Of a stretch of DNA of 52,108 nucleotides, positions 1 to 52,108 are shown in pieces; position 1 is the stretch's first letter; each line of letters opens with the position of its first letter. This stretch comes from Bacteroidales bacterium (GTDB lineage Bacteria > Bacteroidota > Bacteroidia > Bacteroidales > VadinHA17), in the NCBI GenBank assembly GCA_021157415.1, contig JAGGWN010000063.1, positions 1 through 52,108 on the forward strand, given 5' to 3'. The notes beneath the pieces are model-generated. The model searched no databases. It saw only the letters and a program-made list of their open reading frames with translations, and was not told the origin of the DNA. Made by a program: the position numbers and the translations under genes.

Positions 1-204
1 AACTTGCATAAGCAGGACTTCTTTTTCAATGTTTTCCAACGATTGTTTCCGGCAGAACCTCACCAGGTACCGGCCCGTGTCCGTTTCTGCAATAAAATTG
101 ATGTTTGCAAACCCCCGGGATACCCGGCTGATCCGGTAAATCTTTCCGGTAGAATAGGAAGCCAGTATCTCCCGTATCTGGGCTGTGTAATTTTCCGGCC
201 TCAT
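1..204 (-). CDS. Phosphotransferase, homoserine kinase type II-like (partial, cut by window edge)
   Basis: This is the first 68 codons of a gene that runs off the left end of the window. It starts at the ATG at 204-202; the frame upstream closes with a TGA at 226-228. The visible residues (RISRVSRGFANINFIAET, then GRYLVRFCR and a following KEV helix) match the N-terminal lobe of APH-type kinases. There a glycine-rich hairpin is followed by the strand carrying the nucleotide-binding lysine or arginine. Homoserine kinase II and related small-molecule kinases share this start. The catalytic loop lies outside the window, so the substrate cannot be read. A perfect inverted repeat sits about 47 nt upstream of the start codon. 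Confidence 0.6.
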   Translation of the reverse strand, partial: MRPENYTAQIREILASYSTGKIYRISRVSRGFANINFIAETDTGRYLVRFCRKQSLENIEKEVLLMQV

Positions 205-250
205 CAAAATATAGTCATGTACATATCAGTTTCATAACAACTTATCAGAA

Positions 251-274
251 ATCTACGTAGGCACCTACGTAGAT
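251..274. promoter_or_regulatory. Perfect 11-bp inverted repeat, possible operator
   Basis: The arms ATCTACGTAGG (251-261) and CCTACGTAGAT (264-274) are exact reverse complements separated by only two bases (CA). It lies between the 3' end of the PfkB kinase and the start of the phosphotransferase, both on the minus strand. A two-base gap is too short for a good RNA hairpin loop, and no T-run follows on either strand. A dimeric DNA-binding protein site is therefore more likely than a terminator. No regulator is known from the sequence. Confidence 0.5.
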
Positions 275-297
275 AAAAGTTTTCCGGTCAGGCGGTT

Positions 298-1197
298 TTA
301 CCTTTCAATGCTAATATAATTTTCGTAACTCTTACACACTTCTCCTGCCATTCTGATGGCTGTTTTTATAATTTCTTTCCATGCGGTTTCATTCAGACCC
401 GCCAGGGTCAAGGGGGTTATTTTTCTATTGAACAATTCATAAGCGATTCCTGCATTGAATGTGTCTCCGGCGCCGACAGTACTCACCGTTTGCACATAAG
501 GTACTGTGATTTCCAGGGAAATATCCGGTGTCCGCAGGTACACGGCGCGGTCGCTGGCCGTATAAATAAGATATTGTATTCTGTCGGAGACCGCCCGGTA
601 GGCTTCGTCCGCATCGCCGGCACCAAAAATATTCAGAAAATCTTCATCTGAACCACGCATGAGGGTGGCCATGGATATATTTTCCAGAATATTCTTTTTT
701 AAAAGCGGGAGTTGGTCCAGATGGGATTTTCTGAAATTAGGATCATAATAAATAAAAGTATTTTGCTTTTTGGCCTCTTTCAGCAGGTTGTGCAATATGG
801 GTCGTATGTCAGGATCGAGGGCAAAAAAAGAACCGAAGAGAAAAAAGTCATGACCGGAAAGCATGGGTAAGGTACCCTGGAGTCTTTTTTCGGGATAGTC
901 TTTGTAGAAGGAATAGGAAGCTTCGTTTCTGTCATTCAGGAAAGCCAGGGCAATGGTGGTGTTGTGACCGGAAAAGCGGGAAATATGCTTGGTGGAGATG
1001 CCGTTCTTCTGCAAAAAGTCCTCGATGATTTCTCCTATGGGGTCCTGGCCGAATTCGCTGATCAATGATACCGGTATCTTCAATCTGCCCAGTGAGATAC
1101 TTGTATTGAGCATGGCTCCGCCCGGCCAGGCCGAAACCGGTTGCCCGTTGTGGAAGGTGATGTCGTAAAGCGTCTCGCCGAAGGTGTAAATGTGCAT
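298..1197 (-). CDS. PfkB-family carbohydrate kinase (fructokinase-like)
   Basis: This 299-residue protein phosphorylates a sugar or related alcohol in the cytoplasm with ATP. The N-terminus carries the PfkB glycine motif (GGAMLNTSISLGRL, about residues 26-39). The C-terminal signature TVGAGDTFNAG (about residues 240-250) forms the anion hole and contains the catalytic aspartate. Length and both motifs are intact. The closest general type is fructokinase, but the substrate cannot be fixed from motifs alone. It lies 115 nt downstream of a phosphohexomutase on the same strand, which fits sugar-phosphate metabolism. The ATG at 1197 is the first in frame and gives the full N-terminal strand. Confidence 0.85.
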   Translation of the reverse strand: MHIYTFGETLYDITFHNGQPVSAWPGGAMLNTSISLGRLKIPVSLISEFGQDPIGEIIEDFLQKNGISTKHISRFSGHNTTIALAFLNDRNEASYSFYKDYPEKRLQGTLPMLSGHDFFLFGSFFALDPDIRPILHNLLKEAKKQNTFIYYDPNFRKSHLDQLPLLKKNILENISMATLMRGSDEDFLNIFGAGDADEAYRAVSDRIQYLIYTASDRAVYLRTPDISLEITVPYVQTVSTVGAGDTFNAGIAYELFNRKITPLTLAGLNETAWKEIIKTAIRMAGEVCKSYENYISIER

Positions 1198-1312
1198 GTT
1201 AATATAGTTTGGAAGATAGAGTTAACGAATAACAATTTAAGATTTTAAGATTACTTTTTTTTGATCCTTGGATCTGGGTTATCGTTTGATATTTGGTAAT
1301 TAAATCTCTATT

Positions 1313-2830
1313 TCAAAGGTATTCTTCACATTGGGTTATATCCAGTTTCTCATACCTTTCCAGAAACCTTATCAGTTCTTTCATCATGATCCGGATGCCT
1401 CCTTCCGTATTACTTTCGGCATTTAACGGCAGGACCGGGTCATGGAGCGAGAGGCGCAGCAGGAACCATCCATGGCCGTGTTCCGGATCACAGGCTACCC
1501 TCACGCCTTCGTAGTTGGGGGTTACCATCCGCCATCCTTCCTGTGCCTTTGCATATTTTCCGAGATCATCCAATACCTTCTGACCGTAGGAAGCGAAGTC
1601 TTCCGTTTGTATTCTGATTCTGAATTCCTTTTCTTCCAGAGGATGCTTTAGTTTACTGATAAGATCTTCAGGGTGTTTTCCTGTCCGGCGCATACGGGAC
1701 ATTTTTGTCAGAATGAATGAGACCAGATATGCTCCGTCGTCGAGCCAGTAGTTTTCCCTGAGGGCGGCATGTCCCGAGGTTTCGATGGCCAGGTGACACT
1801 CTTGGCCGGTACGGTTCAGGCGTATGGCTTCGTTGATAACGTTGCGGTATCCTCTTTTAAACCGGTGTTGATGACCTCCCAGTTCTTTCTCGATAAAAGC
1901 AGTGAGTCCTTCAGAGGTGATCGAATCGGTGACGATCCAGGTGCCTGGATATTTTTCCAGTACCACAGAAGATACCAGGGCTATCAGCGCATTGCGGTTG
2001 ATGGAGCTGCCGTCACGGCCAATCAGGGCCGCCCGGTCCACATCCGTATCGAAGATAATACCCAGGTCGGCATGATGTTTTTTCACCGCCTGGGAGATAG
2101 CGTTCAGGGCCTCGCTGTTTTCCGGATTGGGAGTGTGGTTGGGGAAGTGTCCGTCCGGCTCAAGGAATAGACTGTCTGTAGTGTTGGCACCCAATGGTTC
2201 CAGTACCTGACCGGCAAAGAAACCACCCGACCCGTTGCCTGCATCCACCAGGATGCGTGTGCCACGCAAAGGATGGTCATAATCGTCAGGATCCTGTGCC
2301 GCCCGGCGGATATAGTCTGCCAGGTATGCGGCATATTCTTTCAGGAAATCCTTTTTGTATAACTGACCGGTCTTCCTGACGGGGATATCGTTTGAGGTTT
2401 CCGCTTTTAACAGAATATCTCTGATATCTTCCTTTTCCAGTCCGCCATGCCGGGTAAAGAATTTCATCCCGTTTCGGTTAAAGGGCAGATGACTGGCAGT
2501 AAGCATGACCGCGCCATCCATCTTTTCCAGGATGGTGGACATAAACATAGCGGGTGTGGAAGAAAGGCCGTAATCCCATACCTGGCATCCGGATTCCAGC
2601 AGAGTGTCGGTGATGGCTTTTGCCAGGGCCGGGCCGCTGAGACGGGAATCTCTGCCTATGGATATCTTCAGATTGGCCGCTGCTTTTCCGGTACGGCCGG
2701 CCAGCCATTGTACAAAACCCAGGGTGATTTTACGTGTCGCTTCCCGGGTGAGATTTACCTCTTCTCCGGGGATCCCTTCCATGGCTACCCCCCGGATATC
2801 AGAGCCGTTCTGGAGTTTTAAAAGTTCCAT
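1313..2830 (-). CDS. Phosphoglucomutase/phosphomannomutase (alpha-D-phosphohexomutase)
   Basis: This 505-residue cytoplasmic enzyme interconverts hexose 1- and 6-phosphates through a phosphoserine. Three family loops are visible in order. The active-site loop TASHLPFNRNGMKFF (about residues 110-124) carries the phosphorylated serine. The metal-binding loop DTDVDR (about 262-267) is followed by the sugar-binding loop ETSGH (about 349-353). The C-terminal domain has the phosphate-binding stretch NYEGVRVACDPEHGHGW. The metal loop uses DTDVDR rather than the common DGDxDR, a variant of the superfamily. Whether glucose or mannose phosphate is preferred cannot be decided. It is probably transcribed ahead of the PfkB kinase. 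Confidence 0.88.
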   Translation of the reverse strand: MELLKLQNGSDIRGVAMEGIPGEEVNLTREATRKITLGFVQWLAGRTGKAAANLKISIGRDSRLSGPALAKAITDTLLESGCQVWDYGLSSTPAMFMSTILEKMDGAVMLTASHLPFNRNGMKFFTRHGGLEKEDIRDILLKAETSNDIPVRKTGQLYKKDFLKEYAAYLADYIRRAAQDPDDYDHPLRGTRILVDAGNGSGGFFAGQVLEPLGANTTDSLFLEPDGHFPNHTPNPENSEALNAISQAVKKHHADLGIIFDTDVDRAALIGRDGSSINRNALIALVSSVVLEKYPGTWIVTDSITSEGLTAFIEKELGGHQHRFKRGYRNVINEAIRLNRTGQECHLAIETSGHAALRENYWLDDGAYLVSFILTKMSRMRRTGKHPEDLISKLKHPLEEKEFRIRIQTEDFASYGQKVLDDLGKYAKAQEGWRMVTPNYEGVRVACDPEHGHGWFLLRLSLHDPVLPLNAESNTEGGIRIMMKELIRFLERYEKLDITQCEEYL

Positions 2831-2969
2831 GTATCCGTGTTTATTGGCACGGCTAATTTAAGATGAAAACACCGGAATAAAAAGTTAAAAGTGCTTTAAG
2901 TGATAAATGGTTTTTCTACTGTAGCAGGTTTATTGTTTCCGGGACTTTCCCCCATTCCTCCGTGATTCC

Positions 2970-2997
2970 TTTGTATATAATATTTATCTTATCTTTA
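2970..2997 (+). promoter_or_regulatory. Possible Bacteroidetes-type promoter for mscS
   Basis: TTTG at 2970-2973 and TATCTTTA at 2990-2997 resemble the -33 (TTTG) and -7 (TAnnTTTG) boxes. The 16-nt gap is shorter than the usual 19-21. The boxes end 29 nt before the mscS start, in the divergent gap with the phosphohexomutase. Confidence 0.3.
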
Positions 2998-3026
2998 CTC
3001 GGTATAAATTAAAACTAAATTTTATT

Positions 3027-3842
3027 ATGGAACAAGTAAATCTTTACGCTGAAAAAGCCGGAGAATTTCTAACTACTTACGGTTTGAAACTGCTCGGGGC
3101 AGTGGTTACCCTGTTGATTGGCCTCTGGATCATCAAGGTCATCGTTAAGAGTGTCCGGAAGGGACTGGACAAAGGGAAAATGGATGAATCATTGAAACCG
3201 TTTCTGACGGACATAATGGGTGTTACGTTAAAGACACTTTTGATCATCAGTGTTTTGGGAATGATGGGGATCCAGATGACTTCTTTTATTGCGGTCATCG
3301 GTGCTGCCGGCCTGGCTGTGGGTATGGCTTTGTCAGGGACTCTGCAGAACTTTGCCGGAGGGGCGATGATTCTTTTGTTCAAGCCTTTCAAGGTTGGTGA
3401 TTTTATCAGTGCACAGGGATATTCGGGTAGCGTGAAAGCCATTCAGATATTCAATACGATCTTGAATACAGGTGATAAACAGACGATTATCATCCCCAAC
3501 GGAGGCCTTGCAACCGGATCGATGGTGAATTTTTCCACCGAACCACAGCGACGCGTGGACTGGACCTTTGGCATTGGTTATGGTGATGATGTTGACAAGG
3601 CCAGATCGGTATTGATGAAACTGATCAGCGAAGACAGCCGGATCCTGAAAGATCCCGGGCCTTTTATCGCTTTGGCTGAACTGGGAGACAGCTCGGTGAA
3701 CCTGACCGTTAGAGTCTGGGTGAAAAGTGCTGATTACTGGGGCGTTTTTTTCGACATGAATGAGAAAGTGTACAAGACTTTTGACAAAGAAGGACTCAAT
3801 ATTCCTTATCCGCAGATGGATGTACATTTACAAAAAGTATAA
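3027..3842 (+). CDS. mscS: Small-conductance mechanosensitive channel, MscS family
   Basis: This 271-residue inner-membrane channel opens under membrane tension to release solutes after osmotic downshock. Its size is close to E. coli MscS (286). Two hydrophobic helices (about residues 15-38 and 62-85) precede the pore helix. In that helix an Ala/Gly-rich stretch (IGAAGLAVGMALSGTLQNFAGG, split here about residues 90-111) is typical of TM3. The beta domain follows with FKVGDFI and IIPNGG, and the C-terminal alpha/beta domain ends in the usual IPYPQMDVH. It stands alone, with the phosphohexomutase diverging upstream and pepP converging downstream. A second MscS-family gene lies at 49474-50310. 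Confidence 0.92.
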   Translation: MEQVNLYAEKAGEFLTTYGLKLLGAVVTLLIGLWIIKVIVKSVRKGLDKGKMDESLKPFLTDIMGVTLKTLLIISVLGMMGIQMTSFIAVIGAAGLAVGMALSGTLQNFAGGAMILLFKPFKVGDFISAQGYSGSVKAIQIFNTILNTGDKQTIIIPNGGLATGSMVNFSTEPQRRVDWTFGIGYGDDVDKARSVLMKLISEDSRILKDPGPFIALAELGDSSVNLTVRVWVKSADYWGVFFDMNEKVYKTFDKEGLNIPYPQMDVHLQKV

Positions 3843-3904
3843 AAAAGTAGTAAAAAGACATGCTTTTTCACTCCTAATGGAGCTTCGGCAGACCAGGAAA
3901 GGCG

Positions 3905-3974
3905 GAAGTGAGAAATGAGAAGTGAGAAATGAGAAGTGAGAAGTGAGAAATGAGAAGGCAGAAGTGAGAAATGA
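3905..3974. repeat. Heptamer tandem repeat (GAARTGA), ten units
   Basis: Ten consecutive 7-bp units run from 3905 to 3974, alternating GAAGTGA and GAAATGA. Unit eight is degenerate (GAAGGCA). The array sits in the convergent gap between mscS and pepP, 13 nt past the pepP stop codon. Seven-base units would shift frame if coding, and no gene covers it. A related GAAGGCA-like stretch occurs on the other side of pepP near 5815-5833. Confidence 0.85.
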
Positions 3975-3987
3975 AGTTTGTCAATCA

Positions 3988-5787
3988 TCATTTGTCATTC
4001 ATTATTTTCTTCGTTTTCTTTTTCAGCCATTTTCTCAGCTCCTCATCCAGTCGCGGAGATAGTTTACTATATACCTCTTCATGGTAATGATTCAGCCATT
4101 CCTGTTCCTCCCCCGAGAGCAGGGAGGGTTCGATGAGTTTCCGGTCTATATAACATAAGGTGAGGGTTTCGAAACGCAGGAAGCTGCCGAAAGGCGTTTT
4201 TCGGTCGGGGACTACCTGTACCAGGTTCTCGGTACGGATACCGTATTCTCCTTCACGGTAAAGACCTGGTTCGTCCGAGAGTATCATGCCGGGTTCGAGG
4301 ATGGCACCGGGGTCGTTGTTGCAACGGGGATGGACGGAAGGAGGACTTTCATGGACATTCAGGAAATAACCGACCCCGTGACCTGTGCCGTGGCCGTAGT
4401 TCAGTCCGGCTGACCATAAGGGATTCCGGGCCAGTATATCGAGATGATAGCCCTTGGTTCCCTCCGGAAAACGGCACATAGCCAGATCAATCGTTCCTTT
4501 CAGAACCAGGGTGAAATCTTTCTTCTGTTGGCTGGTCGGTTCTCCAAGTATGACCGTGCGTGTAATGTCGGTGGTTCCATCGAAATATTGTCCGCCCGAG
4601 TCCAGCAGGTAGATGCCGGGAACAGTCAACTCGATATCACTTTCCGGGGAGGGAGTATAATGGACGATGGCACCATGAAAACCAAAGGAGGAAATGGTGG
4701 AAAAGCTGGGTCCCGTGAAATGTTCCTGCTCGGCACGGAAAGATTCCAGTTTTGCTGCTGCAGAAAGCTCTGTGATCCTGACCTTCCCGATATTTTTTTC
4801 AAGCCAGTAAAAGAATTTGGTCAGAGCGACCCCGTCTTTGACCATGGCTTCGCGGATATGAGCGGATTCTGCGGTATCCTTGACCGATTTCAGCAAGGCA
4901 GGAATGGATGGATCCCGGAGGATATGTCTGGCATTTGACAGGGTATGATAGATATTTGCATTGGTGGAGGCAGGAGAGATGAGCACGGTATTTGATTTCG
5001 GGATACCGGCGATGACCCGGAAAAAGTTGTCGTAGTCGCTTACGGAGATCTTCTGGTCCTGAAGTTTGTTTTTCAGTTTATCAGGCATCTTTCCCGGCCG
5101 GATAAAGAGGGTGGCTTCGTCAGGGCTCACCAGGGCCCAGGCCAGTACCACAGGATTGTAAAGAATGTCTTTTCCGCGGAGGTTAAAAGTCCATGCAATG
5201 TCATCCAGGGCGGTAAGCAGAGTATAATCTGCTCCTGCCTCTTTCATTTTATGGCGTATGACGGCAAGTTTTTCCGGGACGCTTTTTCCGGCAAAAACAG
5301 AAGGATGTTCGAAAGCCGGTTCCGGAGGAAAGGGTGGCCGGTCCTGCCACAGGGGTGAGATCAGGTCAACATCCGGGACCGCATGAATACCACGGTCGCC
5401 GAATTCGTTGAATAACCTCCGGTGCAGCAACATAGACATCAGGTTGCCGTCATACCCTGCCCGGCTGTCTGCAGGCAGGTTTTCCTTAAGCCAGGTTATC
5501 CATTCCGGTGTATGGGGTATGACCAGTTTTACAAGAGAAAATCCGGAATCCTGCAGTTGTTCTTCTGCCTGGATAAAATAGCGCGAATCGGTCCACACGC
5601 CGGCGAAATCACGGGTGACGACCACGGTGCCGGCCGAACCCGTAAAGCCGGTAAGCCAAGCCATAATGCGCCAGTGGTCGGGCAGATATTCACTCATATG
5701 CGGGTCGGAAGAAGGGATGATATAGGCATCCAGATGTTGCTGCCGCATGGCAACACGGAGCGCCGAGAGTTTTTCTTTGTGTGTCAT
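3988..5787 (-). CDS. Xaa-Pro aminopeptidase, long three-domain M24B type
   Basis: This 599-residue metallopeptidase removes an N-terminal residue next to proline. It has the long layout of eukaryotic-type aminopeptidase P: two creatinase-like N-terminal domains (about 1-300) and a C-terminal pita-bread catalytic domain. The five metal ligands can be seen as two Asp in LLDSGGQYFDGTTDITRT, His in HGTGHGVGYF, Glu in LSDEPGLY and Glu in RTENLVQV. There is no signal peptide, so it should act in the cytoplasm on proline-rich peptides, possibly those produced by secreted peptidases such as the DPP-IV homolog downstream. The ATG at 5787 starts the first domain directly. Confidence 0.92.
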   Translation of the reverse strand: MTHKEKLSALRVAMRQQHLDAYIIPSSDPHMSEYLPDHWRIMAWLTGFTGSAGTVVVTRDFAGVWTDSRYFIQAEEQLQDSGFSLVKLVIPHTPEWITWLKENLPADSRAGYDGNLMSMLLHRRLFNEFGDRGIHAVPDVDLISPLWQDRPPFPPEPAFEHPSVFAGKSVPEKLAVIRHKMKEAGADYTLLTALDDIAWTFNLRGKDILYNPVVLAWALVSPDEATLFIRPGKMPDKLKNKLQDQKISVSDYDNFFRVIAGIPKSNTVLISPASTNANIYHTLSNARHILRDPSIPALLKSVKDTAESAHIREAMVKDGVALTKFFYWLEKNIGKVRITELSAAAKLESFRAEQEHFTGPSFSTISSFGFHGAIVHYTPSPESDIELTVPGIYLLDSGGQYFDGTTDITRTVILGEPTSQQKKDFTLVLKGTIDLAMCRFPEGTKGYHLDILARNPLWSAGLNYGHGTGHGVGYFLNVHESPPSVHPRCNNDPGAILEPGMILSDEPGLYREGEYGIRTENLVQVVPDRKTPFGSFLRFETLTLCYIDRKLIEPSLLSGEEQEWLNHYHEEVYSKLSPRLDEELRKWLKKKTKKIMNDK

Positions 5788-5820
5788 GATGGCGTAAAGA
5801 TAAGAGGAATAAGACAGAAG

Positions 5821-5997
5821 GCAAAAGGCAGATGGTCCGTGCAGGGCAATAAAGACCAGGGGCAGATAATCTTTATCTCACCTTCGGGAGAAAGAACAGC
5901 CTATGATTACCGGGTGCATATAGAAAACGGACAGAAATATTATTCCGAATATTATTTCAACGGAACCCTTTATCACAGAAAAAATAAATATGATTAG
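5821..5997 (+). pseudogene. Remnant of a gene: C-terminal 58 codons only, family not named
   Basis: The reading frame from 5821 to the TAG at 5995-5997 encodes a sequence that looks like genuine protein: RWSVQGNKDQGQIIFI, then YDYRVHIENGQKYYSEYYF, then NGTLYHRKNKY. Its alternating beta-strand pattern is like the end of a small secreted barrel domain, and similar endings occur in Bacteroidetes secreted proteins. No start codon or N-terminal part exists: upstream, the same frame only runs antisense through pepP. It begins immediately after a purine-rich GAAGGCA-like stretch, which may mark the breakpoint. I infer a decayed gene end rather than a functional gene. Confidence 0.45.
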
Positions 5998-6225
5998 GGA
6001 AACTTCCGACAGGATTAAACAGGAACCCGGGTTGGAAACAAAGCTTCAGCAGAGCAAAGGATGACCGAAGCACTGTAATATGTTGAGAATTTATCATCTG
6101 CATGATGTCAGATTTGCATACTTACGATGAACAAAATTTCTTAATGGATCATACCCCTTTAAAATTGTTTTTTTAATCCGGAATGAATAAACTTGCTGTC
6201 TATTTAATTTAAAAAAAGCAGAAAT
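5998..6225. other. Non-coding gap before the DPP-IV gene
   Basis: No gene, RNA or clear promoter pair is visible here. The left half (to about 6080) has the same composition as the gene remnant before it and contains a 22-nt stretch (6042-6063) that recurs with two mismatches at 36186-36207. The right half is AT-rich, as expected for a promoter region, but no convincing TAnnTTTG box is present. Confidence 0.5.
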
Positions 6226-8400
6226 ATGATGTCGTACAGGTTGATTTTTGTTACAGTCCTATCGTTTATTTCACTTGTCTGTTCTGTGGCTCAGAAGCCT
6301 GTTCTGAGCCTTGAGGAGGCCATTGTAGGCCCGTACACAAAGTTTAGAATACCGACTGTCAAAGGATTGCAATGGCTTCCGGGAGGCCATGTATTTTCAA
6401 GGATATGCGGGGACTCATTGATGGTGGAAGACCCTGTGAAAGGAAAGAGGACGTTGTTTCTCACCCTGGATGAACTGAACCTGAAGCTGAAAATGGTAAC
6501 CGGTGATTCGTTGCCCTCCTGGCCTTCAATACGCTGGAAGGATGAGCATACGATCTGGTTTTCGCAGGACACTGCCTGGATGCAATGGGATGTGGAGAAG
6601 AGGGAGATTGTTTCTTTGGTGCGGATCCCGGGGGGAGGTCAGCATGCGGATTACTGTGCAGAGAATCCTGCCGTAGCTTTTACCTTGGGGCAGAACATAT
6701 ATCTGTCTGAACCGGTGAAGAATATCCGGCAGCTTTCATTCGATACCGTGCCCGGTTTTGTGAACGGACAAACCGTATCCCGCAATGAGTTCGGAATTAA
6801 CAAAGGTACGTTCTGGTCTCCCAAAGGAAACTACCTGGCGTGGTACCGGAAGGACGAAAGCCGCGTGACCCGATATCCGTTGGTTGATATTCGCAACCGT
6901 GTGGCCAGACTTAAAAACATCCGGTATCCCATGGCCGGTATGGAGAGTGAAGAGATACACCTTTTCGTCTATGACCGGCGTAACAAAACAATCCGTGAGA
7001 TCATTACTCCCGGACCGTATGATCAGTATCTGACCAACATTGCCTGGAGCCCGGATGAGAAGTATATTTTTATTGCCGTGCTAAACAGGGAACAGGATCA
7101 TATGTGGCTGAACAGGTATGATGTGCAAACGGGGGAAAAAGACAGGACCCTGTTTGAAGAGGAAGATAGTCATTATGTTGAACCGCTTCATCCGGTACGT
7201 TTCCTGCCTGAGCATCCGGGGGAATTTGTCTGGCAGAGTCCCCGCGAAGGATATAACCAGGTATTCCTGTATGATACGGCCGGCAGGATGATCCGCAACC
7301 TTACCCCCGGCGAATATGACGTGACGGATGTGCTGGGTTTTGCGAACCATGATCTTTACATGTATTATGTGTCCGCCGAGGTGAGTCCGCTTCAAAGACA
7401 TATCTACAGGGTCGATATAAAGAACGGAAAGAAAAAGAGACTGACGGTTGTTCACGGCACTCATCATGGTATTCTTTCGTCCGACGGGAAATATCTTATC
7501 GACCTTTATTCCAATCTGGAAACACCTAGGGTGGTTGAAATAATAAGTGCCGAAGGAAAACCGGTCACACGTCTTTTGACGGCCCGGGATCCATGGAGAG
7601 AAAGACGGCTGGGACGAGTGATCCTGGATTCATTACCTGCCGAAGGAGATTCTCCCGTATTGTATTACAGGTTGATCAAACCGGTGAATTTTGATCCGGC
7701 AAAGAAATATCCGGGGGTGGTGTATGTGTATGGAGGACCTCATTCACAACTGGTGACGGACTCGTGGCTGGGACAATCGCGTATGTGGCAGCACTACATG
7801 GCCGGGCAGGGATATGTTAGCCTGACCCTCGACAATCGCGGAACTGCCGGGAGAGGATTCGGTTTTGAAAGTTGTGTGCATGGCCATTTGGGGGATTTTG
7901 AAGTGAAGGATCAAATGCGGGGAGTGAAATACCTGAAATCACTGCCCTATGTAGATACAGCGAGAATAGGGGTGCATGGCTGGAGTTATGGTGGATTTAT
8001 GACCCTTTCCATGATGCTGAAAAATCCGGGCGTATTCAAAGCGGCTGTCGCAGGCGGACCGGTGACCGACTGGAAATATTATGAAGTTATGTACGGTGAG
8101 AGATATATGGATCGTCCTCAGGAAAACCCTGAGGGTTATGCGGCGGCCGACCTGAAAAATTATGTGGATAATCTCAAAGGCCATTTGCTTATGATTCACG
8201 GAGCGATGGACAGTACCGTAGTGTGGCAACACAGCCTGACGCTGTTACGGGCGTTTGTATCTCATGGCCGGCCGGTGGATTATTTTGTCTATCCTACCCA
8301 TCCGCATAATGTCAGAGGGTATGACCGGATCCATCTGATGCGTAAGGTGTCGGATTACTTCGACGAATACCTGAAAGATCAGATGAAATCTTCCAGGTAA
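6226..8400 (+). CDS. Secreted S9 family peptidase, dipeptidyl peptidase IV type
   Basis: This 724-residue serine peptidase cleaves dipeptides, typically after proline or alanine. An N-terminal signal peptide (about residues 1-22, ending SVAQ) sends it to the periplasm or cell surface. Residues about 40-480 form the DPP-IV N-terminal beta-propeller. The C-terminal alpha/beta hydrolase has the nucleophile elbow GWSYGGF (about 585-591), the acid in GAMDSTV (about 660-666) and the histidine in THPHNV (about 690-695). The full catalytic triad is present. It overlaps the 3' end of the convergent aspartyl protease gene by 22 bp. A role in peptide feeding is likely, with the prolyl aminopeptidase encoded just upstream. 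Confidence 0.93.
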   Translation: MMSYRLIFVTVLSFISLVCSVAQKPVLSLEEAIVGPYTKFRIPTVKGLQWLPGGHVFSRICGDSLMVEDPVKGKRTLFLTLDELNLKLKMVTGDSLPSWPSIRWKDEHTIWFSQDTAWMQWDVEKREIVSLVRIPGGGQHADYCAENPAVAFTLGQNIYLSEPVKNIRQLSFDTVPGFVNGQTVSRNEFGINKGTFWSPKGNYLAWYRKDESRVTRYPLVDIRNRVARLKNIRYPMAGMESEEIHLFVYDRRNKTIREIITPGPYDQYLTNIAWSPDEKYIFIAVLNREQDHMWLNRYDVQTGEKDRTLFEEEDSHYVEPLHPVRFLPEHPGEFVWQSPREGYNQVFLYDTAGRMIRNLTPGEYDVTDVLGFANHDLYMYYVSAEVSPLQRHIYRVDIKNGKKKRLTVVHGTHHGILSSDGKYLIDLYSNLETPRVVEIISAEGKPVTRLLTARDPWRERRLGRVILDSLPAEGDSPVLYYRLIKPVNFDPAKKYPGVVYVYGGPHSQLVTDSWLGQSRMWQHYMAGQGYVSLTLDNRGTAGRGFGFESCVHGHLGDFEVKDQMRGVKYLKSLPYVDTARIGVHGWSYGGFMTLSMMLKNPGVFKAAVAGGPVTDWKYYEVMYGERYMDRPQENPEGYAAADLKNYVDNLKGHLLMIHGAMDSTVVWQHSLTLLRAFVSHGRPVDYFVYPTHPHNVRGYDRIHLMRKVSDYFDEYLKDQMKSSR

Positions 8401-9644
8401 AAATAGGTAACAAAAGGCAAATTATGCCGGAAAACGACCATCTTGATTCGTTTTCCCGCCTTCCCTTCGAAGATCCGGTAGATGTCGTCCATGGTCATAT
8501 GCGAGACCTGTTTCCCGTTGATTTTGTCCAGCTTGTCTCCTCTTTTCAAACCGGCCCGGACAGCAGAGGAATTTTTTCGCAAATCGGAGATGAGATAGTA
8601 GGCCGTGCCGGGGATGGGGGCGCTGATGGTGATTCCGGCGCGGTTGACGGTAAAAGGCGCATGGAAATATTTGTTGGGCCTGAGGGTGATACGGTGATTG
8701 GAATAATCGAGCGTGACATCAAAACGTCTCAGGATCTCTGCCCCCAGACTGCCGTTTCGACCATCCGCCCATATGATGTTTTGCAGGGAGAGGGTGTCGG
8801 GATAGGCAACAATTATCTGCGGAAAAGAGAAAGGCCCCAGCCTGAAGGAGGGTAAGCGGCCAATCCTCCCGTTGATGTTACCGCTGAGGCCGCTTCCCAG
8901 ATACATGTTGACCGTCCGGGAAGGCATGGCAAGCCCCTCCCTTGTGCCGGGCAGCAACCAAATGGCATGATTGGCGCCGGAATCAATAAGTAGCTTGACG
9001 GTGACCTCCCGGCCTTTTTCATTGAGGACAGTGCCATATACATAGGGCTTCATGTTGGAAATGACCAGAGGCAGGGTTTTATCATCCCTGCCAGGTTTAT
9101 ATCTGAAGTGTTCAGGATCATACAGTGTAATTACTTTCCTGACATAATCAATATGTATGATGAATTGACTGAAAATTTTATATCCGATAAGCCCATGAAC
9201 CCGTATGCCCAGAATCGAAGAAAGATGAAAAACATCCTGCATCAGCACATACATTTCCTGGTTATTTCCTATGATTCCCGGGATCATGAAAGTGTTTTCT
9301 GTGGAGATCAAGGCATCCAGCGGCTCACCACTGCCCAGTCCTTTCATCTTCGTTTGCCTGGAATATTTCAGAGACAGACTGTCCCCCATTGACAGTTCGG
9401 TTATAATGGTGTTATTGATGCCCGTGTCCAGGATAAAATGCAGGGTGTCCGAGTTATTGATGATAACAGGTATGATGATGAGATTATTTGCCAGGTCAAA
9501 GCGGAAGGATACTCTCTTGTCCCCGGGATTGAGAAACATCATGCTTGCTTCGGGAACCTGGGCAGCAACAGGAACCCCCAATCGCCAAAACATCGAAAGG
9601 AAAATAATAATCCCTGACAGGCTTAGGAGACTTTTTTTCAACAT
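8379..9644 (-). CDS. Exported retropepsin-like aspartyl protease with C-terminal PDZ domain
   Basis: This 421-residue protein begins with a hydrophobic signal or anchor (about residues 5-28), so it should act in the envelope. Two aspartyl-protease half sites are visible: FILDTGINNTII (about 70-81) and LLIDSGANHAIW (about 218-229). Both half sites lie in one chain, as in a fused two-lobed protease. The last 90 residues form a PDZ domain (AVRAGLKRGDKLDKINGKQV), which usually binds C-termini or unfolded substrate. The physiological substrate is unknown. The gene converges on the DPP-IV gene and shares 22 bp with its 3' end, so the two transcripts are antisense there. Confidence 0.85.
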   Translation of the reverse strand: MLKKSLLSLSGIIIFLSMFWRLGVPVAAQVPEASMMFLNPGDKRVSFRFDLANNLIIIPVIINNSDTLHFILDTGINNTIITELSMGDSLSLKYSRQTKMKGLGSGEPLDALISTENTFMIPGIIGNNQEMYVLMQDVFHLSSILGIRVHGLIGYKIFSQFIIHIDYVRKVITLYDPEHFRYKPGRDDKTLPLVISNMKPYVYGTVLNEKGREVTVKLLIDSGANHAIWLLPGTREGLAMPSRTVNMYLGSGLSGNINGRIGRLPSFRLGPFSFPQIIVAYPDTLSLQNIIWADGRNGSLGAEILRRFDVTLDYSNHRITLRPNKYFHAPFTVNRAGITISAPIPGTAYYLISDLRKNSSAVRAGLKRGDKLDKINGKQVSHMTMDDIYRIFEGKAGKRIKMVVFRHNLPFVTYFYLEDFI

Positions 9645-9921
9645 ATGTGCTGACTTTCACTTTCTACGGATGTTAAAATACGGAAATATTCTGTATTTTC
9701 CGGAAGAATAACACAGCAAGATGAAAATAGCATGATTAAGACCTGTCAAAAAGACATGTAAGTATTTAATGTACAGACACAATGGCATGTAAAAGAAGGT
9801 TTATGTGGTTGGCAAAGATATTGAAGGGAGAGGGCGGAATTTAAAATGAATGCAAGGGAAAGATATATTACCCGTATATCTTAACCGTCACAAAATATAA
9901 ATGTAAGAAAGGAGAGCAAAA
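9645..9921. other. Divergent promoter region of the aspartyl protease and clpB
   Basis: This 277-nt gap contains no gene. Near the protease start, an imperfect inverted repeat lies at 9675-9699, with AAAATAC at 9675-9681 and GTATTTT at 9693-9699 plus nested CGGAAATA/TATTTTCCG arms. It could be an operator or simply AT-rich symmetry. On the clpB side I see no CIRCE element and no clear -33/-7 pair. A purine-rich AAGGAGAG lies 10-16 nt before the clpB ATG and may serve as its ribosome binding site. Confidence 0.45.
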
Positions 9922-12513
9922 ATGAATTTGAATAATTTTACGATAAAGTCACAGGAGGCGATACAGCAGGCCATTGAGGTAGCCAAAGGGTTGAATAACC
10001 AGGCCATTGAAAATGGACATCTGATGAAGGGGATCTTCTCACAGGGAGAGAATATTACGAATTACCTGTTCAGGAAACTGGACGTGAACATGGAACGGTT
10101 TACACAGATACTGGAGAAGATCCTGGAAGGATACCCCAAGGTGAGTGGGGGAGAGCCTTATCTGTCACAGACGGCGTCCAAAAGCCTGGATGAGGCCTTG
10201 AAAATTTCCCGGGAGATGGGAGATCAGTTTGTGTCGATAGAGATGATGATCCTGGGAATATTCAGAACCAACGACGACGTATCCAAACTCATGAAAGACA
10301 TGGGTATAACGGAGAAAGACCTGCTGGCGGCTATTAAGGAACTGAGAAAGGGCAGCACGGTGGCTGACCAGAATGCGGAGAGTACGTTTGATGCACTCAA
10401 CCGGTTTGCTTTAAACCTGAACGATATGGCCCGTACCGGCAAGCTCGATCCGGTCATTGGCCGGGATGAGGAGATCAGAAGGGTGTTGCAAATTCTCTCC
10501 CGCAGGACCAAGAACAATCCTATCCTCATCGGGGAGCCGGGTGTTGGGAAGACGGCCATTGCCGAAGGACTGGCACACAGGATCGTACGGGGTGATGTGC
10601 CGGAAAACCTGAAAACCAAACAGATCTATTCGCTGGATATGGGAGCTCTTATTGCCGGGGCCAAGTATAAAGGAGAGTTTGAAGAACGACTGAAAGCGGT
10701 GGTTAAAGAAGTGGTGTCGGCCCATGGTGAGATCATTCTCTTTATTGATGAAATACATACCCTGGTAGGTGCCGGGAAGTCAGAGGGTGCCATGGATGCT
10801 GCCAATATCCTGAAACCCGCCCTGGCCCGCGGAGAACTGAGAGCCATCGGGGCAACCACCCTGAATGAGTACCGGAAATTCTTTGAAAAAGACAAGGCGC
10901 TGGAAAGACGTTTTCAGGTGGTAATGGTAGATGAACCGGATGTGCCCAGTGCGGTTTCTATTCTGCGGGGCCTGAAAGAAAGGTATGAGAATCACCACAA
11001 AGTAAGAATCAGGGATGAGGCCATCGTGGCTGCAGTGGAATTGTCGCATCGGTATATTACCGATCGTTTTCTGCCGGATAAAGCCATCGATCTGATCGAC
11101 GAGGCAGCTGCCCGTCTGAGGCTGGAGATGGACTCTCTGCCGCGTGAACTGGATGACCTGGAGCGAAAGATACGACAACTGGAGATCGAGCGGGAAGCCC
11201 TGAAGATAGAAGGAGACAAAGAAAAGACCAGGGAGATGAGCCGGGAGATCGAGAACCTGTCTCAGGAACTGAATAAGCTGAAGGCCAAATGGAAAACGGA
11301 AAAGGATATGATCGTACAGATCCAGCAACACAAGCAGAATATGGAGAATCTGAAACATGAAGCCGAGCTGGCGGAACGGTCGGGGGATTACGGACGTGTG
11401 GCCGAGATCAGGTATGGCAAGCTGTCGGAAGAAGAACAGAAAATAGAGGAGCTGCAGACGAAGATGAATGAGTTACAAAAAGACGACCCGCTGATCCGGG
11501 AAGAGGTGACGGCCGAGGACATTGCCGAGATCGTATCCAGCTGGACCGGCATCCCGGTAAAACGGATGCTCCGGAGCGAAAGAGAGAAACTCCTGCACCT
11601 GGAGGAAGAATTGCATAAAAGGGTGGTAGGTCAGGATGAGGCTATACAGGCCGTGGCTGATGCTGTGCGCAGAAGCCGTGCCGGCCTGCAGGATACCAAA
11701 AGACCTATCGGTTCCTTTATTTTTATGGGGACTACCGGCGTCGGGAAGACCGAATTGGCCAAGGCCCTGGCGGAGGTGTTGTTCAATGACGAGAACATGA
11801 TGACACGTATTGATATGTCCGAATATCAGGAACGCCATTCGGTATCACGCCTGATCGGTGCACCTCCGGGATATGTAGGGTATGACGAAGGCGGTCAGCT
11901 GACCGAAGCGGTGCGGAGAAAACCTTATTCGGTGATCTTGCTGGACGAAATCGAAAAAGCTCATCCGGATGTATTCAATATCCTCCTGCAGGTGCTTGAT
12001 GACGGTCGTCTTACGGATAATAAAGGTCGAACCGTCAACTTCAGGAATACCATTATCATCATGACCTCCAACATTGGAAGCCAGTTGATCCAGGAAAATA
12101 TCCGGAACATGAACGGCAAGAACAAAGCACAGAGTATGGAAGAAACACGCCGCCAGGTGATGGACCTGCTGCAACGTACCATCAGACCGGAGTTTCTGAA
12201 CCGTATTGACGAAATTATTATGTTTACTCCACTTGATAATGCGCAGATCCGTGAAATCGTTAAACTGCAGTTTGAACACATACGCAGACTGCTGGTCGAG
12301 CAACAGGTGGATATTGTGCTGGATGAGGATGCACTGGACTGGATCGCCGGAGTTGGTTTCGACCCGGTTTACGGAGCTCGTCCGATCAAGCGGGTGATGC
12401 AACGTGAGGTGCTGAATGAGTTGTCCAAACAACTGATTGCAGGAACAATCAACAAGGATTCAACCATTCATGTGAGCGTGGAGAACGATCATATCGTCTT
12501 CCGGAATGAGTGA
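9922..12513 (+). CDS. clpB: ClpB disaggregase (AAA+ chaperone)
   Basis: This 863-residue cytoplasmic ATPase pulls proteins out of aggregates together with DnaK. The N-terminal Clp repeat domain covers about residues 1-145. NBD1 has Walker [10 protein letters not shown] (about 204-212) and Walker [12 protein letters not shown] long charged coiled-coil middle domain (about 410-525) identifies ClpB rather than ClpA or ClpC. NBD2 has Walker [10 protein letters not shown] (about 605-613) and [13 protein letters not shown]. The length is normal and all motifs are intact; the ClpP-binding IGF loop is not apparent. A strong hairpin terminator follows 14 nt after the stop. The gene is monocistronic. 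Confidence 0.97.
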
Positions 12514-12527
12514 TGGAATCTGTAATG

Positions 12528-12560
12528 AAAAAAGGGACCGGAGGAGGTCCCTTTTTTTTT
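12528..12560. terminator. Bidirectional rho-independent terminator after clpB
   Basis: A stem of AAAAAAGGGACC (12528-12539) with GGTCCCTTTTTT (12546-12557), a six-base loop and a nine-T run to 12560. Because an A-run precedes it, the structure also works on the minus strand, ending the STAS/Hpt transcript that arrives from the right. Confidence 0.9.
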
Positions 12561-12579
12561 AAGAACAATCCCCTGGTTA

Positions 12580-12933
12580 TCAGGAGGCGGAAAAATTTTT
12601 CAGGCAATCTTCCACATTGTCCTCAATATCAAAAATATTATGGAGCTGCAACAATTTAAACAATTCCATTACTTCGTCCGAAACATCACAGATTTTTAAA
12701 AAACCGTATTTGTTGTTGGCGGTTTTCATCAGGGAGAGCAACACGCCGAAGCCGGAACTGTCCACGTATTTTATACCTTTCAGGCTTAAGATCAGCTTGG
12801 TGTTGGGAGCATCAAACAAAGCATTCAGTTGTTTTTTTGCTTCCTCGGTGATCAGTGCATTGAACTTTTTGATGTCTTCCTTAAAGTGTATGATAACGAT
12901 ATCATCTTTTTTTTCTATGGTAAATAGATCCAT
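12580..12933 (-). CDS. STAS-domain protein (anti-sigma factor antagonist type)
   Basis: The 117 residues form a single STAS domain, the fold of SpoIIAA/RsbV. These proteins are switched by phosphorylation of one serine and bind an anti-sigma kinase or another partner. The conserved loop KYVDSSGFGVLLSL (about residues 55-68) keeps the Asp-Ser pair, so phosphorylation is possible. It starts 6 nt after the end of the Hpt gene on the same strand, so the two are almost certainly one operon. No RsbW-like kinase or PP2C phosphatase gene is present in the window, so the partner lies elsewhere or is part of the phosphorelay. Its transcript ends at the terminator next to clpB. Confidence 0.88.
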   Translation of the reverse strand: MDLFTIEKKDDIVIIHFKEDIKKFNALITEEAKKQLNALFDAPNTKLILSLKGIKYVDSSGFGVLLSLMKTANNKYGFLKICDVSDEVMELFKLLQLHNIFDIEDNVEDCLKNFSAS

Positions 12934-12939
12934 CGGATT

Positions 12940-13308
12940 TTATTGTTTTGGTTTCTCAAAATTTGATTTTAACTCTTCAACGGCATGCGTGGTTTCGTCA
13001 ACGAACCGCTCAATATATCCGGAATATTTCTCCGGCGATTTTGCTTCTTTGGCATTCAATTCAAATTCTTTAAGCATAGCTGCCAGGTCGTTCATGCCCA
13101 TGATGGCGATGGAAGATTTGGCTTTGTGGGCCAGCATGCCCAGGTTGGTCCAGTCCTGCTTTTCGTAAAGTTTCTGCATCTCACGGATGAATTCCGGAAC
13201 CTGTTCGATAAAAATATCAACAAGTTCCCTGATGATGGTTTCATCCCCTCCCGACATACTTTCTATATATTCGAGATTTACGTATTCAAGATTTCTTTTA
13301 CCAGCCAT
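12940..13308 (-). CDS. Hpt-domain histidine phosphotransfer protein
   Basis: This 122-residue protein carries phosphate between response-regulator receivers in a phosphorelay. The helical Hpt domain contains AHKAKSSIAIMGM (about residues 60-72), with the phosphorylatable histidine followed by Lys and Ser as in HxxKxxS. An ATG at 13350 would add 14 residues, but a -7 promoter box (TATATTTG) lies between the two start codons, so the start at 13308 (MAGKRNLEY) is preferred. It is cotranscribed with the STAS gene. The histidine kinase at 16029-18740 and receiver at 15615-15980 on the same strand are natural partners; neither of those contains its own Hpt. Confidence 0.85.
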   Translation of the reverse strand: MAGKRNLEYVNLEYIESMSGGDETIIRELVDIFIEQVPEFIREMQKLYEKQDWTNLGMLAHKAKSSIAIMGMNDLAAMLKEFELNAKEAKSPEKYSGYIERFVDETTHAVEELKSNFEKPKQ

Positions 13309-13328
13309 GATGTGTCGATATGTTTGTT

Positions 13329-13363
13329 CAAATATAAAAAAAACTTTCATTTATAAGAACAAA
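13329..13363 (-). promoter_or_regulatory. Promoter of the Hpt-STAS operon
   Basis: Read on the minus strand, TTTG (13363-13360) is followed after 23 nt by TATATTTG (13336-13329), a full match to the Bacteroidetes -7 box. The spacing is slightly long. Transcription would begin around 13323, about 15 nt before the ATG at 13308. This rules out the longer reading from 13350. Confidence 0.5.
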
Positions 13364-13520
13364 GCACCGATTCTTTCCGTAGAAAATAAAAATAATTACT
13401 TTCGTTGTGTCTTATGAGGTCCGGTTATGGGGGAAGCACATCATTACGGAATGTATCTAATAAAGATATTTGTTTACTCACAGCGTATCAGACTGTAACG
13501 TTAATTTAAAAAAGAACCTT

Positions 13521-15605
13521 ATGAAAAGAATGGTTGTTCTTTTTTTTCTGTTTCTGTTTTTTACAGCCCCTGCTTTGCATTCGCAGACTTTTCTAATTAT
13601 TAAGAAAGGTGATTTTAAGAATGGTAAACAAGGCTTTGAAGCAGCATGGGATCATCTGCAACAGGGGGATGCCTGGTATCGGAAGGGAACGGGATTCTTT
13701 CCTCTGGCGTTGGCAGAATATCTTAAAGCGTATGATTATAACCCGGGACATCCGAAACTGAATTATAAGATCGGTATTTGTTATCTGTTTACCGATCATA
13801 AAGACAGGGCCCTGGAATACCTGACCAAAGCCTATTTGCTGGGGAAGGAGCTAACGCCGGATATTTACTATTTCCTGGGTCTGGCCGGTCAATATAATTA
13901 CCTGTTTGACGATGCCTTGCAGAATTACAGATATTTTGTGGACCATGGTGAGAGAAAGTCTCTGAAAATATGGGGGGAGCAGGCACGAAGACATATTGAA
14001 GAATGTGAGAATGCCAAAGAGATCGTTAAGGATACGGTCCGTGTGGTAATAGTTGATTTGGGAAATAACCTGAATTCGGAATATGATGATTATAAAACGG
14101 TGCTCAATCCCGCGAGTGATCATTTGTATTTTACCTCTCGCCGTCCGGAGTCGGATAAGCAGCTTCCCAACCGGTTTGATAATAAGTTTGAGGAAGATAT
14201 TTATCAAAGTGTTCAGGAAAACGGGGGGTGGAGCGAGGCTTATCGGATGAAGAAACCTGTGAATTCAAAATACAATGATGCGGCGGTAGCTGTTTCGCCG
14301 GATGACAGAAAATTATATATCTACAGAGGAAACAAGAAGAACGGAAGCATCCTGGTCAGTAAGAACAAAAATGGAAAATGGAAAAAGCCCTCTTCTGCAC
14401 TGCCTCACATCAATTCAAAAGGACAGGAGACCTCCCTTTTTTTCCTGCCGGATAGCAATGTGGTTTATTTTGTTTCGGATCGAAAGAAATTAACCCATGG
14501 TGGCAAGGATATTTTCATGATCCGGCGATTGGAAAAAAACAAATGGAGCAAGCCGGAGGCTCTGGACACGACCGTCAATACAAGGTATGATGAGGAGAGT
14601 CCGTACGTAACACCGGACGGCAGAATCCTTTACTTCAGTTCCCAGGGCCACAATTCCATGGGTGGATTTGATGTGTTCCGGTCGGTAAAGGATTCTGCCG
14701 GACATTGGTCGGCACCCCAGAATCTGGGTTATCCTGTCAACACACCCGATGACGACCTGTTTTACACTCCTTCTCCGTTGGATTCTTCGGTGGCTTATAT
14801 CTCAGGTATCCGGGAGGAAACCGTCGGTTTGAAAGATATGTACAGGATAACGTGGTTGCCTCCGCTGCCGGTAGATACCGTGAAGGTTGATACGGTACCG
14901 AAAGATACGGTTCCGGAAGTCAACCCCCGGTCCGTTACCCCTCCGGCTCCTGTCATGGTTCCGGTGCCTGTGCCGGAGGTTAAGCCCTGGATTATTGAAG
15001 GAAAGGTTATGGACCTCAGGGACTCTCTGCCGGTGATGGCTTCCATTGATATTATTGACCTGGAAAAAAACGAGATCGTTGGAAAAACCATATCCGGAAA
15101 AGAAGACGGAGCTTTCCGGATTACGGCAAAGAACAGAAAAAGTATCGGCGTGGAACTGAATGCTCCGGGATATATGTTTTTTCTGGATGTGATCCCGGCG
15201 CCGGAAAATGATACGGTCACCCGTACAACTTATGATTTTTATCTGAAAAAGATTGAGGCCGGTGCTAAGGTTGTTTTGCAGAATATTTTCTTTGATTTTG
15301 CAAAAGCAACCCTTAAGCCTGAATCTTATCCCTCTTTAGACCGGGTAGTTAAATTTATGCAGGACAATCCGGATATTAAGGTAGAGATTGCAGGGCATAC
15401 CGACAATATCGGTTCGGATGCAGTGAACCTAAAGCTCTCGCGTGCCCGGGCTGCTGCCGTAGTGGACTATCTGGTGTCCAAAGGAATAAATCCATCCCGT
15501 CTGGTGGCCAAAGGATATGGCGAGAGCCAGCCGGTAACTTCTAACGATACAGACGAAGGAAGGGCACAGAACAGAAGGGTGGAATTTAAAATCCTGAAAT
15601 TGTGA
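13521..15605 (+). CDS. Outer-membrane OmpA-family protein with TPR and PD40 propeller (PorE-like)
   Basis: This 694-residue protein is exported by the signal peptide MKRMVVLFFLFLFF...HSQ. The ATG at 13521 places the signal at the N-terminus; the earlier ATG at 13470 would add 17 polar residues in front of it. Domain order is TPR repeats (about 40-150), a PD40/WD40-like propeller (about 170-430), a proline-rich linker (about 455-485), a small carboxypeptidase-regulatory-like domain (about 490-570) and an OmpA peptidoglycan-binding domain (about 580-694, with AGHTDNIGSD and LSRARAAAVVDYL). This order matches PorE, a type IX secretion accessory protein, but T9SS genes are not nearby. Genes for a phosphorelay flank it on the opposite strand. 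Confidence 0.85.
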   Translation: MKRMVVLFFLFLFFTAPALHSQTFLIIKKGDFKNGKQGFEAAWDHLQQGDAWYRKGTGFFPLALAEYLKAYDYNPGHPKLNYKIGICYLFTDHKDRALEYLTKAYLLGKELTPDIYYFLGLAGQYNYLFDDALQNYRYFVDHGERKSLKIWGEQARRHIEECENAKEIVKDTVRVVIVDLGNNLNSEYDDYKTVLNPASDHLYFTSRRPESDKQLPNRFDNKFEEDIYQSVQENGGWSEAYRMKKPVNSKYNDAAVAVSPDDRKLYIYRGNKKNGSILVSKNKNGKWKKPSSALPHINSKGQETSLFFLPDSNVVYFVSDRKKLTHGGKDIFMIRRLEKNKWSKPEALDTTVNTRYDEESPYVTPDGRILYFSSQGHNSMGGFDVFRSVKDSAGHWSAPQNLGYPVNTPDDDLFYTPSPLDSSVAYISGIREETVGLKDMYRITWLPPLPVDTVKVDTVPKDTVPEVNPRSVTPPAPVMVPVPVPEVKPWIIEGKVMDLRDSLPVMASIDIIDLEKNEIVGKTISGKEDGAFRITAKNRKSIGVELNAPGYMFFLDVIPAPENDTVTRTTYDFYLKKIEAGAKVVLQNIFFDFAKATLKPESYPSLDRVVKFMQDNPDIKVEIAGHTDNIGSDAVNLKLSRARAAAVVDYLVSKGINPSRLVAKGYGESQPVTSNDTDEGRAQNRRVEFKILKL

Positions 15606-15614
15606 TTTTTTTGC

Positions 15615-15980
15615 TTACCCCAGATATTTTTTTACAACCTCCAATAAACGATCCTTCATAATGGGTTTGGTCAGATAATCATTGCACCCGATCTTAAATG
15701 CGGTATCCCTGTCAAATTCCATGGCGTGCGCCGTCTGGGCTACAATGGGCAGATCCGAACGGAATTTTCTGATCTCTCGGGTTGCTTCATATCCATCCAT
15801 AACAGGCATTTTTATATCCATCAGTATAAGAGATACTTCTTCATGTGATTGACAGTATTCTACGGCTTTTAATCCGTTTTCTGCCCTGATTATATCTGTT
15901 CCGAGCGATGCAAGCATCTTACTGATGACAAAATAGTTTAAATCATTATCTTCGGCTATTAATATGCTTTTATTAGTCAT
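15615..15980 (-). CDS. Single-domain response regulator (CheY-like receiver)
   Basis: These 121 residues are a complete receiver domain with no output domain. The acidic pocket is LIAEDND near residue 10, the phosphoacceptor aspartate is in LILMDIKMPVMDG (about residue 55), and the conserved lysine is in YLTKPI (about 104). It follows the histidine kinase gene by 48 nt on the same strand, so both are likely cotranscribed. With no effector of its own, it probably passes phosphate to an Hpt protein or acts by binding a partner. It converges with the PorE-like gene, with 9 nt between the stop codons. Confidence 0.92.
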   Translation of the reverse strand: MTNKSILIAEDNDLNYFVISKMLASLGTDIIRAENGLKAVEYCQSHEEVSLILMDIKMPVMDGYEATREIRKFRSDLPIVAQTAHAMEFDRDTAFKIGCNDYLTKPIMKDRLLEVVKKYLG

Positions 15981-16028
15981 GGTCTTTCTTCTTCTTTCTT
16001 TGGTACTTAATGATTGATAAATGAAACA

Positions 16029-18740
16029 TTACTTTTTGGGTAGGGTAAAAGAAAAAACGGAACCTTCTCCCGGTTTTGATACCACATGGATATTCCCCCC
16101 CAGCAAGTTTACAAGTTCTTTGCTAATGGACAAACCCAGTCCGATTCCTTCGTGTGAACGTGTCAGCGAATCATCTCCCTGTTCAAAACGGTTAAAGATC
16201 CGGGATAAATCTTTTTTTGCCATACCCATTCCGTTATCTTTGACATAAAATTCCAATAGATTTTCACTTTTTTCCTTGTATCCGAAGTAAACAATCCCTT
16301 CTTCGGTGAATTCTAGAGCGTTGTTCAACAGATTTTGTAAGATTTCCCGCAAACGTTCCTTGTCACTTTTTAGTATATAAGAGGTGTCAAGTTGATTAAC
16401 AACTTTAATACGTAGTCCTTTTTTTAAGGTCAAGGGATTCTTTTCATATAATAAATGCAATTCTTTTAATAACGAATGTACATCAAACGGTTCTTTATGA
16501 ATGATAATCTCATTGGCTTCAATCTTGGATATATAGAGGATTTGATTGAGAATATGTAATAAATTCAGGCCTGAACTTTTAATGATCCGTACATAATTAT
16601 TTTTTTCGTCCTGTGAGATACCCGGTTCATTCAACAGTTCGGCAAATCCCATGATGGCATTTAACGGGGTTCTGATTTCATGTGACATATTGGCCAGAAA
16701 GGCCGTCTTTAAACGGTTACCTTCCTCGGCTTTCTCTTTTTCCTGGATAAGCTCGGCCTCATATTGCTTTCGTTGGGTGATGTCAAAGATATATCCGATA
16801 TTTTGAATCAAACGACCCTCTTCATCGAAAACCCCAAAAGCATTTAAAAGAACATGAATCTTTTTTCCGTCTTTGCGAAGCAGGGTTTCTTCATAATTAA
16901 CCACTTTCCCATCATGCCGGAGGATATTGAAAATTTTTTCTCTTTCTTCCGGAACCGGATAAAGATTCCGGGGATTTGACTTTAACGCTTCTTCCCTGGA
17001 ACCAAACCCCAGTATATCTATGAAAGCCTGGTTACAGTCCAGAAATCTTCCTTCAGGAGTGGAAATATAATCCCCGGTAAGATCATGATCGAAGAAATCC
17101 CTGTATTTTTTTTCACTGGCCAGTATTTTAACCTGGTTCTTTTTTAATTCATCATAGTTATTCCGTAATTCTTCTATCAAACTGGTCCTCTGAAGAACCA
17201 AACTCAAATGATTGGCGTAAGCAATAACATCGGGGACATTCCCTTCACTTAAATGGTCAGACATGATTATGAAAATAGCAAATGGATTTCCCTCCCGGTT
17301 TAAAAGAGGCGCTGCAATGCTGTGTCGTATTTTTAAATCCAGGATCAGATTTCGTGTAAGTTCCGGAGGGAGAGCCGGCATAATTTTCAGCAAATCCCCG
17401 GCTACATCACGGGAAAAAATGGTCTGTCCCTTGTAGAGAATCTTTTCATATTTATCTGATATTCCCCTGACAGGAATATGTAATGTTTCAAATTCTTTTT
17501 CTGACGTGGTTACAAACTGTGCCAGTATGTTTATGTCAAAACTAAAATAACGTGGAACAAGAAACTTTTTGGTTTTATCCAATAAAAATATAATCGAATG
17601 AATTTGATTTTTTAGCAGTTCGTTTCTGAAGATTGTGAAACTTTCTTCAATGCCGGTTGCTTTTCTCAAAGATTCAAAAACTTTGTTAAGGATTAGAATT
17701 ATTTCTTCCTTTTCTTTTCTCTTTGTCAGATCATTGAATATAAATATATATCGTTTATTTCCCGTTAGTTGATCAGAGAAAGGGGTTACGGTCAACTCGC
17801 AATCGAAAGATATCCCGTCTTTCCGGGTGTGTCTGATCTGGGTTTGGAAACTCTCTGTTTCGGTAATCACATTACGTATGTTGGTGATGTATGAATCGTC
17901 TGTTTGTCCGTCGGCATTCATCAGGTCGGAAACTTTACTGCCAACGGCTTCTTCCATATTCCAACCGGTCAGTTTTGTAAAGGCGGGATTGACCCAGTCA
18001 ATTATCATATTGTGGTTTGTGATGGCAATACCGTTGACCGATGATTGTATGGCGGTAAGCAGTAAAATATTCTGGTCTTCTGATTTTTTCAATAAAGTAA
18101 TATCATGCAGTATATACAATAAGGCAGATTTACCGAACCAATTTATTTTTGTTACAGTCACTTCAAGTAATAATGTGTCTTTTGCCGGGGATGTGAAAGA
18201 TATCTGGCGGGGGGAGCCGGCCGGTACCTTTAGCGGATCGGGCACTTTCCTTTTTCTTTCCGAAACTTCGCCCAATATCTTTTGGGTTACAGGATTGCTA
18301 AACAGGATCCATCCGTTTTTATCGGTTATGATAATTCCCGAGGGAATAGCATCCGTAATATTTTTATAACTGTCCAGACTGAGGTTAAATGTCTCCCATT
18401 TTTTTAGGAGCGGAGTAAAATCTTGAAAAAGAATAACTGCTCTTTTGTATATACCGGGGCGTTTTATCAGAGGTTCCCCTTCAATCAAAATTTCTTTTTG
18501 TTCTTTTCCCGCTGATAGGCATATTTTCTTTTTCACGTGTTGACCCGAAGAAAGTTTTTGAATGAAATCATTCAGATTACACTTCTTTAGTTCCGGAATG
18601 TCTGTGACCTTTTTATAGGTCCATTGTTCGGGCTTTTTAAAATAATGCTTCAGCACAGGATCAATATATTCAATCACCAGCTCTTCATTAACTTCAATGA
18701 TCCCGGTTCCTGTTGTGCGTTTTGTTATAAAATCTCTCAT
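16029..18740 (-). CDS. Multi-PAS/GAF sensor histidine kinase, cytoplasmic
   Basis: This 903-residue kinase has no convincing membrane segment, so it senses cytoplasmic signals. Sensor modules in order are a short PAS-like segment (about 10-70), PAS (about 125-215), PAS (about 225-345), a GAF-like region (about 355-520) and PAS (about 545-665). HisKA follows with the phosphorylated histidine in FLANMSHEIRTPLNAIMGF (about 690), then HATPase_c with NLLNNALEFTEEG, DNGMGMAKKD and GIGLGLSISKEL. It has no receiver domain, unlike hybrid kinases with this sensor layout; the separate receiver encoded 48 nt downstream could replace it. Ligand is unknown. Confidence 0.9.
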   Translation of the reverse strand: MRDFITKRTTGTGIIEVNEELVIEYIDPVLKHYFKKPEQWTYKKVTDIPELKKCNLNDFIQKLSSGQHVKKKICLSAGKEQKEILIEGEPLIKRPGIYKRAVILFQDFTPLLKKWETFNLSLDSYKNITDAIPSGIIITDKNGWILFSNPVTQKILGEVSERKRKVPDPLKVPAGSPRQISFTSPAKDTLLLEVTVTKINWFGKSALLYILHDITLLKKSEDQNILLLTAIQSSVNGIAITNHNMIIDWVNPAFTKLTGWNMEEAVGSKVSDLMNADGQTDDSYITNIRNVITETESFQTQIRHTRKDGISFDCELTVTPFSDQLTGNKRYIFIFNDLTKRKEKEEIILILNKVFESLRKATGIEESFTIFRNELLKNQIHSIIFLLDKTKKFLVPRYFSFDINILAQFVTTSEKEFETLHIPVRGISDKYEKILYKGQTIFSRDVAGDLLKIMPALPPELTRNLILDLKIRHSIAAPLLNREGNPFAIFIIMSDHLSEGNVPDVIAYANHLSLVLQRTSLIEELRNNYDELKKNQVKILASEKKYRDFFDHDLTGDYISTPEGRFLDCNQAFIDILGFGSREEALKSNPRNLYPVPEEREKIFNILRHDGKVVNYEETLLRKDGKKIHVLLNAFGVFDEEGRLIQNIGYIFDITQRKQYEAELIQEKEKAEEGNRLKTAFLANMSHEIRTPLNAIMGFAELLNEPGISQDEKNNYVRIIKSSGLNLLHILNQILYISKIEANEIIIHKEPFDVHSLLKELHLLYEKNPLTLKKGLRIKVVNQLDTSYILKSDKERLREILQNLLNNALEFTEEGIVYFGYKEKSENLLEFYVKDNGMGMAKKDLSRIFNRFEQGDDSLTRSHEGIGLGLSISKELVNLLGGNIHVVSKPGEGSVFSFTLPKK

Positions 18741-19293
18741 AAATATATCTGTGTCAGCTTATTCCTTGTATTAGAAAACGCGACAAATATCGTGCTAATA
18801 AAAATAAAATGGGAAAAATTAAGCCTTTTATCCGTTAAAATTAAAATATGTTAATATAGATATTACATACGTTTTTGCTTGTGTTTTGTTACCGGACAGC
18901 CAACATAAAAACGGCTTCTTTTGTAAATGCCCTTTTACGGATGATCTTATCACAGAATATTTGTAAGTTCGTTAATCACCTATAATTTTTCGAAAAATAA
19001 ATAATCTGGGGGAAAAAATAAAGAAAAAGAATAGAAATAATGATTTGAGATATGCAGTTGGTTATGTGTATGGTTTCTGATATACAAAAAAAATCAGATA
19101 ACAAACTTAATGACAAAATATTAGCCTCTTTTGCAAAGTGTATAATTATACGGTTTGTTTATGATATGTCATTCCCCCGTCTTTTTTCCGACCTGTTTTT
19201 AATCATAAAAAATATCGGAGGAAAATTTTTACATTTGCTTGGCTTGATAAAGCCAGAAAAGAATGGAAATAACATATTTAAATTTGTAATGAA
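18741..19293. other. AT-rich gap between the histidine kinase and gcvT
   Basis: This 553-nt divergent region has no recognisable gene or RNA. Two short perfect palindromes are present: ATTTTTCGAAAAAT at 18985-18998 and GTATAATTATAC at 19140-19151. The kinase promoter should lie on the left; a one-mismatch -7 box (GATATTTG, minus strand, near 18786) is the best candidate. A 19052-19297 reading frame of 81 codons touches gcvT by an ATGA overlap, but its composition is AT-driven and the gcvT promoter lies inside it. Confidence 0.45.
19230..19255 (+). promoter_or_regulatory. -7 box and leader hairpin of gcvT
   Basis: TACATTTG at 19230-19237 is a perfect Bacteroidetes -7 box; a TTTG -33 element at the right distance is missing. 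Directly after it, TGGCTT (19240-19245) and AAGCCA (19250-19255) form a small hairpin with a GATA loop near the 5' end of the predicted transcript, which would have a leader of about 50 nt. I see no glycine riboswitch. Confidence 0.4.
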
Positions 19294-20403
19294 ATGAAAA
19301 TAACACCTTTAGTAGAGATTCATCAACAATTGGGAGCAAAAATGGTTCCCTTTGCCGGTTTTCTGATGCCGGTCGAATACAGCGGCATTCAGGATGAGCA
19401 TATTACCGTCAGGACAAAACTGGGGGTATTTGATGTGTCCCATATGGGTGAGATATGGATTCGTGGACCGAAAGCTTTGGATTTTTTGCAGTGGGTTACC
19501 TCCAACGATGTCTCTGCCCTGTACGACGGGAAAGTGCAGTATTCGTGTTTTCCTAACGGGCAGGGAGGAATCGTGGATGACCTGCTGGTGTATCGCTTTG
19601 CCGAAGATGAATATTTGTTGGTGGTGAATGCTTCCAATATCGGGAAAGATTACAACTGGTTGGTGGAGCGTGGTAATGAAATGGGCCTGACAGCAGGAAA
19701 AGAAATAGAGAATGTCTCCGATGAGATGGCCCAACTGGCTATCCAGGGACCACTGGCCCTGAAAGCCATGCAAAAGCTGACGAAGGAACCGGTGACGGAC
19801 ATGAAGTACTATACCTTTAAAAAAACAGAGTTTGCGGGCATCCCTGGAGCGATCTTTTCCACTACGGGATATACGGGGGCCGGTGGTTGTGAGGTGTATG
19901 TTCCTGCGGATAAGGCTGTTCGGCTCTGGGAAGCCGTGATGGATGCCGGGAAAGAATATGGGATCAAACCGGTAGGACTCGGAGCCAGGGATACACTGCG
20001 GCTCGAAATGGGATTTTGTCTGTACGGTAATGATATTACCGATAAAACCTCGCCCATTGAAGCAGGTCTGGGTTGGATTACCAAGTTTGTGGACGGCAAG
20101 AACTTTATTGACAGGGACTTGTTATGGAAACAAAAACAGGAAGGGGTGGAACGACGGCTGAAAGGATTTGTTTTGATAGACAGAGGCATCCCCAGACAGC
20201 ATTATCCGGTTTACAATGAAGCACATGAACAGATCGGCGAAGTCACTTCCGGGACCATGTCCCCTATGTTGAAGCAGGGCATAGGCATGGGATACCTGCA
20301 AAAGGGCTACTGGAAAGAAGGAACCCCTGTATGGATCGGCATACGAAACAAGTTTCTGCAGGCCCGGGTAGTGAAACCTCCGTTTTATAAACCGGAAGAC
20401 TGA
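19294..20403 (+). CDS. gcvT: Aminomethyltransferase, glycine cleavage system T protein
   Basis: This 369-residue enzyme transfers the aminomethyl carbon of glycine from the H protein to tetrahydrofolate, releasing ammonia. The length is standard. Characteristic pieces are VFDVSHMGEI (about residues 45-54), the folate-site region LLVVNASNIGKD with the conserved Asn, TTGYTGAGGCEVYV, GLGARDTLRLEMGFCLYGND and the C-terminal GEVTSGTMSPMLKQGIGMGY. The other system genes (gcvP, gcvH, lpd) are not in the window. It is followed after 9 nt by comB and then by serC-serA, so serine and one-carbon functions are grouped. Confidence 0.96.
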   Translation: MKITPLVEIHQQLGAKMVPFAGFLMPVEYSGIQDEHITVRTKLGVFDVSHMGEIWIRGPKALDFLQWVTSNDVSALYDGKVQYSCFPNGQGGIVDDLLVYRFAEDEYLLVVNASNIGKDYNWLVERGNEMGLTAGKEIENVSDEMAQLAIQGPLALKAMQKLTKEPVTDMKYYTFKKTEFAGIPGAIFSTTGYTGAGGCEVYVPADKAVRLWEAVMDAGKEYGIKPVGLGARDTLRLEMGFCLYGNDITDKTSPIEAGLGWITKFVDGKNFIDRDLLWKQKQEGVERRLKGFVLIDRGIPRQHYPVYNEAHEQIGEVTSGTMSPMLKQGIGMGYLQKGYWKEGTPVWIGIRNKFLQARVVKPPFYKPED

Positions 20404-20412
20404 TCCTGTTTT

Positions 20413-21144
20413 ATGGAAGAAAGAAGGCAAAAAATAGAGGTTTGTTTTTCTCCGTTGTTGTACCCATTGTATGAAAACCCCGACGCTATTGTGGTGGTGG
20501 TGGATATTCTTCGGGCTACTTCTTCCATTATCACGGCTTTTCACAACGGTGTGGAAAAACTGATTCCCGTACGGACCATTGAAGAGGCCCGTACCTATAA
20601 AAATAAGGGCTATCTCATTGCTGCAGAAAGAGACGGCAGGATCCTGGATTTTGCCGACTTTGGAAATTCTCCCGATAACTTCACGCCGGACAAAATCAGC
20701 GGAAAAACGGTTGTGTACAGCACAACCAACGGGACACAGGCCATTCGTATGGCCGGAAAACATCATCAGGTACTCGTGGGGGGATTTCTGAATATTTCTG
20801 CTATCACCGAATACCTGATCTCCGGGAGAAGAAATGTGCTGATACTGTGTGCCGCCTGGAAGAATAAATTCAGTCTGGAAGATTCTGTTTTTGCCGGTGC
20901 CTTAACGGATAAGTTGCTGAAAACGGGAAAATTCCATACTATTTGCGACTCTGCCATAGCAGCCCGTGACCTGTGGCTACTGGCCAAACCGGACCTGATT
21001 TCCTATATTGGCAAAGCCGCCAACCGACACCGTCTGAAAAAACTGGGACTGGACAATGTTATAGAGTATTGTCATACACAGGATGTTACGGATATCATCC
21101 CCGTGCTGGACAAAGACCTGCTTGTGCCGTTGAAAAAAATGTGA
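20413..21144 (+). CDS. comB: ComB-family 2-phosphosulfolactate phosphatase
   Basis: This 243-residue protein belongs to the ComB family, whose known member removes phosphate from 2-phosphosulfolactate in archaeal coenzyme M synthesis. Family features are VVVVDILRATSSI (about residues 26-38), where the acidic residue binds Mg, then RDGRILDFADFGNSP, VVYSTTNGTQA and CAAWKNKFSLEDSVFAG. Coenzyme M is not expected in this group, so the natural substrate may be sulfolactate-like or another phosphate ester. It starts 9 nt after gcvT, so the two are likely cotranscribed. A weak AT-rich hairpin overlaps its stop (21144-21159). Confidence 0.85.
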   Translation: MEERRQKIEVCFSPLLYPLYENPDAIVVVVDILRATSSIITAFHNGVEKLIPVRTIEEARTYKNKGYLIAAERDGRILDFADFGNSPDNFTPDKISGKTVVYSTTNGTQAIRMAGKHHQVLVGGFLNISAITEYLISGRRNVLILCAAWKNKFSLEDSVFAGALTDKLLKTGKFHTICDSAIAARDLWLLAKPDLISYIGKAANRHRLKKLGLDNVIEYCHTQDVTDIIPVLDKDLLVPLKKM

Positions 21145-21244
21145 AATTGTTAGCAATTTATTTGTCAATTATCATGGTTTATTTCTCTTTTTAATGCAAT
21201 TTTGCAGTATAGGATCATGGTTATCAATCTAAAGTTATCTGAAA

Positions 21245-22315
21245 ATGAAAAAGCACAACTTTTATGCAGGACCGGCGATTTTGCCCGAGTTTACAATAAA
21301 CAATGTTATAGAGGCTGTCCGTGATTTTGCCGGCACAGGATTATCCATTATGGAAATCTCCCACCGTAGCAAAGAGTTCACGGCAGTCATGGAGCAGGCA
21401 CAATCGCTGTTCAAGGAATTATTGGATATTCCGGAGGGTTATCATGTACTCTTTCTGGGAGGTGGGGCCAGCACCCAGTTTACCGTGGCACCCATGAACC
21501 TGATGCAGCGTAAATCCGCCTATCTGAACACAGGAGCCTGGGCCAGCAAAGCCATTAAGGAAGCAAAATTATATGGAGAAGTGAAGGTGGTCGCATCCTC
21601 CGAAGACAAAAATTTTTCCTATATCCCAAAGGGGTACAAAATCCCGGAAGATGCCGATTATTTTCATATCACAACCAACAACACCATTTACGGGACTGAG
21701 ATTAAAGAAGATATGGATTCTCCCGTACCTTTGGTGGCGGATATGTCCTCCGATATTTTGAGTCGTCCGGTGGACGTCTCCAAATACGTGCTTATATACG
21801 GTGGAGCTCAGAAAAATCTCGCTCCGGCAGGCGTGACGTTTGTCATTGTAAGGGAAGATGTCCTCGGCAAAGTGGACCGCAAGATCCCGACCATCTTTAA
21901 TTACCGTACACACATTGACAAAGGTTCGATGTTTAATACGCCTCCTGTCCTTTCGGTATATGCTGCCCTGCAGACCCTGATATGGATCAGGGATAATGGC
22001 GGTGTCGAAGGCATGCAGAAAAGAAATCATGAAAAATCCGCTTTACTGTACGAAGAAATTGACCGGAATAAGTTGTTCAAACCTACCATTCTTAATGAGG
22101 ACGACCGTTCGGTGATGAATGTATGCTGGGTGATGAATGAAGCATATGCCGAACTGGAAAAAACGTTCCTGGAATATGCCACCGAAAAAGGCATGATAGG
22201 AATCAAAGGCCATCGTTCTGTCGGAGGATTCAGGGCATCCCTGTACAATGCGTTGCCGCTTGAGAGTGTGAAGGCTTTGATCGGGGTGATGCAGGAATAT
22301 GAATCCAAAGCCTGA
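21245..22315 (+). CDS. serC: Phosphoserine aminotransferase
   Basis: This 356-residue PLP enzyme converts 3-phosphohydroxypyruvate and glutamate into phosphoserine. The start [15 protein letters not shown] is typical. The phosphate cup shows in [10 protein letters not shown] (about residues 69-78). The Schiff-base lysine is in [14 protein letters not shown] (about 193), followed by the catalytic-site tail [17 protein letters not shown] with its conserved arginines. It is complete and of usual length. serA follows after 40 nt and the interrupted DUF1015 gene after that, forming the usual Bacteroidetes serine cluster. No phosphoserine phosphatase (serB) is encoded in the window. Confidence 0.97.
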
Positions 22316-22355
22316 AAATCTGTTCAGGAGCTATGAAAAATAAAAAAAAATAACC

Positions 22356-23276
22356 ATGAAAATTTTGATTGCAACGGTAAAACCATTTGCTCCCGTAGCG
22401 GTTGAGCAGATACGTGAAATATTTGATCGGGCCGGATACGAAACGGAGGTCTTGGAAAAATATGCTTCTCAGGATGATCTGATGAGTAAGGTGAAAGACG
22501 TGGATGGATTGATAGTCCGAAGTGATAAAATTGACCAACAGGTGCTTGAAGCTGCCGGACAGTTGAAGATTGTGGTCAGGGCCGGTGCCGGATATGACAA
22601 TATTGACCTGGAGGCAGCTACGGCGAAAGAGGTCGTGGTCATGAACACCCCCGGACAAAATTCGAATGCCGTCGCCGAACTGGCGATGGGAATGATGGTG
22701 TATATGGCCCGCAACCTGTTTAACGGAAAACCCGGAACCGAACTGAAGGGGAAAACCCTCGGGATTCATGCTTACGGTCATGTAGGCCGCGAAGTGGCCC
22801 GTATAGCCAGAGGCTTTGGAATGGATACGTTTGCTTATGATCCTTTTGTCAGTAAAACGGATATTATCAATGATGGCACCAAACCGGTGGACAGTGTGGA
22901 AGAGCTGTACGAGAATTCCCGTTACGTGTCCCTGCATATTCCGGCCAACGAAAAGACGGTACGTTCCATCAACTTTGACCTGATGCATCGTATGCCCCGG
23001 GGGGCTACCCTCGTCAATACGGCCCGGAAGGAAATCATTCATGAAGAAGACCTGTTGCGGATGTTCCGCGAAAGAGAAGATTTTCGTTATGTCTCCGACA
23101 TTGCTCCCTCCTGTGCCGAAACCCTTGCTGCCGAAGTCCCCGGACGCTTTTTCTTTACCCCGAAAAAAATGGGGGCCCAGACCGCCGAGGCCAATATCAA
23201 TGCCGGCGTTGCTGCCGCCCGCCAAATCGTTAAGTTCTTTGAAAAAGGAGATACGACGTTTCAGGTGAATAAATAA
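22356..23276 (+). CDS. serA: 3-phosphoglycerate dehydrogenase, short form with atypical active site
   Basis: This 306-residue protein belongs to the D-2-hydroxyacid dehydrogenases and by position performs the first step of serine synthesis. The NAD-binding glycine motif is GIHAYGHVG (about residues 136-144), and the conserved arginine is in NTARKEI (about 221). The usual histidine of the TPHxGAST motif is replaced by lysine (TPKKMGAQTAEA, about 267-278), and the usual E-P motif before it is also altered (SDIAPSCAETL). No ACT or ASB regulatory domain is present, so feedback by serine is not expected through it. The substitution looks lineage-typical rather than a defect. Function stands on context and fold. 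Confidence 0.88.
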   Translation: MKILIATVKPFAPVAVEQIREIFDRAGYETEVLEKYASQDDLMSKVKDVDGLIVRSDKIDQQVLEAAGQLKIVVRAGAGYDNIDLEAATAKEVVVMNTPGQNSNAVAELAMGMMVYMARNLFNGKPGTELKGKTLGIHAYGHVGREVARIARGFGMDTFAYDPFVSKTDIINDGTKPVDSVEELYENSRYVSLHIPANEKTVRSINFDLMHRMPRGATLVNTARKEIIHEEDLLRMFREREDFRYVSDIAPSCAETLAAEVPGRFFFTPKKMGAQTAEANINAGVAAARQIVKFFEKGDTTFQVNK

Positions 23277-23366
23277 AATATGGGAGTAGAGGGCAGGAAT
23301 TAAACAGGAATGCACGGGAACACAGTATGGCATCCGGATTGATAGAAACAGGTAGCAATGACTCTG

Positions 23367-23394
23367 TAATATATTTATTTAAATAAATATATTA
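23367..23394. repeat. Perfect 28-bp AT-only palindrome upstream of the DUF1015 gene
   Basis: The stretch 23367-23394 is entirely A/T and reads identically on both strands, with TTTAAA at its centre. It is followed by two near-copies of ATACATATTTAA to about 23418. It lies between serA and the interrupted DUF1015 gene. A 15-nt piece of the adjoining sequence (23400-23414) recurs exactly at 46561-46575. It may be a protein site, a replication-slippage product or part of a dispersed element. Confidence 0.6.
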
Positions 23395-23464
23395 ATACAT
23401 ATTTAAATACATATTTAAAAATGCAACCCTTAACTCCTAAACGTTCAACTCAGAAATTACAACC

Positions 23465-24718
23465 ATGGCAGTATTAAAACCATTCAAAGGGATTCGGCCC
23501 CCGGCAGAACTGGCTTTCCGGGTGGCTTCGAGGCCTTATGATGTATTGAATTCGGAAGAAGCAAGAAAAGAAGCGGAGGGGAATCCCTATTCCCTGCTTC
23601 ACATCATCAAGCCGGAAATAGATTTGGAACCGGGCATAGATGTGCACAGCGAATCGGTTTATAAGTAAGCGAAGGAAAACTACCGGAAGTTTCTGGAGAA
23701 TGGATGGCTCAGGCAGGATGAACGGGATTACCTTTATATATATGCTCAGACATGGAGGGGACGTACACAATATGGTCTGGTAGGTTGTGCTGCGGTGGAT
23801 GACTATCTGAACGGTGTGATCCTGAAACATGAACTGACGCGTCCTGACAAGGAGGATGACCGGATGAGGCATGTGATGGTCAACAATGCCAATATTGAAC
23901 CGGTATTTTTTACTTACAGGGCAGTACCTGAAATAGACAGTATGGTGGCGGCCTGGGTGAAGGAACACGATCCTGAATATGATTTTATGGCTGCTGATAA
24001 GGTAAGACATCAGTTCTGGGTGATTACGGACAGGGAAAGGTCTGAGCGACTGGTGGAGTTGTTTGAGGCCATCCCTCACACATACGTGGCTGACGGTCAT
24101 CACCGTACGGCAGCAGCAGCCCGGGTGGGGCTGGAGAAACGCAAAAACAATCCCAACCACCGGGGTGATGAAGAGTATAACTTTTTTCTGGCTGTTCATT
24201 TTCCACACGATCAGCTTACCATTATTGATTATAACCGGGTGGTGAAAGATTTGAACGGAATGACCCCGGCAGAACTCGTGGAAAAACTGAAAGCGGGCTT
24301 TGAGGTGGTGGGAAAAGGGGAAGAAATTTATAAACCCGCCAGGTTACATGAGTTTTCCATGTACCTGGACGGAAAATGGTATGCCCTCACTGCCAGATCC
24401 GGTACCTATGACGACCAGGATCCTATCGGCATGCTGGATGTGACGATCCTTTCCGAACAAGTGCTGAAACCATTGTTGGATATCGAGGATTTGCGCCGCT
24501 CCGAACGCATAGATTTTGTAGGAGGCATCCGGGGTCTTGGAGAGTTGAAGCGCAGGGTGGATTCCGGAGAGATGGCTGTGGCTTTTGCTTTGTATCCCGT
24601 ATCATTGGAACAATTGATGAAGATTGCCGATACGGGCAATATCATGCCGCCCAAAACGACATGGTTTGAACCCAAACTCCGCAGTGGACTTGTTATCCAT
24701 AGTCTTGATGAGTCATGA
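23465..24718 (+). pseudogene. DUF1015 family protein interrupted by one in-frame TAA
   Basis: The frame from ATG 23465 to TGA 24718 would encode 417 residues typical of DUF1015 (COG4198), but codon 68 (23666-23668) is TAA. On both sides the protein is well preserved: before it MAVLKPFKGIRP and ESVYK, after it AKENYRKFLENGW, YAQTWRGRTQYGLV, KHELTRPDKEDDRM and DGHHRTAAA. There is no frameshift. The stop probably replaced a lysine or glutamine codon. Either the gene was recently inactivated, the base is an assembly error, or it is read through. A GTG at 23795 could restart a shorter product. It overlaps yggS by 4 nt (ATGA). The molecular function of the family is unknown; its place with serC-serA suggests serine metabolism. 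Confidence 0.85.
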
Positions 24719-25383
24719 TAGGTAAAAATCTGCAAAGAATACGAAAAGAACTGCCGGATCACGTGACATTGGTGGCTGTCAGTAAAACCAAACCGGTGGA
24801 GGATATCCTTGAAGCTTATCAGGCCGGCCAGCGGGATTTCGGTGAAAACAAAGTGCAGGAAATGGTGGACAAAAAGGACCATCTGCCCCAGGATATCCGC
24901 TGGCACATGATCGGCCATCTGCAGACCAATAAGGTAAAATACATTGTACCTTTTGTGACTCTGATACATGGTGTGGACAGCCTGAAACTAATGCAGACGA
25001 TACACAAAGAGGCAGTAAAAAGGGATAAGATACAGGACTGTCTCCTGGAGATACATATCGCCGAAGAACCTTCCAAATTCGGTTTTGATTTCCAGGAATT
25101 ACTGGCATTGTTACACAGAGAGGCATGGGCCAGTCTGGATCATATCCGTATTTGTGGTGTCATGGGGATGGCTACTTTTACCAGTGATGAAGACCAGGTG
25201 AGAAGGGAATTCCGTTATCTTCATCAATGCTTTGATACCCTGAAATCCGAAGTGTTTTCAGAAAAAGATTATTTCAGGGAAATTTCCATGGGGATGTCTG
25301 GAGATTACAGGATTGCTGTCGGGGAGGGGAGTACAATTGTGAGGATCGGTACTTTGATTTTCGGAGAAAGGAATTATCTTTAG
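24715..25383 (+). CDS. YggS family pyridoxal-phosphate homeostasis protein
   Basis: This 222-residue single-domain protein has the alanine-racemase-like TIM barrel and binds PLP. The cofactor lysine is in LVAVSKTKPVED (about residue 23). Other family segments are DFGENKVQEM, IRWHMIGHLQTNKVKYI, CGVMGMATF and SMGMSGDYRIAVGEGSTIVRIGT (split across about 190-215). Members buffer free PLP and affect amino-acid balance rather than catalyse a known reaction. The start codon overlaps the DUF1015 stop, which suggests translational coupling, and the serine operon enzymes just upstream include the PLP enzyme SerC. Length is normal and it looks intact. Confidence 0.93.
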   Translation: MIGKNLQRIRKELPDHVTLVAVSKTKPVEDILEAYQAGQRDFGENKVQEMVDKKDHLPQDIRWHMIGHLQTNKVKYIVPFVTLIHGVDSLKLMQTIHKEAVKRDKIQDCLLEIHIAEEPSKFGFDFQELLALLHREAWASLDHIRICGVMGMATFTSDEDQVRREFRYLHQCFDTLKSEVFSEKDYFREISMGMSGDYRIAVGEGSTIVRIGTLIFGERNYL

Positions 25384-25408
25384 CTTCTGAACCCAAAAAC
25401 ACATTGTT

Positions 25409-26386
25409 ATGGCTGATTTGTCGGTAAGATATCTGGGCCTTGATCTGCAGAGCCCTGTGGTGGCCAGTAGTTCCGGATTGACATCTTCCGTGGAAAAAAT
25501 CAGGGAGATGGAAGAAGAGGGTGTGGGAGCCGTGGTGTTGAAGTCCTTGTTTGAAGAGCAAATATATGTTGAGAGCACCATGCATCTTGAAGAATCCGAC
25601 TATTCTGAAGCAAGTGATTATCTGAAAAACTATGTAAGGGATCATTCGCTGGGAGAATATCTCAGTCTGATAGAAGAGGTTAAAAGTCAGACTTCCCTTC
25701 CGGTAATTGCCAGTGTCAATTGTATGTCGGTATCAGAATGGGTGGATTATGCCAGGAAAATCGAAAGTGCCGGAGCTGATGCGCTGGAGCTGAATGTCTT
25801 TATCCTTCCTGTATCCAGGGGAAAAACAGGGGGTGAATATGAAAACATTTATTTCGAACTGGCAGATAAGCTTAAGAGCCTGGTTCGCATCCCGCTGATC
25901 TTTAAGCTGGGGCATCAGTTTACCAATCTGAATTATCTGGTTGCACAATTGGCATACCGACAGGTAGAAGGCGTGACCCTGTTCAACCGTTTCTATGAGC
26001 CGGATATAGATATTAACAAGCTCCGCCTTGTGTCTGCCGGTGTTTTTAGCAAGCCGGAAGAACTTCGCCAGACCCTTCGCTGGATCGGGCTCCTATACGG
26101 TCAGCACGATCATCTGGATCTGGCTGCTTCCACCGGGGTGCATGATGCCGAAGCGGTTATAAAACTTTTACTGGCAGGGGCAAATGTCACCCAGGTATGT
26201 TCCGTATTGTACCAAAAAGGGATATCTTATATTCATACGCTGAACGAAGGACTTTCCCGTTGGATGGATGACAAGGGGTTTGGGAAGATTGAAGAATTCA
26301 GGGGGAAACTGAGCTATAAGAACCTGCAAGACCCCGTGATGTACGAAAGGTCACAGTTTATGAAATTTTTCTCCGATTATCATTAA
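25409..26386 (+). CDS. Dihydroorotate dehydrogenase-like flavoprotein
   Basis: This 325-residue protein has the FMN-binding TIM barrel of the PyrD family (LDLQSPVVASSSG at about 10-22, SVNCMSVSEWVDYARKIE near 109, FKLGHQFTNLNY near 162, GANVTQVCSVLYQKG near 258). The NLSCPN segment with the catalytic Cys or Ser of true class 1 dihydroorotate dehydrogenases is not seen; the aligned stretch reads ELNVFILPVSRGKTG. The substrate may therefore differ. It follows yggS by 25 nt and could end the serine operon. It converges on the HEAT-repeat gene. Confidence 0.8.
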   Translation: MADLSVRYLGLDLQSPVVASSSGLTSSVEKIREMEEEGVGAVVLKSLFEEQIYVESTMHLEESDYSEASDYLKNYVRDHSLGEYLSLIEEVKSQTSLPVIASVNCMSVSEWVDYARKIESAGADALELNVFILPVSRGKTGGEYENIYFELADKLKSLVRIPLIFKLGHQFTNLNYLVAQLAYRQVEGVTLFNRFYEPDIDINKLRLVSAGVFSKPEELRQTLRWIGLLYGQHDHLDLAASTGVHDAEAVIKLLLAGANVTQVCSVLYQKGISYIHTLNEGLSRWMDDKGFGKIEEFRGKLSYKNLQDPVMYERSQFMKFFSDYH

Positions 26387-26417
26387 CACACTTGCGGAGA
26401 GAGGTTTTGCGACGATC

Positions 26418-26966
26418 CTATTCCCCGTTCATCTGAAGATTTTCTTCAAGCAATTTCATCATCTCATGATACAAAGATACCTTATCCGAAGCAGGGTTTA
26501 TCCTGTAACTTTGTTCTTTAAAAAATGCAATATGTTCTTTCAGGACGGTTTTATCATGCAGGAAAGGCAAGGCATTTTCTATAACGGTGAAGGCTTCCAG
26601 AGCCGTCATATAGTCCCCTTCCAGAAATATTTGCAGAAAAACCTGAATGTGGGCTGAAAAATCAAGGCCCGATTGCCAGCAGGCGGCGACCATTCTCTGT
26701 TTTTTATCCTGATCGGATATGTCCTGCAATGCGGGAATCAGGGGAGCAACGGAGGGCTGACTCTTCATGTCTCTGATCAGGGCGACCACCGCATCTGTGA
26801 TTGTCGGAGAGTCGGTTTGTGAATAAAGTTTCATCACGGCAGGTATCAGGGCAGGGTTCCCGCTGTAACGGATCTCTTTAATGACTGACAGGACGACTTC
26901 GTCACGTGCTGAAAAAAGCTGCTTGATAAGTTGCTGGTTATGTCGTTCCGTCTCTCTTTCTGCCAT
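26418..26966 (-). CDS. HEAT-repeat protein, function unknown
   Basis: This 182-residue cytoplasmic protein has no signal peptide and is almost all alpha-helical. The first 110 residues show repeated helix pairs of HEAT type (EVVLSVIKEIRYSGNPALIP, SPTITDAVVALIRDM, QPSVAPLIPALQDISDQDKK), which serve as protein-binding scaffolds. No catalytic motif is visible. It is a single gene, convergent with the dihydroorotate-dehydrogenase-like gene and divergent from the lipoprotein gene. A perfect -7 box (TATTTTTG, minus strand, 26987-26980) lies 14 nt before its ATG, which supports the chosen start. Confidence 0.75.
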   Translation of the reverse strand: MAERETERHNQQLIKQLFSARDEVVLSVIKEIRYSGNPALIPAVMKLYSQTDSPTITDAVVALIRDMKSQPSVAPLIPALQDISDQDKKQRMVAACWQSGLDFSAHIQVFLQIFLEGDYMTALEAFTVIENALPFLHDKTVLKEHIAFFKEQSYRINPASDKVSLYHEMMKLLEENLQMNGE

Positions 26967-27301
26967 GATAATTTTTTTGCAAAAATAGAAAAATCAACTT
27001 AGTTATGCGGATAAGAATATATCATTCTTTGAACCTTTTTCAAGATGGTTCGTATAATCCGGCAGAATGGATAAAAAATAAGATTTTTTTTTAATTTTGG
27101 GGTTCCTGTTATAGCGTATGGATACATTGCAATCTGTAGAAATAAATTTATCCGGATAAAAACAGTATATTGTATGTATCAGAATATCTGAATATTATAA
27201 ATACAGGAAGGATTATAATTTTTTTTTATGGTCATTTGAAAAAAAGTATTAATTTTACTATGGTATAATTTCATTATGAATGTTGAATAAATTTCTTGTT
27301 T
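26967..27301. other. AT-rich divergent intergenic region
   Basis: This gap of 335 nt holds the HEAT-gene promoter on its left edge (TATTTTTG on the minus strand, 26980-26987). The remainder is very AT-rich with long T and A runs. A loosely spaced TTTG near 27236 and TATGGTAT near 27259 might drive the lipoprotein gene, but neither is a good match. No small gene or RNA was recognised. Confidence 0.45.
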
Positions 27302-28237
27302 ATGAAACTAAAAATGATTCAAAGAGTTTTAATCCGAATCTTTTTATTGGCCTTAATTGCTGTTTCCTGGGTAAGTTGTAAATCCGGGGAGAAAAAAGAA
27401 CAGGCTGAAGAAAGTGCGGTAGAGGTTGATGTCTCGCAATTGAACGATGAGATGTTTAAAGATATAAATGAAGCGAAGCAGATTTTTTATTCTCTGCCAT
27501 CGCCTTTGGAAACAGCCATGCTGATAAAATCTACCGGGGTAGGTTACAATGAAGATCTACTGAATTCTGTGGATAATGTGACCAAATATTCAACCACGAA
27601 AAGTATGGCGTTGAATCTGGGTATTTATACCTGTGATCTTAGCTTTGCCAGTCTTTACGATCAGACACAATCTTCCATTGATTATATGAATGCAGCCAAG
27701 AAAATGGCTGACGGTCTCGGTATTCTGGATGCGATCAGCCAGGAAAACATAGATCGTCTTGAAGAAAATATCAATAACAGGGATGTGATCATGGACATTA
27801 TCTCCGAGACTTTTATGAATTCCAGTTCTTATCTTCAGGAAAATGACCGTTCCGCCGTGGCAGCCATCGTGTTGGTAGGTGGTTGGATGGAAGGGCTTTA
27901 TCTCGCTACCCAATTGGTTCCCGATACGACTCACCTGGAAAACAACAAACTGATTCAGCGGATCGTGGATCAGAAACTGTCTCTGAATATCGTTGAGCGA
28001 CTGCTGAATGACAATGAAGATAATCAGGACATACAGGCCATCATGAAAGATATAAATGAGATACAAGCCATTTATGACAAGATCCCCATGAAGGCCAGTT
28101 CCTCCTCTGAAACTTCTACCGACGATCAGACTCATGTTACGACCATCAAGTCGGCCTCTAATTATAAAATTACCTGGGACCTGTTCAACGAGTTAAAGGA
28201 AACAGTGAAAGTTATCAGAAATAATTATATTTCATAA
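27302..28237 (+). CDS. Unrecognised lipoprotein, mostly helical
   Basis: The 311-residue product starts at ATG 27302; a TTG six bases earlier would add two residues. Residues 1-26 form a lipoprotein signal with the lipobox VSWVSC, so the cysteine is lipidated and the protein is tethered in the envelope. An acidic stretch (KKEQAEESAVEVDVS) follows, then a helical body of about 260 residues with motifs such as YSLPSPLETAMLIKSTG, ALNLGIYTCDLSFASLY and AAIVLVGGWMEGLYLATQL. A short Ser/Thr-rich loop near residue 280 precedes the last helix. I do not recognise a named family. The next gene begins 11 nt downstream and is probably cotranscribed. Confidence 0.8.
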   Translation: MKLKMIQRVLIRIFLLALIAVSWVSCKSGEKKEQAEESAVEVDVSQLNDEMFKDINEAKQIFYSLPSPLETAMLIKSTGVGYNEDLLNSVDNVTKYSTTKSMALNLGIYTCDLSFASLYDQTQSSIDYMNAAKKMADGLGILDAISQENIDRLEENINNRDVIMDIISETFMNSSSYLQENDRSAVAAIVLVGGWMEGLYLATQLVPDTTHLENNKLIQRIVDQKLSLNIVERLLNDNEDNQDIQAIMKDINEIQAIYDKIPMKASSSSETSTDDQTHVTTIKSASNYKITWDLFNELKETVKVIRNNYIS

Positions 28238-28248
28238 AATTTATACCT

Positions 28249-28695
28249 ATGAAACGAGTTCTTATTCTGTTGTTATTTATATCGGCTTCTTTTTTCGTAC
28301 TGTCCACCCAGAACAGCCAGGCACAATGTAAAGGTTTTGCCAAGAATGTTTGCAAGCTTGAATTGGTGCCTTTTACCCATGACGGTAACTATCATGCCGC
28401 GGTGCTGACTGAAGGGGAAGAAGCTGAATTATATAAGACTTTTTATTCCGATCAGGAATATAGAGTGGCTGTATGTGGTTCGGATAATCTTCCGGAAATT
28501 GAATTTAAAGTGATGGATGCCGGACAGAAGGTGTTATATAGTAATAAAGATCATGATTTTTCCAAAACCTGGGACTTTAAGCTGGAATCCAGTCAACAAC
28601 TGAAAGTTGTCGTAAAGGTTCCGTCGAGAGGGGATAAATCTCAAGAACCGGCCAGCGGATGTGTGGCTATCATGTTTGGATTTAAGGTGAAGTAA
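28249..28695 (+). CDS. Small secreted protein, beta-rich, function unknown
   Basis: This 148-residue protein has a signal peptide (about residues 1-25, ending NSQAQ). The mature part has four cysteines (CKGFAKNVCK near its start, VAVCGSD, and SGCVAIMFGF at the end) and alternating strands (EYRVAVCGSDNLPEIEFKV, then QLKVVVKVP), as in a small beta-sandwich. The pattern resembles a conserved Bacteroidetes protein without assigned role. It lies 11 nt after the lipoprotein gene, and a strong terminator follows 32 nt after the stop, so these two genes form a closed two-gene unit. Interaction between their products in the periplasm is plausible but only inferred. Confidence 0.78.
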   Translation: MKRVLILLLFISASFFVLSTQNSQAQCKGFAKNVCKLELVPFTHDGNYHAAVLTEGEEAELYKTFYSDQEYRVAVCGSDNLPEIEFKVMDAGQKVLYSNKDHDFSKTWDFKLESSQQLKVVVKVPSRGDKSQEPASGCVAIMFGFKVK

Positions 28696-28727
28696 AAAGA
28701 GAGATCACACATTGGGAATGATAAATC

Positions 28728-28754
28728 AACCTGCAGCTGCATGCAGGTTTTTTT
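28728..28754. terminator. Rho-independent terminator shared by the secreted protein gene and uvrA
   Basis: Stem AACCTGCA (28728-28735) with TGCAGGTT (28742-28749), a six-base loop and a T-run to 28754. The T-run overlaps the uvrA stop codon, which comes in from the other strand. On the minus strand the hairpin is not followed by a long T-run, so its main effect is on the plus strand. Confidence 0.8.
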
Positions 28755-31560
28755 ATAGTTTTTCCCTGAGATAACGGGCCGTATGAGAGGTTTTATTCCG
28801 GATAAGTGCTTCCGGGGTTCCCTGAAAAACAAGATCGCCTCCTTTTTCACCTCCTTCCGGCCCCAGGTCAATGATCCAGTCGGCTGCTTTTATGACATCC
28901 GGGTTGTGTTCAACCAGGATGATGGTGTTTCCGTGTTCGATGAGTGCATCAAAAGCTCCCAGCAATTTTCTGATGTCGTGAAAATGCAGACCGGTGGTAG
29001 GTTCATCAAAAATGAAAAGAGTGTGTGTGTTGCGGTTTTCTTTTTTCAGAAAGGAGGCCAGTTTGACGCGTTGACTTTCTCCCCCGCTCAAGGTATTGGA
29101 AGGTTGTCCCAGATGAATATAACCAAGCCCTACGGATGACAGCGTTTTTAACTTTTCGATGATTTTTTTTTCCAGGGTTGAACGGTCTGTTCCGAAGAAG
29201 TCAATGGCTTCATCCACGGTCATTTCAAGGACATCATAGATAGATTTTCCCTGGTAAGTCACTTCGAGGATCTCGGGTTTAAAACGTTTTCCGTGACAGC
29301 TTTCGCAGATAAGCTCGACGTCGGCCATGAACTGCATCTCCACATGGATGACCCCTTCACCCTGACATTCTTCACACCGTCCTCCTGTTACGTTGAAGGA
29401 GAAATGGGAAGGAGAAAAGTGGTTGATTTTTGCAGCGGGTTGTTCGGCGAACAGTTTCCGAATATCATCGTAGGCTTTGATATAGGTGACGGGATTGGAA
29501 CGGGAAGATTTACCGATGGGGTTCTGGTCCACCAGTTCGACACTATTTAACCGGTCCAGATCTCCCTGAATGCCGAGGTGGTTTCCAGGTTTTTTCCCTG
29601 TTTTCAGAATCCGGCGGCTCAGGGCAGGGTAGAGGATGTCTCCTACCAGGGTAGATTTGCCGGAGCCGCTGACGCCTGTGACTACGGTCATTATTTGCAG
29701 CGGAAATTTAATACTGATGTTTTTAAGGTTGTGCTCGCTGGCTCCTGTGACCTCAATGTAACTGTTCCATGGTCTTCTGACGGCAGGGACCTTAATCTGC
29801 TCTTCTCCGGTGAGATATTTCCGGGTGATGCTGTTTTTTGCCTTGAGCAGCCGGTTGACGGGACCTGCAAAAACAACCTCGCCACCCAGTCTTCCCGCCA
29901 GGGGCCCCATATCAATGATATGATCGGCAGCACGTATGAATGATTCGTCATGTTCGACCACTACAACCGTATTCCCCATGTCTCTCAATTCTTCAAGCAC
30001 ACGGATCAGCCGGTGGGTGTCTCTGGGATGTAAACCAATGCTGGGCTCGTCCAGGATATATAAAGAACCTACCAGGCTGCTTCCCAGCGATGTGGCCAAA
30101 TTGATACGCTGCGACTCTCCTCCGGAAAGGGTGGAAGAAAGGCGATTCAGGGTGAGGTAACCCAGGCCTACATCCATCATATAACGGAGACGGTTGGTGA
30201 TCTCTGTGAGAATACGCCCGGCCACATGCTTTTCATAGTCCGTCAATTGCAGGTTCTCAAAGAAATCTTGCAACTTTTCCACCGGGAGATCAACCAGGTC
30301 AGGAATAGACTTTTCATTGATCCTGACCCACGAGGCTTCTTTCTTAAGGCGGGTTCCATGACATACGGGACAAACGGTTTTACCCCGGTAGCGGGAAAGC
30401 ATCACCCGGTACTGTATTTTGTATTTTTTTTCTTCCAGATAAGAAAAAAACCGGTTGAGTCCCCCAAAATATTGATTCCCGGTCCATATCAGCTTTTTTT
30501 GTTCTTCTGTTAACCGGTAATACGGTCTGTGAACAGGGAAGTCGAATTTCGGAGCATGATAGATCAGGGCTTCTTTCCATTTTCTCATTTTCTCTCCGCG
30601 CCAGCAGACGATGGCATCTTCATAGACCGATAAACTTTTATCCGGGATTACAAGGTCTTCGTCAATCCCTATAATTTTCCCATATCCTTCACATACCGGG
30701 CAAGCCCCCACCGGACTGTTAAAACTGAACATGGCAGTTGATGGTTCTTCAAAAAGGATCCCGTCTGCTTCGAAGCGGTTGGAAAAATCTCTTTCCATGG
30801 TTTTTCCTTCCTTGAAGATGAAGACTTTGCATCTGCCATCACTGATCTGAAAGGCTGTCTCGGCCGAGTCGGTGATCCTGGATATGGTATCCGGGTCGTC
30901 CCGGGCGATCAGTCGGTCTATCAACAGCGGGATGGTTTCTAAAGAATCCGGGGGTTCTTTTTTTTCCAGCATATCCTCAATGGAGACAGTTTTTTCTTTG
31001 AGGAAGATACGTGAAAAGCCTTCCTTCAGGAAAAAACGAAGCTGATCGGAAAATTTATCAGGGTCATGACAGGAAACGGGCGCGATGATTGCACTGCGGG
31101 ATACGCGGCTTTCGCGAAGCAGAAAATCCGCAACATCCTGTGCCGTATCTTTTTTTACCTCCCGGCCCGAAGCCGGAGAGATGGTCTTTCCGATACGGGC
31201 ATACAGCAGTTTGAGATAATCATAGACCTCTGTGCTGGTCCCTACGGTAGAGCGTGGGTTAGCGCTGTTAACTTTTTGCTCGATGGCAATAGCGGGGGGT
31301 ATCCCTTCAATAAAATCAACATCCGGTTTCTGCATGCGTCCCAGAAACTGCCGGGCATAGGCACTAAGACTCTCAACATACCGGCGTTGTCCTTCGGCAT
31401 AGAGGGTGTCAAATGCCAGAGACGATTTTCCCGAACCGGATAATCCGGTGATCACAGTAAGCCTGCCCAGAGGGATTCTGACTGTGATGTTTTTCAGATT
31501 GTGTACCCGTACCCCTCTGAGTTCTATATAAGGATCCTTAAGATTTCCGGTCTCTGGCAT
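28753..31560 (-). CDS. uvrA: UvrA, excinuclease ABC subunit A
   Basis: This 935-residue ABC ATPase finds bulky DNA lesions and loads UvrB in nucleotide excision repair. It has two ABC modules: Walker [14 protein letters not shown] near residue 38 and [13 protein letters not shown] near 650, with signatures LSGGESQR in both halves. Zinc-finger CxxC pairs are visible in [20 protein letters not shown] and RCEECQGEG / [10 protein letters not shown]. The ATG at 31560 (MPETGN) is chosen; an upstream ATG at 31599 would lie upstream of the -7 box at 31579-31586. It is monocistronic and of usual length. Confidence 0.97.
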
Positions 31561-31578
31561 AATAATTGTAAAAGAGTA

Positions 31579-31610
31579 CAAAAGTAGTACATTTAACAAT
31601 ATTTAACGAA
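31579..31610 (-). promoter_or_regulatory. Promoter of uvrA
   Basis: On the minus strand TACTTTTG (31586-31579) matches the -7 box exactly, and TTCG (31610-31607), one base off TTTG, lies 20 nt upstream. Transcription should begin near 31572, about 12 nt before the chosen ATG. I see no LexA-like palindrome. Confidence 0.5.
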
Positions 31611-31627
31611 TGATTCAAGGGTTGCAT

Positions 31628-31659
31628 TTTGATGTTTCATGTTTTTTTTGTTATTTCGT
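31628..31659 (+). promoter_or_regulatory. Possible promoter of the ECF sigma gene
   Basis: TTTG at 31628-31631 and TATTTCGT at 31652-31659 with a 20-nt spacer fit the Bacteroidetes layout, although the -7 box is imperfect. The leader would be about 80 nt long. Confidence 0.35.
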
Positions 31660-31746
31660 ACATCCTGTAATGAGAAACCTTGTAAACACAATTGCCTATA
31701 GAGAGACCTTTACGCTGATCTAACAAAAAAAGAGCGAACATTGGCA

Positions 31747-32331
31747 ATGAGACATTTAACCGACCAGGAACTGGTCGTCCGTTACAGGAAAGGGAGTCAG
31801 GAAAGCATTGAGGTCCTGATTAACAGGCATAAAAACAAGGTATATAGCTATATCCTGATGACAGTGAAAAATACGGCGTTGGCCGAAGATCTTTTTCAGG
31901 ATACTTTCATCAAAGTGGTCCAGTCACTTGACGTCGGCCGTTACAGGGAAAACGGACGTTTTCTGTCGTGGGTGATACGCATCGCCCATAATCTTATTAT
32001 AGATTATTACAGGAAACAAAACAAGATGAACACTTATTCCAATGATGATTATGAAAATGATCTGTTCAACAACCAGAAACTTTCTGACATGACTGTGGAA
32101 GAGAAAATCGTGCGGGAACAGATTTATGAGGATGTCAGGAAACTGCTCGAATATCTTCCGGAAGAGCAGAGGGAGGTGGTGGTCCTCAGACATTATGCAG
32201 GACTGAGCTTTAAGGAGATCGCAGACCATACGAATGTGAGTATTAACACGGCTTTGGGCAGGATGCGCTATGCTTTGATCAATATGAGAAAGATGATCGA
32301 GGCAAAGAACCTGAACCTGACCCTGCAGTAA
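31747..32331 (+). CDS. RNA polymerase sigma factor, ECF type
   Basis: This 194-residue protein directs RNA polymerase to a set of promoters. Region 2 covers about residues 20-90 (EVLINRHKNKVYSYILM, AEDLFQDTFIKVVQ, FLSWVIRIAHNLIIDYYRK) and region 4 about 130-185 (LEYLPEEQREVVVLRHYAGL, FKEIADHTNVSINTALGRMR). The ATG at 31747 is preferred over the TTG six bases before it. No anti-sigma membrane protein follows; instead a short unknown gene lies 183 nt downstream. Targets cannot be told. It is divergent from uvrA. Confidence 0.92.
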   Translation: MRHLTDQELVVRYRKGSQESIEVLINRHKNKVYSYILMTVKNTALAEDLFQDTFIKVVQSLDVGRYRENGRFLSWVIRIAHNLIIDYYRKQNKMNTYSNDDYENDLFNNQKLSDMTVEEKIVREQIYEDVRKLLEYLPEEQREVVVLRHYAGLSFKEIADHTNVSINTALGRMRYALINMRKMIEAKNLNLTLQ

Positions 32332-32514
32332 AAAAACATTTTTCATCTGTTTAGAAATTTTTATTTTCTTGGGTTAACCCAATGCAGCCTTTGGCTTATG
32401 CGCCATAGAGCCATTCACAATAACTCTGCGCAATTTGAAATTTTATGGAGGTTTCATACTAATATATTCCAGGCTGACGTTGTATCTAAGAAACATAAAA
32501 ACATAAGTCAGCCT

Positions 32515-32727
32515 ATGAAGGATTATTCTACTTTTCATTTACATTTTTCCGGTCAGAAACAGCCACATGGATCTCCGGCTTTAGAGGAGGAGAAGGAAGC
32601 GGAGGCAGAAATGGACAGGGTACTTGCCCGTATTCTGGGACCTGAAGTTAGCATAAAAGTGCCGGAGGTTGTACTGGGGAGGCTCTTCTTCAGGATGCGT
32701 TTGTTGTCTCAAAGATACAGAAATTAG
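32515..32727 (+). CDS. Small protein of unknown function downstream of the sigma factor
   Basis: This short frame of 70 codons begins at ATG 32515 (MKDYSTFHLHFSG) and ends at 32727. The second half, rich in charged residues (EEEKEAEAEMDRVLARIL) and then VPEVVLGRLFFRMR, reads like a real amphipathic helix. The open frame extends upstream to 32398, but that part lacks protein-like character. No membrane segment is present. The position after the ECF sigma gene on the same strand makes a regulatory link possible. I do not recognise the family, and a chance reading frame cannot be excluded. Confidence 0.5.
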   Translation: MKDYSTFHLHFSGQKQPHGSPALEEEKEAEAEMDRVLARILGPEVSIKVPEVVLGRLFFRMRLLSQRYRN

Positions 32728-32734
32728 CAGAGGA

Positions 32735-33451
32735 TCATTCTGTCACGCGGAAAAATCGTGTGGCTGTGATCACGGCAGCTGCCATGCCGGCAGTTTCTGT
32801 TCTCAGTCGTGAAGGTCCCAGTGAAACCGGCAGGTATTTGTGGAGGAGTGCCAGTTCCAACTCTTGACGACTGAAGTCCCCCTCCGGGCCGATCAGTAAC
32901 CGGATGCGATCTGAGGTGATGGCATCTGATAAATGCTGAGAAGCCCTTCCGTGCGTGCAACAATGGGCAATCAGCTTATTTCCGGTGAAAGGTTGTTGAA
33001 CAAATTCGGAGAAAGAAGTCATTACGTTCAGCCGTGGCATGAATGATTGGCCGGATTGTTTCATAGCTGCTACGATGACTTTCTCCATGCGGTCCCGGCG
33101 GATTCTGTCCCGTTCTGAATGTTCACAAAGCAATGGCGTGATCTCATCTATTCCCGTCTCCACCACCTTCTCCAGAAAGAACTCGAAACGATTCATGTTT
33201 TTTGGGGGAGCAAGGGCTATATGCAGGGAATAAGGGGCCCTTTTTTCCAGGTGTACGAGACGGATTATGCTGATCACCGCCTGGCGTGGGTCCGCTTTGC
33301 TGATTACTCCGCTGTATATGTCTCCCCGCCCGTTCAGTACCTGCACTTCATCACCGGTTTGCAAACGTAATACCCGGACGGCATGGGTGGATTCGGAAGG
33401 ATCCAGCAGGATTTTCTTTTCATGTATTTGCTCGGCGTAAAAGGTATGCAT
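32735..33451 (-). CDS. rsmE: 16S rRNA (uracil-1498-N3)-methyltransferase
   Basis: This 238-residue SPOUT-class enzyme methylates U1498 of 16S rRNA using S-adenosylmethionine. The N-terminal PUA-like domain shows HAVRVLRLQTGDEVQVLNG (about residues 23-41). The C-terminal trefoil knot carries the SAM-binding motif LLIGPEGDFSRQE (about 188-200) and SLGPSRLRTETAGMAA (about 212-227). All family motifs are present and the length is standard. It lies 18 nt downstream of the OmpA-SPOR gene on the same strand and may be cotranscribed with it. Its 3' end converges on the small protein gene with a 7-nt gap. Confidence 0.95.
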   Translation of the reverse strand: MHTFYAEQIHEKKILLDPSESTHAVRVLRLQTGDEVQVLNGRGDIYSGVISKADPRQAVISIIRLVHLEKRAPYSLHIALAPPKNMNRFEFFLEKVVETGIDEITPLLCEHSERDRIRRDRMEKVIVAAMKQSGQSFMPRLNVMTSFSEFVQQPFTGNKLIAHCCTHGRASQHLSDAITSDRIRLLIGPEGDFSRQELELALLHKYLPVSLGPSRLRTETAGMAAAVITATRFFRVTE

Positions 33452-33469
33452 GGGGGAGGCTCCGGATTA

Positions 33470-36028
33470 TTAAAAGTTTCCACTTTTCTTTTTCATTTTT
33501 TCCAGGCTGGAGACAGGCCGGATAAAAGCATCATGATAACCCATATTGTGAATTTCAGGGAGTACTTTCTTTGCTTTCGAGTATCCATGATAATTTCCAA
33601 CGGTGTACCGGACGAAATTGTCCTGGCAGGCCCAGGCACGTATGTCTTTCAACGTTTTGAAAGCGCCTTTGTACGGAGGCTTGCGCAGGGCATAGATCTG
33701 GATGGTATAATAGGGGATGTTTTCTTTGATATATTCACTTCGTCCTACGTATTTTTTCTTTTTTTCCAACGGTTTATGTAAAAGATCACTCAATGCCGGA
33801 TCATCAATAACCCGTGCCTGGTTGAAGCCCAATGCAATGAGTTTGGTAAGCAACTCGATGGCCCTGTTTTTCAGCTTGAAAGATCCCAGCGTATAATAAT
33901 ATTCTCCGTTTACCTCATCTACCTTCACATAATTCAGTTCCTCCATGTTAAAGCGGTAGAAATAATCATCGGGTAATTTTTTCTTTGTCTTAATGACCAG
34001 GATTGAGTAAGTCAGTTTCTCTTTTCCTGTAGCATATTCAGGCATGAAATATTCCGGTTTGTATTGAATAGCTGTATCGGAACGGAGCAAACGGATGTCC
34101 ACTTTTCTGGATTGTTCCTGTGTGACTGTTTTGGTCTGCTTGCCTTTTTTCAACTGAACGACTCTGATCTCGCCGATTCCTCTCAGGGTGAATCTGTTTT
34201 TGGGAATACCCAGGCTGGTGAAAAAGTTGATAACCTCTCTGGCTCTTTTTACCGACAGATTTTTGTTGTAATCTTTCGTACCCGTGGTATCGGTCATTCC
34301 GACGATCTCGAATTTCAGCGAGGGATACTCTTTCAGGAAAACCGCTATTTGTGTAAGATGTTGACGTGCTTCTTCGGAAAGATGGTATTCGTTCAGTTTG
34401 AAATATACCGACCTGATAAAAAATACATTTCCCTGGTTGGTCTGACGGGGTATCAGACGGGTTTCCACTGCGAGGAAAGAACGGGGATATTTTTCAGGGA
34501 TGGTGATGGTTTCCGACACATTCTTGTAACGGTTACTTCTGACAGCTATTTTGTAAGTGCCGGGTAAGAGTTTCGCCATATATCGTCCGGAAGAGTCGGG
34601 GACGGGTTTTGCAAAGACTTTGGTTCCGGCAGTGTCAGAAATAGTGACCGACAGGGATGGATCGGTATCCCTGGCCCCGTCCTCGAAGACCAGCGTTCCC
34701 TTTACTTCTATACGGGTTATTTTTCCGGGAGGAATAATATGTACTTTATAGATATCCCAGGTATTGACAGGACCTTCCCGGGTGATCAGAGAAACCAGTG
34801 CCGTATCACCGTTACCCAGTGGAAAATAATTCATGTTATCATCTGTGGTATTGACAGGATAGCCGAGATTGACCGGTTTGGACCAGCTCCCGGATCTTTT
34901 CTTTTTAGAATAGAATACATCAAATCCACCCATATTATAATGTCCCTGAGAGGCAAAGAACAACGTCTGTCCATCAGCGGTGATATGCGGGTTGTCTTCA
35001 AGAAGGGGGGTGTTTATTACCGGACCGAGGTTCACCGGTTCTCCCCAGCGACCGTCAGCGGTTTTTTTAGACAGGTAGATGTCCAGGCCCCCCCTGCCTC
35101 CGTTCCTGTTGCTGGTAAAATACAGGGTTTTGCCATCTGATGAAATGCAGCAGGATGATTCCCAGTATCTTGTATTGATATTCCTGCCGAGTCGTTTCAT
35201 AGGAGTCCAGACCGTATCTCTGTGATAGCTGACCCACAGGTCGGCTCTGCCCCCTTCTTCCTTGTACAGGAACAGGGTGTCTCCCGTAAAAGATAAAGCC
35301 ACGGCGCGACTGTCATCGCCGGCGTCGAGCTGTGCGGTAATATCCACGGGGTTGCTCCATCCGTTGCGTTTTTTTCTGCAGTACATAATGGCCTTGTTGC
35401 TGCCGGGCATCGCGGTGTAAACAAACACTTTCCGATTTTCAGAGACCACCGGGTTCAGATTTTTCCGGTATGCATTGATTTGATCCGTTAGTTTTTCTTT
35501 TTTTACAATCACCGGATGTTGTTCCATCTCACGGGCATGGGAGCAATTCCTGATCTGCTGCCTGACAAAATCCGTATAAAACATCTGAGGGTTATGAAAA
35601 CCGGACGTGGCCGAAAGAAATTTCTTGTAATAATATACTGCCGAATCGGTGCGGTTGAGCAGGTGATAGGCTGAACCGGTATAAAAGAGTACATCTACAG
35701 GTGCATATGTTTCCTTATAACTGTATGAATAATCAAAGGTTGTTTTTTTACTGGCTTTGATAAGCCAGGGTATGGCCTCTTTGACATAACCGTCCATATT
35801 CAGATAACAAATACCTACCTTGTATTGGTAGTTGTGGTTGTCGGGAGCAAAATTTACCAATAGCTTATACAAAGGAAGCGCTTTTTCATAATCTTCATTA
35901 TAGAGAAGTATGGATTCTGCTTCATTGAAGATGGATCGTAGCTCTTTGGAAGAAACGGTTTGTGATGCCAACGGATGAGGGAACAAGAGGAAAAAACTAA
36001 AGAAAACAAACAAGTTGTCTTTCATCAT
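33470..36028 (-). CDS. TPR/PD40/OmpA envelope protein with SPOR-like C-terminal modules
   Basis: This 852-residue protein has a signal peptide (about 1-22, ending LASQ). The domain order is TPR (about 30-150), PD40 propeller (about 190-425; TLYFTSNRNGGRGGLDIYL, GHYNMGGFDVFYS), regulatory-like beta domain (about 435-520), OmpA domain (about 540-655; GMTDTTGTKDYNKNLSVKRA) and two SPOR-like repeats (about 685-740 and 770-840; YYTLGSFKLKNRAIELLTKL, PYYTIQIYALRKPPYKGAF). It resembles the protein at 13521-15605 for its first 650 residues and then adds peptidoglycan-type SPOR modules. OmpA and SPOR both bind the cell wall, so a wall-anchored envelope scaffold is inferred. No link to T9SS is visible. 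Confidence 0.82.
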   Translation of the reverse strand: MMKDNLFVFFSFFLLFPHPLASQTVSSKELRSIFNEAESILLYNEDYEKALPLYKLLVNFAPDNHNYQYKVGICYLNMDGYVKEAIPWLIKASKKTTFDYSYSYKETYAPVDVLFYTGSAYHLLNRTDSAVYYYKKFLSATSGFHNPQMFYTDFVRQQIRNCSHAREMEQHPVIVKKEKLTDQINAYRKNLNPVVSENRKVFVYTAMPGSNKAIMYCRKKRNGWSNPVDITAQLDAGDDSRAVALSFTGDTLFLYKEEGGRADLWVSYHRDTVWTPMKRLGRNINTRYWESSCCISSDGKTLYFTSNRNGGRGGLDIYLSKKTADGRWGEPVNLGPVINTPLLEDNPHITADGQTLFFASQGHYNMGGFDVFYSKKKRSGSWSKPVNLGYPVNTTDDNMNYFPLGNGDTALVSLITREGPVNTWDIYKVHIIPPGKITRIEVKGTLVFEDGARDTDPSLSVTISDTAGTKVFAKPVPDSSGRYMAKLLPGTYKIAVRSNRYKNVSETITIPEKYPRSFLAVETRLIPRQTNQGNVFFIRSVYFKLNEYHLSEEARQHLTQIAVFLKEYPSLKFEIVGMTDTTGTKDYNKNLSVKRAREVINFFTSLGIPKNRFTLRGIGEIRVVQLKKGKQTKTVTQEQSRKVDIRLLRSDTAIQYKPEYFMPEYATGKEKLTYSILVIKTKKKLPDDYFYRFNMEELNYVKVDEVNGEYYYTLGSFKLKNRAIELLTKLIALGFNQARVIDDPALSDLLHKPLEKKKKYVGRSEYIKENIPYYTIQIYALRKPPYKGAFKTLKDIRAWACQDNFVRYTVGNYHGYSKAKKVLPEIHNMGYHDAFIRPVSSLEKMKKKSGNF

Positions 36029-36329
36029 GCCGATTCTAAGTAGTTTGATAGCAAAGATATAAAAAAGCCGAACATTTGAATAAATAATTTACAAAGGAAA
36101 ATGATTAAAAACAATTCATGTTCGTTTCCTCAGTGTTACCTTTTCACCAAAATAGTGAATTCCCAAGCAGGCATTGCTTTCGCATAGCTTGAGCGGAGCA
36201 AAGGATGTACCCGGTACGGTCCAGGGCTTGTGTGCAAGAGAAGATTTTTCTGAAATCTCTGTTTCACAATCTGGGATAATTCTCACCGGGAATGCTTACA
36301 TTTACTTTTTTTAAAAAAGGAAGGGCATC
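36029..36329. other. Divergent gap before the phosphodiesterase gene
   Basis: A 301-nt non-coding region. Its left end carries the promoter of the OmpA-SPOR gene. A 22-nt stretch at 36186-36207 repeats the sequence at 6042-6063 with two mismatches. On the right, TACATTTA at 36298-36305 may be the -7 box of the yfcE-like gene, whose GTG start follows 24 nt later; no RNA gene is seen. Confidence 0.45.
36052..36059 (-). promoter_or_regulatory. -7 box of the OmpA-SPOR gene
   Basis: TATCTTTG on the minus strand (36059-36052) is a perfect TAnnTTTG box 23 nt upstream of the ATG at 36028; the -33 position has only a TATT. It supports the chosen start. Confidence 0.45.
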
Positions 36330-36848
36330 GTGAAAATAGGTTTATTATCGGATACACATGGTTATATTGATCCACGGTGGGCCTCAGTTTTCGGGAAAGT
36401 GGATGAGATCTGGCATGCCGGCGATATAGGTACGTTGGAGGTATCTGATTTTCTGTCAACGCTAAAGCCTTTCAGGGCTGTATATGGGAATATTGACGGT
36501 CAGGAAATAAGAAAGCGTTTTCCCGAAAGACTTCGTTTTTTCTGTGAGAAGACAGAGGTGTTGATGATTCACATTGGGGGGTATCCCGGTCATTATGATC
36601 GGAGGGTCCGGGAGGAATTACGGTCTAATCCTCCCGGATTGTTCATCTCGGGACATTCACATATCCTGAAGGTAATGTATGATAAAAGATTGGGTTTTCT
36701 TCACATCAACCCCGGAGCTGCCGGAATCTCCGGCTTTCATAACAAACGTACTGTCGTACGCTTTGTAATTGAAGGAACTGATATCAAAGACCTGGAAGTG
36801 ATTGAGATGGGGCCCAGGGGACGTATTGTTTCCGGAAACCGTAGTTGA
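36330..36848 (+). CDS. YfcE/MJ0936-type metallophosphodiesterase
   Basis: This 172-residue cytoplasmic protein is a small calcineurin-like phosphodiesterase. All metal-binding motifs are present in order: LLSDTHG (residues 5-11), WHAGDIG (about 31-37), YGNIDG (about 52-57), HIGG, GHSH (about 109-112) and NPGA (about 128-131). Members hydrolyse phosphodiester bonds in nucleotides or other small esters; the substrate here is not known. It starts at a GTG preceded by the purine-rich sequence AAGGAAGGG, a rare good ribosome binding site in this window. It converges on the giant exported protein gene with 6 nt between them. Confidence 0.92.
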   Translation: MKIGLLSDTHGYIDPRWASVFGKVDEIWHAGDIGTLEVSDFLSTLKPFRAVYGNIDGQEIRKRFPERLRFFCEKTEVLMIHIGGYPGHYDRRVREELRSNPPGLFISGHSHILKVMYDKRLGFLHINPGAAGISGFHNKRTVVRFVIEGTDIKDLEVIEMGPRGRIVSGNRS

Positions 36849-36854
36849 GAGACC

Positions 36855-39800
36855 CTATTCCGAAGGATTATTTTCCCTGATCATCTGCATTTTTCTTAAA
36901 AACATGTTTTTTTTGCGTTCGACGCCGGCCATAAATATGTAGGGTGGCTGATTCCCCCCTGACCGGAGTTTTCTTTTACTTTCTTTGAGGGAGGCCAGAA
37001 TCTTCATGAAATTGTTGTTGGAGGAAATAGCCTGCAACACCCCCGGTGTGTATGCAAAATAGTAGTAATTTCTTTTACTAAGTTTCAGATAAAGGTCGAA
37101 GATATCACCGCTGCGTTTTTTCTGTATTTCCAGATACCCGTTAACGGCCACATTCAATGGATGCCCGTCAATATTGCCAAGGCCGATCTTTCCAACCGAG
37201 ACATATGATCCTGTTTCATGGTTCCATTCCAGGGTAACGTCCGAAAGAAACAGCGTATGTTTCTGTTCTTTCGGAACCACAGGCAACTGACCGAACATTT
37301 TCATTTCCTGGATATCTGCTTTGGATGTTTTGGAAGAAGGTCCCAGTAAACCCAAAATTCTGTCATACCAGTCACTACGGATATCCACCGGGGTCAGACT
37401 GGTTAACGAATCAATCTCCCCTGCCATGATGTTTAAGGCTTCAGGATCAAAATAAAAATCCAGTCCGATCATGACATGTAAATTGATCTTATTACTGTCG
37501 CCAGGTGACTGAAGGATGGTGCCGGGAGTGATGATTTTTAGGCGGCCGAAACGAACACCCAGGTTCAGCATTCCTTCACCATACAGCCTGCAGTTGTTCC
37601 TGTCCAGAGAGAGATAGTTGCCTGAAACAGAAGGATCATGAACTTTTTCTTCGCTGCCTATCCGGTATTCTCCGGATTTCTTATCGTAAGACAGCACTCC
37701 CTGTGCCGAACTGATGGGCGTATCGCTATAGTTTTTCCGGGAAGATAAAAAAGCCGGATAAATATGAGTGGAGTCGTTGGTGATGAAGTGCCCGCTGTAA
37801 ATTTTCTTTTTATGAATATCCAGCATCTGCTCTTCAACAGGGATCAGTACGTTATTGGGATCGATCTCAGAAGAGAAAGCCAGAAAATGTCCCGGGATTT
37901 CCCGGCATGGATGCACTGCTTTCGCACCCCCGGTAAACCACAGATGCTCCCGGTTGGAAGAAAGTTCGACTTTCCCTGTATAGGCAAAAGCAGGACTTAG
38001 CATGAAGTGTATTTCGGGAGGGAGATCGGTCTCTGCATGTGTATGTAATGAGTTATCTACACGGATATCCGTAAAGAAGATGTTTTCGGTCTCTCCGTTT
38101 TCTTCCATATATTTATAAAGGCCTGATCCCTCAAAACTTTTTCTGGAGTATATTTTTAGTCTGGCTGAATCCAGCGTATAGGTGTTGGCTGCTACGAGCC
38201 GGGCATCTTCCAGTTCATTAAGGTATCCGTTCGGTCCGATCCGTACACTCATGCTATCGGGATAGAGCAGCGCATCTGCGACCTCTACGAATGCTGTATG
38301 AAAGGTCTTAATGTTTCCCTGAGTGAGATCGAATGTGGCAGAGTCGGAATAGAATCCGAGGGTGTCAGCAGGTGGGTACAGGGAGATAAAAGTGGGCATT
38401 TTTACCCATTTCCCGGAAATAATTGCCGGGTTATTTCCCAACAGATAAGCATCATCGGAGGTTTTGTTGTTCCTCAGGTAAATTCGTTCGTTACCAAAAT
38501 CAAACGTAAAGGCATCCAGGGAGGTGATCCACTGCATATCCGGAAATTCGATATGCAATGTATCGAAGAGGCTTTCAAATCTTGCCGTCCGGGCGGGAAC
38601 ATCAAAGTCTGATCTTGTCCGGAATGCATGCATGCGATCATTTTCTCCCGGATTTGTTCCGGACAGGACAAAATCAGAGGTATCTGCCGCAACATGTGTG
38701 TCTGTCAGAAGAAAATTACCGGAAGTCACCTCCGAACCCGGGAACAGTATGGTGCCCTGTGCAGTAAGATAATCCGGAGTGAGGATGATGTCTCCGTCAA
38801 GGTTGAACAAGGTGTCGAAAAGGGAAATGTCCGTGGATTTTTTATGGATATGAAAGGTGTTTTCTTTGGGAAGCCATTTAACCGATACATCCCGGGCTTT
38901 TACGTCGGGATACCGTGTGCCTTCGTGGGTGGCTTCGACGATAAGGTCATGGGCACCGGTGACCATAGAATCCGGGAAAAAGGAAAAATGATCCGAAAAA
39001 ACGGTGGTGGTAAGATATTTTAATTTTCCTGCACCCTGCAGTCCCTGATTACTCAGTTCCACATCGTTAAAAAATCTTCCTTTGCCGTTATACAGAGGAA
39101 TTCCCTCTTCCGGCATCTGGGAGACAAAACCCAGCGAGTTATCTGGTTGTACTTCCAGGTTCTGGGGTATCGGGGGAAAGATTTTACCACTGACAAAGTC
39201 GCCCTTAAAAATGAGATCTTTTTTATAAAGGTTATTCAATGAGTAAAGCGTGAAAGGTCTGATGATAAAATGAAAGTCTTCCCGGGTGTAGATACTGTCG
39301 TAAACTGAGGCTTTGTTGTAAAAGACAAAAGAGCTGTCAATACTTTGAAAATAAGGAAATGTATCGTAATGTTTCCGTCCTGACTTATTGGCGGGGTTAT
39401 CGATGTATAAATATCCGGTAACTACTTCCAGGGTGTTTTTTATTTTCTCGGGGACAGGATTGCCGAGATCATCCACGCTGTCTCCGTAGGCGGTGAGTCG
39501 GACCGAGTCGATCTGAAACAGGTCGATCTTGAATGTATCATAGTCAAAGAAAAAGTTTTTTCCATCCAGTACGGCCATGCCTGCCTGTATTTCCCCGTCA
39601 AAGCTGAAACACCGGTTACGGTGCATGATGATCCGGTGGTCAGCCGGATAGATAGCAACATCCTGAGAGTCGCTCAGAAAGATCGTCGGCACACCGTTGA
39701 TTGTCATATCGAAATTGTGCATGTCAATGACGGCGTTGTCAACGGGGGCCTTAGTGCGGGAGAGGAAAGACATCACATCGTAGTCTATTTTTCCGCCAAA

Positions 39801-41399
39801 AGCATCCAGATAATCATACAATTCTTTTTTTAACTTAACTTCGCCTGTTTCCGGATTATAAAAAACAAACCCTTCCACGGCCAGGTGCACAAGCAACCGG
39901 CGCACCTGGTATTCCGGTTTTTTCATCCATTTGGCCAGTTCCTCCACCGGAAATTCATCCGAATAATACCATTCGGCAAATTTCTTCAGTAAATACAAAG
40001 GGTTCATGGCATCCATTCCCTGCAATCTGTAATAAGTTTTTGCATTAAAAAAATTCGTTGACCAGAATTTCCCTGTCCCGATGGTGGTTCCCCGTAAACG
40101 GGTAAACAAGGCCCTGTTTTTTTCGGCTTTCCATACAAACCTGTTGGCCTGAATGTTCAGTTTGTGGTATGTGTCGTAATAAGGACTTTGGGTCATAGGG
40201 TCTTCGGTCTGATACAAGGACACTTCCCGGTTATTATTGTCGTAAACGAACGCTATATTGGGGTGGAAAATAGAATCCCGGTCCAGAAAAAATGAAACAT
40301 TCGTTTTACGTCCGGATACTCTGTCTTTCATAATGGCAAAAAACAGGGATCTGACTTTCACTTGTAACGTATCGTTCCGGTAAAAGCGCAAAGTGGCAGG
40401 TTTGTATATGTTTCCTGTTCCTTTAACTACTGCTCCCTGCATAGAAAAACCTCCTTCGTAATCCACGTTGGGAAAGAGGTTTTTTATTTTGAAATGCTTG
40501 ATATAAGAATCAAACTTTGGAAAAGTTGCTTTTGAGGAAGCGGAAAAATGTGTGGCTTTATCATCCAAAGTGCCCAGGATAGGTTTGCTGAAATAGACAC
40601 GGTTGACAAAAGAGACACTGTCGACATGGTAACCGTTTCTGGAAAGAACGATCTTGTAGGCCGGCAACCGGGCAAATACCGAATCTCTGGGATAACCGGC
40701 TCTCTCCCAGGTTACTTTCCCGGATTCGCCGTACCAGATCGAGTTGTAGGGATCATACTTGCCTGACGTTTCATGGATCATGATACTGTCTCCTTGAGCG
40801 TAACAGGTCAGTGTTGTTTTGCCAACCCGGATAAAAAAACCGTTTTGGAACTGAAATTGATAGGTTGTTGGTTTGACGGACCATGTTACGGCCTGGTTGT
40901 TGGCAAGATCATAGAACTTTAAAAAATTCAGAACGCCCGACAGGTATTTTCGTATATATCTCAACTGTGTGTTTTGGTTGTCAAGGAATGAGACCAATCC
41001 TTTGTCCCAATTATCAAAATAGGAATCATCCGTATTTTTGTCGGTGAGATACAAAACGGTTCCGATATAGTCCAGGAAGTAAGGTGTCTGTTTGGCACGG
41101 CGACTTTTAAGCCGGTTCAGGGTGTAAAGAATACGGGTTCTTTTTTCAGCAGTGACCGTTGCCGAGTCGGAAGAAACCATTCCGATAAACCGGGTAACCT
41201 CTTGTTTCTGTTCATCATTAAGATGACTGAGGAACATGAAGGTGCTGAAAGCACTGGCAAAACCCGTAGTGTCATCGGGGAAGGGCTTAAAGGATTGTGA
41301 CCGGCCGGGAGTGACCAGCACAAGGGTCAGCAGGATAAGACAGGGAAAGCGAAGAAAGGATGTCGGTGTTTGACCAGGTTTTGTCATCGGGATAACCAT
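36855..41399 (-). CDS. Giant exported beta-rich protein, function unknown
   Basis: This 1514-residue protein has a signal peptide (about residues 15-35, LILLTLVLVTPGRSQS) and no further clear membrane helix, so it is periplasmic or outer-membrane attached. The first 110 mature residues are helical. Most of the rest is a long succession of short beta strands with repeating hydrophobic-polar rhythm, similar in appearance to jelly-roll or beta-groove proteins such as LptA/OstA or TamB. Around residues 470-530 a helical segment (LAKWMKKPEYQVRRLLVHLA) followed by two short strands looks like a winged-helix fold. No enzyme motif is recognisable. A role in moving or assembling envelope lipids or polymers is only an inference. 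A promoter lies just upstream. Confidence 0.8.
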   Translation of the reverse strand: MVIPMTKPGQTPTSFLRFPCLILLTLVLVTPGRSQSFKPFPDDTTGFASAFSTFMFLSHLNDEQKQEVTRFIGMVSSDSATVTAEKRTRILYTLNRLKSRRAKQTPYFLDYIGTVLYLTDKNTDDSYFDNWDKGLVSFLDNQNTQLRYIRKYLSGVLNFLKFYDLANNQAVTWSVKPTTYQFQFQNGFFIRVGKTTLTCYAQGDSIMIHETSGKYDPYNSIWYGESGKVTWERAGYPRDSVFARLPAYKIVLSRNGYHVDSVSFVNRVYFSKPILGTLDDKATHFSASSKATFPKFDSYIKHFKIKNLFPNVDYEGGFSMQGAVVKGTGNIYKPATLRFYRNDTLQVKVRSLFFAIMKDRVSGRKTNVSFFLDRDSIFHPNIAFVYDNNNREVSLYQTEDPMTQSPYYDTYHKLNIQANRFVWKAEKNRALFTRLRGTTIGTGKFWSTNFFNAKTYYRLQGMDAMNPLYLLKKFAEWYYSDEFPVEELAKWMKKPEYQVRRLLVHLAVEGFVFYNPETGEVKLKKELYDYLDAFGGKIDYDVMSFLSRTKAPVDNAVIDMHNFDMTINGVPTIFLSDSQDVAIYPADHRIIMHRNRCFSFDGEIQAGMAVLDGKNFFFDYDTFKIDLFQIDSVRLTAYGDSVDDLGNPVPEKIKNTLEVVTGYLYIDNPANKSGRKHYDTFPYFQSIDSSFVFYNKASVYDSIYTREDFHFIIRPFTLYSLNNLYKKDLIFKGDFVSGKIFPPIPQNLEVQPDNSLGFVSQMPEEGIPLYNGKGRFFNDVELSNQGLQGAGKLKYLTTTVFSDHFSFFPDSMVTGAHDLIVEATHEGTRYPDVKARDVSVKWLPKENTFHIHKKSTDISLFDTLFNLDGDIILTPDYLTAQGTILFPGSEVTSGNFLLTDTHVAADTSDFVLSGTNPGENDRMHAFRTRSDFDVPARTARFESLFDTLHIEFPDMQWITSLDAFTFDFGNERIYLRNNKTSDDAYLLGNNPAIISGKWVKMPTFISLYPPADTLGFYSDSATFDLTQGNIKTFHTAFVEVADALLYPDSMSVRIGPNGYLNELEDARLVAANTYTLDSARLKIYSRKSFEGSGLYKYMEENGETENIFFTDIRVDNSLHTHAETDLPPEIHFMLSPAFAYTGKVELSSNREHLWFTGGAKAVHPCREIPGHFLAFSSEIDPNNVLIPVEEQMLDIHKKKIYSGHFITNDSTHIYPAFLSSRKNYSDTPISSAQGVLSYDKKSGEYRIGSEEKVHDPSVSGNYLSLDRNNCRLYGEGMLNLGVRFGRLKIITPGTILQSPGDSNKINLHVMIGLDFYFDPEALNIMAGEIDSLTSLTPVDIRSDWYDRILGLLGPSSKTSKADIQEMKMFGQLPVVPKEQKHTLFLSDVTLEWNHETGSYVSVGKIGLGNIDGHPLNVAVNGYLEIQKKRSGDIFDLYLKLSKRNYYYFAYTPGVLQAISSNNNFMKILASLKESKRKLRSGGNQPPYIFMAGVERKKNMFLRKMQMIRENNPSE

Positions 41400-41421
41400 T
41401 GCAATAATTCCAATATCAGGC

Positions 41422-41453
41422 TAAAGATATGAACTGTTATCCGTATTAAAAAA
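41422..41453 (-). promoter_or_regulatory. Promoter of the giant exported protein gene
   Basis: On the minus strand TTTT (41453-41450) and TATCTTTA (41429-41422) are separated by 20 nt, one base off each consensus box. The start codon follows 22 nt downstream. Confidence 0.45.
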
Positions 41454-41546
41454 TCCGTCCCGGAACGAACGGTAAAAACGTTTTCCTCCCCAAACCGTCA
41501 GGGAACCTGGTTGGTTAAAGAATCGCCGGGAGGTGCCATACTTTCT

Positions 41547-42305
41547 TTAAAAAGAACGGATGATCGCATAGAAATCATCTGCTTTCAGGGATGCTCCACC
41601 GATCAGTCCTCCGTCCACATCAGGGTTGGAAAACAGTTCGCCGGCATTGGAAGGTTTGCAGCTGCCGCCGTATAAGATGGTGATGTCTTCTGCTATCTGT
41701 TTGCCGTATCGTTTGTTGACAAGACTGCGGATATAGGCATGCATTTCCTGTGCCTGTTCCGGGGTGGCAGTAACGCCGGTTCCTATGGCCCAGACTGGTT
41801 CGTAGGCGATGATAATCTTCCCGAACTCTTCTTCGGAGAGAAGAAACAAAGCGTCTGAGATTTGGGTTTTAACAACCTCAAAGTGTTGTTTGGCATTGCG
41901 TTCTTCCAGAACTTCCCCGCAGCAAAATATAGGAGTGAGATCATTTTCGAGTGCCAACTCGGTTTTTTTCTTCAGGATCGCGTCGGTTTCGCCATAATAT
42001 TGCCGGCGTTCGGAATGGCCGATGATGACATACTCAGCGCCTGTTGAACGTACCATAGCTGGTGAAACTTCGCCTGTGTAAGCTCCGGCAGCTTCGGCCG
42101 CACAGTTCTGGGCAGAGAGTTTTACTTTGCCGGTATCAATGCGTTTGGCCAACTCGGCCAGATGAATAAAAGGAGGAGCAATGATCACATCTGTGTTCTC
42201 AGGAGTGCCCTGTGATACAAGTTTATCTACAGCTTCCGCCAGTTTGATCCCTTCCTCAAGGGTCTTGTTCATTTTCCAGTTTCCGGCAACAATATTTTTT
42301 CTCAT
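41547..42305 (-). CDS. tpiA: Triose-phosphate isomerase
   Basis: This 252-residue TIM-barrel enzyme interconverts dihydroxyacetone phosphate and glyceraldehyde 3-phosphate in glycolysis. Catalytic residues are seen as the lysine in GNWKMNKT (residues 7-14), histidine in [13 protein letters not shown] (about 96) and glutamate in [12 protein letters not shown] (about 168). The phosphate loop YGGSCKPSN closes the site. It is complete and of normal length. A well-formed promoter precedes it, so although the MauE/DoxX-like gene lies just upstream on the same strand, tpiA can be transcribed alone. Confidence 0.98.
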
Positions 42306-42339
42306 GTTTTTGTTTTTTTGATGGATTTATCAGAAAGTC

Positions 42340-42370
42340 CAAAAATATAAATTATCTTTGTTTTATCAAC
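42340..42370 (-). promoter_or_regulatory. Promoter of tpiA
   Basis: On the minus strand TATTTTTG (42347-42340) is a perfect -7 box with GTTG (42370-42367) 19 nt upstream, near the TTTG consensus. The predicted leader is about 30 nt. It lies in the 88-nt gap after the MauE/DoxX-like gene. Confidence 0.55.
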
Positions 42371-42393
42371 CAAAAAGTTGAGTTGTTTCATAT

Positions 42394-43632
42394 TCATCGA
42401 TCGTCAAGCCTTCCTGGGGGCAGAACCAATCGAGCTGTAACTGCAAACAAAAGTAATCCTGAAATCAGTAAGAGGCCCAGCCGGATGTTTGAATCTTTTT
42501 GCAGAACTGTGAGCTGACGAGATAACAGGTTCCCGCTGAAAACCTCCGGATCAGGGATATCGTGGTAGTGCCATTTACCAAGGATGGTTCCTTCTTTTAT
42601 CAACAACAGGCCCGGGTTGGACCGGATAATGGTTTTGCAGGTAGTTTCATCCGTGTTACAGAACGTAAAAGAAAAACCGTTTTCAACAAGTTTGTGTGTT
42701 TCCTCCGGCCCTGAAGGAGTGAGTACATAAAACCCATATCCTTTGTCCCGGGCAAAGACAGATATGTTCCATGCTTTCTCAAGCCCGCCGACGTTGGCTT
42801 CAGACAGGTCATAGGAGATGAGCAGAAAAGTATAGCCCGGGTCCTTGAGGATCTGGTCTGTGATGTCTATCCCATCCTGCCGCAGAATACTGAAATCATG
42901 AATAGGAGGGACATATCCTTTTTTTATGAGAGTACTCTTCTGGTCAACAAATTTCCAGGTGCTGTCCTGCCAGGGGAAATTATCTGTGGAAAACTCTTTC
43001 CGGACGCCGTTCTTTTCATAAATCAACGTAGTCTGATATTTATCCTGCGGAGCACCCGGGGGAACGGTCATCTTGCCGGGGATGTGGGTCCCCGTTTTAT
43101 ACGGACGGAAATCGAACAGGGGCAGGTGACGAAAACTGTATGCAGATAATCCGGCAAACATCAGAAAATAAAAAAATAATAGTCCCCACTGAAAAAAGGA
43201 GGGATATGGTCCTGAAAGATTCTTCCTGTTCAGGAAAAGCCATAAAGCCAGTGCCAGCAGAAACAGGTTCTTGAAAAAAGTCTGCCAGTTTGTTAGAATC
43301 AGGGCATCTCCGAAACACCCACAATCTTTTACGGGATTGAACAGGGCCAGGACGAGGGTCAGAGGCGTGAAGAGGCTCATGAACAGAAGAAAACCCCAGG
43401 CTCCAATACGGGGTTTTAGGGAAAAAAGAAGGGATATGCCTATCAGAAATTCGGCTGTCGGGAAAAGGAATGCCAGTGGAAAAGCCAGGGAATGGAGAAA
43501 ATCAAGATGAAAAGCCTGAAAATAATCTTCAAACTTGATGGCTGAACCGCTCAGGTCAATACCCTTGACAAACCCTGAAAAGATAAAAACCGATCCTGCA
43601 ATGATTCTGACTATCCCTCTAATGATCTTCAT
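42394..43632 (-). CDS. MauE/DoxX-like membrane protein with thioredoxin-like C-terminal domain
   Basis: The 412-residue product begins at ATG 43632 (MKIIRGIVRI), directly in the first helix; an ATG at 43731 would add 33 polar residues. Four membrane helices (about 1-165) contain FSGFVKGIDLSGSAIKFEDYF and, in the loop, DCGCFGDAL with a CxC pair, as in MauE-type proteins that support disulfide chemistry. Residues about 200-370 resemble a thioredoxin-like fold (YTFLLISYDL, LLLIKEGTILGKWHY), but no CxxC is seen there. A last membrane helix ends the protein. Bacteroidales often carry this gene next to tpiA. The reaction is unknown. Confidence 0.78.
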   Translation of the reverse strand: MKIIRGIVRIIAGSVFIFSGFVKGIDLSGSAIKFEDYFQAFHLDFLHSLAFPLAFLFPTAEFLIGISLLFSLKPRIGAWGFLLFMSLFTPLTLVLALFNPVKDCGCFGDALILTNWQTFFKNLFLLALALWLFLNRKNLSGPYPSFFQWGLLFFYFLMFAGLSAYSFRHLPLFDFRPYKTGTHIPGKMTVPPGAPQDKYQTTLIYEKNGVRKEFSTDNFPWQDSTWKFVDQKSTLIKKGYVPPIHDFSILRQDGIDITDQILKDPGYTFLLISYDLSEANVGGLEKAWNISVFARDKGYGFYVLTPSGPEETHKLVENGFSFTFCNTDETTCKTIIRSNPGLLLIKEGTILGKWHYHDIPDPEVFSGNLLSRQLTVLQKDSNIRLGLLLISGLLLFAVTARLVLPPGRLDDR

Positions 43633-43792
43633 GGTAACTATATTTTTTTCAGAGTGAAAAATAAGTAAAAGCTGTGACGCCTGAAAAGGACTTTTATCAG
43701 TTTTTTGGAAGTGAATTACACGAATGAACACTGATTTTCATGTAATTTGGTGCCATTCGTGGAGAAAAGTAAGATTGTATTTATTTTAGGAT

Positions 43793-43800
43793 TATTTTTG
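43793..43800 (+). promoter_or_regulatory. -7 box of the BNR-propeller gene
   Basis: TATTTTTG is a perfect TAnnTTTG box 23 nt before the ATG at 43824. No good TTTG is found at -33. Confidence 0.4.
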
Positions 43801-43823
43801 GATTGGGTTAAATCAACAGGTAT

Positions 43824-46502
43824 ATGAAAAAACTTATATTATTTCTTTTTGTGGAGGTATGGACATTTTCTTTTTCCGGATTATTTGCACAGGATCGGTC
43901 ATCACCGGACCTTTCCTCCTCTATGGTTTATCGTAATTTGGGTGCTTTTCGTGCCGGAGCCTGGGTTGGGTGCGTTGCGGCTCCGGACCATCCCGGGGAA
44001 ACAGACAGGTTTACTTTTTATGTCGGAGCGCGTAGTGGCGGGCTTTGGCGTACGATCAACAATGGAACCACTTTTTCCTGTATATCTGACACCTTCGGGA
44101 CCTCTTCGATAGGGGCAGTGGCGGTGGCGCCCTCTAATCCTGCGGTGCTTTGGGTGGGTACGGGAGATGCTTTCAATGCCAGGTCATCCTATTATGGTAA
44201 CGGGATCTGGAAATCAGAAGACAGGGGCAACACCTGGCAACACATGGGTCTTGAAGATTCACATCATATTGCCAGCATCGTCATTCATCCGCAGAATCCA
44301 AACACCGTGTGGGTGGCGGTCATGGGGCATCTCTTTTCAACAAATAGTGAACGGGGTGTATATAAAACCGAAGATGGAGGGCATACCTGGGAAAAGATAC
44401 TGTACATAGACGATGAAACCGGCTTTATTGACCTGGTCATCAATCCGGATCATCCGGATATCCTTTATGCTGCCAGTTACTGGGAAAAACGCACCCCCTG
44501 GACTTTCGTACCCGGGAGTGACAAAAGCCGCATTTATAAGACCATCGATGGGGGAAGCACCTGGCATAAACTGTCGGGAGGTTTGCCTGAAGGACCTTTG
44601 GGGCGTATCGGCCTGGCCATACACCGCGCCAACCCTGCGATCGTTTATGCCGTGATCCAGAACCTGAATACCAGGCCCGGAGCCACCGGTAACGAACCAG
44701 TAGAATTCGATGCGTTTACGGATCACTCGTTTGATAACCTGATCGGAGGAGAAGTTTACAGAACCGATGATGGAGGAAAATCCTGGTGCCGTATCAATGA
44801 TCCTGAAAAAACGGATGTAAGCGGGAAAGCAGCATACAGCTTTAATAAAATTGCTGTGGATCCTGTCGATCCCGACAAAGTGTACATCATCGGTGCGGAT
44901 ATGTACTATACCCTCGACGGAGGAAAGACCTGGCCACGCTGGGGCAGGGGCAAGGACTTATTTAGGACGAATTTTGGCGATAACCGCTGTTTCCTGATAG
45001 ATCCTCACGATCCGCGGTATATGCTGTTGGGATCCGACGGTGGCGCTTACGCTACCTGGGACGGGGGAAAGACCATGATGCATTTTGCAAACCTGCCTTT
45101 GGGCGAAATTTATAAAGTGGAAACAGACGATGCCATACCTTATAACATTTATACAGGATTGCAGGACCATGAAATATGGAAGGGTCCTTCCAATGGATGG
45201 TCAGGGAGCGTGACGCAGTCAGACTGGGTGATCGTGGGCATGTGGGACGGGATGTTCTGCAAGGTGGATCATACAGACAACCGTTGGCTTTATTTTACCA
45301 CCCAGTTCGGCAAACACCATCGCGTGGACCAGCAGACGGGAGAACGGAAGGACATTACCCCTAAAGCACCGAAAGACAAGGCTTTCTATCGTTTTACCTG
45401 GACTACTCCGCTGATTATTTCTCCTCATGATTCCCGGGTACTGTTTACCGGGGGGCAGGAATTATTGCGTTCTTCCGACCGCGGGGATCACTGGAAAGCG
45501 GTCAGTCCCGATCTGACGGACAACAACCCTGCCAGGATTGCCGGAACCGGCCATATGATGTATTGTACCATTACCACGATATCAGAATCCCCGTTGAAAA
45601 AAGGATTGATATGGGTAGGTACCGATGATGGGCATGTGTGGATGACACCTGACGATGGGAAAAGCTGGAAGGAGATGACAGCAAAACTGGAGGCTCTCGG
45701 TGTGCCTGCCGACAGATGGGTAAGTTGCGTAACAGCTTCATCCCATCATCCGGGAACGGTATATGTGGCTAAATCGGGATATCGCCGTGATGATTTTCAT
45801 GCCTACCTTGTCAGGAGTACTGATTTTGGAAAAACGTGGGAGAGTATTTCAGGAGCGCTGCCTGCCTCCCCGGTAAATGTGGTTTATGAAGATCCGGTGA
45901 ATGAAAATCTTCTGTTTGCGGGAAATGACAAAGGGGTATATGTATCCCTCCATGCAGGTGCATCCTGGCAATCCCTGCAGGGAAATATTCCTCCCGCCGT
46001 AGTGCGGGACGTAACCATCCAGTCCAGAGACCATGATCTGGTGGTAGGTACCTACGGCCGTGGTGCGTGGATTGCCGATATCAGCGCTCTGGAACAGTGG
46101 ACGGACGAAATACAGGGAAAAGATTTTTTTCTGTTTGATATTGATCCGAAACCCCGGATGAATTTCTCCCAACAGAAATGGTGGGGTAATTATTACGAAA
46201 CAGGAGATCAGCAGATCCGTGTTCCCAACGAACCCAACGGACTGGAAATCTATTACTATTTCAAAGAGAACGACCCGGAAACCCATGCGGAGATTAAGGT
46301 TTCCGATGCTACCGGGAAGGAGTTGTTCAGGAAAATAATAGTCGTTGAAAAAGGAATCCGGAAAATATACTGGGACACGCGTAATGTTTCACCTGCCGGT
46401 TATACCGTTACCCTGTCATGGCGTGGTCGGCATATGAGCAGGCAGGGGAAGGTGCTGAAGAGATGGCTGTGGCCGGTCCTCAATTATAGGAATGATGAAT
46501 GA
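43824..46502 (+). CDS. Secreted BNR/sortilin-like beta-propeller protein
   Basis: This 892-residue protein has a signal peptide (about residues 1-23, ending LFAQ). The rest is a large propeller built of repeats of BNR/VPS10 type, with Asp-box-like turns such as SEDRGNTWQHM, TEDGGHTWEKI, TIDGGSTWHKL, TDDGGKSWCRI, TLDGGKTW and TPDDGKSWKEM. Such proteins are often annotated as glycosyl hydrolases, but no catalytic residues can be assigned. No type IX C-terminal sorting domain is evident. The last 30 residues are basic and unusual (WRGRHMSRQGKVLKR), and members I know of often continue further, so the C-terminus may be altered; a repeat-rich gap follows. Confidence 0.82.
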   Translation: MKKLILFLFVEVWTFSFSGLFAQDRSSPDLSSSMVYRNLGAFRAGAWVGCVAAPDHPGETDRFTFYVGARSGGLWRTINNGTTFSCISDTFGTSSIGAVAVAPSNPAVLWVGTGDAFNARSSYYGNGIWKSEDRGNTWQHMGLEDSHHIASIVIHPQNPNTVWVAVMGHLFSTNSERGVYKTEDGGHTWEKILYIDDETGFIDLVINPDHPDILYAASYWEKRTPWTFVPGSDKSRIYKTIDGGSTWHKLSGGLPEGPLGRIGLAIHRANPAIVYAVIQNLNTRPGATGNEPVEFDAFTDHSFDNLIGGEVYRTDDGGKSWCRINDPEKTDVSGKAAYSFNKIAVDPVDPDKVYIIGADMYYTLDGGKTWPRWGRGKDLFRTNFGDNRCFLIDPHDPRYMLLGSDGGAYATWDGGKTMMHFANLPLGEIYKVETDDAIPYNIYTGLQDHEIWKGPSNGWSGSVTQSDWVIVGMWDGMFCKVDHTDNRWLYFTTQFGKHHRVDQQTGERKDITPKAPKDKAFYRFTWTTPLIISPHDSRVLFTGGQELLRSSDRGDHWKAVSPDLTDNNPARIAGTGHMMYCTITTISESPLKKGLIWVGTDDGHVWMTPDDGKSWKEMTAKLEALGVPADRWVSCVTASSHHPGTVYVAKSGYRRDDFHAYLVRSTDFGKTWESISGALPASPVNVVYEDPVNENLLFAGNDKGVYVSLHAGASWQSLQGNIPPAVVRDVTIQSRDHDLVVGTYGRGAWIADISALEQWTDEIQGKDFFLFDIDPKPRMNFSQQKWWGNYYETGDQQIRVPNEPNGLEIYYYFKENDPETHAEIKVSDATGKELFRKIIVVEKGIRKIYWDTRNVSPAGYTVTLSWRGRHMSRQGKVLKRWLWPVLNYRNDE

Positions 46503-46757
46503 CAAATGACCCAGGGTCTGATGGTGAAGATATAAATATTTAAATATGTAATTAAATATTTATTTAAATACATATATTGATTTAATCCGCCAAAAGGCGG
46601 ACGGGCCTGCCCGGATGCATTCGTACAGGCGTGCGGACGGGCCTGCCCGGACGAAAACCGTTCCTGCCCGGATGAAGTCGTACAGGCGTGCGGACGGGCT
46701 GCTGGGAGATAGTTCATTGTTAAGTTTGTCTGCCGACGTGTTGCAGAAGCAGGCATT
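46503..46757. repeat. Repeat-rich convergent gap: AT element plus GC-rich 57-bp direct repeat
   Basis: The left part (about 46531-46585) is nearly pure A/T and shares the 15-nt sequence 46561-46575 with 23400-23414. Then comes a hairpin TCCGCC-AAAA-GGCGGA (46587-46602), followed by a GC-rich direct repeat with a 57-bp period. The first copy is 46606-46662 and the second, partial, copy is 46663-46699; a 22-nt segment is identical at 46621-46642 and 46678-46699. The palindrome GGGCCTGCCC occurs twice. It separates the BNR gene from tmk, whose 3' ends face each other. No gene is supported here. Confidence 0.75.
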
Positions 46758-47444
46758 TTATAATATTTTCTTATCCTTTAAGGCATTCAGGATTTTTTCG
46801 AAGATTTTATCTTCTGCCAGCATGGTTTCGTCCGGGGCATAACAAGGAACGCTGATACAGTCGGGTTGGCTGGCGGCAAAGTGCAGGTAAACATCTCTGA
46901 CCCTTTGCTGGAACCGCAGGTCTTTTTCATGGATGTCCTGGTGTCCTGCCAGGTATTCCCGTTCCCGGCCTTCCCTTTTTCCGGAAAGTTTCGCTGCTGT
47001 GAAGGAGAAAGGGACATCCAGGAAGAGATTGAGATCCGGCCTGGGAATGCGGAAGTGTTCATATTCCATATACAGGATCCAGTTACGCAGTTTTTTCTGT
47101 CCGGCAGCATCTTCAAGCTTGGCACACTGAAAAGCGATGTTTGAATAGACATACCTGTCCACCAGAACCAGTTTCTTTTTTTTCTGTTCCGAACGGATCA
47201 AGCCTGCAGCATCCATGCGGTCGCCGGCATACAGGAGCGCCACGAGATAAGGATCGACTTCTTCAATTTTCCCCAGCTCCCCCCGCAGGAAACGGGCGAT
47301 CATTTCTCCGAAAACCGGGGCTTCGGTCCGTGGAAAATGCAGGAAAAAAAAATCAATACTCTCCCGGTCAAAATAGTTACAAAGATATTTTAATTGGGTG
47401 GATTTTCCCGAACCGTCCAGACCTTCCATGACAATAAAGCTCAT
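46758..47444 (-). CDS. tmk: Thymidylate kinase
   Basis: This 228-residue kinase phosphorylates dTMP to dTDP in the dTTP pathway. The P-loop is MEGLDGSGKSTQLKYL (about residues 6-21), the DRX motif is VDRYVYSN (about 94-101), and the LID region is GKREGREREYLAG (about 150-162). It is somewhat longer than the usual 205-215 residues. It diverges from folP, with 68 nt between the two starts. Both genes belong to nucleotide and folate metabolism, since dTMP synthesis consumes folate. Confidence 0.9.
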   Translation of the reverse strand: MSFIVMEGLDGSGKSTQLKYLCNYFDRESIDFFFLHFPRTEAPVFGEMIARFLRGELGKIEEVDPYLVALLYAGDRMDAAGLIRSEQKKKKLVLVDRYVYSNIAFQCAKLEDAAGQKKLRNWILYMEYEHFRIPRPDLNLFLDVPFSFTAAKLSGKREGREREYLAGHQDIHEKDLRFQQRVRDVYLHFAASQPDCISVPCYAPDETMLAEDKIFEKILNALKDKKIL

Positions 47445-47458
47445 TTTATAAAAAACTT

Positions 47459-47489
47459 TTTGGGTTTAGCCGCAACCGTTATAAATTTA
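47459..47489 (+). promoter_or_regulatory. Promoter of folP
   Basis: TTTG at 47459-47462 and TAAATTTA at 47482-47489 with a 19-nt spacer; one base off the consensus -7 box. The leader would be about 18 nt. It lies in the short divergent gap with tmk. Confidence 0.5.
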
Positions 47490-47512
47490 ACCCTCCATAA
47501 TATTACAGAATC

Positions 47513-48385
47513 ATGCGTAAAGATAATTTATTTTCCGGAAAGAAAAGTCTTGTAATCAATGGCCGTCTGCTTGAATTGCAGCGTCCGTTAATCATGGGAA
47601 TACTGAACCTCACTCCCGATTCTTTTTATGATGGGGGAAGATATCTTCAGGAGGATGTGTTGCTTGACAGATTTCGTCAGATGAAAAGGGAAGGGGCTGA
47701 CATCATTGACGTGGGGGCTTATTCTACCAGGCCGGGGGCGAAGCCTGTGCGGGAGGAAGAAGAGTGGAAACGGTTGCAAAAAGGACTGGACGTGATCCGG
47801 CAGGATGATCCGGAAATGCCATTGTCAGTGGATACCTTTCGTTCTAGGGTGGCTGAAAGGGCTGTGATGACCTATAACGTTGGAATGGTAAATGATATAT
47901 CGGGCGGGGAGATGGATACGGATATGTTTGAAACGGTTGCCAGGCTGGGGGTGGCGTATGTACTGATGCATATGCAGGGTACCCCGCAGACGATGCAGGA
48001 GAATCCACGTTACAAGCATGTGATTAAGGACATTATCTTTCTTTTCTCAAGGAAGATTCACCGCTTGCGGGAGCTGGGGGTAAATGATATCATTCTGGAT
48101 CCGGGTTTCGGCTTCGGCAAGACATTGAAACATAATTATCAGTTGTTAAAAGGGTTGCGGGCATTCCGGGAGACGGGTTTGCCTCTGATGGTAGGGGTGT
48201 CACGTAAATCCATGATCTGGAAACTGCTGGATATCACCCCTGAAGAATCTCTCACGGGAACCGTGGTGCTGCATACGCTGGCCCTGATGGAAGGGGCAGA
48301 TATTTTGCGGGTACATGATGTGCAGGCAGCACGCGAGGTGATTGAGATTGTTGAGTACTGGAAAAATACGGAACCGGAAGGATAA
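47513..48385 (+). CDS. folP: Dihydropteroate synthase
   Basis: This 290-residue enzyme joins p-aminobenzoate to the pterin pyrophosphate in folate synthesis and is the target of sulfonamides. Signatures are MGILNLTPDSFYDGGRY (about residues 27-43), GADIIDVGAYSTRPGA (about 61-76), VNDISGG (about 125-131), LMHMQGTPQTMQ, DPGFGFGKT (about 199-207) and GVSRKSM. The length is usual. It is followed, after a 291-nt gap with hairpins, by cdaA; this folP-cdaA order recurs in many Bacteroidetes. Whether the two share a transcript is uncertain because of the hairpins and a promoter in the gap. Confidence 0.96.
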   Translation: MRKDNLFSGKKSLVINGRLLELQRPLIMGILNLTPDSFYDGGRYLQEDVLLDRFRQMKREGADIIDVGAYSTRPGAKPVREEEEWKRLQKGLDVIRQDDPEMPLSVDTFRSRVAERAVMTYNVGMVNDISGGEMDTDMFETVARLGVAYVLMHMQGTPQTMQENPRYKHVIKDIIFLFSRKIHRLRELGVNDIILDPGFGFGKTLKHNYQLLKGLRAFRETGLPLMVGVSRKSMIWKLLDITPEESLTGTVVLHTLALMEGADILRVHDVQAAREVIEIVEYWKNTEPEG

Positions 48386-48454
48386 AATCCTTTATATTTC
48401 TTCCCCTCTCCCCGTTTTCAAAGTCCTTGAGCCGATGGCATACAATGGTCATTT

Positions 48455-48562
48455 GTTCGCTGTGCGAACGTAATCGGATCTTCACTTCTTTCAGATCGAA
48501 TTTAGTCACTTCGTGACGAATTTTTATTTTTCACGTCCATAAATTTCGTATGCGAAGCATAC
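48455..48562. repeat. Cluster of three triloop hairpins between folP and cdaA
   Basis: Three perfect short hairpins follow each other: GTTCGC-TGT-GCGAAC (48455-48469), GTCAC-TTC-GTGAC (48505-48517) and GTATGC-GAA-GCATAC (48548-48562). The last two are each followed by AATTTTTAT and preceded by an ATTT stretch, so they look like copies of one design. The third could end transcription of folP. The set resembles REP-like palindromic elements found between genes. A minus-strand reading frame crosses it but is not supported as a gene. Confidence 0.6.
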
Positions 48563-48640
48563 TAATTTTTATACCAACCATTGTATGATCACTGTATAAC
48601 CACTGTTTGGCAATTGTCTGGGCCCGGCCTGTCTTGTTCC

Positions 48641-48672
48641 ATTGGTTGTTTCACAAAGCCTTTGTATATTTA
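48641..48672 (+). promoter_or_regulatory. Promoter of cdaA
   Basis: ATTG at 48641-48644 and TATATTTA at 48665-48672 are 20 nt apart. The predicted transcript starts almost at the ATG (48677), so the mRNA would be nearly leaderless; this favours the ATG at 48677 over the earlier one at 48581. Confidence 0.45.
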
Positions 48673-48676
48673 CGCA

Positions 48677-49453
48677 ATGATTGCTTTTATTACAGTACGG
48701 TTTTGGGATATTCTGGATATTTTTTTGCTGGCGCTTTTGTTGTTTGAGACTTATCGCCTGATCAGGGGTACCGTAGCCATGGATATCTTTGTGGGGATCT
48801 TTCTGGTATATATTTTCTGGTTGCTGGTACGGGCTCTGCACATGGAGATGATTGCTTCGGTATTGGGACAGATCATCGGAGTGGGTGTGATAGCGTTGAT
48901 TGTGGTTTTTCAACAGGAGATACGGCGTTTTCTTTTGTTGCTGGGAGGGAAGTATGCCAAAGCCCGATTATTTAAGTTTTCCGTTTTTACTTCTTCCGCG
49001 GAAAAGATGTTGCTTCCGGAGACCATTCGAGAGATTATTCAGGCCGTGAGAAACCTGTCTGCCAGCCGGACAGGTGCTTTGATTGCCATCGCCCGGGAGG
49101 GTGGACTTGAAGCGGTTATGCGTAGCGGGGATATGATCCGTGCCGAGGTAAATGCACGCCTTCTGGAATCATTGTTTTTTAAAAATAATCCCTTGCATGA
49201 CGGAGCCGTCATTATCCAGCATAATAAAATTGAAGCGGCCCGGTGTGTACTGCCGGTAACAGAAAATATTTTTCTCCCGGCAAAATACGGAATGAGGCAC
49301 AGAGCCGGCCTCGGCTTGGCGGAAAAAACCGATGCTGTGGTCATTATTGTATCGGAAGAAACCGGAGAAATTTCCCTGGCTTATGATGCGGAGATTCATT
49401 TTAACCTCTCTGCGGAAAAATTGAAAGAAGAAATTGAAAACCTGTTTTCATAA
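48677..49453 (+). CDS. cdaA: Diadenylate cyclase, membrane type (CdaA)
   Basis: This 258-residue enzyme makes cyclic di-AMP from two ATP. Three N-terminal membrane helices (about residues 8-85) are followed by the DisA_N catalytic domain with NNPLHDGAVII (about 172-182) and YGMRHRAGLGLA (about 202-213), the DGA and RHR motifs that bind ATP and metal. The start at 48677 (MIAFITVRFWDI) matches the family N-terminus. The usual CdaR regulator is not next to it; instead an MscS channel gene begins 20 nt downstream. This suggests joint expression for turgor control, since c-di-AMP governs potassium and osmolyte transport in many bacteria. Confidence 0.95.
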   Translation: MIAFITVRFWDILDIFLLALLLFETYRLIRGTVAMDIFVGIFLVYIFWLLVRALHMEMIASVLGQIIGVGVIALIVVFQQEIRRFLLLLGGKYAKARLFKFSVFTSSAEKMLLPETIREIIQAVRNLSASRTGALIAIAREGGLEAVMRSGDMIRAEVNARLLESLFFKNNPLHDGAVIIQHNKIEAARCVLPVTENIFLPAKYGMRHRAGLGLAEKTDAVVIIVSEETGEISLAYDAEIHFNLSAEKLKEEIENLFS

Positions 49454-49473
49454 GCAGAACGCGGGTAGGTATT

Positions 49474-50310
49474 ATGCATAGCTTAAAAAACATATTTGAG
49501 AAAACCCTGGTTTCAAGCGGATCAGTCCATATAACGATGTACAGTTTATTGGAGATCTTTCTTATCATCATCATAACCTGGTTGGTGGTATGGTTGTTAA
49601 AAAAGTTCTTGCTTAAGTCGGGAAGGCTTTCAAGAGTGGATCATAGTTTTCGCTATACCTTATTTATGATTATCAAGTATATCCTCTGGGTCATTGCGAT
49701 ATCCATGGTTCTCCAATCTATCGGTATAAAACTCACTTTTTTGATTGCCAGTTCTGCGGCCCTGCTGGTGGGTGTCGGTATGGGGTTGCAGCAGATGTTT
49801 AAAGACATCCTGTCGGGTATTTTCCTGCTGTTTGAAGGAGTGATCAAGGTGGATGACATTGTGGAATTGACCGGAAATGTCGGGCGGGTGCAGGAAATAG
49901 GGATTAGAACCACAAAAATTGTGACGCGTGATCATATTGTGATGATCATTCCAAATTCAAAATTTATCGAAGAAAACGTTATTAACTGGAGCACCATAGA
50001 AGACCTTACCCGGTTTTCAGTAACCGTTGGGGTTGCCTATGGTTCGGATGTAAAAAAAGTTGAAGAATTATTGTTGTTATGCGCCCATGAACATCCGCGG
50101 GTTTCCAAGACGATGAAACCCAGAGTACGGTTTGAAGATTTCGGGGAATCTTCTTTGGATTTTCAGCTCTTCTTTTATTCAGAGCATGGTTTTAGGGTTG
50201 AGTGGATCAAAAGCGACCTGCGTTATTGCATTGAAAAAAAATTCCGTGAAAACGGTATTCAGATTCCTTTTCCGCAACGGGACGTTTACATCAAACATCC
50301 TCTCAAATAA
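49474..50310 (+). CDS. MscS-family mechanosensitive channel, second copy
   Basis: This 278-residue membrane protein has helices at about residues 22-43, 62-82 and the pore helix 88-115 (LIASSAALLVGVGMGLQQMF). The pore helix has the small-residue pattern of MscS, and the MscK-like GMGLQQMFKDILSGIFLL. The beta domain (VDDIVELTGNVGRVQEIGIR, IIPNSKFIEE) and the C-terminal domain (IQIPFPQRDVYIK) follow. It is divergent from the MscS at 3027-3842 and lacks large extra domains. Its tight spacing behind cdaA points to a shared osmotic role. A weak hairpin terminator follows. Confidence 0.9.
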   Translation: MHSLKNIFEKTLVSSGSVHITMYSLLEIFLIIIITWLVVWLLKKFLLKSGRLSRVDHSFRYTLFMIIKYILWVIAISMVLQSIGIKLTFLIASSAALLVGVGMGLQQMFKDILSGIFLLFEGVIKVDDIVELTGNVGRVQEIGIRTTKIVTRDHIVMIIPNSKFIEENVINWSTIEDLTRFSVTVGVAYGSDVKKVEELLLLCAHEHPRVSKTMKPRVRFEDFGESSLDFQLFFYSEHGFRVEWIKSDLRYCIEKKFRENGIQIPFPQRDVYIKHPLK

Positions 50311-50328
50311 ATCACGATTCTCAAAAAA

Positions 50329-50360
50329 AACCGCATGCATCAGCTATGAATGCGGTTATT
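50329..50360 (+). terminator. Possible terminator after the cdaA-mscS unit
   Basis: Stem AACCGCAT (50329-50336) with ATGCGGTT (50350-50357), a 13-nt loop and then ATTGTTTTCTT. The T-run is interrupted, so efficiency is uncertain. An A-run precedes it, so it may also serve the gene coming from the right. Confidence 0.5.
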
Positions 50361-50406
50361 GTTTTCTTCAGATTGCAGATTGTCAGGTAACACCGCTTAT
50401 CTTTTT

Positions 50407-51378
50407 TCATTCCCCGTTCCATCCTGCGATACGGGCCAGGATCCACCACATGGCATAGGCTTTTCGGTTGGCTGTGATATGTTGGGTGTTATGTGCGCCG
50501 TAGGTAACATTTCCTCCCGGAGCCGATTTATTTTCATACCAGTCTTGTCCCGGGTTGTGGGCATTTTGCCAGTCTTCATAGAAATTTCCGCCATAAGCAT
50601 TCGAGTTTCCGTTATCTCCGGCATCTTCCCAGTAGTTGTCATCCATATCGTGTGTGTCGATGCTGTAATAGTCCAGACAAAATTGTTTGTTCTTGTTACA
50701 GTAATTGATGATCAAATCAGCCTGGTTTTTAGGATTCCCATCACCTAAGTTGACGCCAGCGTTGGCATGTCCCGTCATAAAAATAAAGGTCACCGGATTT
50801 TTTCTTTGTCCCGGAGCTGTTCCGATTTTAGAACCTCCTGGTCCGTATTCTGATATCAGGGTGTCCATACCGGGGAGATAGTTCTGCGATACGTGATGGC
50901 CTGCAATATTGCACCACGACCACATAACTACATTGACTACTGCATTTTCCGGATCATCCAGGAAATTTCGGGTAGCCTGTATAAAGGCTGTTTCATTGCG
51001 GCTCAGGTCCGAAGCATCTTCACCCGGGGCGGCATATTTTGACAGGGCAAAATCAAAAAAATCCAGTTTTTCAGATTGAGGATGATTATTTGTGATTCCG
51101 AATTTTATCTGATCACCATCTTTATAATCCTGCAATCCGAACATGCCATAAGACACGTGCGTACCGTGGGATGTGTGTTGATAAGCGATATGAAGGGTTG
51201 TGCGTGCCTTGTCAATGTATTGTTCAGGGATAGAACGTAACACAGACTCTTTTGCCACACCGTAACCGGCGATGAATTTCGTGCCGGCAGACGGAACGGG
51301 GTTGTCTTCTTTTGAACAGGATAACAATAAGACCAAAACGGCTACTCCCAAAGAAAACATCATTTTATTTCCTTTCAT
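50407..51378 (-). CDS. Lipoprotein with conserved His/Asp motifs, family not characterised
   Basis: This 323-residue protein has a lipoprotein signal with lipobox LLLSC (cysteine about residue 21). The mature domain has striking polar motifs: IAYQHTSHGTHVSYGM (about 63-78), VVMWSWCN (about 150-157), TFIFMTGHANAG (about 198-209) and LDYYSIDTHDMDD (about 235-247). These conserved His, Ser, Trp and Asp residues look like an active or metal-binding site, reminiscent of hydrolase folds of SGNH type, although no GDS box is present. Similar HTSHG proteins occur in other bacteria without known role. Two poorly separated ATG codons (residues 1 and 6) could start it. It is a single gene. Confidence 0.75.
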   Translation of the reverse strand: MKGNKMMFSLGVAVLVLLLSCSKEDNPVPSAGTKFIAGYGVAKESVLRSIPEQYIDKARTTLHIAYQHTSHGTHVSYGMFGLQDYKDGDQIKFGITNNHPQSEKLDFFDFALSKYAAPGEDASDLSRNETAFIQATRNFLDDPENAVVNVVMWSWCNIAGHHVSQNYLPGMDTLISEYGPGGSKIGTAPGQRKNPVTFIFMTGHANAGVNLGDGNPKNQADLIINYCNKNKQFCLDYYSIDTHDMDDNYWEDAGDNGNSNAYGGNFYEDWQNAHNPGQDWYENKSAPGGNVTYGAHNTQHITANRKAYAMWWILARIAGWNGE

Positions 51379-51499
51379 AGTGTGTCAGGTATGGGTTATA
51401 GCGAAATGAACGTGAAGATTGATAATTTGTTACGCATTATGTATATCTTCTGCAACCGAGGTGAGGAATATCACCGGTGTACGGTAAGATAACACAGGT

Positions 51500-52108
51500 C
51501 TATGATTCTTTTCCGGTTTTTTTCTTTTTCATCAGGTCGCTGGCATGTGATTCTTCACCCCGGAGGATACGTTTGATGTTGCTCCTGTGAGTGTAGATAA
51601 GCAGCAGGGCAATAAGGATGGAGAATATTTCCAGGGACGTGTAGGGATATCTGGTTTTAAAGATAAAAAACACCGAAACCGGAAACATGACGCCGGCGGA
51701 GACAGACCCCAGCGAGACATAGTTAAAGGCGATCACTACGATGAAAAATACACCGATGCTGACGAGGGTGGGCCATACTGCAATGGCAAGGGCTACCCCG
51801 AGAAAGGTGGCGACGCCTTTGCCTCCTTTAAACCGTGCATAAACAGGAAAAATATGGCCCAGGGCTGCGGCCGTACCCAGCAGTAGTTCCTGAGTCATTA
51901 ATGCCTCGGAATATTCCGGGAAAAGATGCGCACAATGACCCAGCCTTACGGATATCCACCCTTTAAAAACATCAAATAATAGGACGGTAATACCGGCTTT
52001 CCAGCCCAAAACACGAAAGGTGTTGGCCGCACCGGCATTGCCGCTGCCATGCTCACGTATATCCAGTTGGAAGAATATTTTTCCGAGCCAGATGGAAGAG
52101 GGAATAGA
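51500..52108 (-). CDS. plsY: Glycerol-3-phosphate acyltransferase PlsY (partial, cut by window edge)
   Basis: The last 202 codons of plsY lie in the window; about 10-15 residues at the N-terminus are missing. PlsY is an inner-membrane enzyme that transfers the acyl chain of acyl-phosphate to glycerol 3-phosphate, the first step of phospholipid synthesis. The frame runs open to 52108 and contains the three family motifs: REHGSGNAGAANTFRVLG, then GHIFPVYARFKGGKGVAT and, near the end, YTHRSNIKRILRGEE. Several hydrophobic helices lie between. A TTG at 52009 is not the true start, because conserved sequence continues upstream of it. Confidence 0.93.
   Translation of the reverse strand, partial: SIPSSIWLGKIFFQLDIREHGSGNAGAANTFRVLGWKAGITVLLFDVFKGWISVRLGHCAHLFPEYSEALMTQELLLGTAAALGHIFPVYARFKGGKGVATFLGVALAIAVWPTLVSIGVFFIVVIAFNYVSLGSVSAGVMFPVSVFFIFKTRYPYTSLEIFSILIALLLIYTHRSNIKRILRGEESHASDLMKKKKTGKES

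Follow-up and report, generated by a model that had tools for sequence, protein, structure and literature searches.

An unnamed Bacteroidota family of very long exported β-repeat proteins with a winged-helix-like insertion

The window analysed here is the whole 52,108-nucleotide stretch of contig JAGGWN010000063.1 from Bacteroidales bacterium. Its longest open reading frame, already singled out as the largest gene in an earlier note made from the sequence, opens with ATG and runs for 1,514 codons on the minus strand (Table 1); the plus strand across 36855-41399 is full of stops. The reading frame is not a chance one: hundreds of genomes encode homologues whose frames stay open for ~1,500 aa, and comparison with the two closest relatives gave dN/dS values of 0.14 and 0.11, a sign of strong purifying selection.

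The gene was found in 203 of 295 sampled genomes of the host's order, in 202 of 241 genomes of a second order and in only 14 of 394 genomes of a phylum-wide sample. Usually one copy was present per genome, and a search at E 10 revealed no paralogue in the protein's own genome. The genome contig search, for which one sequence and not an alignment served as query, returned two relatives. No Pfam, NCBIfam or PADLOC family matched the protein and no convincing match to a known family was obtained for 25 diverse members, in line with the earlier statement that it carries no known motif. Sequence searches of the PDB, run with one protein and with two profiles, yielded no significant match, the viral contig scan and the plasmid search gave no match, and literature searches found no paper on the family. 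The protein belongs to a large Bacteroidota family that has never been given a name and whose members are very long and exported.

Table 1 Features of the gene for the 1,514-aa protein and its upstream region
Feature	Residues	Position	Strand	Basis
CDS of 1,514-aa exported protein (P0001)		36855..41399	-	ORF, homologues, dN/dS
C-terminal helix	1488-1514	36858..36938	-	helical periodicity; helix in low-confidence model
Conserved C-terminal antiparallel meander	1381-1448	37056..37259	-	couplings
Second β region	549-1450	37050..39755	-	β alternation, couplings
Duplicated module copy 2, without winged helix	859-1061	38217..38825	-	profile self-comparison
~90-residue β unit, overlaps duplicated module copy 2	852-947	38559..38846	-	self-comparison
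~90-residue β unit	761-851	38847..39119	-	self-comparison
Duplicated module copy 1, contains winged helix	307-599	39603..40481	-	profile self-comparison
Winged-helix-like insertion	463-548	39756..40013	-	duplication-alignment gap, couplings, weak HTH/wHTH matches
First β region	166-462	40014..40904	-	β alternation, hairpin couplings
N-terminal helical domain, variable between orders	36-165	40905..41294	-	helical periodicity; second-order alignments
Signal peptide, inferred signal peptidase I site after Q35	1-35	41295..41399	-	sequence; Q35 conservation
Terminator-like hairpin between tpiA and the 1,514-aa gene		41455..41472	-	sequence
tpiA, upstream neighbour		41547..42305	-	conserved linkage

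The upstream gene tpiA was present in 26 of 41 gene contexts. The hairpin that follows it suggests a separate transcript for the 1,514-aa gene, as does TATCTTTAG at 41421-41429, which partially matches the consensus of the Bacteroidota -7 box. Directly downstream, 10 of 41 contexts, drawn from two orders, have plsY (phospholipid synthesis). Most neighbours (tpiA, prmA) are housekeeping genes, so that linkage is a poor guide to function.

The signal peptide proposed earlier was recovered: a hydrophobic segment precedes an almost invariant glutamine, Q35, which is conserved in 94% of 252 homologues and which we infer to be an AQ-type signal peptidase I cleavage site. A lipobox Cys is lacking; the signal peptide is the sole hydrophobic segment, and by sequence there is no membrane anchor. 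Helix-like hydrophobic periodicity was seen in residues 1-160 and ~454-503. The N-terminal helical domain (~residues 36-165) had been absent from the earlier description; for most homologues from the second order the alignment begins only at model position 174.

Over most of residues 154-1450 hydrophobic alternation exceeded helical periodicity, which bears out the long β rhythm noted before. When coevolution was analysed over 252 homologues (Neff about 207), antiparallel ladders accounted for 22 of the top 200 coevolving pairs (null mean 6.7, null maximum 15), whereas the 8 parallel ladders were at the null level of 7.8. Coevolution thus favours local antiparallel hairpins over a parallel solenoid, and a parallel β-solenoid was rejected. 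In the C-terminal meander the strand-strand couplings 1385-1405, 1405-1421 and 1423-1436 are consecutive, as in an open meander. Altogether, ~1,200 residues of predicted antiparallel β-hairpins follow the helical domain; the couplings agree with antiparallel β structure without pointing to a specific fold. AlphaFold2 models of residues 36-800 and 745-1514, built from an alignment of three sequences (the window, L031 and L032), reached pLDDT 28.3 and 29.9 and were unusable.

Long antiparallel β repeats would also suit a protein exposed at the surface, either adhesin-like or forming a shell (RHS/YD-like cocoon). This is the most doubtful of the readings weighed here: neither a C-terminal sorting domain nor a lipobox was seen, no adhesin family matched well, and the strong purifying selection and conservation across orders are unlike typical variable adhesins.

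According to profile self-comparison, residues 859-1061 repeat residues 307-599 (E 5e-8) and residues 852-947 repeat residues 761-851 (E 1e-6), showing a protein built in part through internal duplication of ~90-200-residue modules. The winged-helix-like region, previously placed at residues 470-530, was supported, though as somewhat longer (~463-548), and coincides with a gap in the alignment of the duplicated copies; because it lies inside only one of the two, it is a true insertion. The couplings 471-523, 475-523, 488-502 and 500-519 fall within it. Like the DNA-binding domains of IclR, Sul12a and Lrs14, it is predicted from sequence and couplings to comprise a helix, a helix-turn-helix and a two-stranded wing, but it sits in an exported β-repeat protein and all matches were weak: HTH_IclR at 0.038, Sul12a at best 0.0048 in 4 of 25 members, and the IclR structure 5tjj at E 0.82 over profile positions 499-547. 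Cytoplasmic DNA binding is implausible because the host protein is an exported β-repeat protein, and a winged helix in such a protein would put a DNA-binding fold to uncommon use.

Sequence conservation is highest in residues 370-680; if the protein were a large enzyme or bound a ligand, in the periplasm or at the surface, its β modules would carry the specific site there. D375, S376, H379, S447, D539, D541, S547, N555, S576, N671, K672 and S673 are each conserved in at least 93% of the 252 homologues, despite a mean identity of ~29%. However, about half of the family's conserved residues are Gly and Pro, several of the conserved polar ones lie in DS- or NKSG-type turns, which argues for a structural reading, and no enzyme family matched. 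We regard a catalytic or ligand-binding role as improbable.

The earlier note had compared the β rhythm to LptA and TamB. While its view of an exported, very long β-repeat protein with a winged-helix-like insertion held, the kinship did not: when the profile of 252 homologues was compared by hhalign with profiles for OstA_2 (LptA-like), LptD_2, TamB and AsmA, all from the same order, the best E value was only 0.058 for OstA_2/LptD_2, 0.17 for TamB and 0.27 for AsmA. The positive controls detected each other (OstA_2-LptD_2 E 1e-4, TamB-AsmA E 5e-5). Elsewhere the host genome contains one OstA_2, one LptD_2, one TamB and two AsmA matches, so the protein was rejected as a 'missing LptA' or 'missing TamB'.

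Like LptA/OstA-like proteins (OstA_2 PF13100, LptD_2 PF19838), the protein is predicted to be exported to the periplasm, β-rich with short strands and free of a membrane anchor, and aromatic and aliphatic contents are close (F+Y+W 12.6-14.1% in the family, 12.8 and 13.9 in OstA_2/LptD_2 of the same order), but it is three times longer than the OstA_2 proteins of the order and carries the winged-helix insertion. With the β-taco proteins TamB/AsmA (PF04357, PF05170) it shares a length of ~1,500 residues, repeated antiparallel hairpins and a similar strength of β alternation. Unlike these it has no N-terminal inner-membrane anchor helix, the hydrophobic N-terminus being the signal peptide only, and its I+L+V+M content of 21-22% is below their 25-29%.

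Our tentative preference, held at well below even probability, is for an elongated β-repeat structure in the periplasm, a groove or scaffold that would serve outer-membrane biogenesis by carrying hydrophobic cargo, most likely lipid. The hairpins would stack into one elongated groove or rod which, if continuous, would comprise ~60 strands or ~28 nm and would reach across the periplasm; partner proteins, and not DNA, would dock on the winged helix and on the helical ends. Such a protein would act in the manner of the β-groove bridges LptA and TamB, with no detectable relation to either. In favour of the lipid groove speak the export signal, β alternation, antiparallel couplings, open meander and module duplication, the OstA_2/LptD_2-like F+Y+W content, plsY downstream in 10 of 41 contexts, the wide retention of the gene and the lack of a paralogue in its own genome. 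Against it count the missing profile similarity to the tested β-groove families with working controls, the aliphatic content below that of TamB/AsmA, and the lack of a membrane anchor and of a known partner; β alternation and hairpins are, moreover, equally expected of barrels, sandwiches, RHS-like shells and propellers.

The distribution of SprA, the translocon of type IX secretion, bears on a somewhat less probable explanation, in which a periplasmic or outer-membrane-associated structural scaffold or assembly factor, for example for outer-membrane proteins or as a type IX accessory, would use its β repeats to bind proteins and never lipid. SprA was present in 202 of the 203 genomes of the order carrying the gene, and 15 of the 16 SprA-less genomes also lacked the gene (Fisher p 1e-7, a test that ignores phylogeny). 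In family f149, the two SprA-less genomes have neither and a third member has both. However, 77 SprA-positive genomes of the order do not carry the gene and most of the phylum lacks it, by which a core type IX secretion component was rejected. Winged helices often act as protein-protein modules, which would suit such a factor. The gene two positions away (33470-36028) encodes PD40 and OmpA domains, resembling PG1058, a type IX secretion protein with TPR, propeller, CRD and OmpA (PMC5053529); only this neighbour and not the 1,514-aa protein, which is not homologous to PG1058, shows the likeness. Adjacency to this PD40-OmpA protein is not conserved: those grouped with it in the other contexts are shorter. 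Since the Bacteroides control genome lacks SprA and 15 of 16 SprA-less genomes of the order lack the gene, Bacteroides probably lacks the gene as well and its essentiality data are probably inapplicable.

A broader form of the lipid-groove explanation appears unlikely, if less so than an enzyme: next to Lpt/OstA and AsmA/TamB the family may form a third, so far unrecognised class of hydrophobic-groove bridges across the periplasm, ancestral to several Bacteroidota orders, whose embedded winged helix would have been repurposed for docking or gating. Here, a very large gene kept in two Bacteroidota orders has no name, family model or known function. For lipid transport across the periplasm of this phylum, in which TamL/TamB were studied in Flavobacterium and Capnocytophaga (PMC12045153), a giant conserved β-repeat protein, predicted to be periplasmic, would be a natural candidate.

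The gene for P0001, an exported beta-repeat protein, is the largest in the window, as an earlier note had stated, and the plus strand across it is closed by many stops (see table). As dN/dS was 0.14 against a relative with an 89% identical protein and 0.11 against one with a 77% identical protein, P0001 is a real gene. The signal peptide and long beta rhythm described in the earlier note were both recovered: an N-terminal export signal ends near Q35, which is conserved in 94% of homologues, and most of the protein outside two stretches of helical periodicity (residues 1-160 and about 454-503) shows beta-strand alternation up to about residue 1450. Since P0001 carries no lipobox Cys, its sequence was read as a signal peptidase I type signal.

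Coordinates of P0001, neighbouring genes and the SprA gene of the host genome (G000)
Feature	Position	Strand	Description
P0001 CDS	36855-41399	minus	longest ORF in window, 1,514 residues
OmpA-domain protein	33470-36028	minus	852 aa; TPR-like N-terminus (by eye), PD40 propeller repeats, OmpA domain, long C-terminal extension
MauE/DoxX-type membrane protein	42394-43731	minus	PF07291; upstream of tpiA
Exported protein	43824-46502	plus	892 aa; by eye apparently rich in sortilin/VPS10-like propeller repeats
SprA gene	G000:C107:10326-17558		intact

No Pfam, NCBIfam or PADLOC model matched P0001, 25 diverse family members gave no convincing match to family models and no PDB chain matched the family by sequence, in agreement with the earlier remark that known motifs are lacking. 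A paralogue was not found in the host genome even at E 10. The family gene occurred in 35 of 40 close relatives and in 203 of 295 genomes sampled across the host's order. A second order, centred on genome G205 (at a guess, Cytophagales), yielded it in 202 of 241 genomes. Phylum-wide, using a profile that took in both orders, only 14 of 394 genomes carried it. Two relatives come from one Bacteroidetes and one Bacteroidales metagenome assembly. In the papers and libraries searched the family as such appears undescribed; elongated exported beta-repeat proteins are known as a kind.

Many second-order genomes without the gene belong to family f179 (reduced genomes, 0.7-1.8 Mb) or to genus g47 of family f26. 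In g47 (G115, G150, G233, G743, G750) absence is uniform and its sister genera do carry the family, giving a clean contrast for what is lost or gained along with it. Second-order homologues (loci L041, L043, L275, L308 and others) have greater lengths (median 1,669 aa, maximum 2,022 aa), with a mostly divergent N-terminal part and a beta core conserved from about residue 175.

When the family profile (252 sequences) was compared with itself, residues 859-1061 matched 307-599 (E 5e-8) and 852-947 matched 761-851 (E 1e-6), the latter repeat being detectable already with 58 sequences (E 1e-5). The former alignment contains a single large gap, roughly residues 437-541, holding nearly all of the winged-helix-like segment; thus, this segment was inserted in one copy of the beta module, as the earlier note had proposed. 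Within it, the wing is coupled to helix 1 (471-523, 475-523) and to helix 3 (500-519), and helices 2 and 3 are coupled to each other (488-502); weak matches were obtained to HTH_IclR (0.038), to Sul12a (4 of 25 members, best 0.0048) and between an IclR crystal structure and profile positions 499-547 (E 0.82). Pattern, couplings and matches, none convincing alone, suggest a winged-helix-like fold.

The kinship with LptA and TamB suggested earlier was not borne out. Profiles of OstA_2 (LptA-like), LptD_2, TamB and AsmA, each built on some 30 genomes from the host's order, gave at best E 0.058 with the P0001 family, while positive controls were recovered (OstA_2-LptD_2, E 1e-4; TamB-AsmA, E 5e-5). 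The composition of the P0001 family, 12.6-14.1% aromatic and 21-22% I+L+V+M, lies nearer to that of OstA_2/LptD_2 than to that of AsmA/TamB, which is weak evidence. All four are encoded elsewhere in the host genome, and therefore P0001 is an addition, not a replacement.

AlphaFold2, given three close sequences, failed (mean pLDDT 28.3 and 29.9). Mean-field DCA of 252 homologues (Neff 207) revealed that, in the beta regions, an antiparallel neighbour supports 22 of the 200 top-ranked pairs, compared with a mean of 6.7 and a maximum of 15 in 200 shuffles (the null). Support by parallel neighbours stays at the null level (8 against 7.8), which rules out a parallel beta-solenoid. The strongest runs are consecutive hairpins, for example C-terminally (1385-1405, 1405-1421, 1423-1436) and nearer the N-terminus (1047-1066, 1068-1081, 1081-1091, 1093-1112). 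These couplings fit an open antiparallel meander and are equally compatible with a lipid groove, shell, barrel or propeller; long-range couplings (e.g. 206-280, 774-842, 957-1060) are not explained by a plain meander.

The 41 neighbourhoods compared span several families and at least two orders. In many of them the gene lies downstream of tpiA (present in 26) and/or prmA (immediately upstream in 25), on the same strand and usually tens of bases apart. Immediately downstream, in 10 contexts and in both sampled orders, is plsY, encoding the glycerol-3-phosphate acyltransferase of phospholipid synthesis. In the window, a terminator-like hairpin separates P0001 from the upstream tpiA, and an opposite-strand phosphoesterase gene follows. 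Homologues of the MauE/DoxX-type protein stay linked to tpiA and the family in 20 of the 41 neighbourhoods.

Of the 203 genomes in the order sample that carry the gene, 202 also had SprA, the type IX translocon, and 15 of 16 SprA-less genomes lacked the family gene (Fisher p 1e-7, uncorrected for phylogeny). This association is compatible with protein cargo and with P0001 being a protein scaffold, a reading considered nearly as probable as the hydrophobic groove, which is itself held with low confidence. Because 77 genomes have SprA without the gene, the family does not belong to the core type IX machinery. Given its intact SprA gene, the host is probably capable of type IX secretion. The OmpA-domain protein shares its domain order with the type IX secretion protein PG1058 (PMC5053529).

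Beyond the established traits of P0001 (export signal, conservation, duplicated beta modules, antiparallel hairpins, winged-helix-like insertion), about 1,200 beta residues, divided into strands of about 20 each, would give about 60 strands; stacked in one sheet these would span about 28 nm, long enough to bridge the periplasm. Lipid is one possible cargo, judging from the plsY linkage and the rhythm resembling LptA/TamB, and protein is another, from the SprA association. A hydrophobic groove is tentatively preferred over the scaffold, since it explains length and repeat design and predicts more sharply. Were a structure from a deep alignment to reveal an unrelated groove, the P0001 family would count as a third class of bridge.
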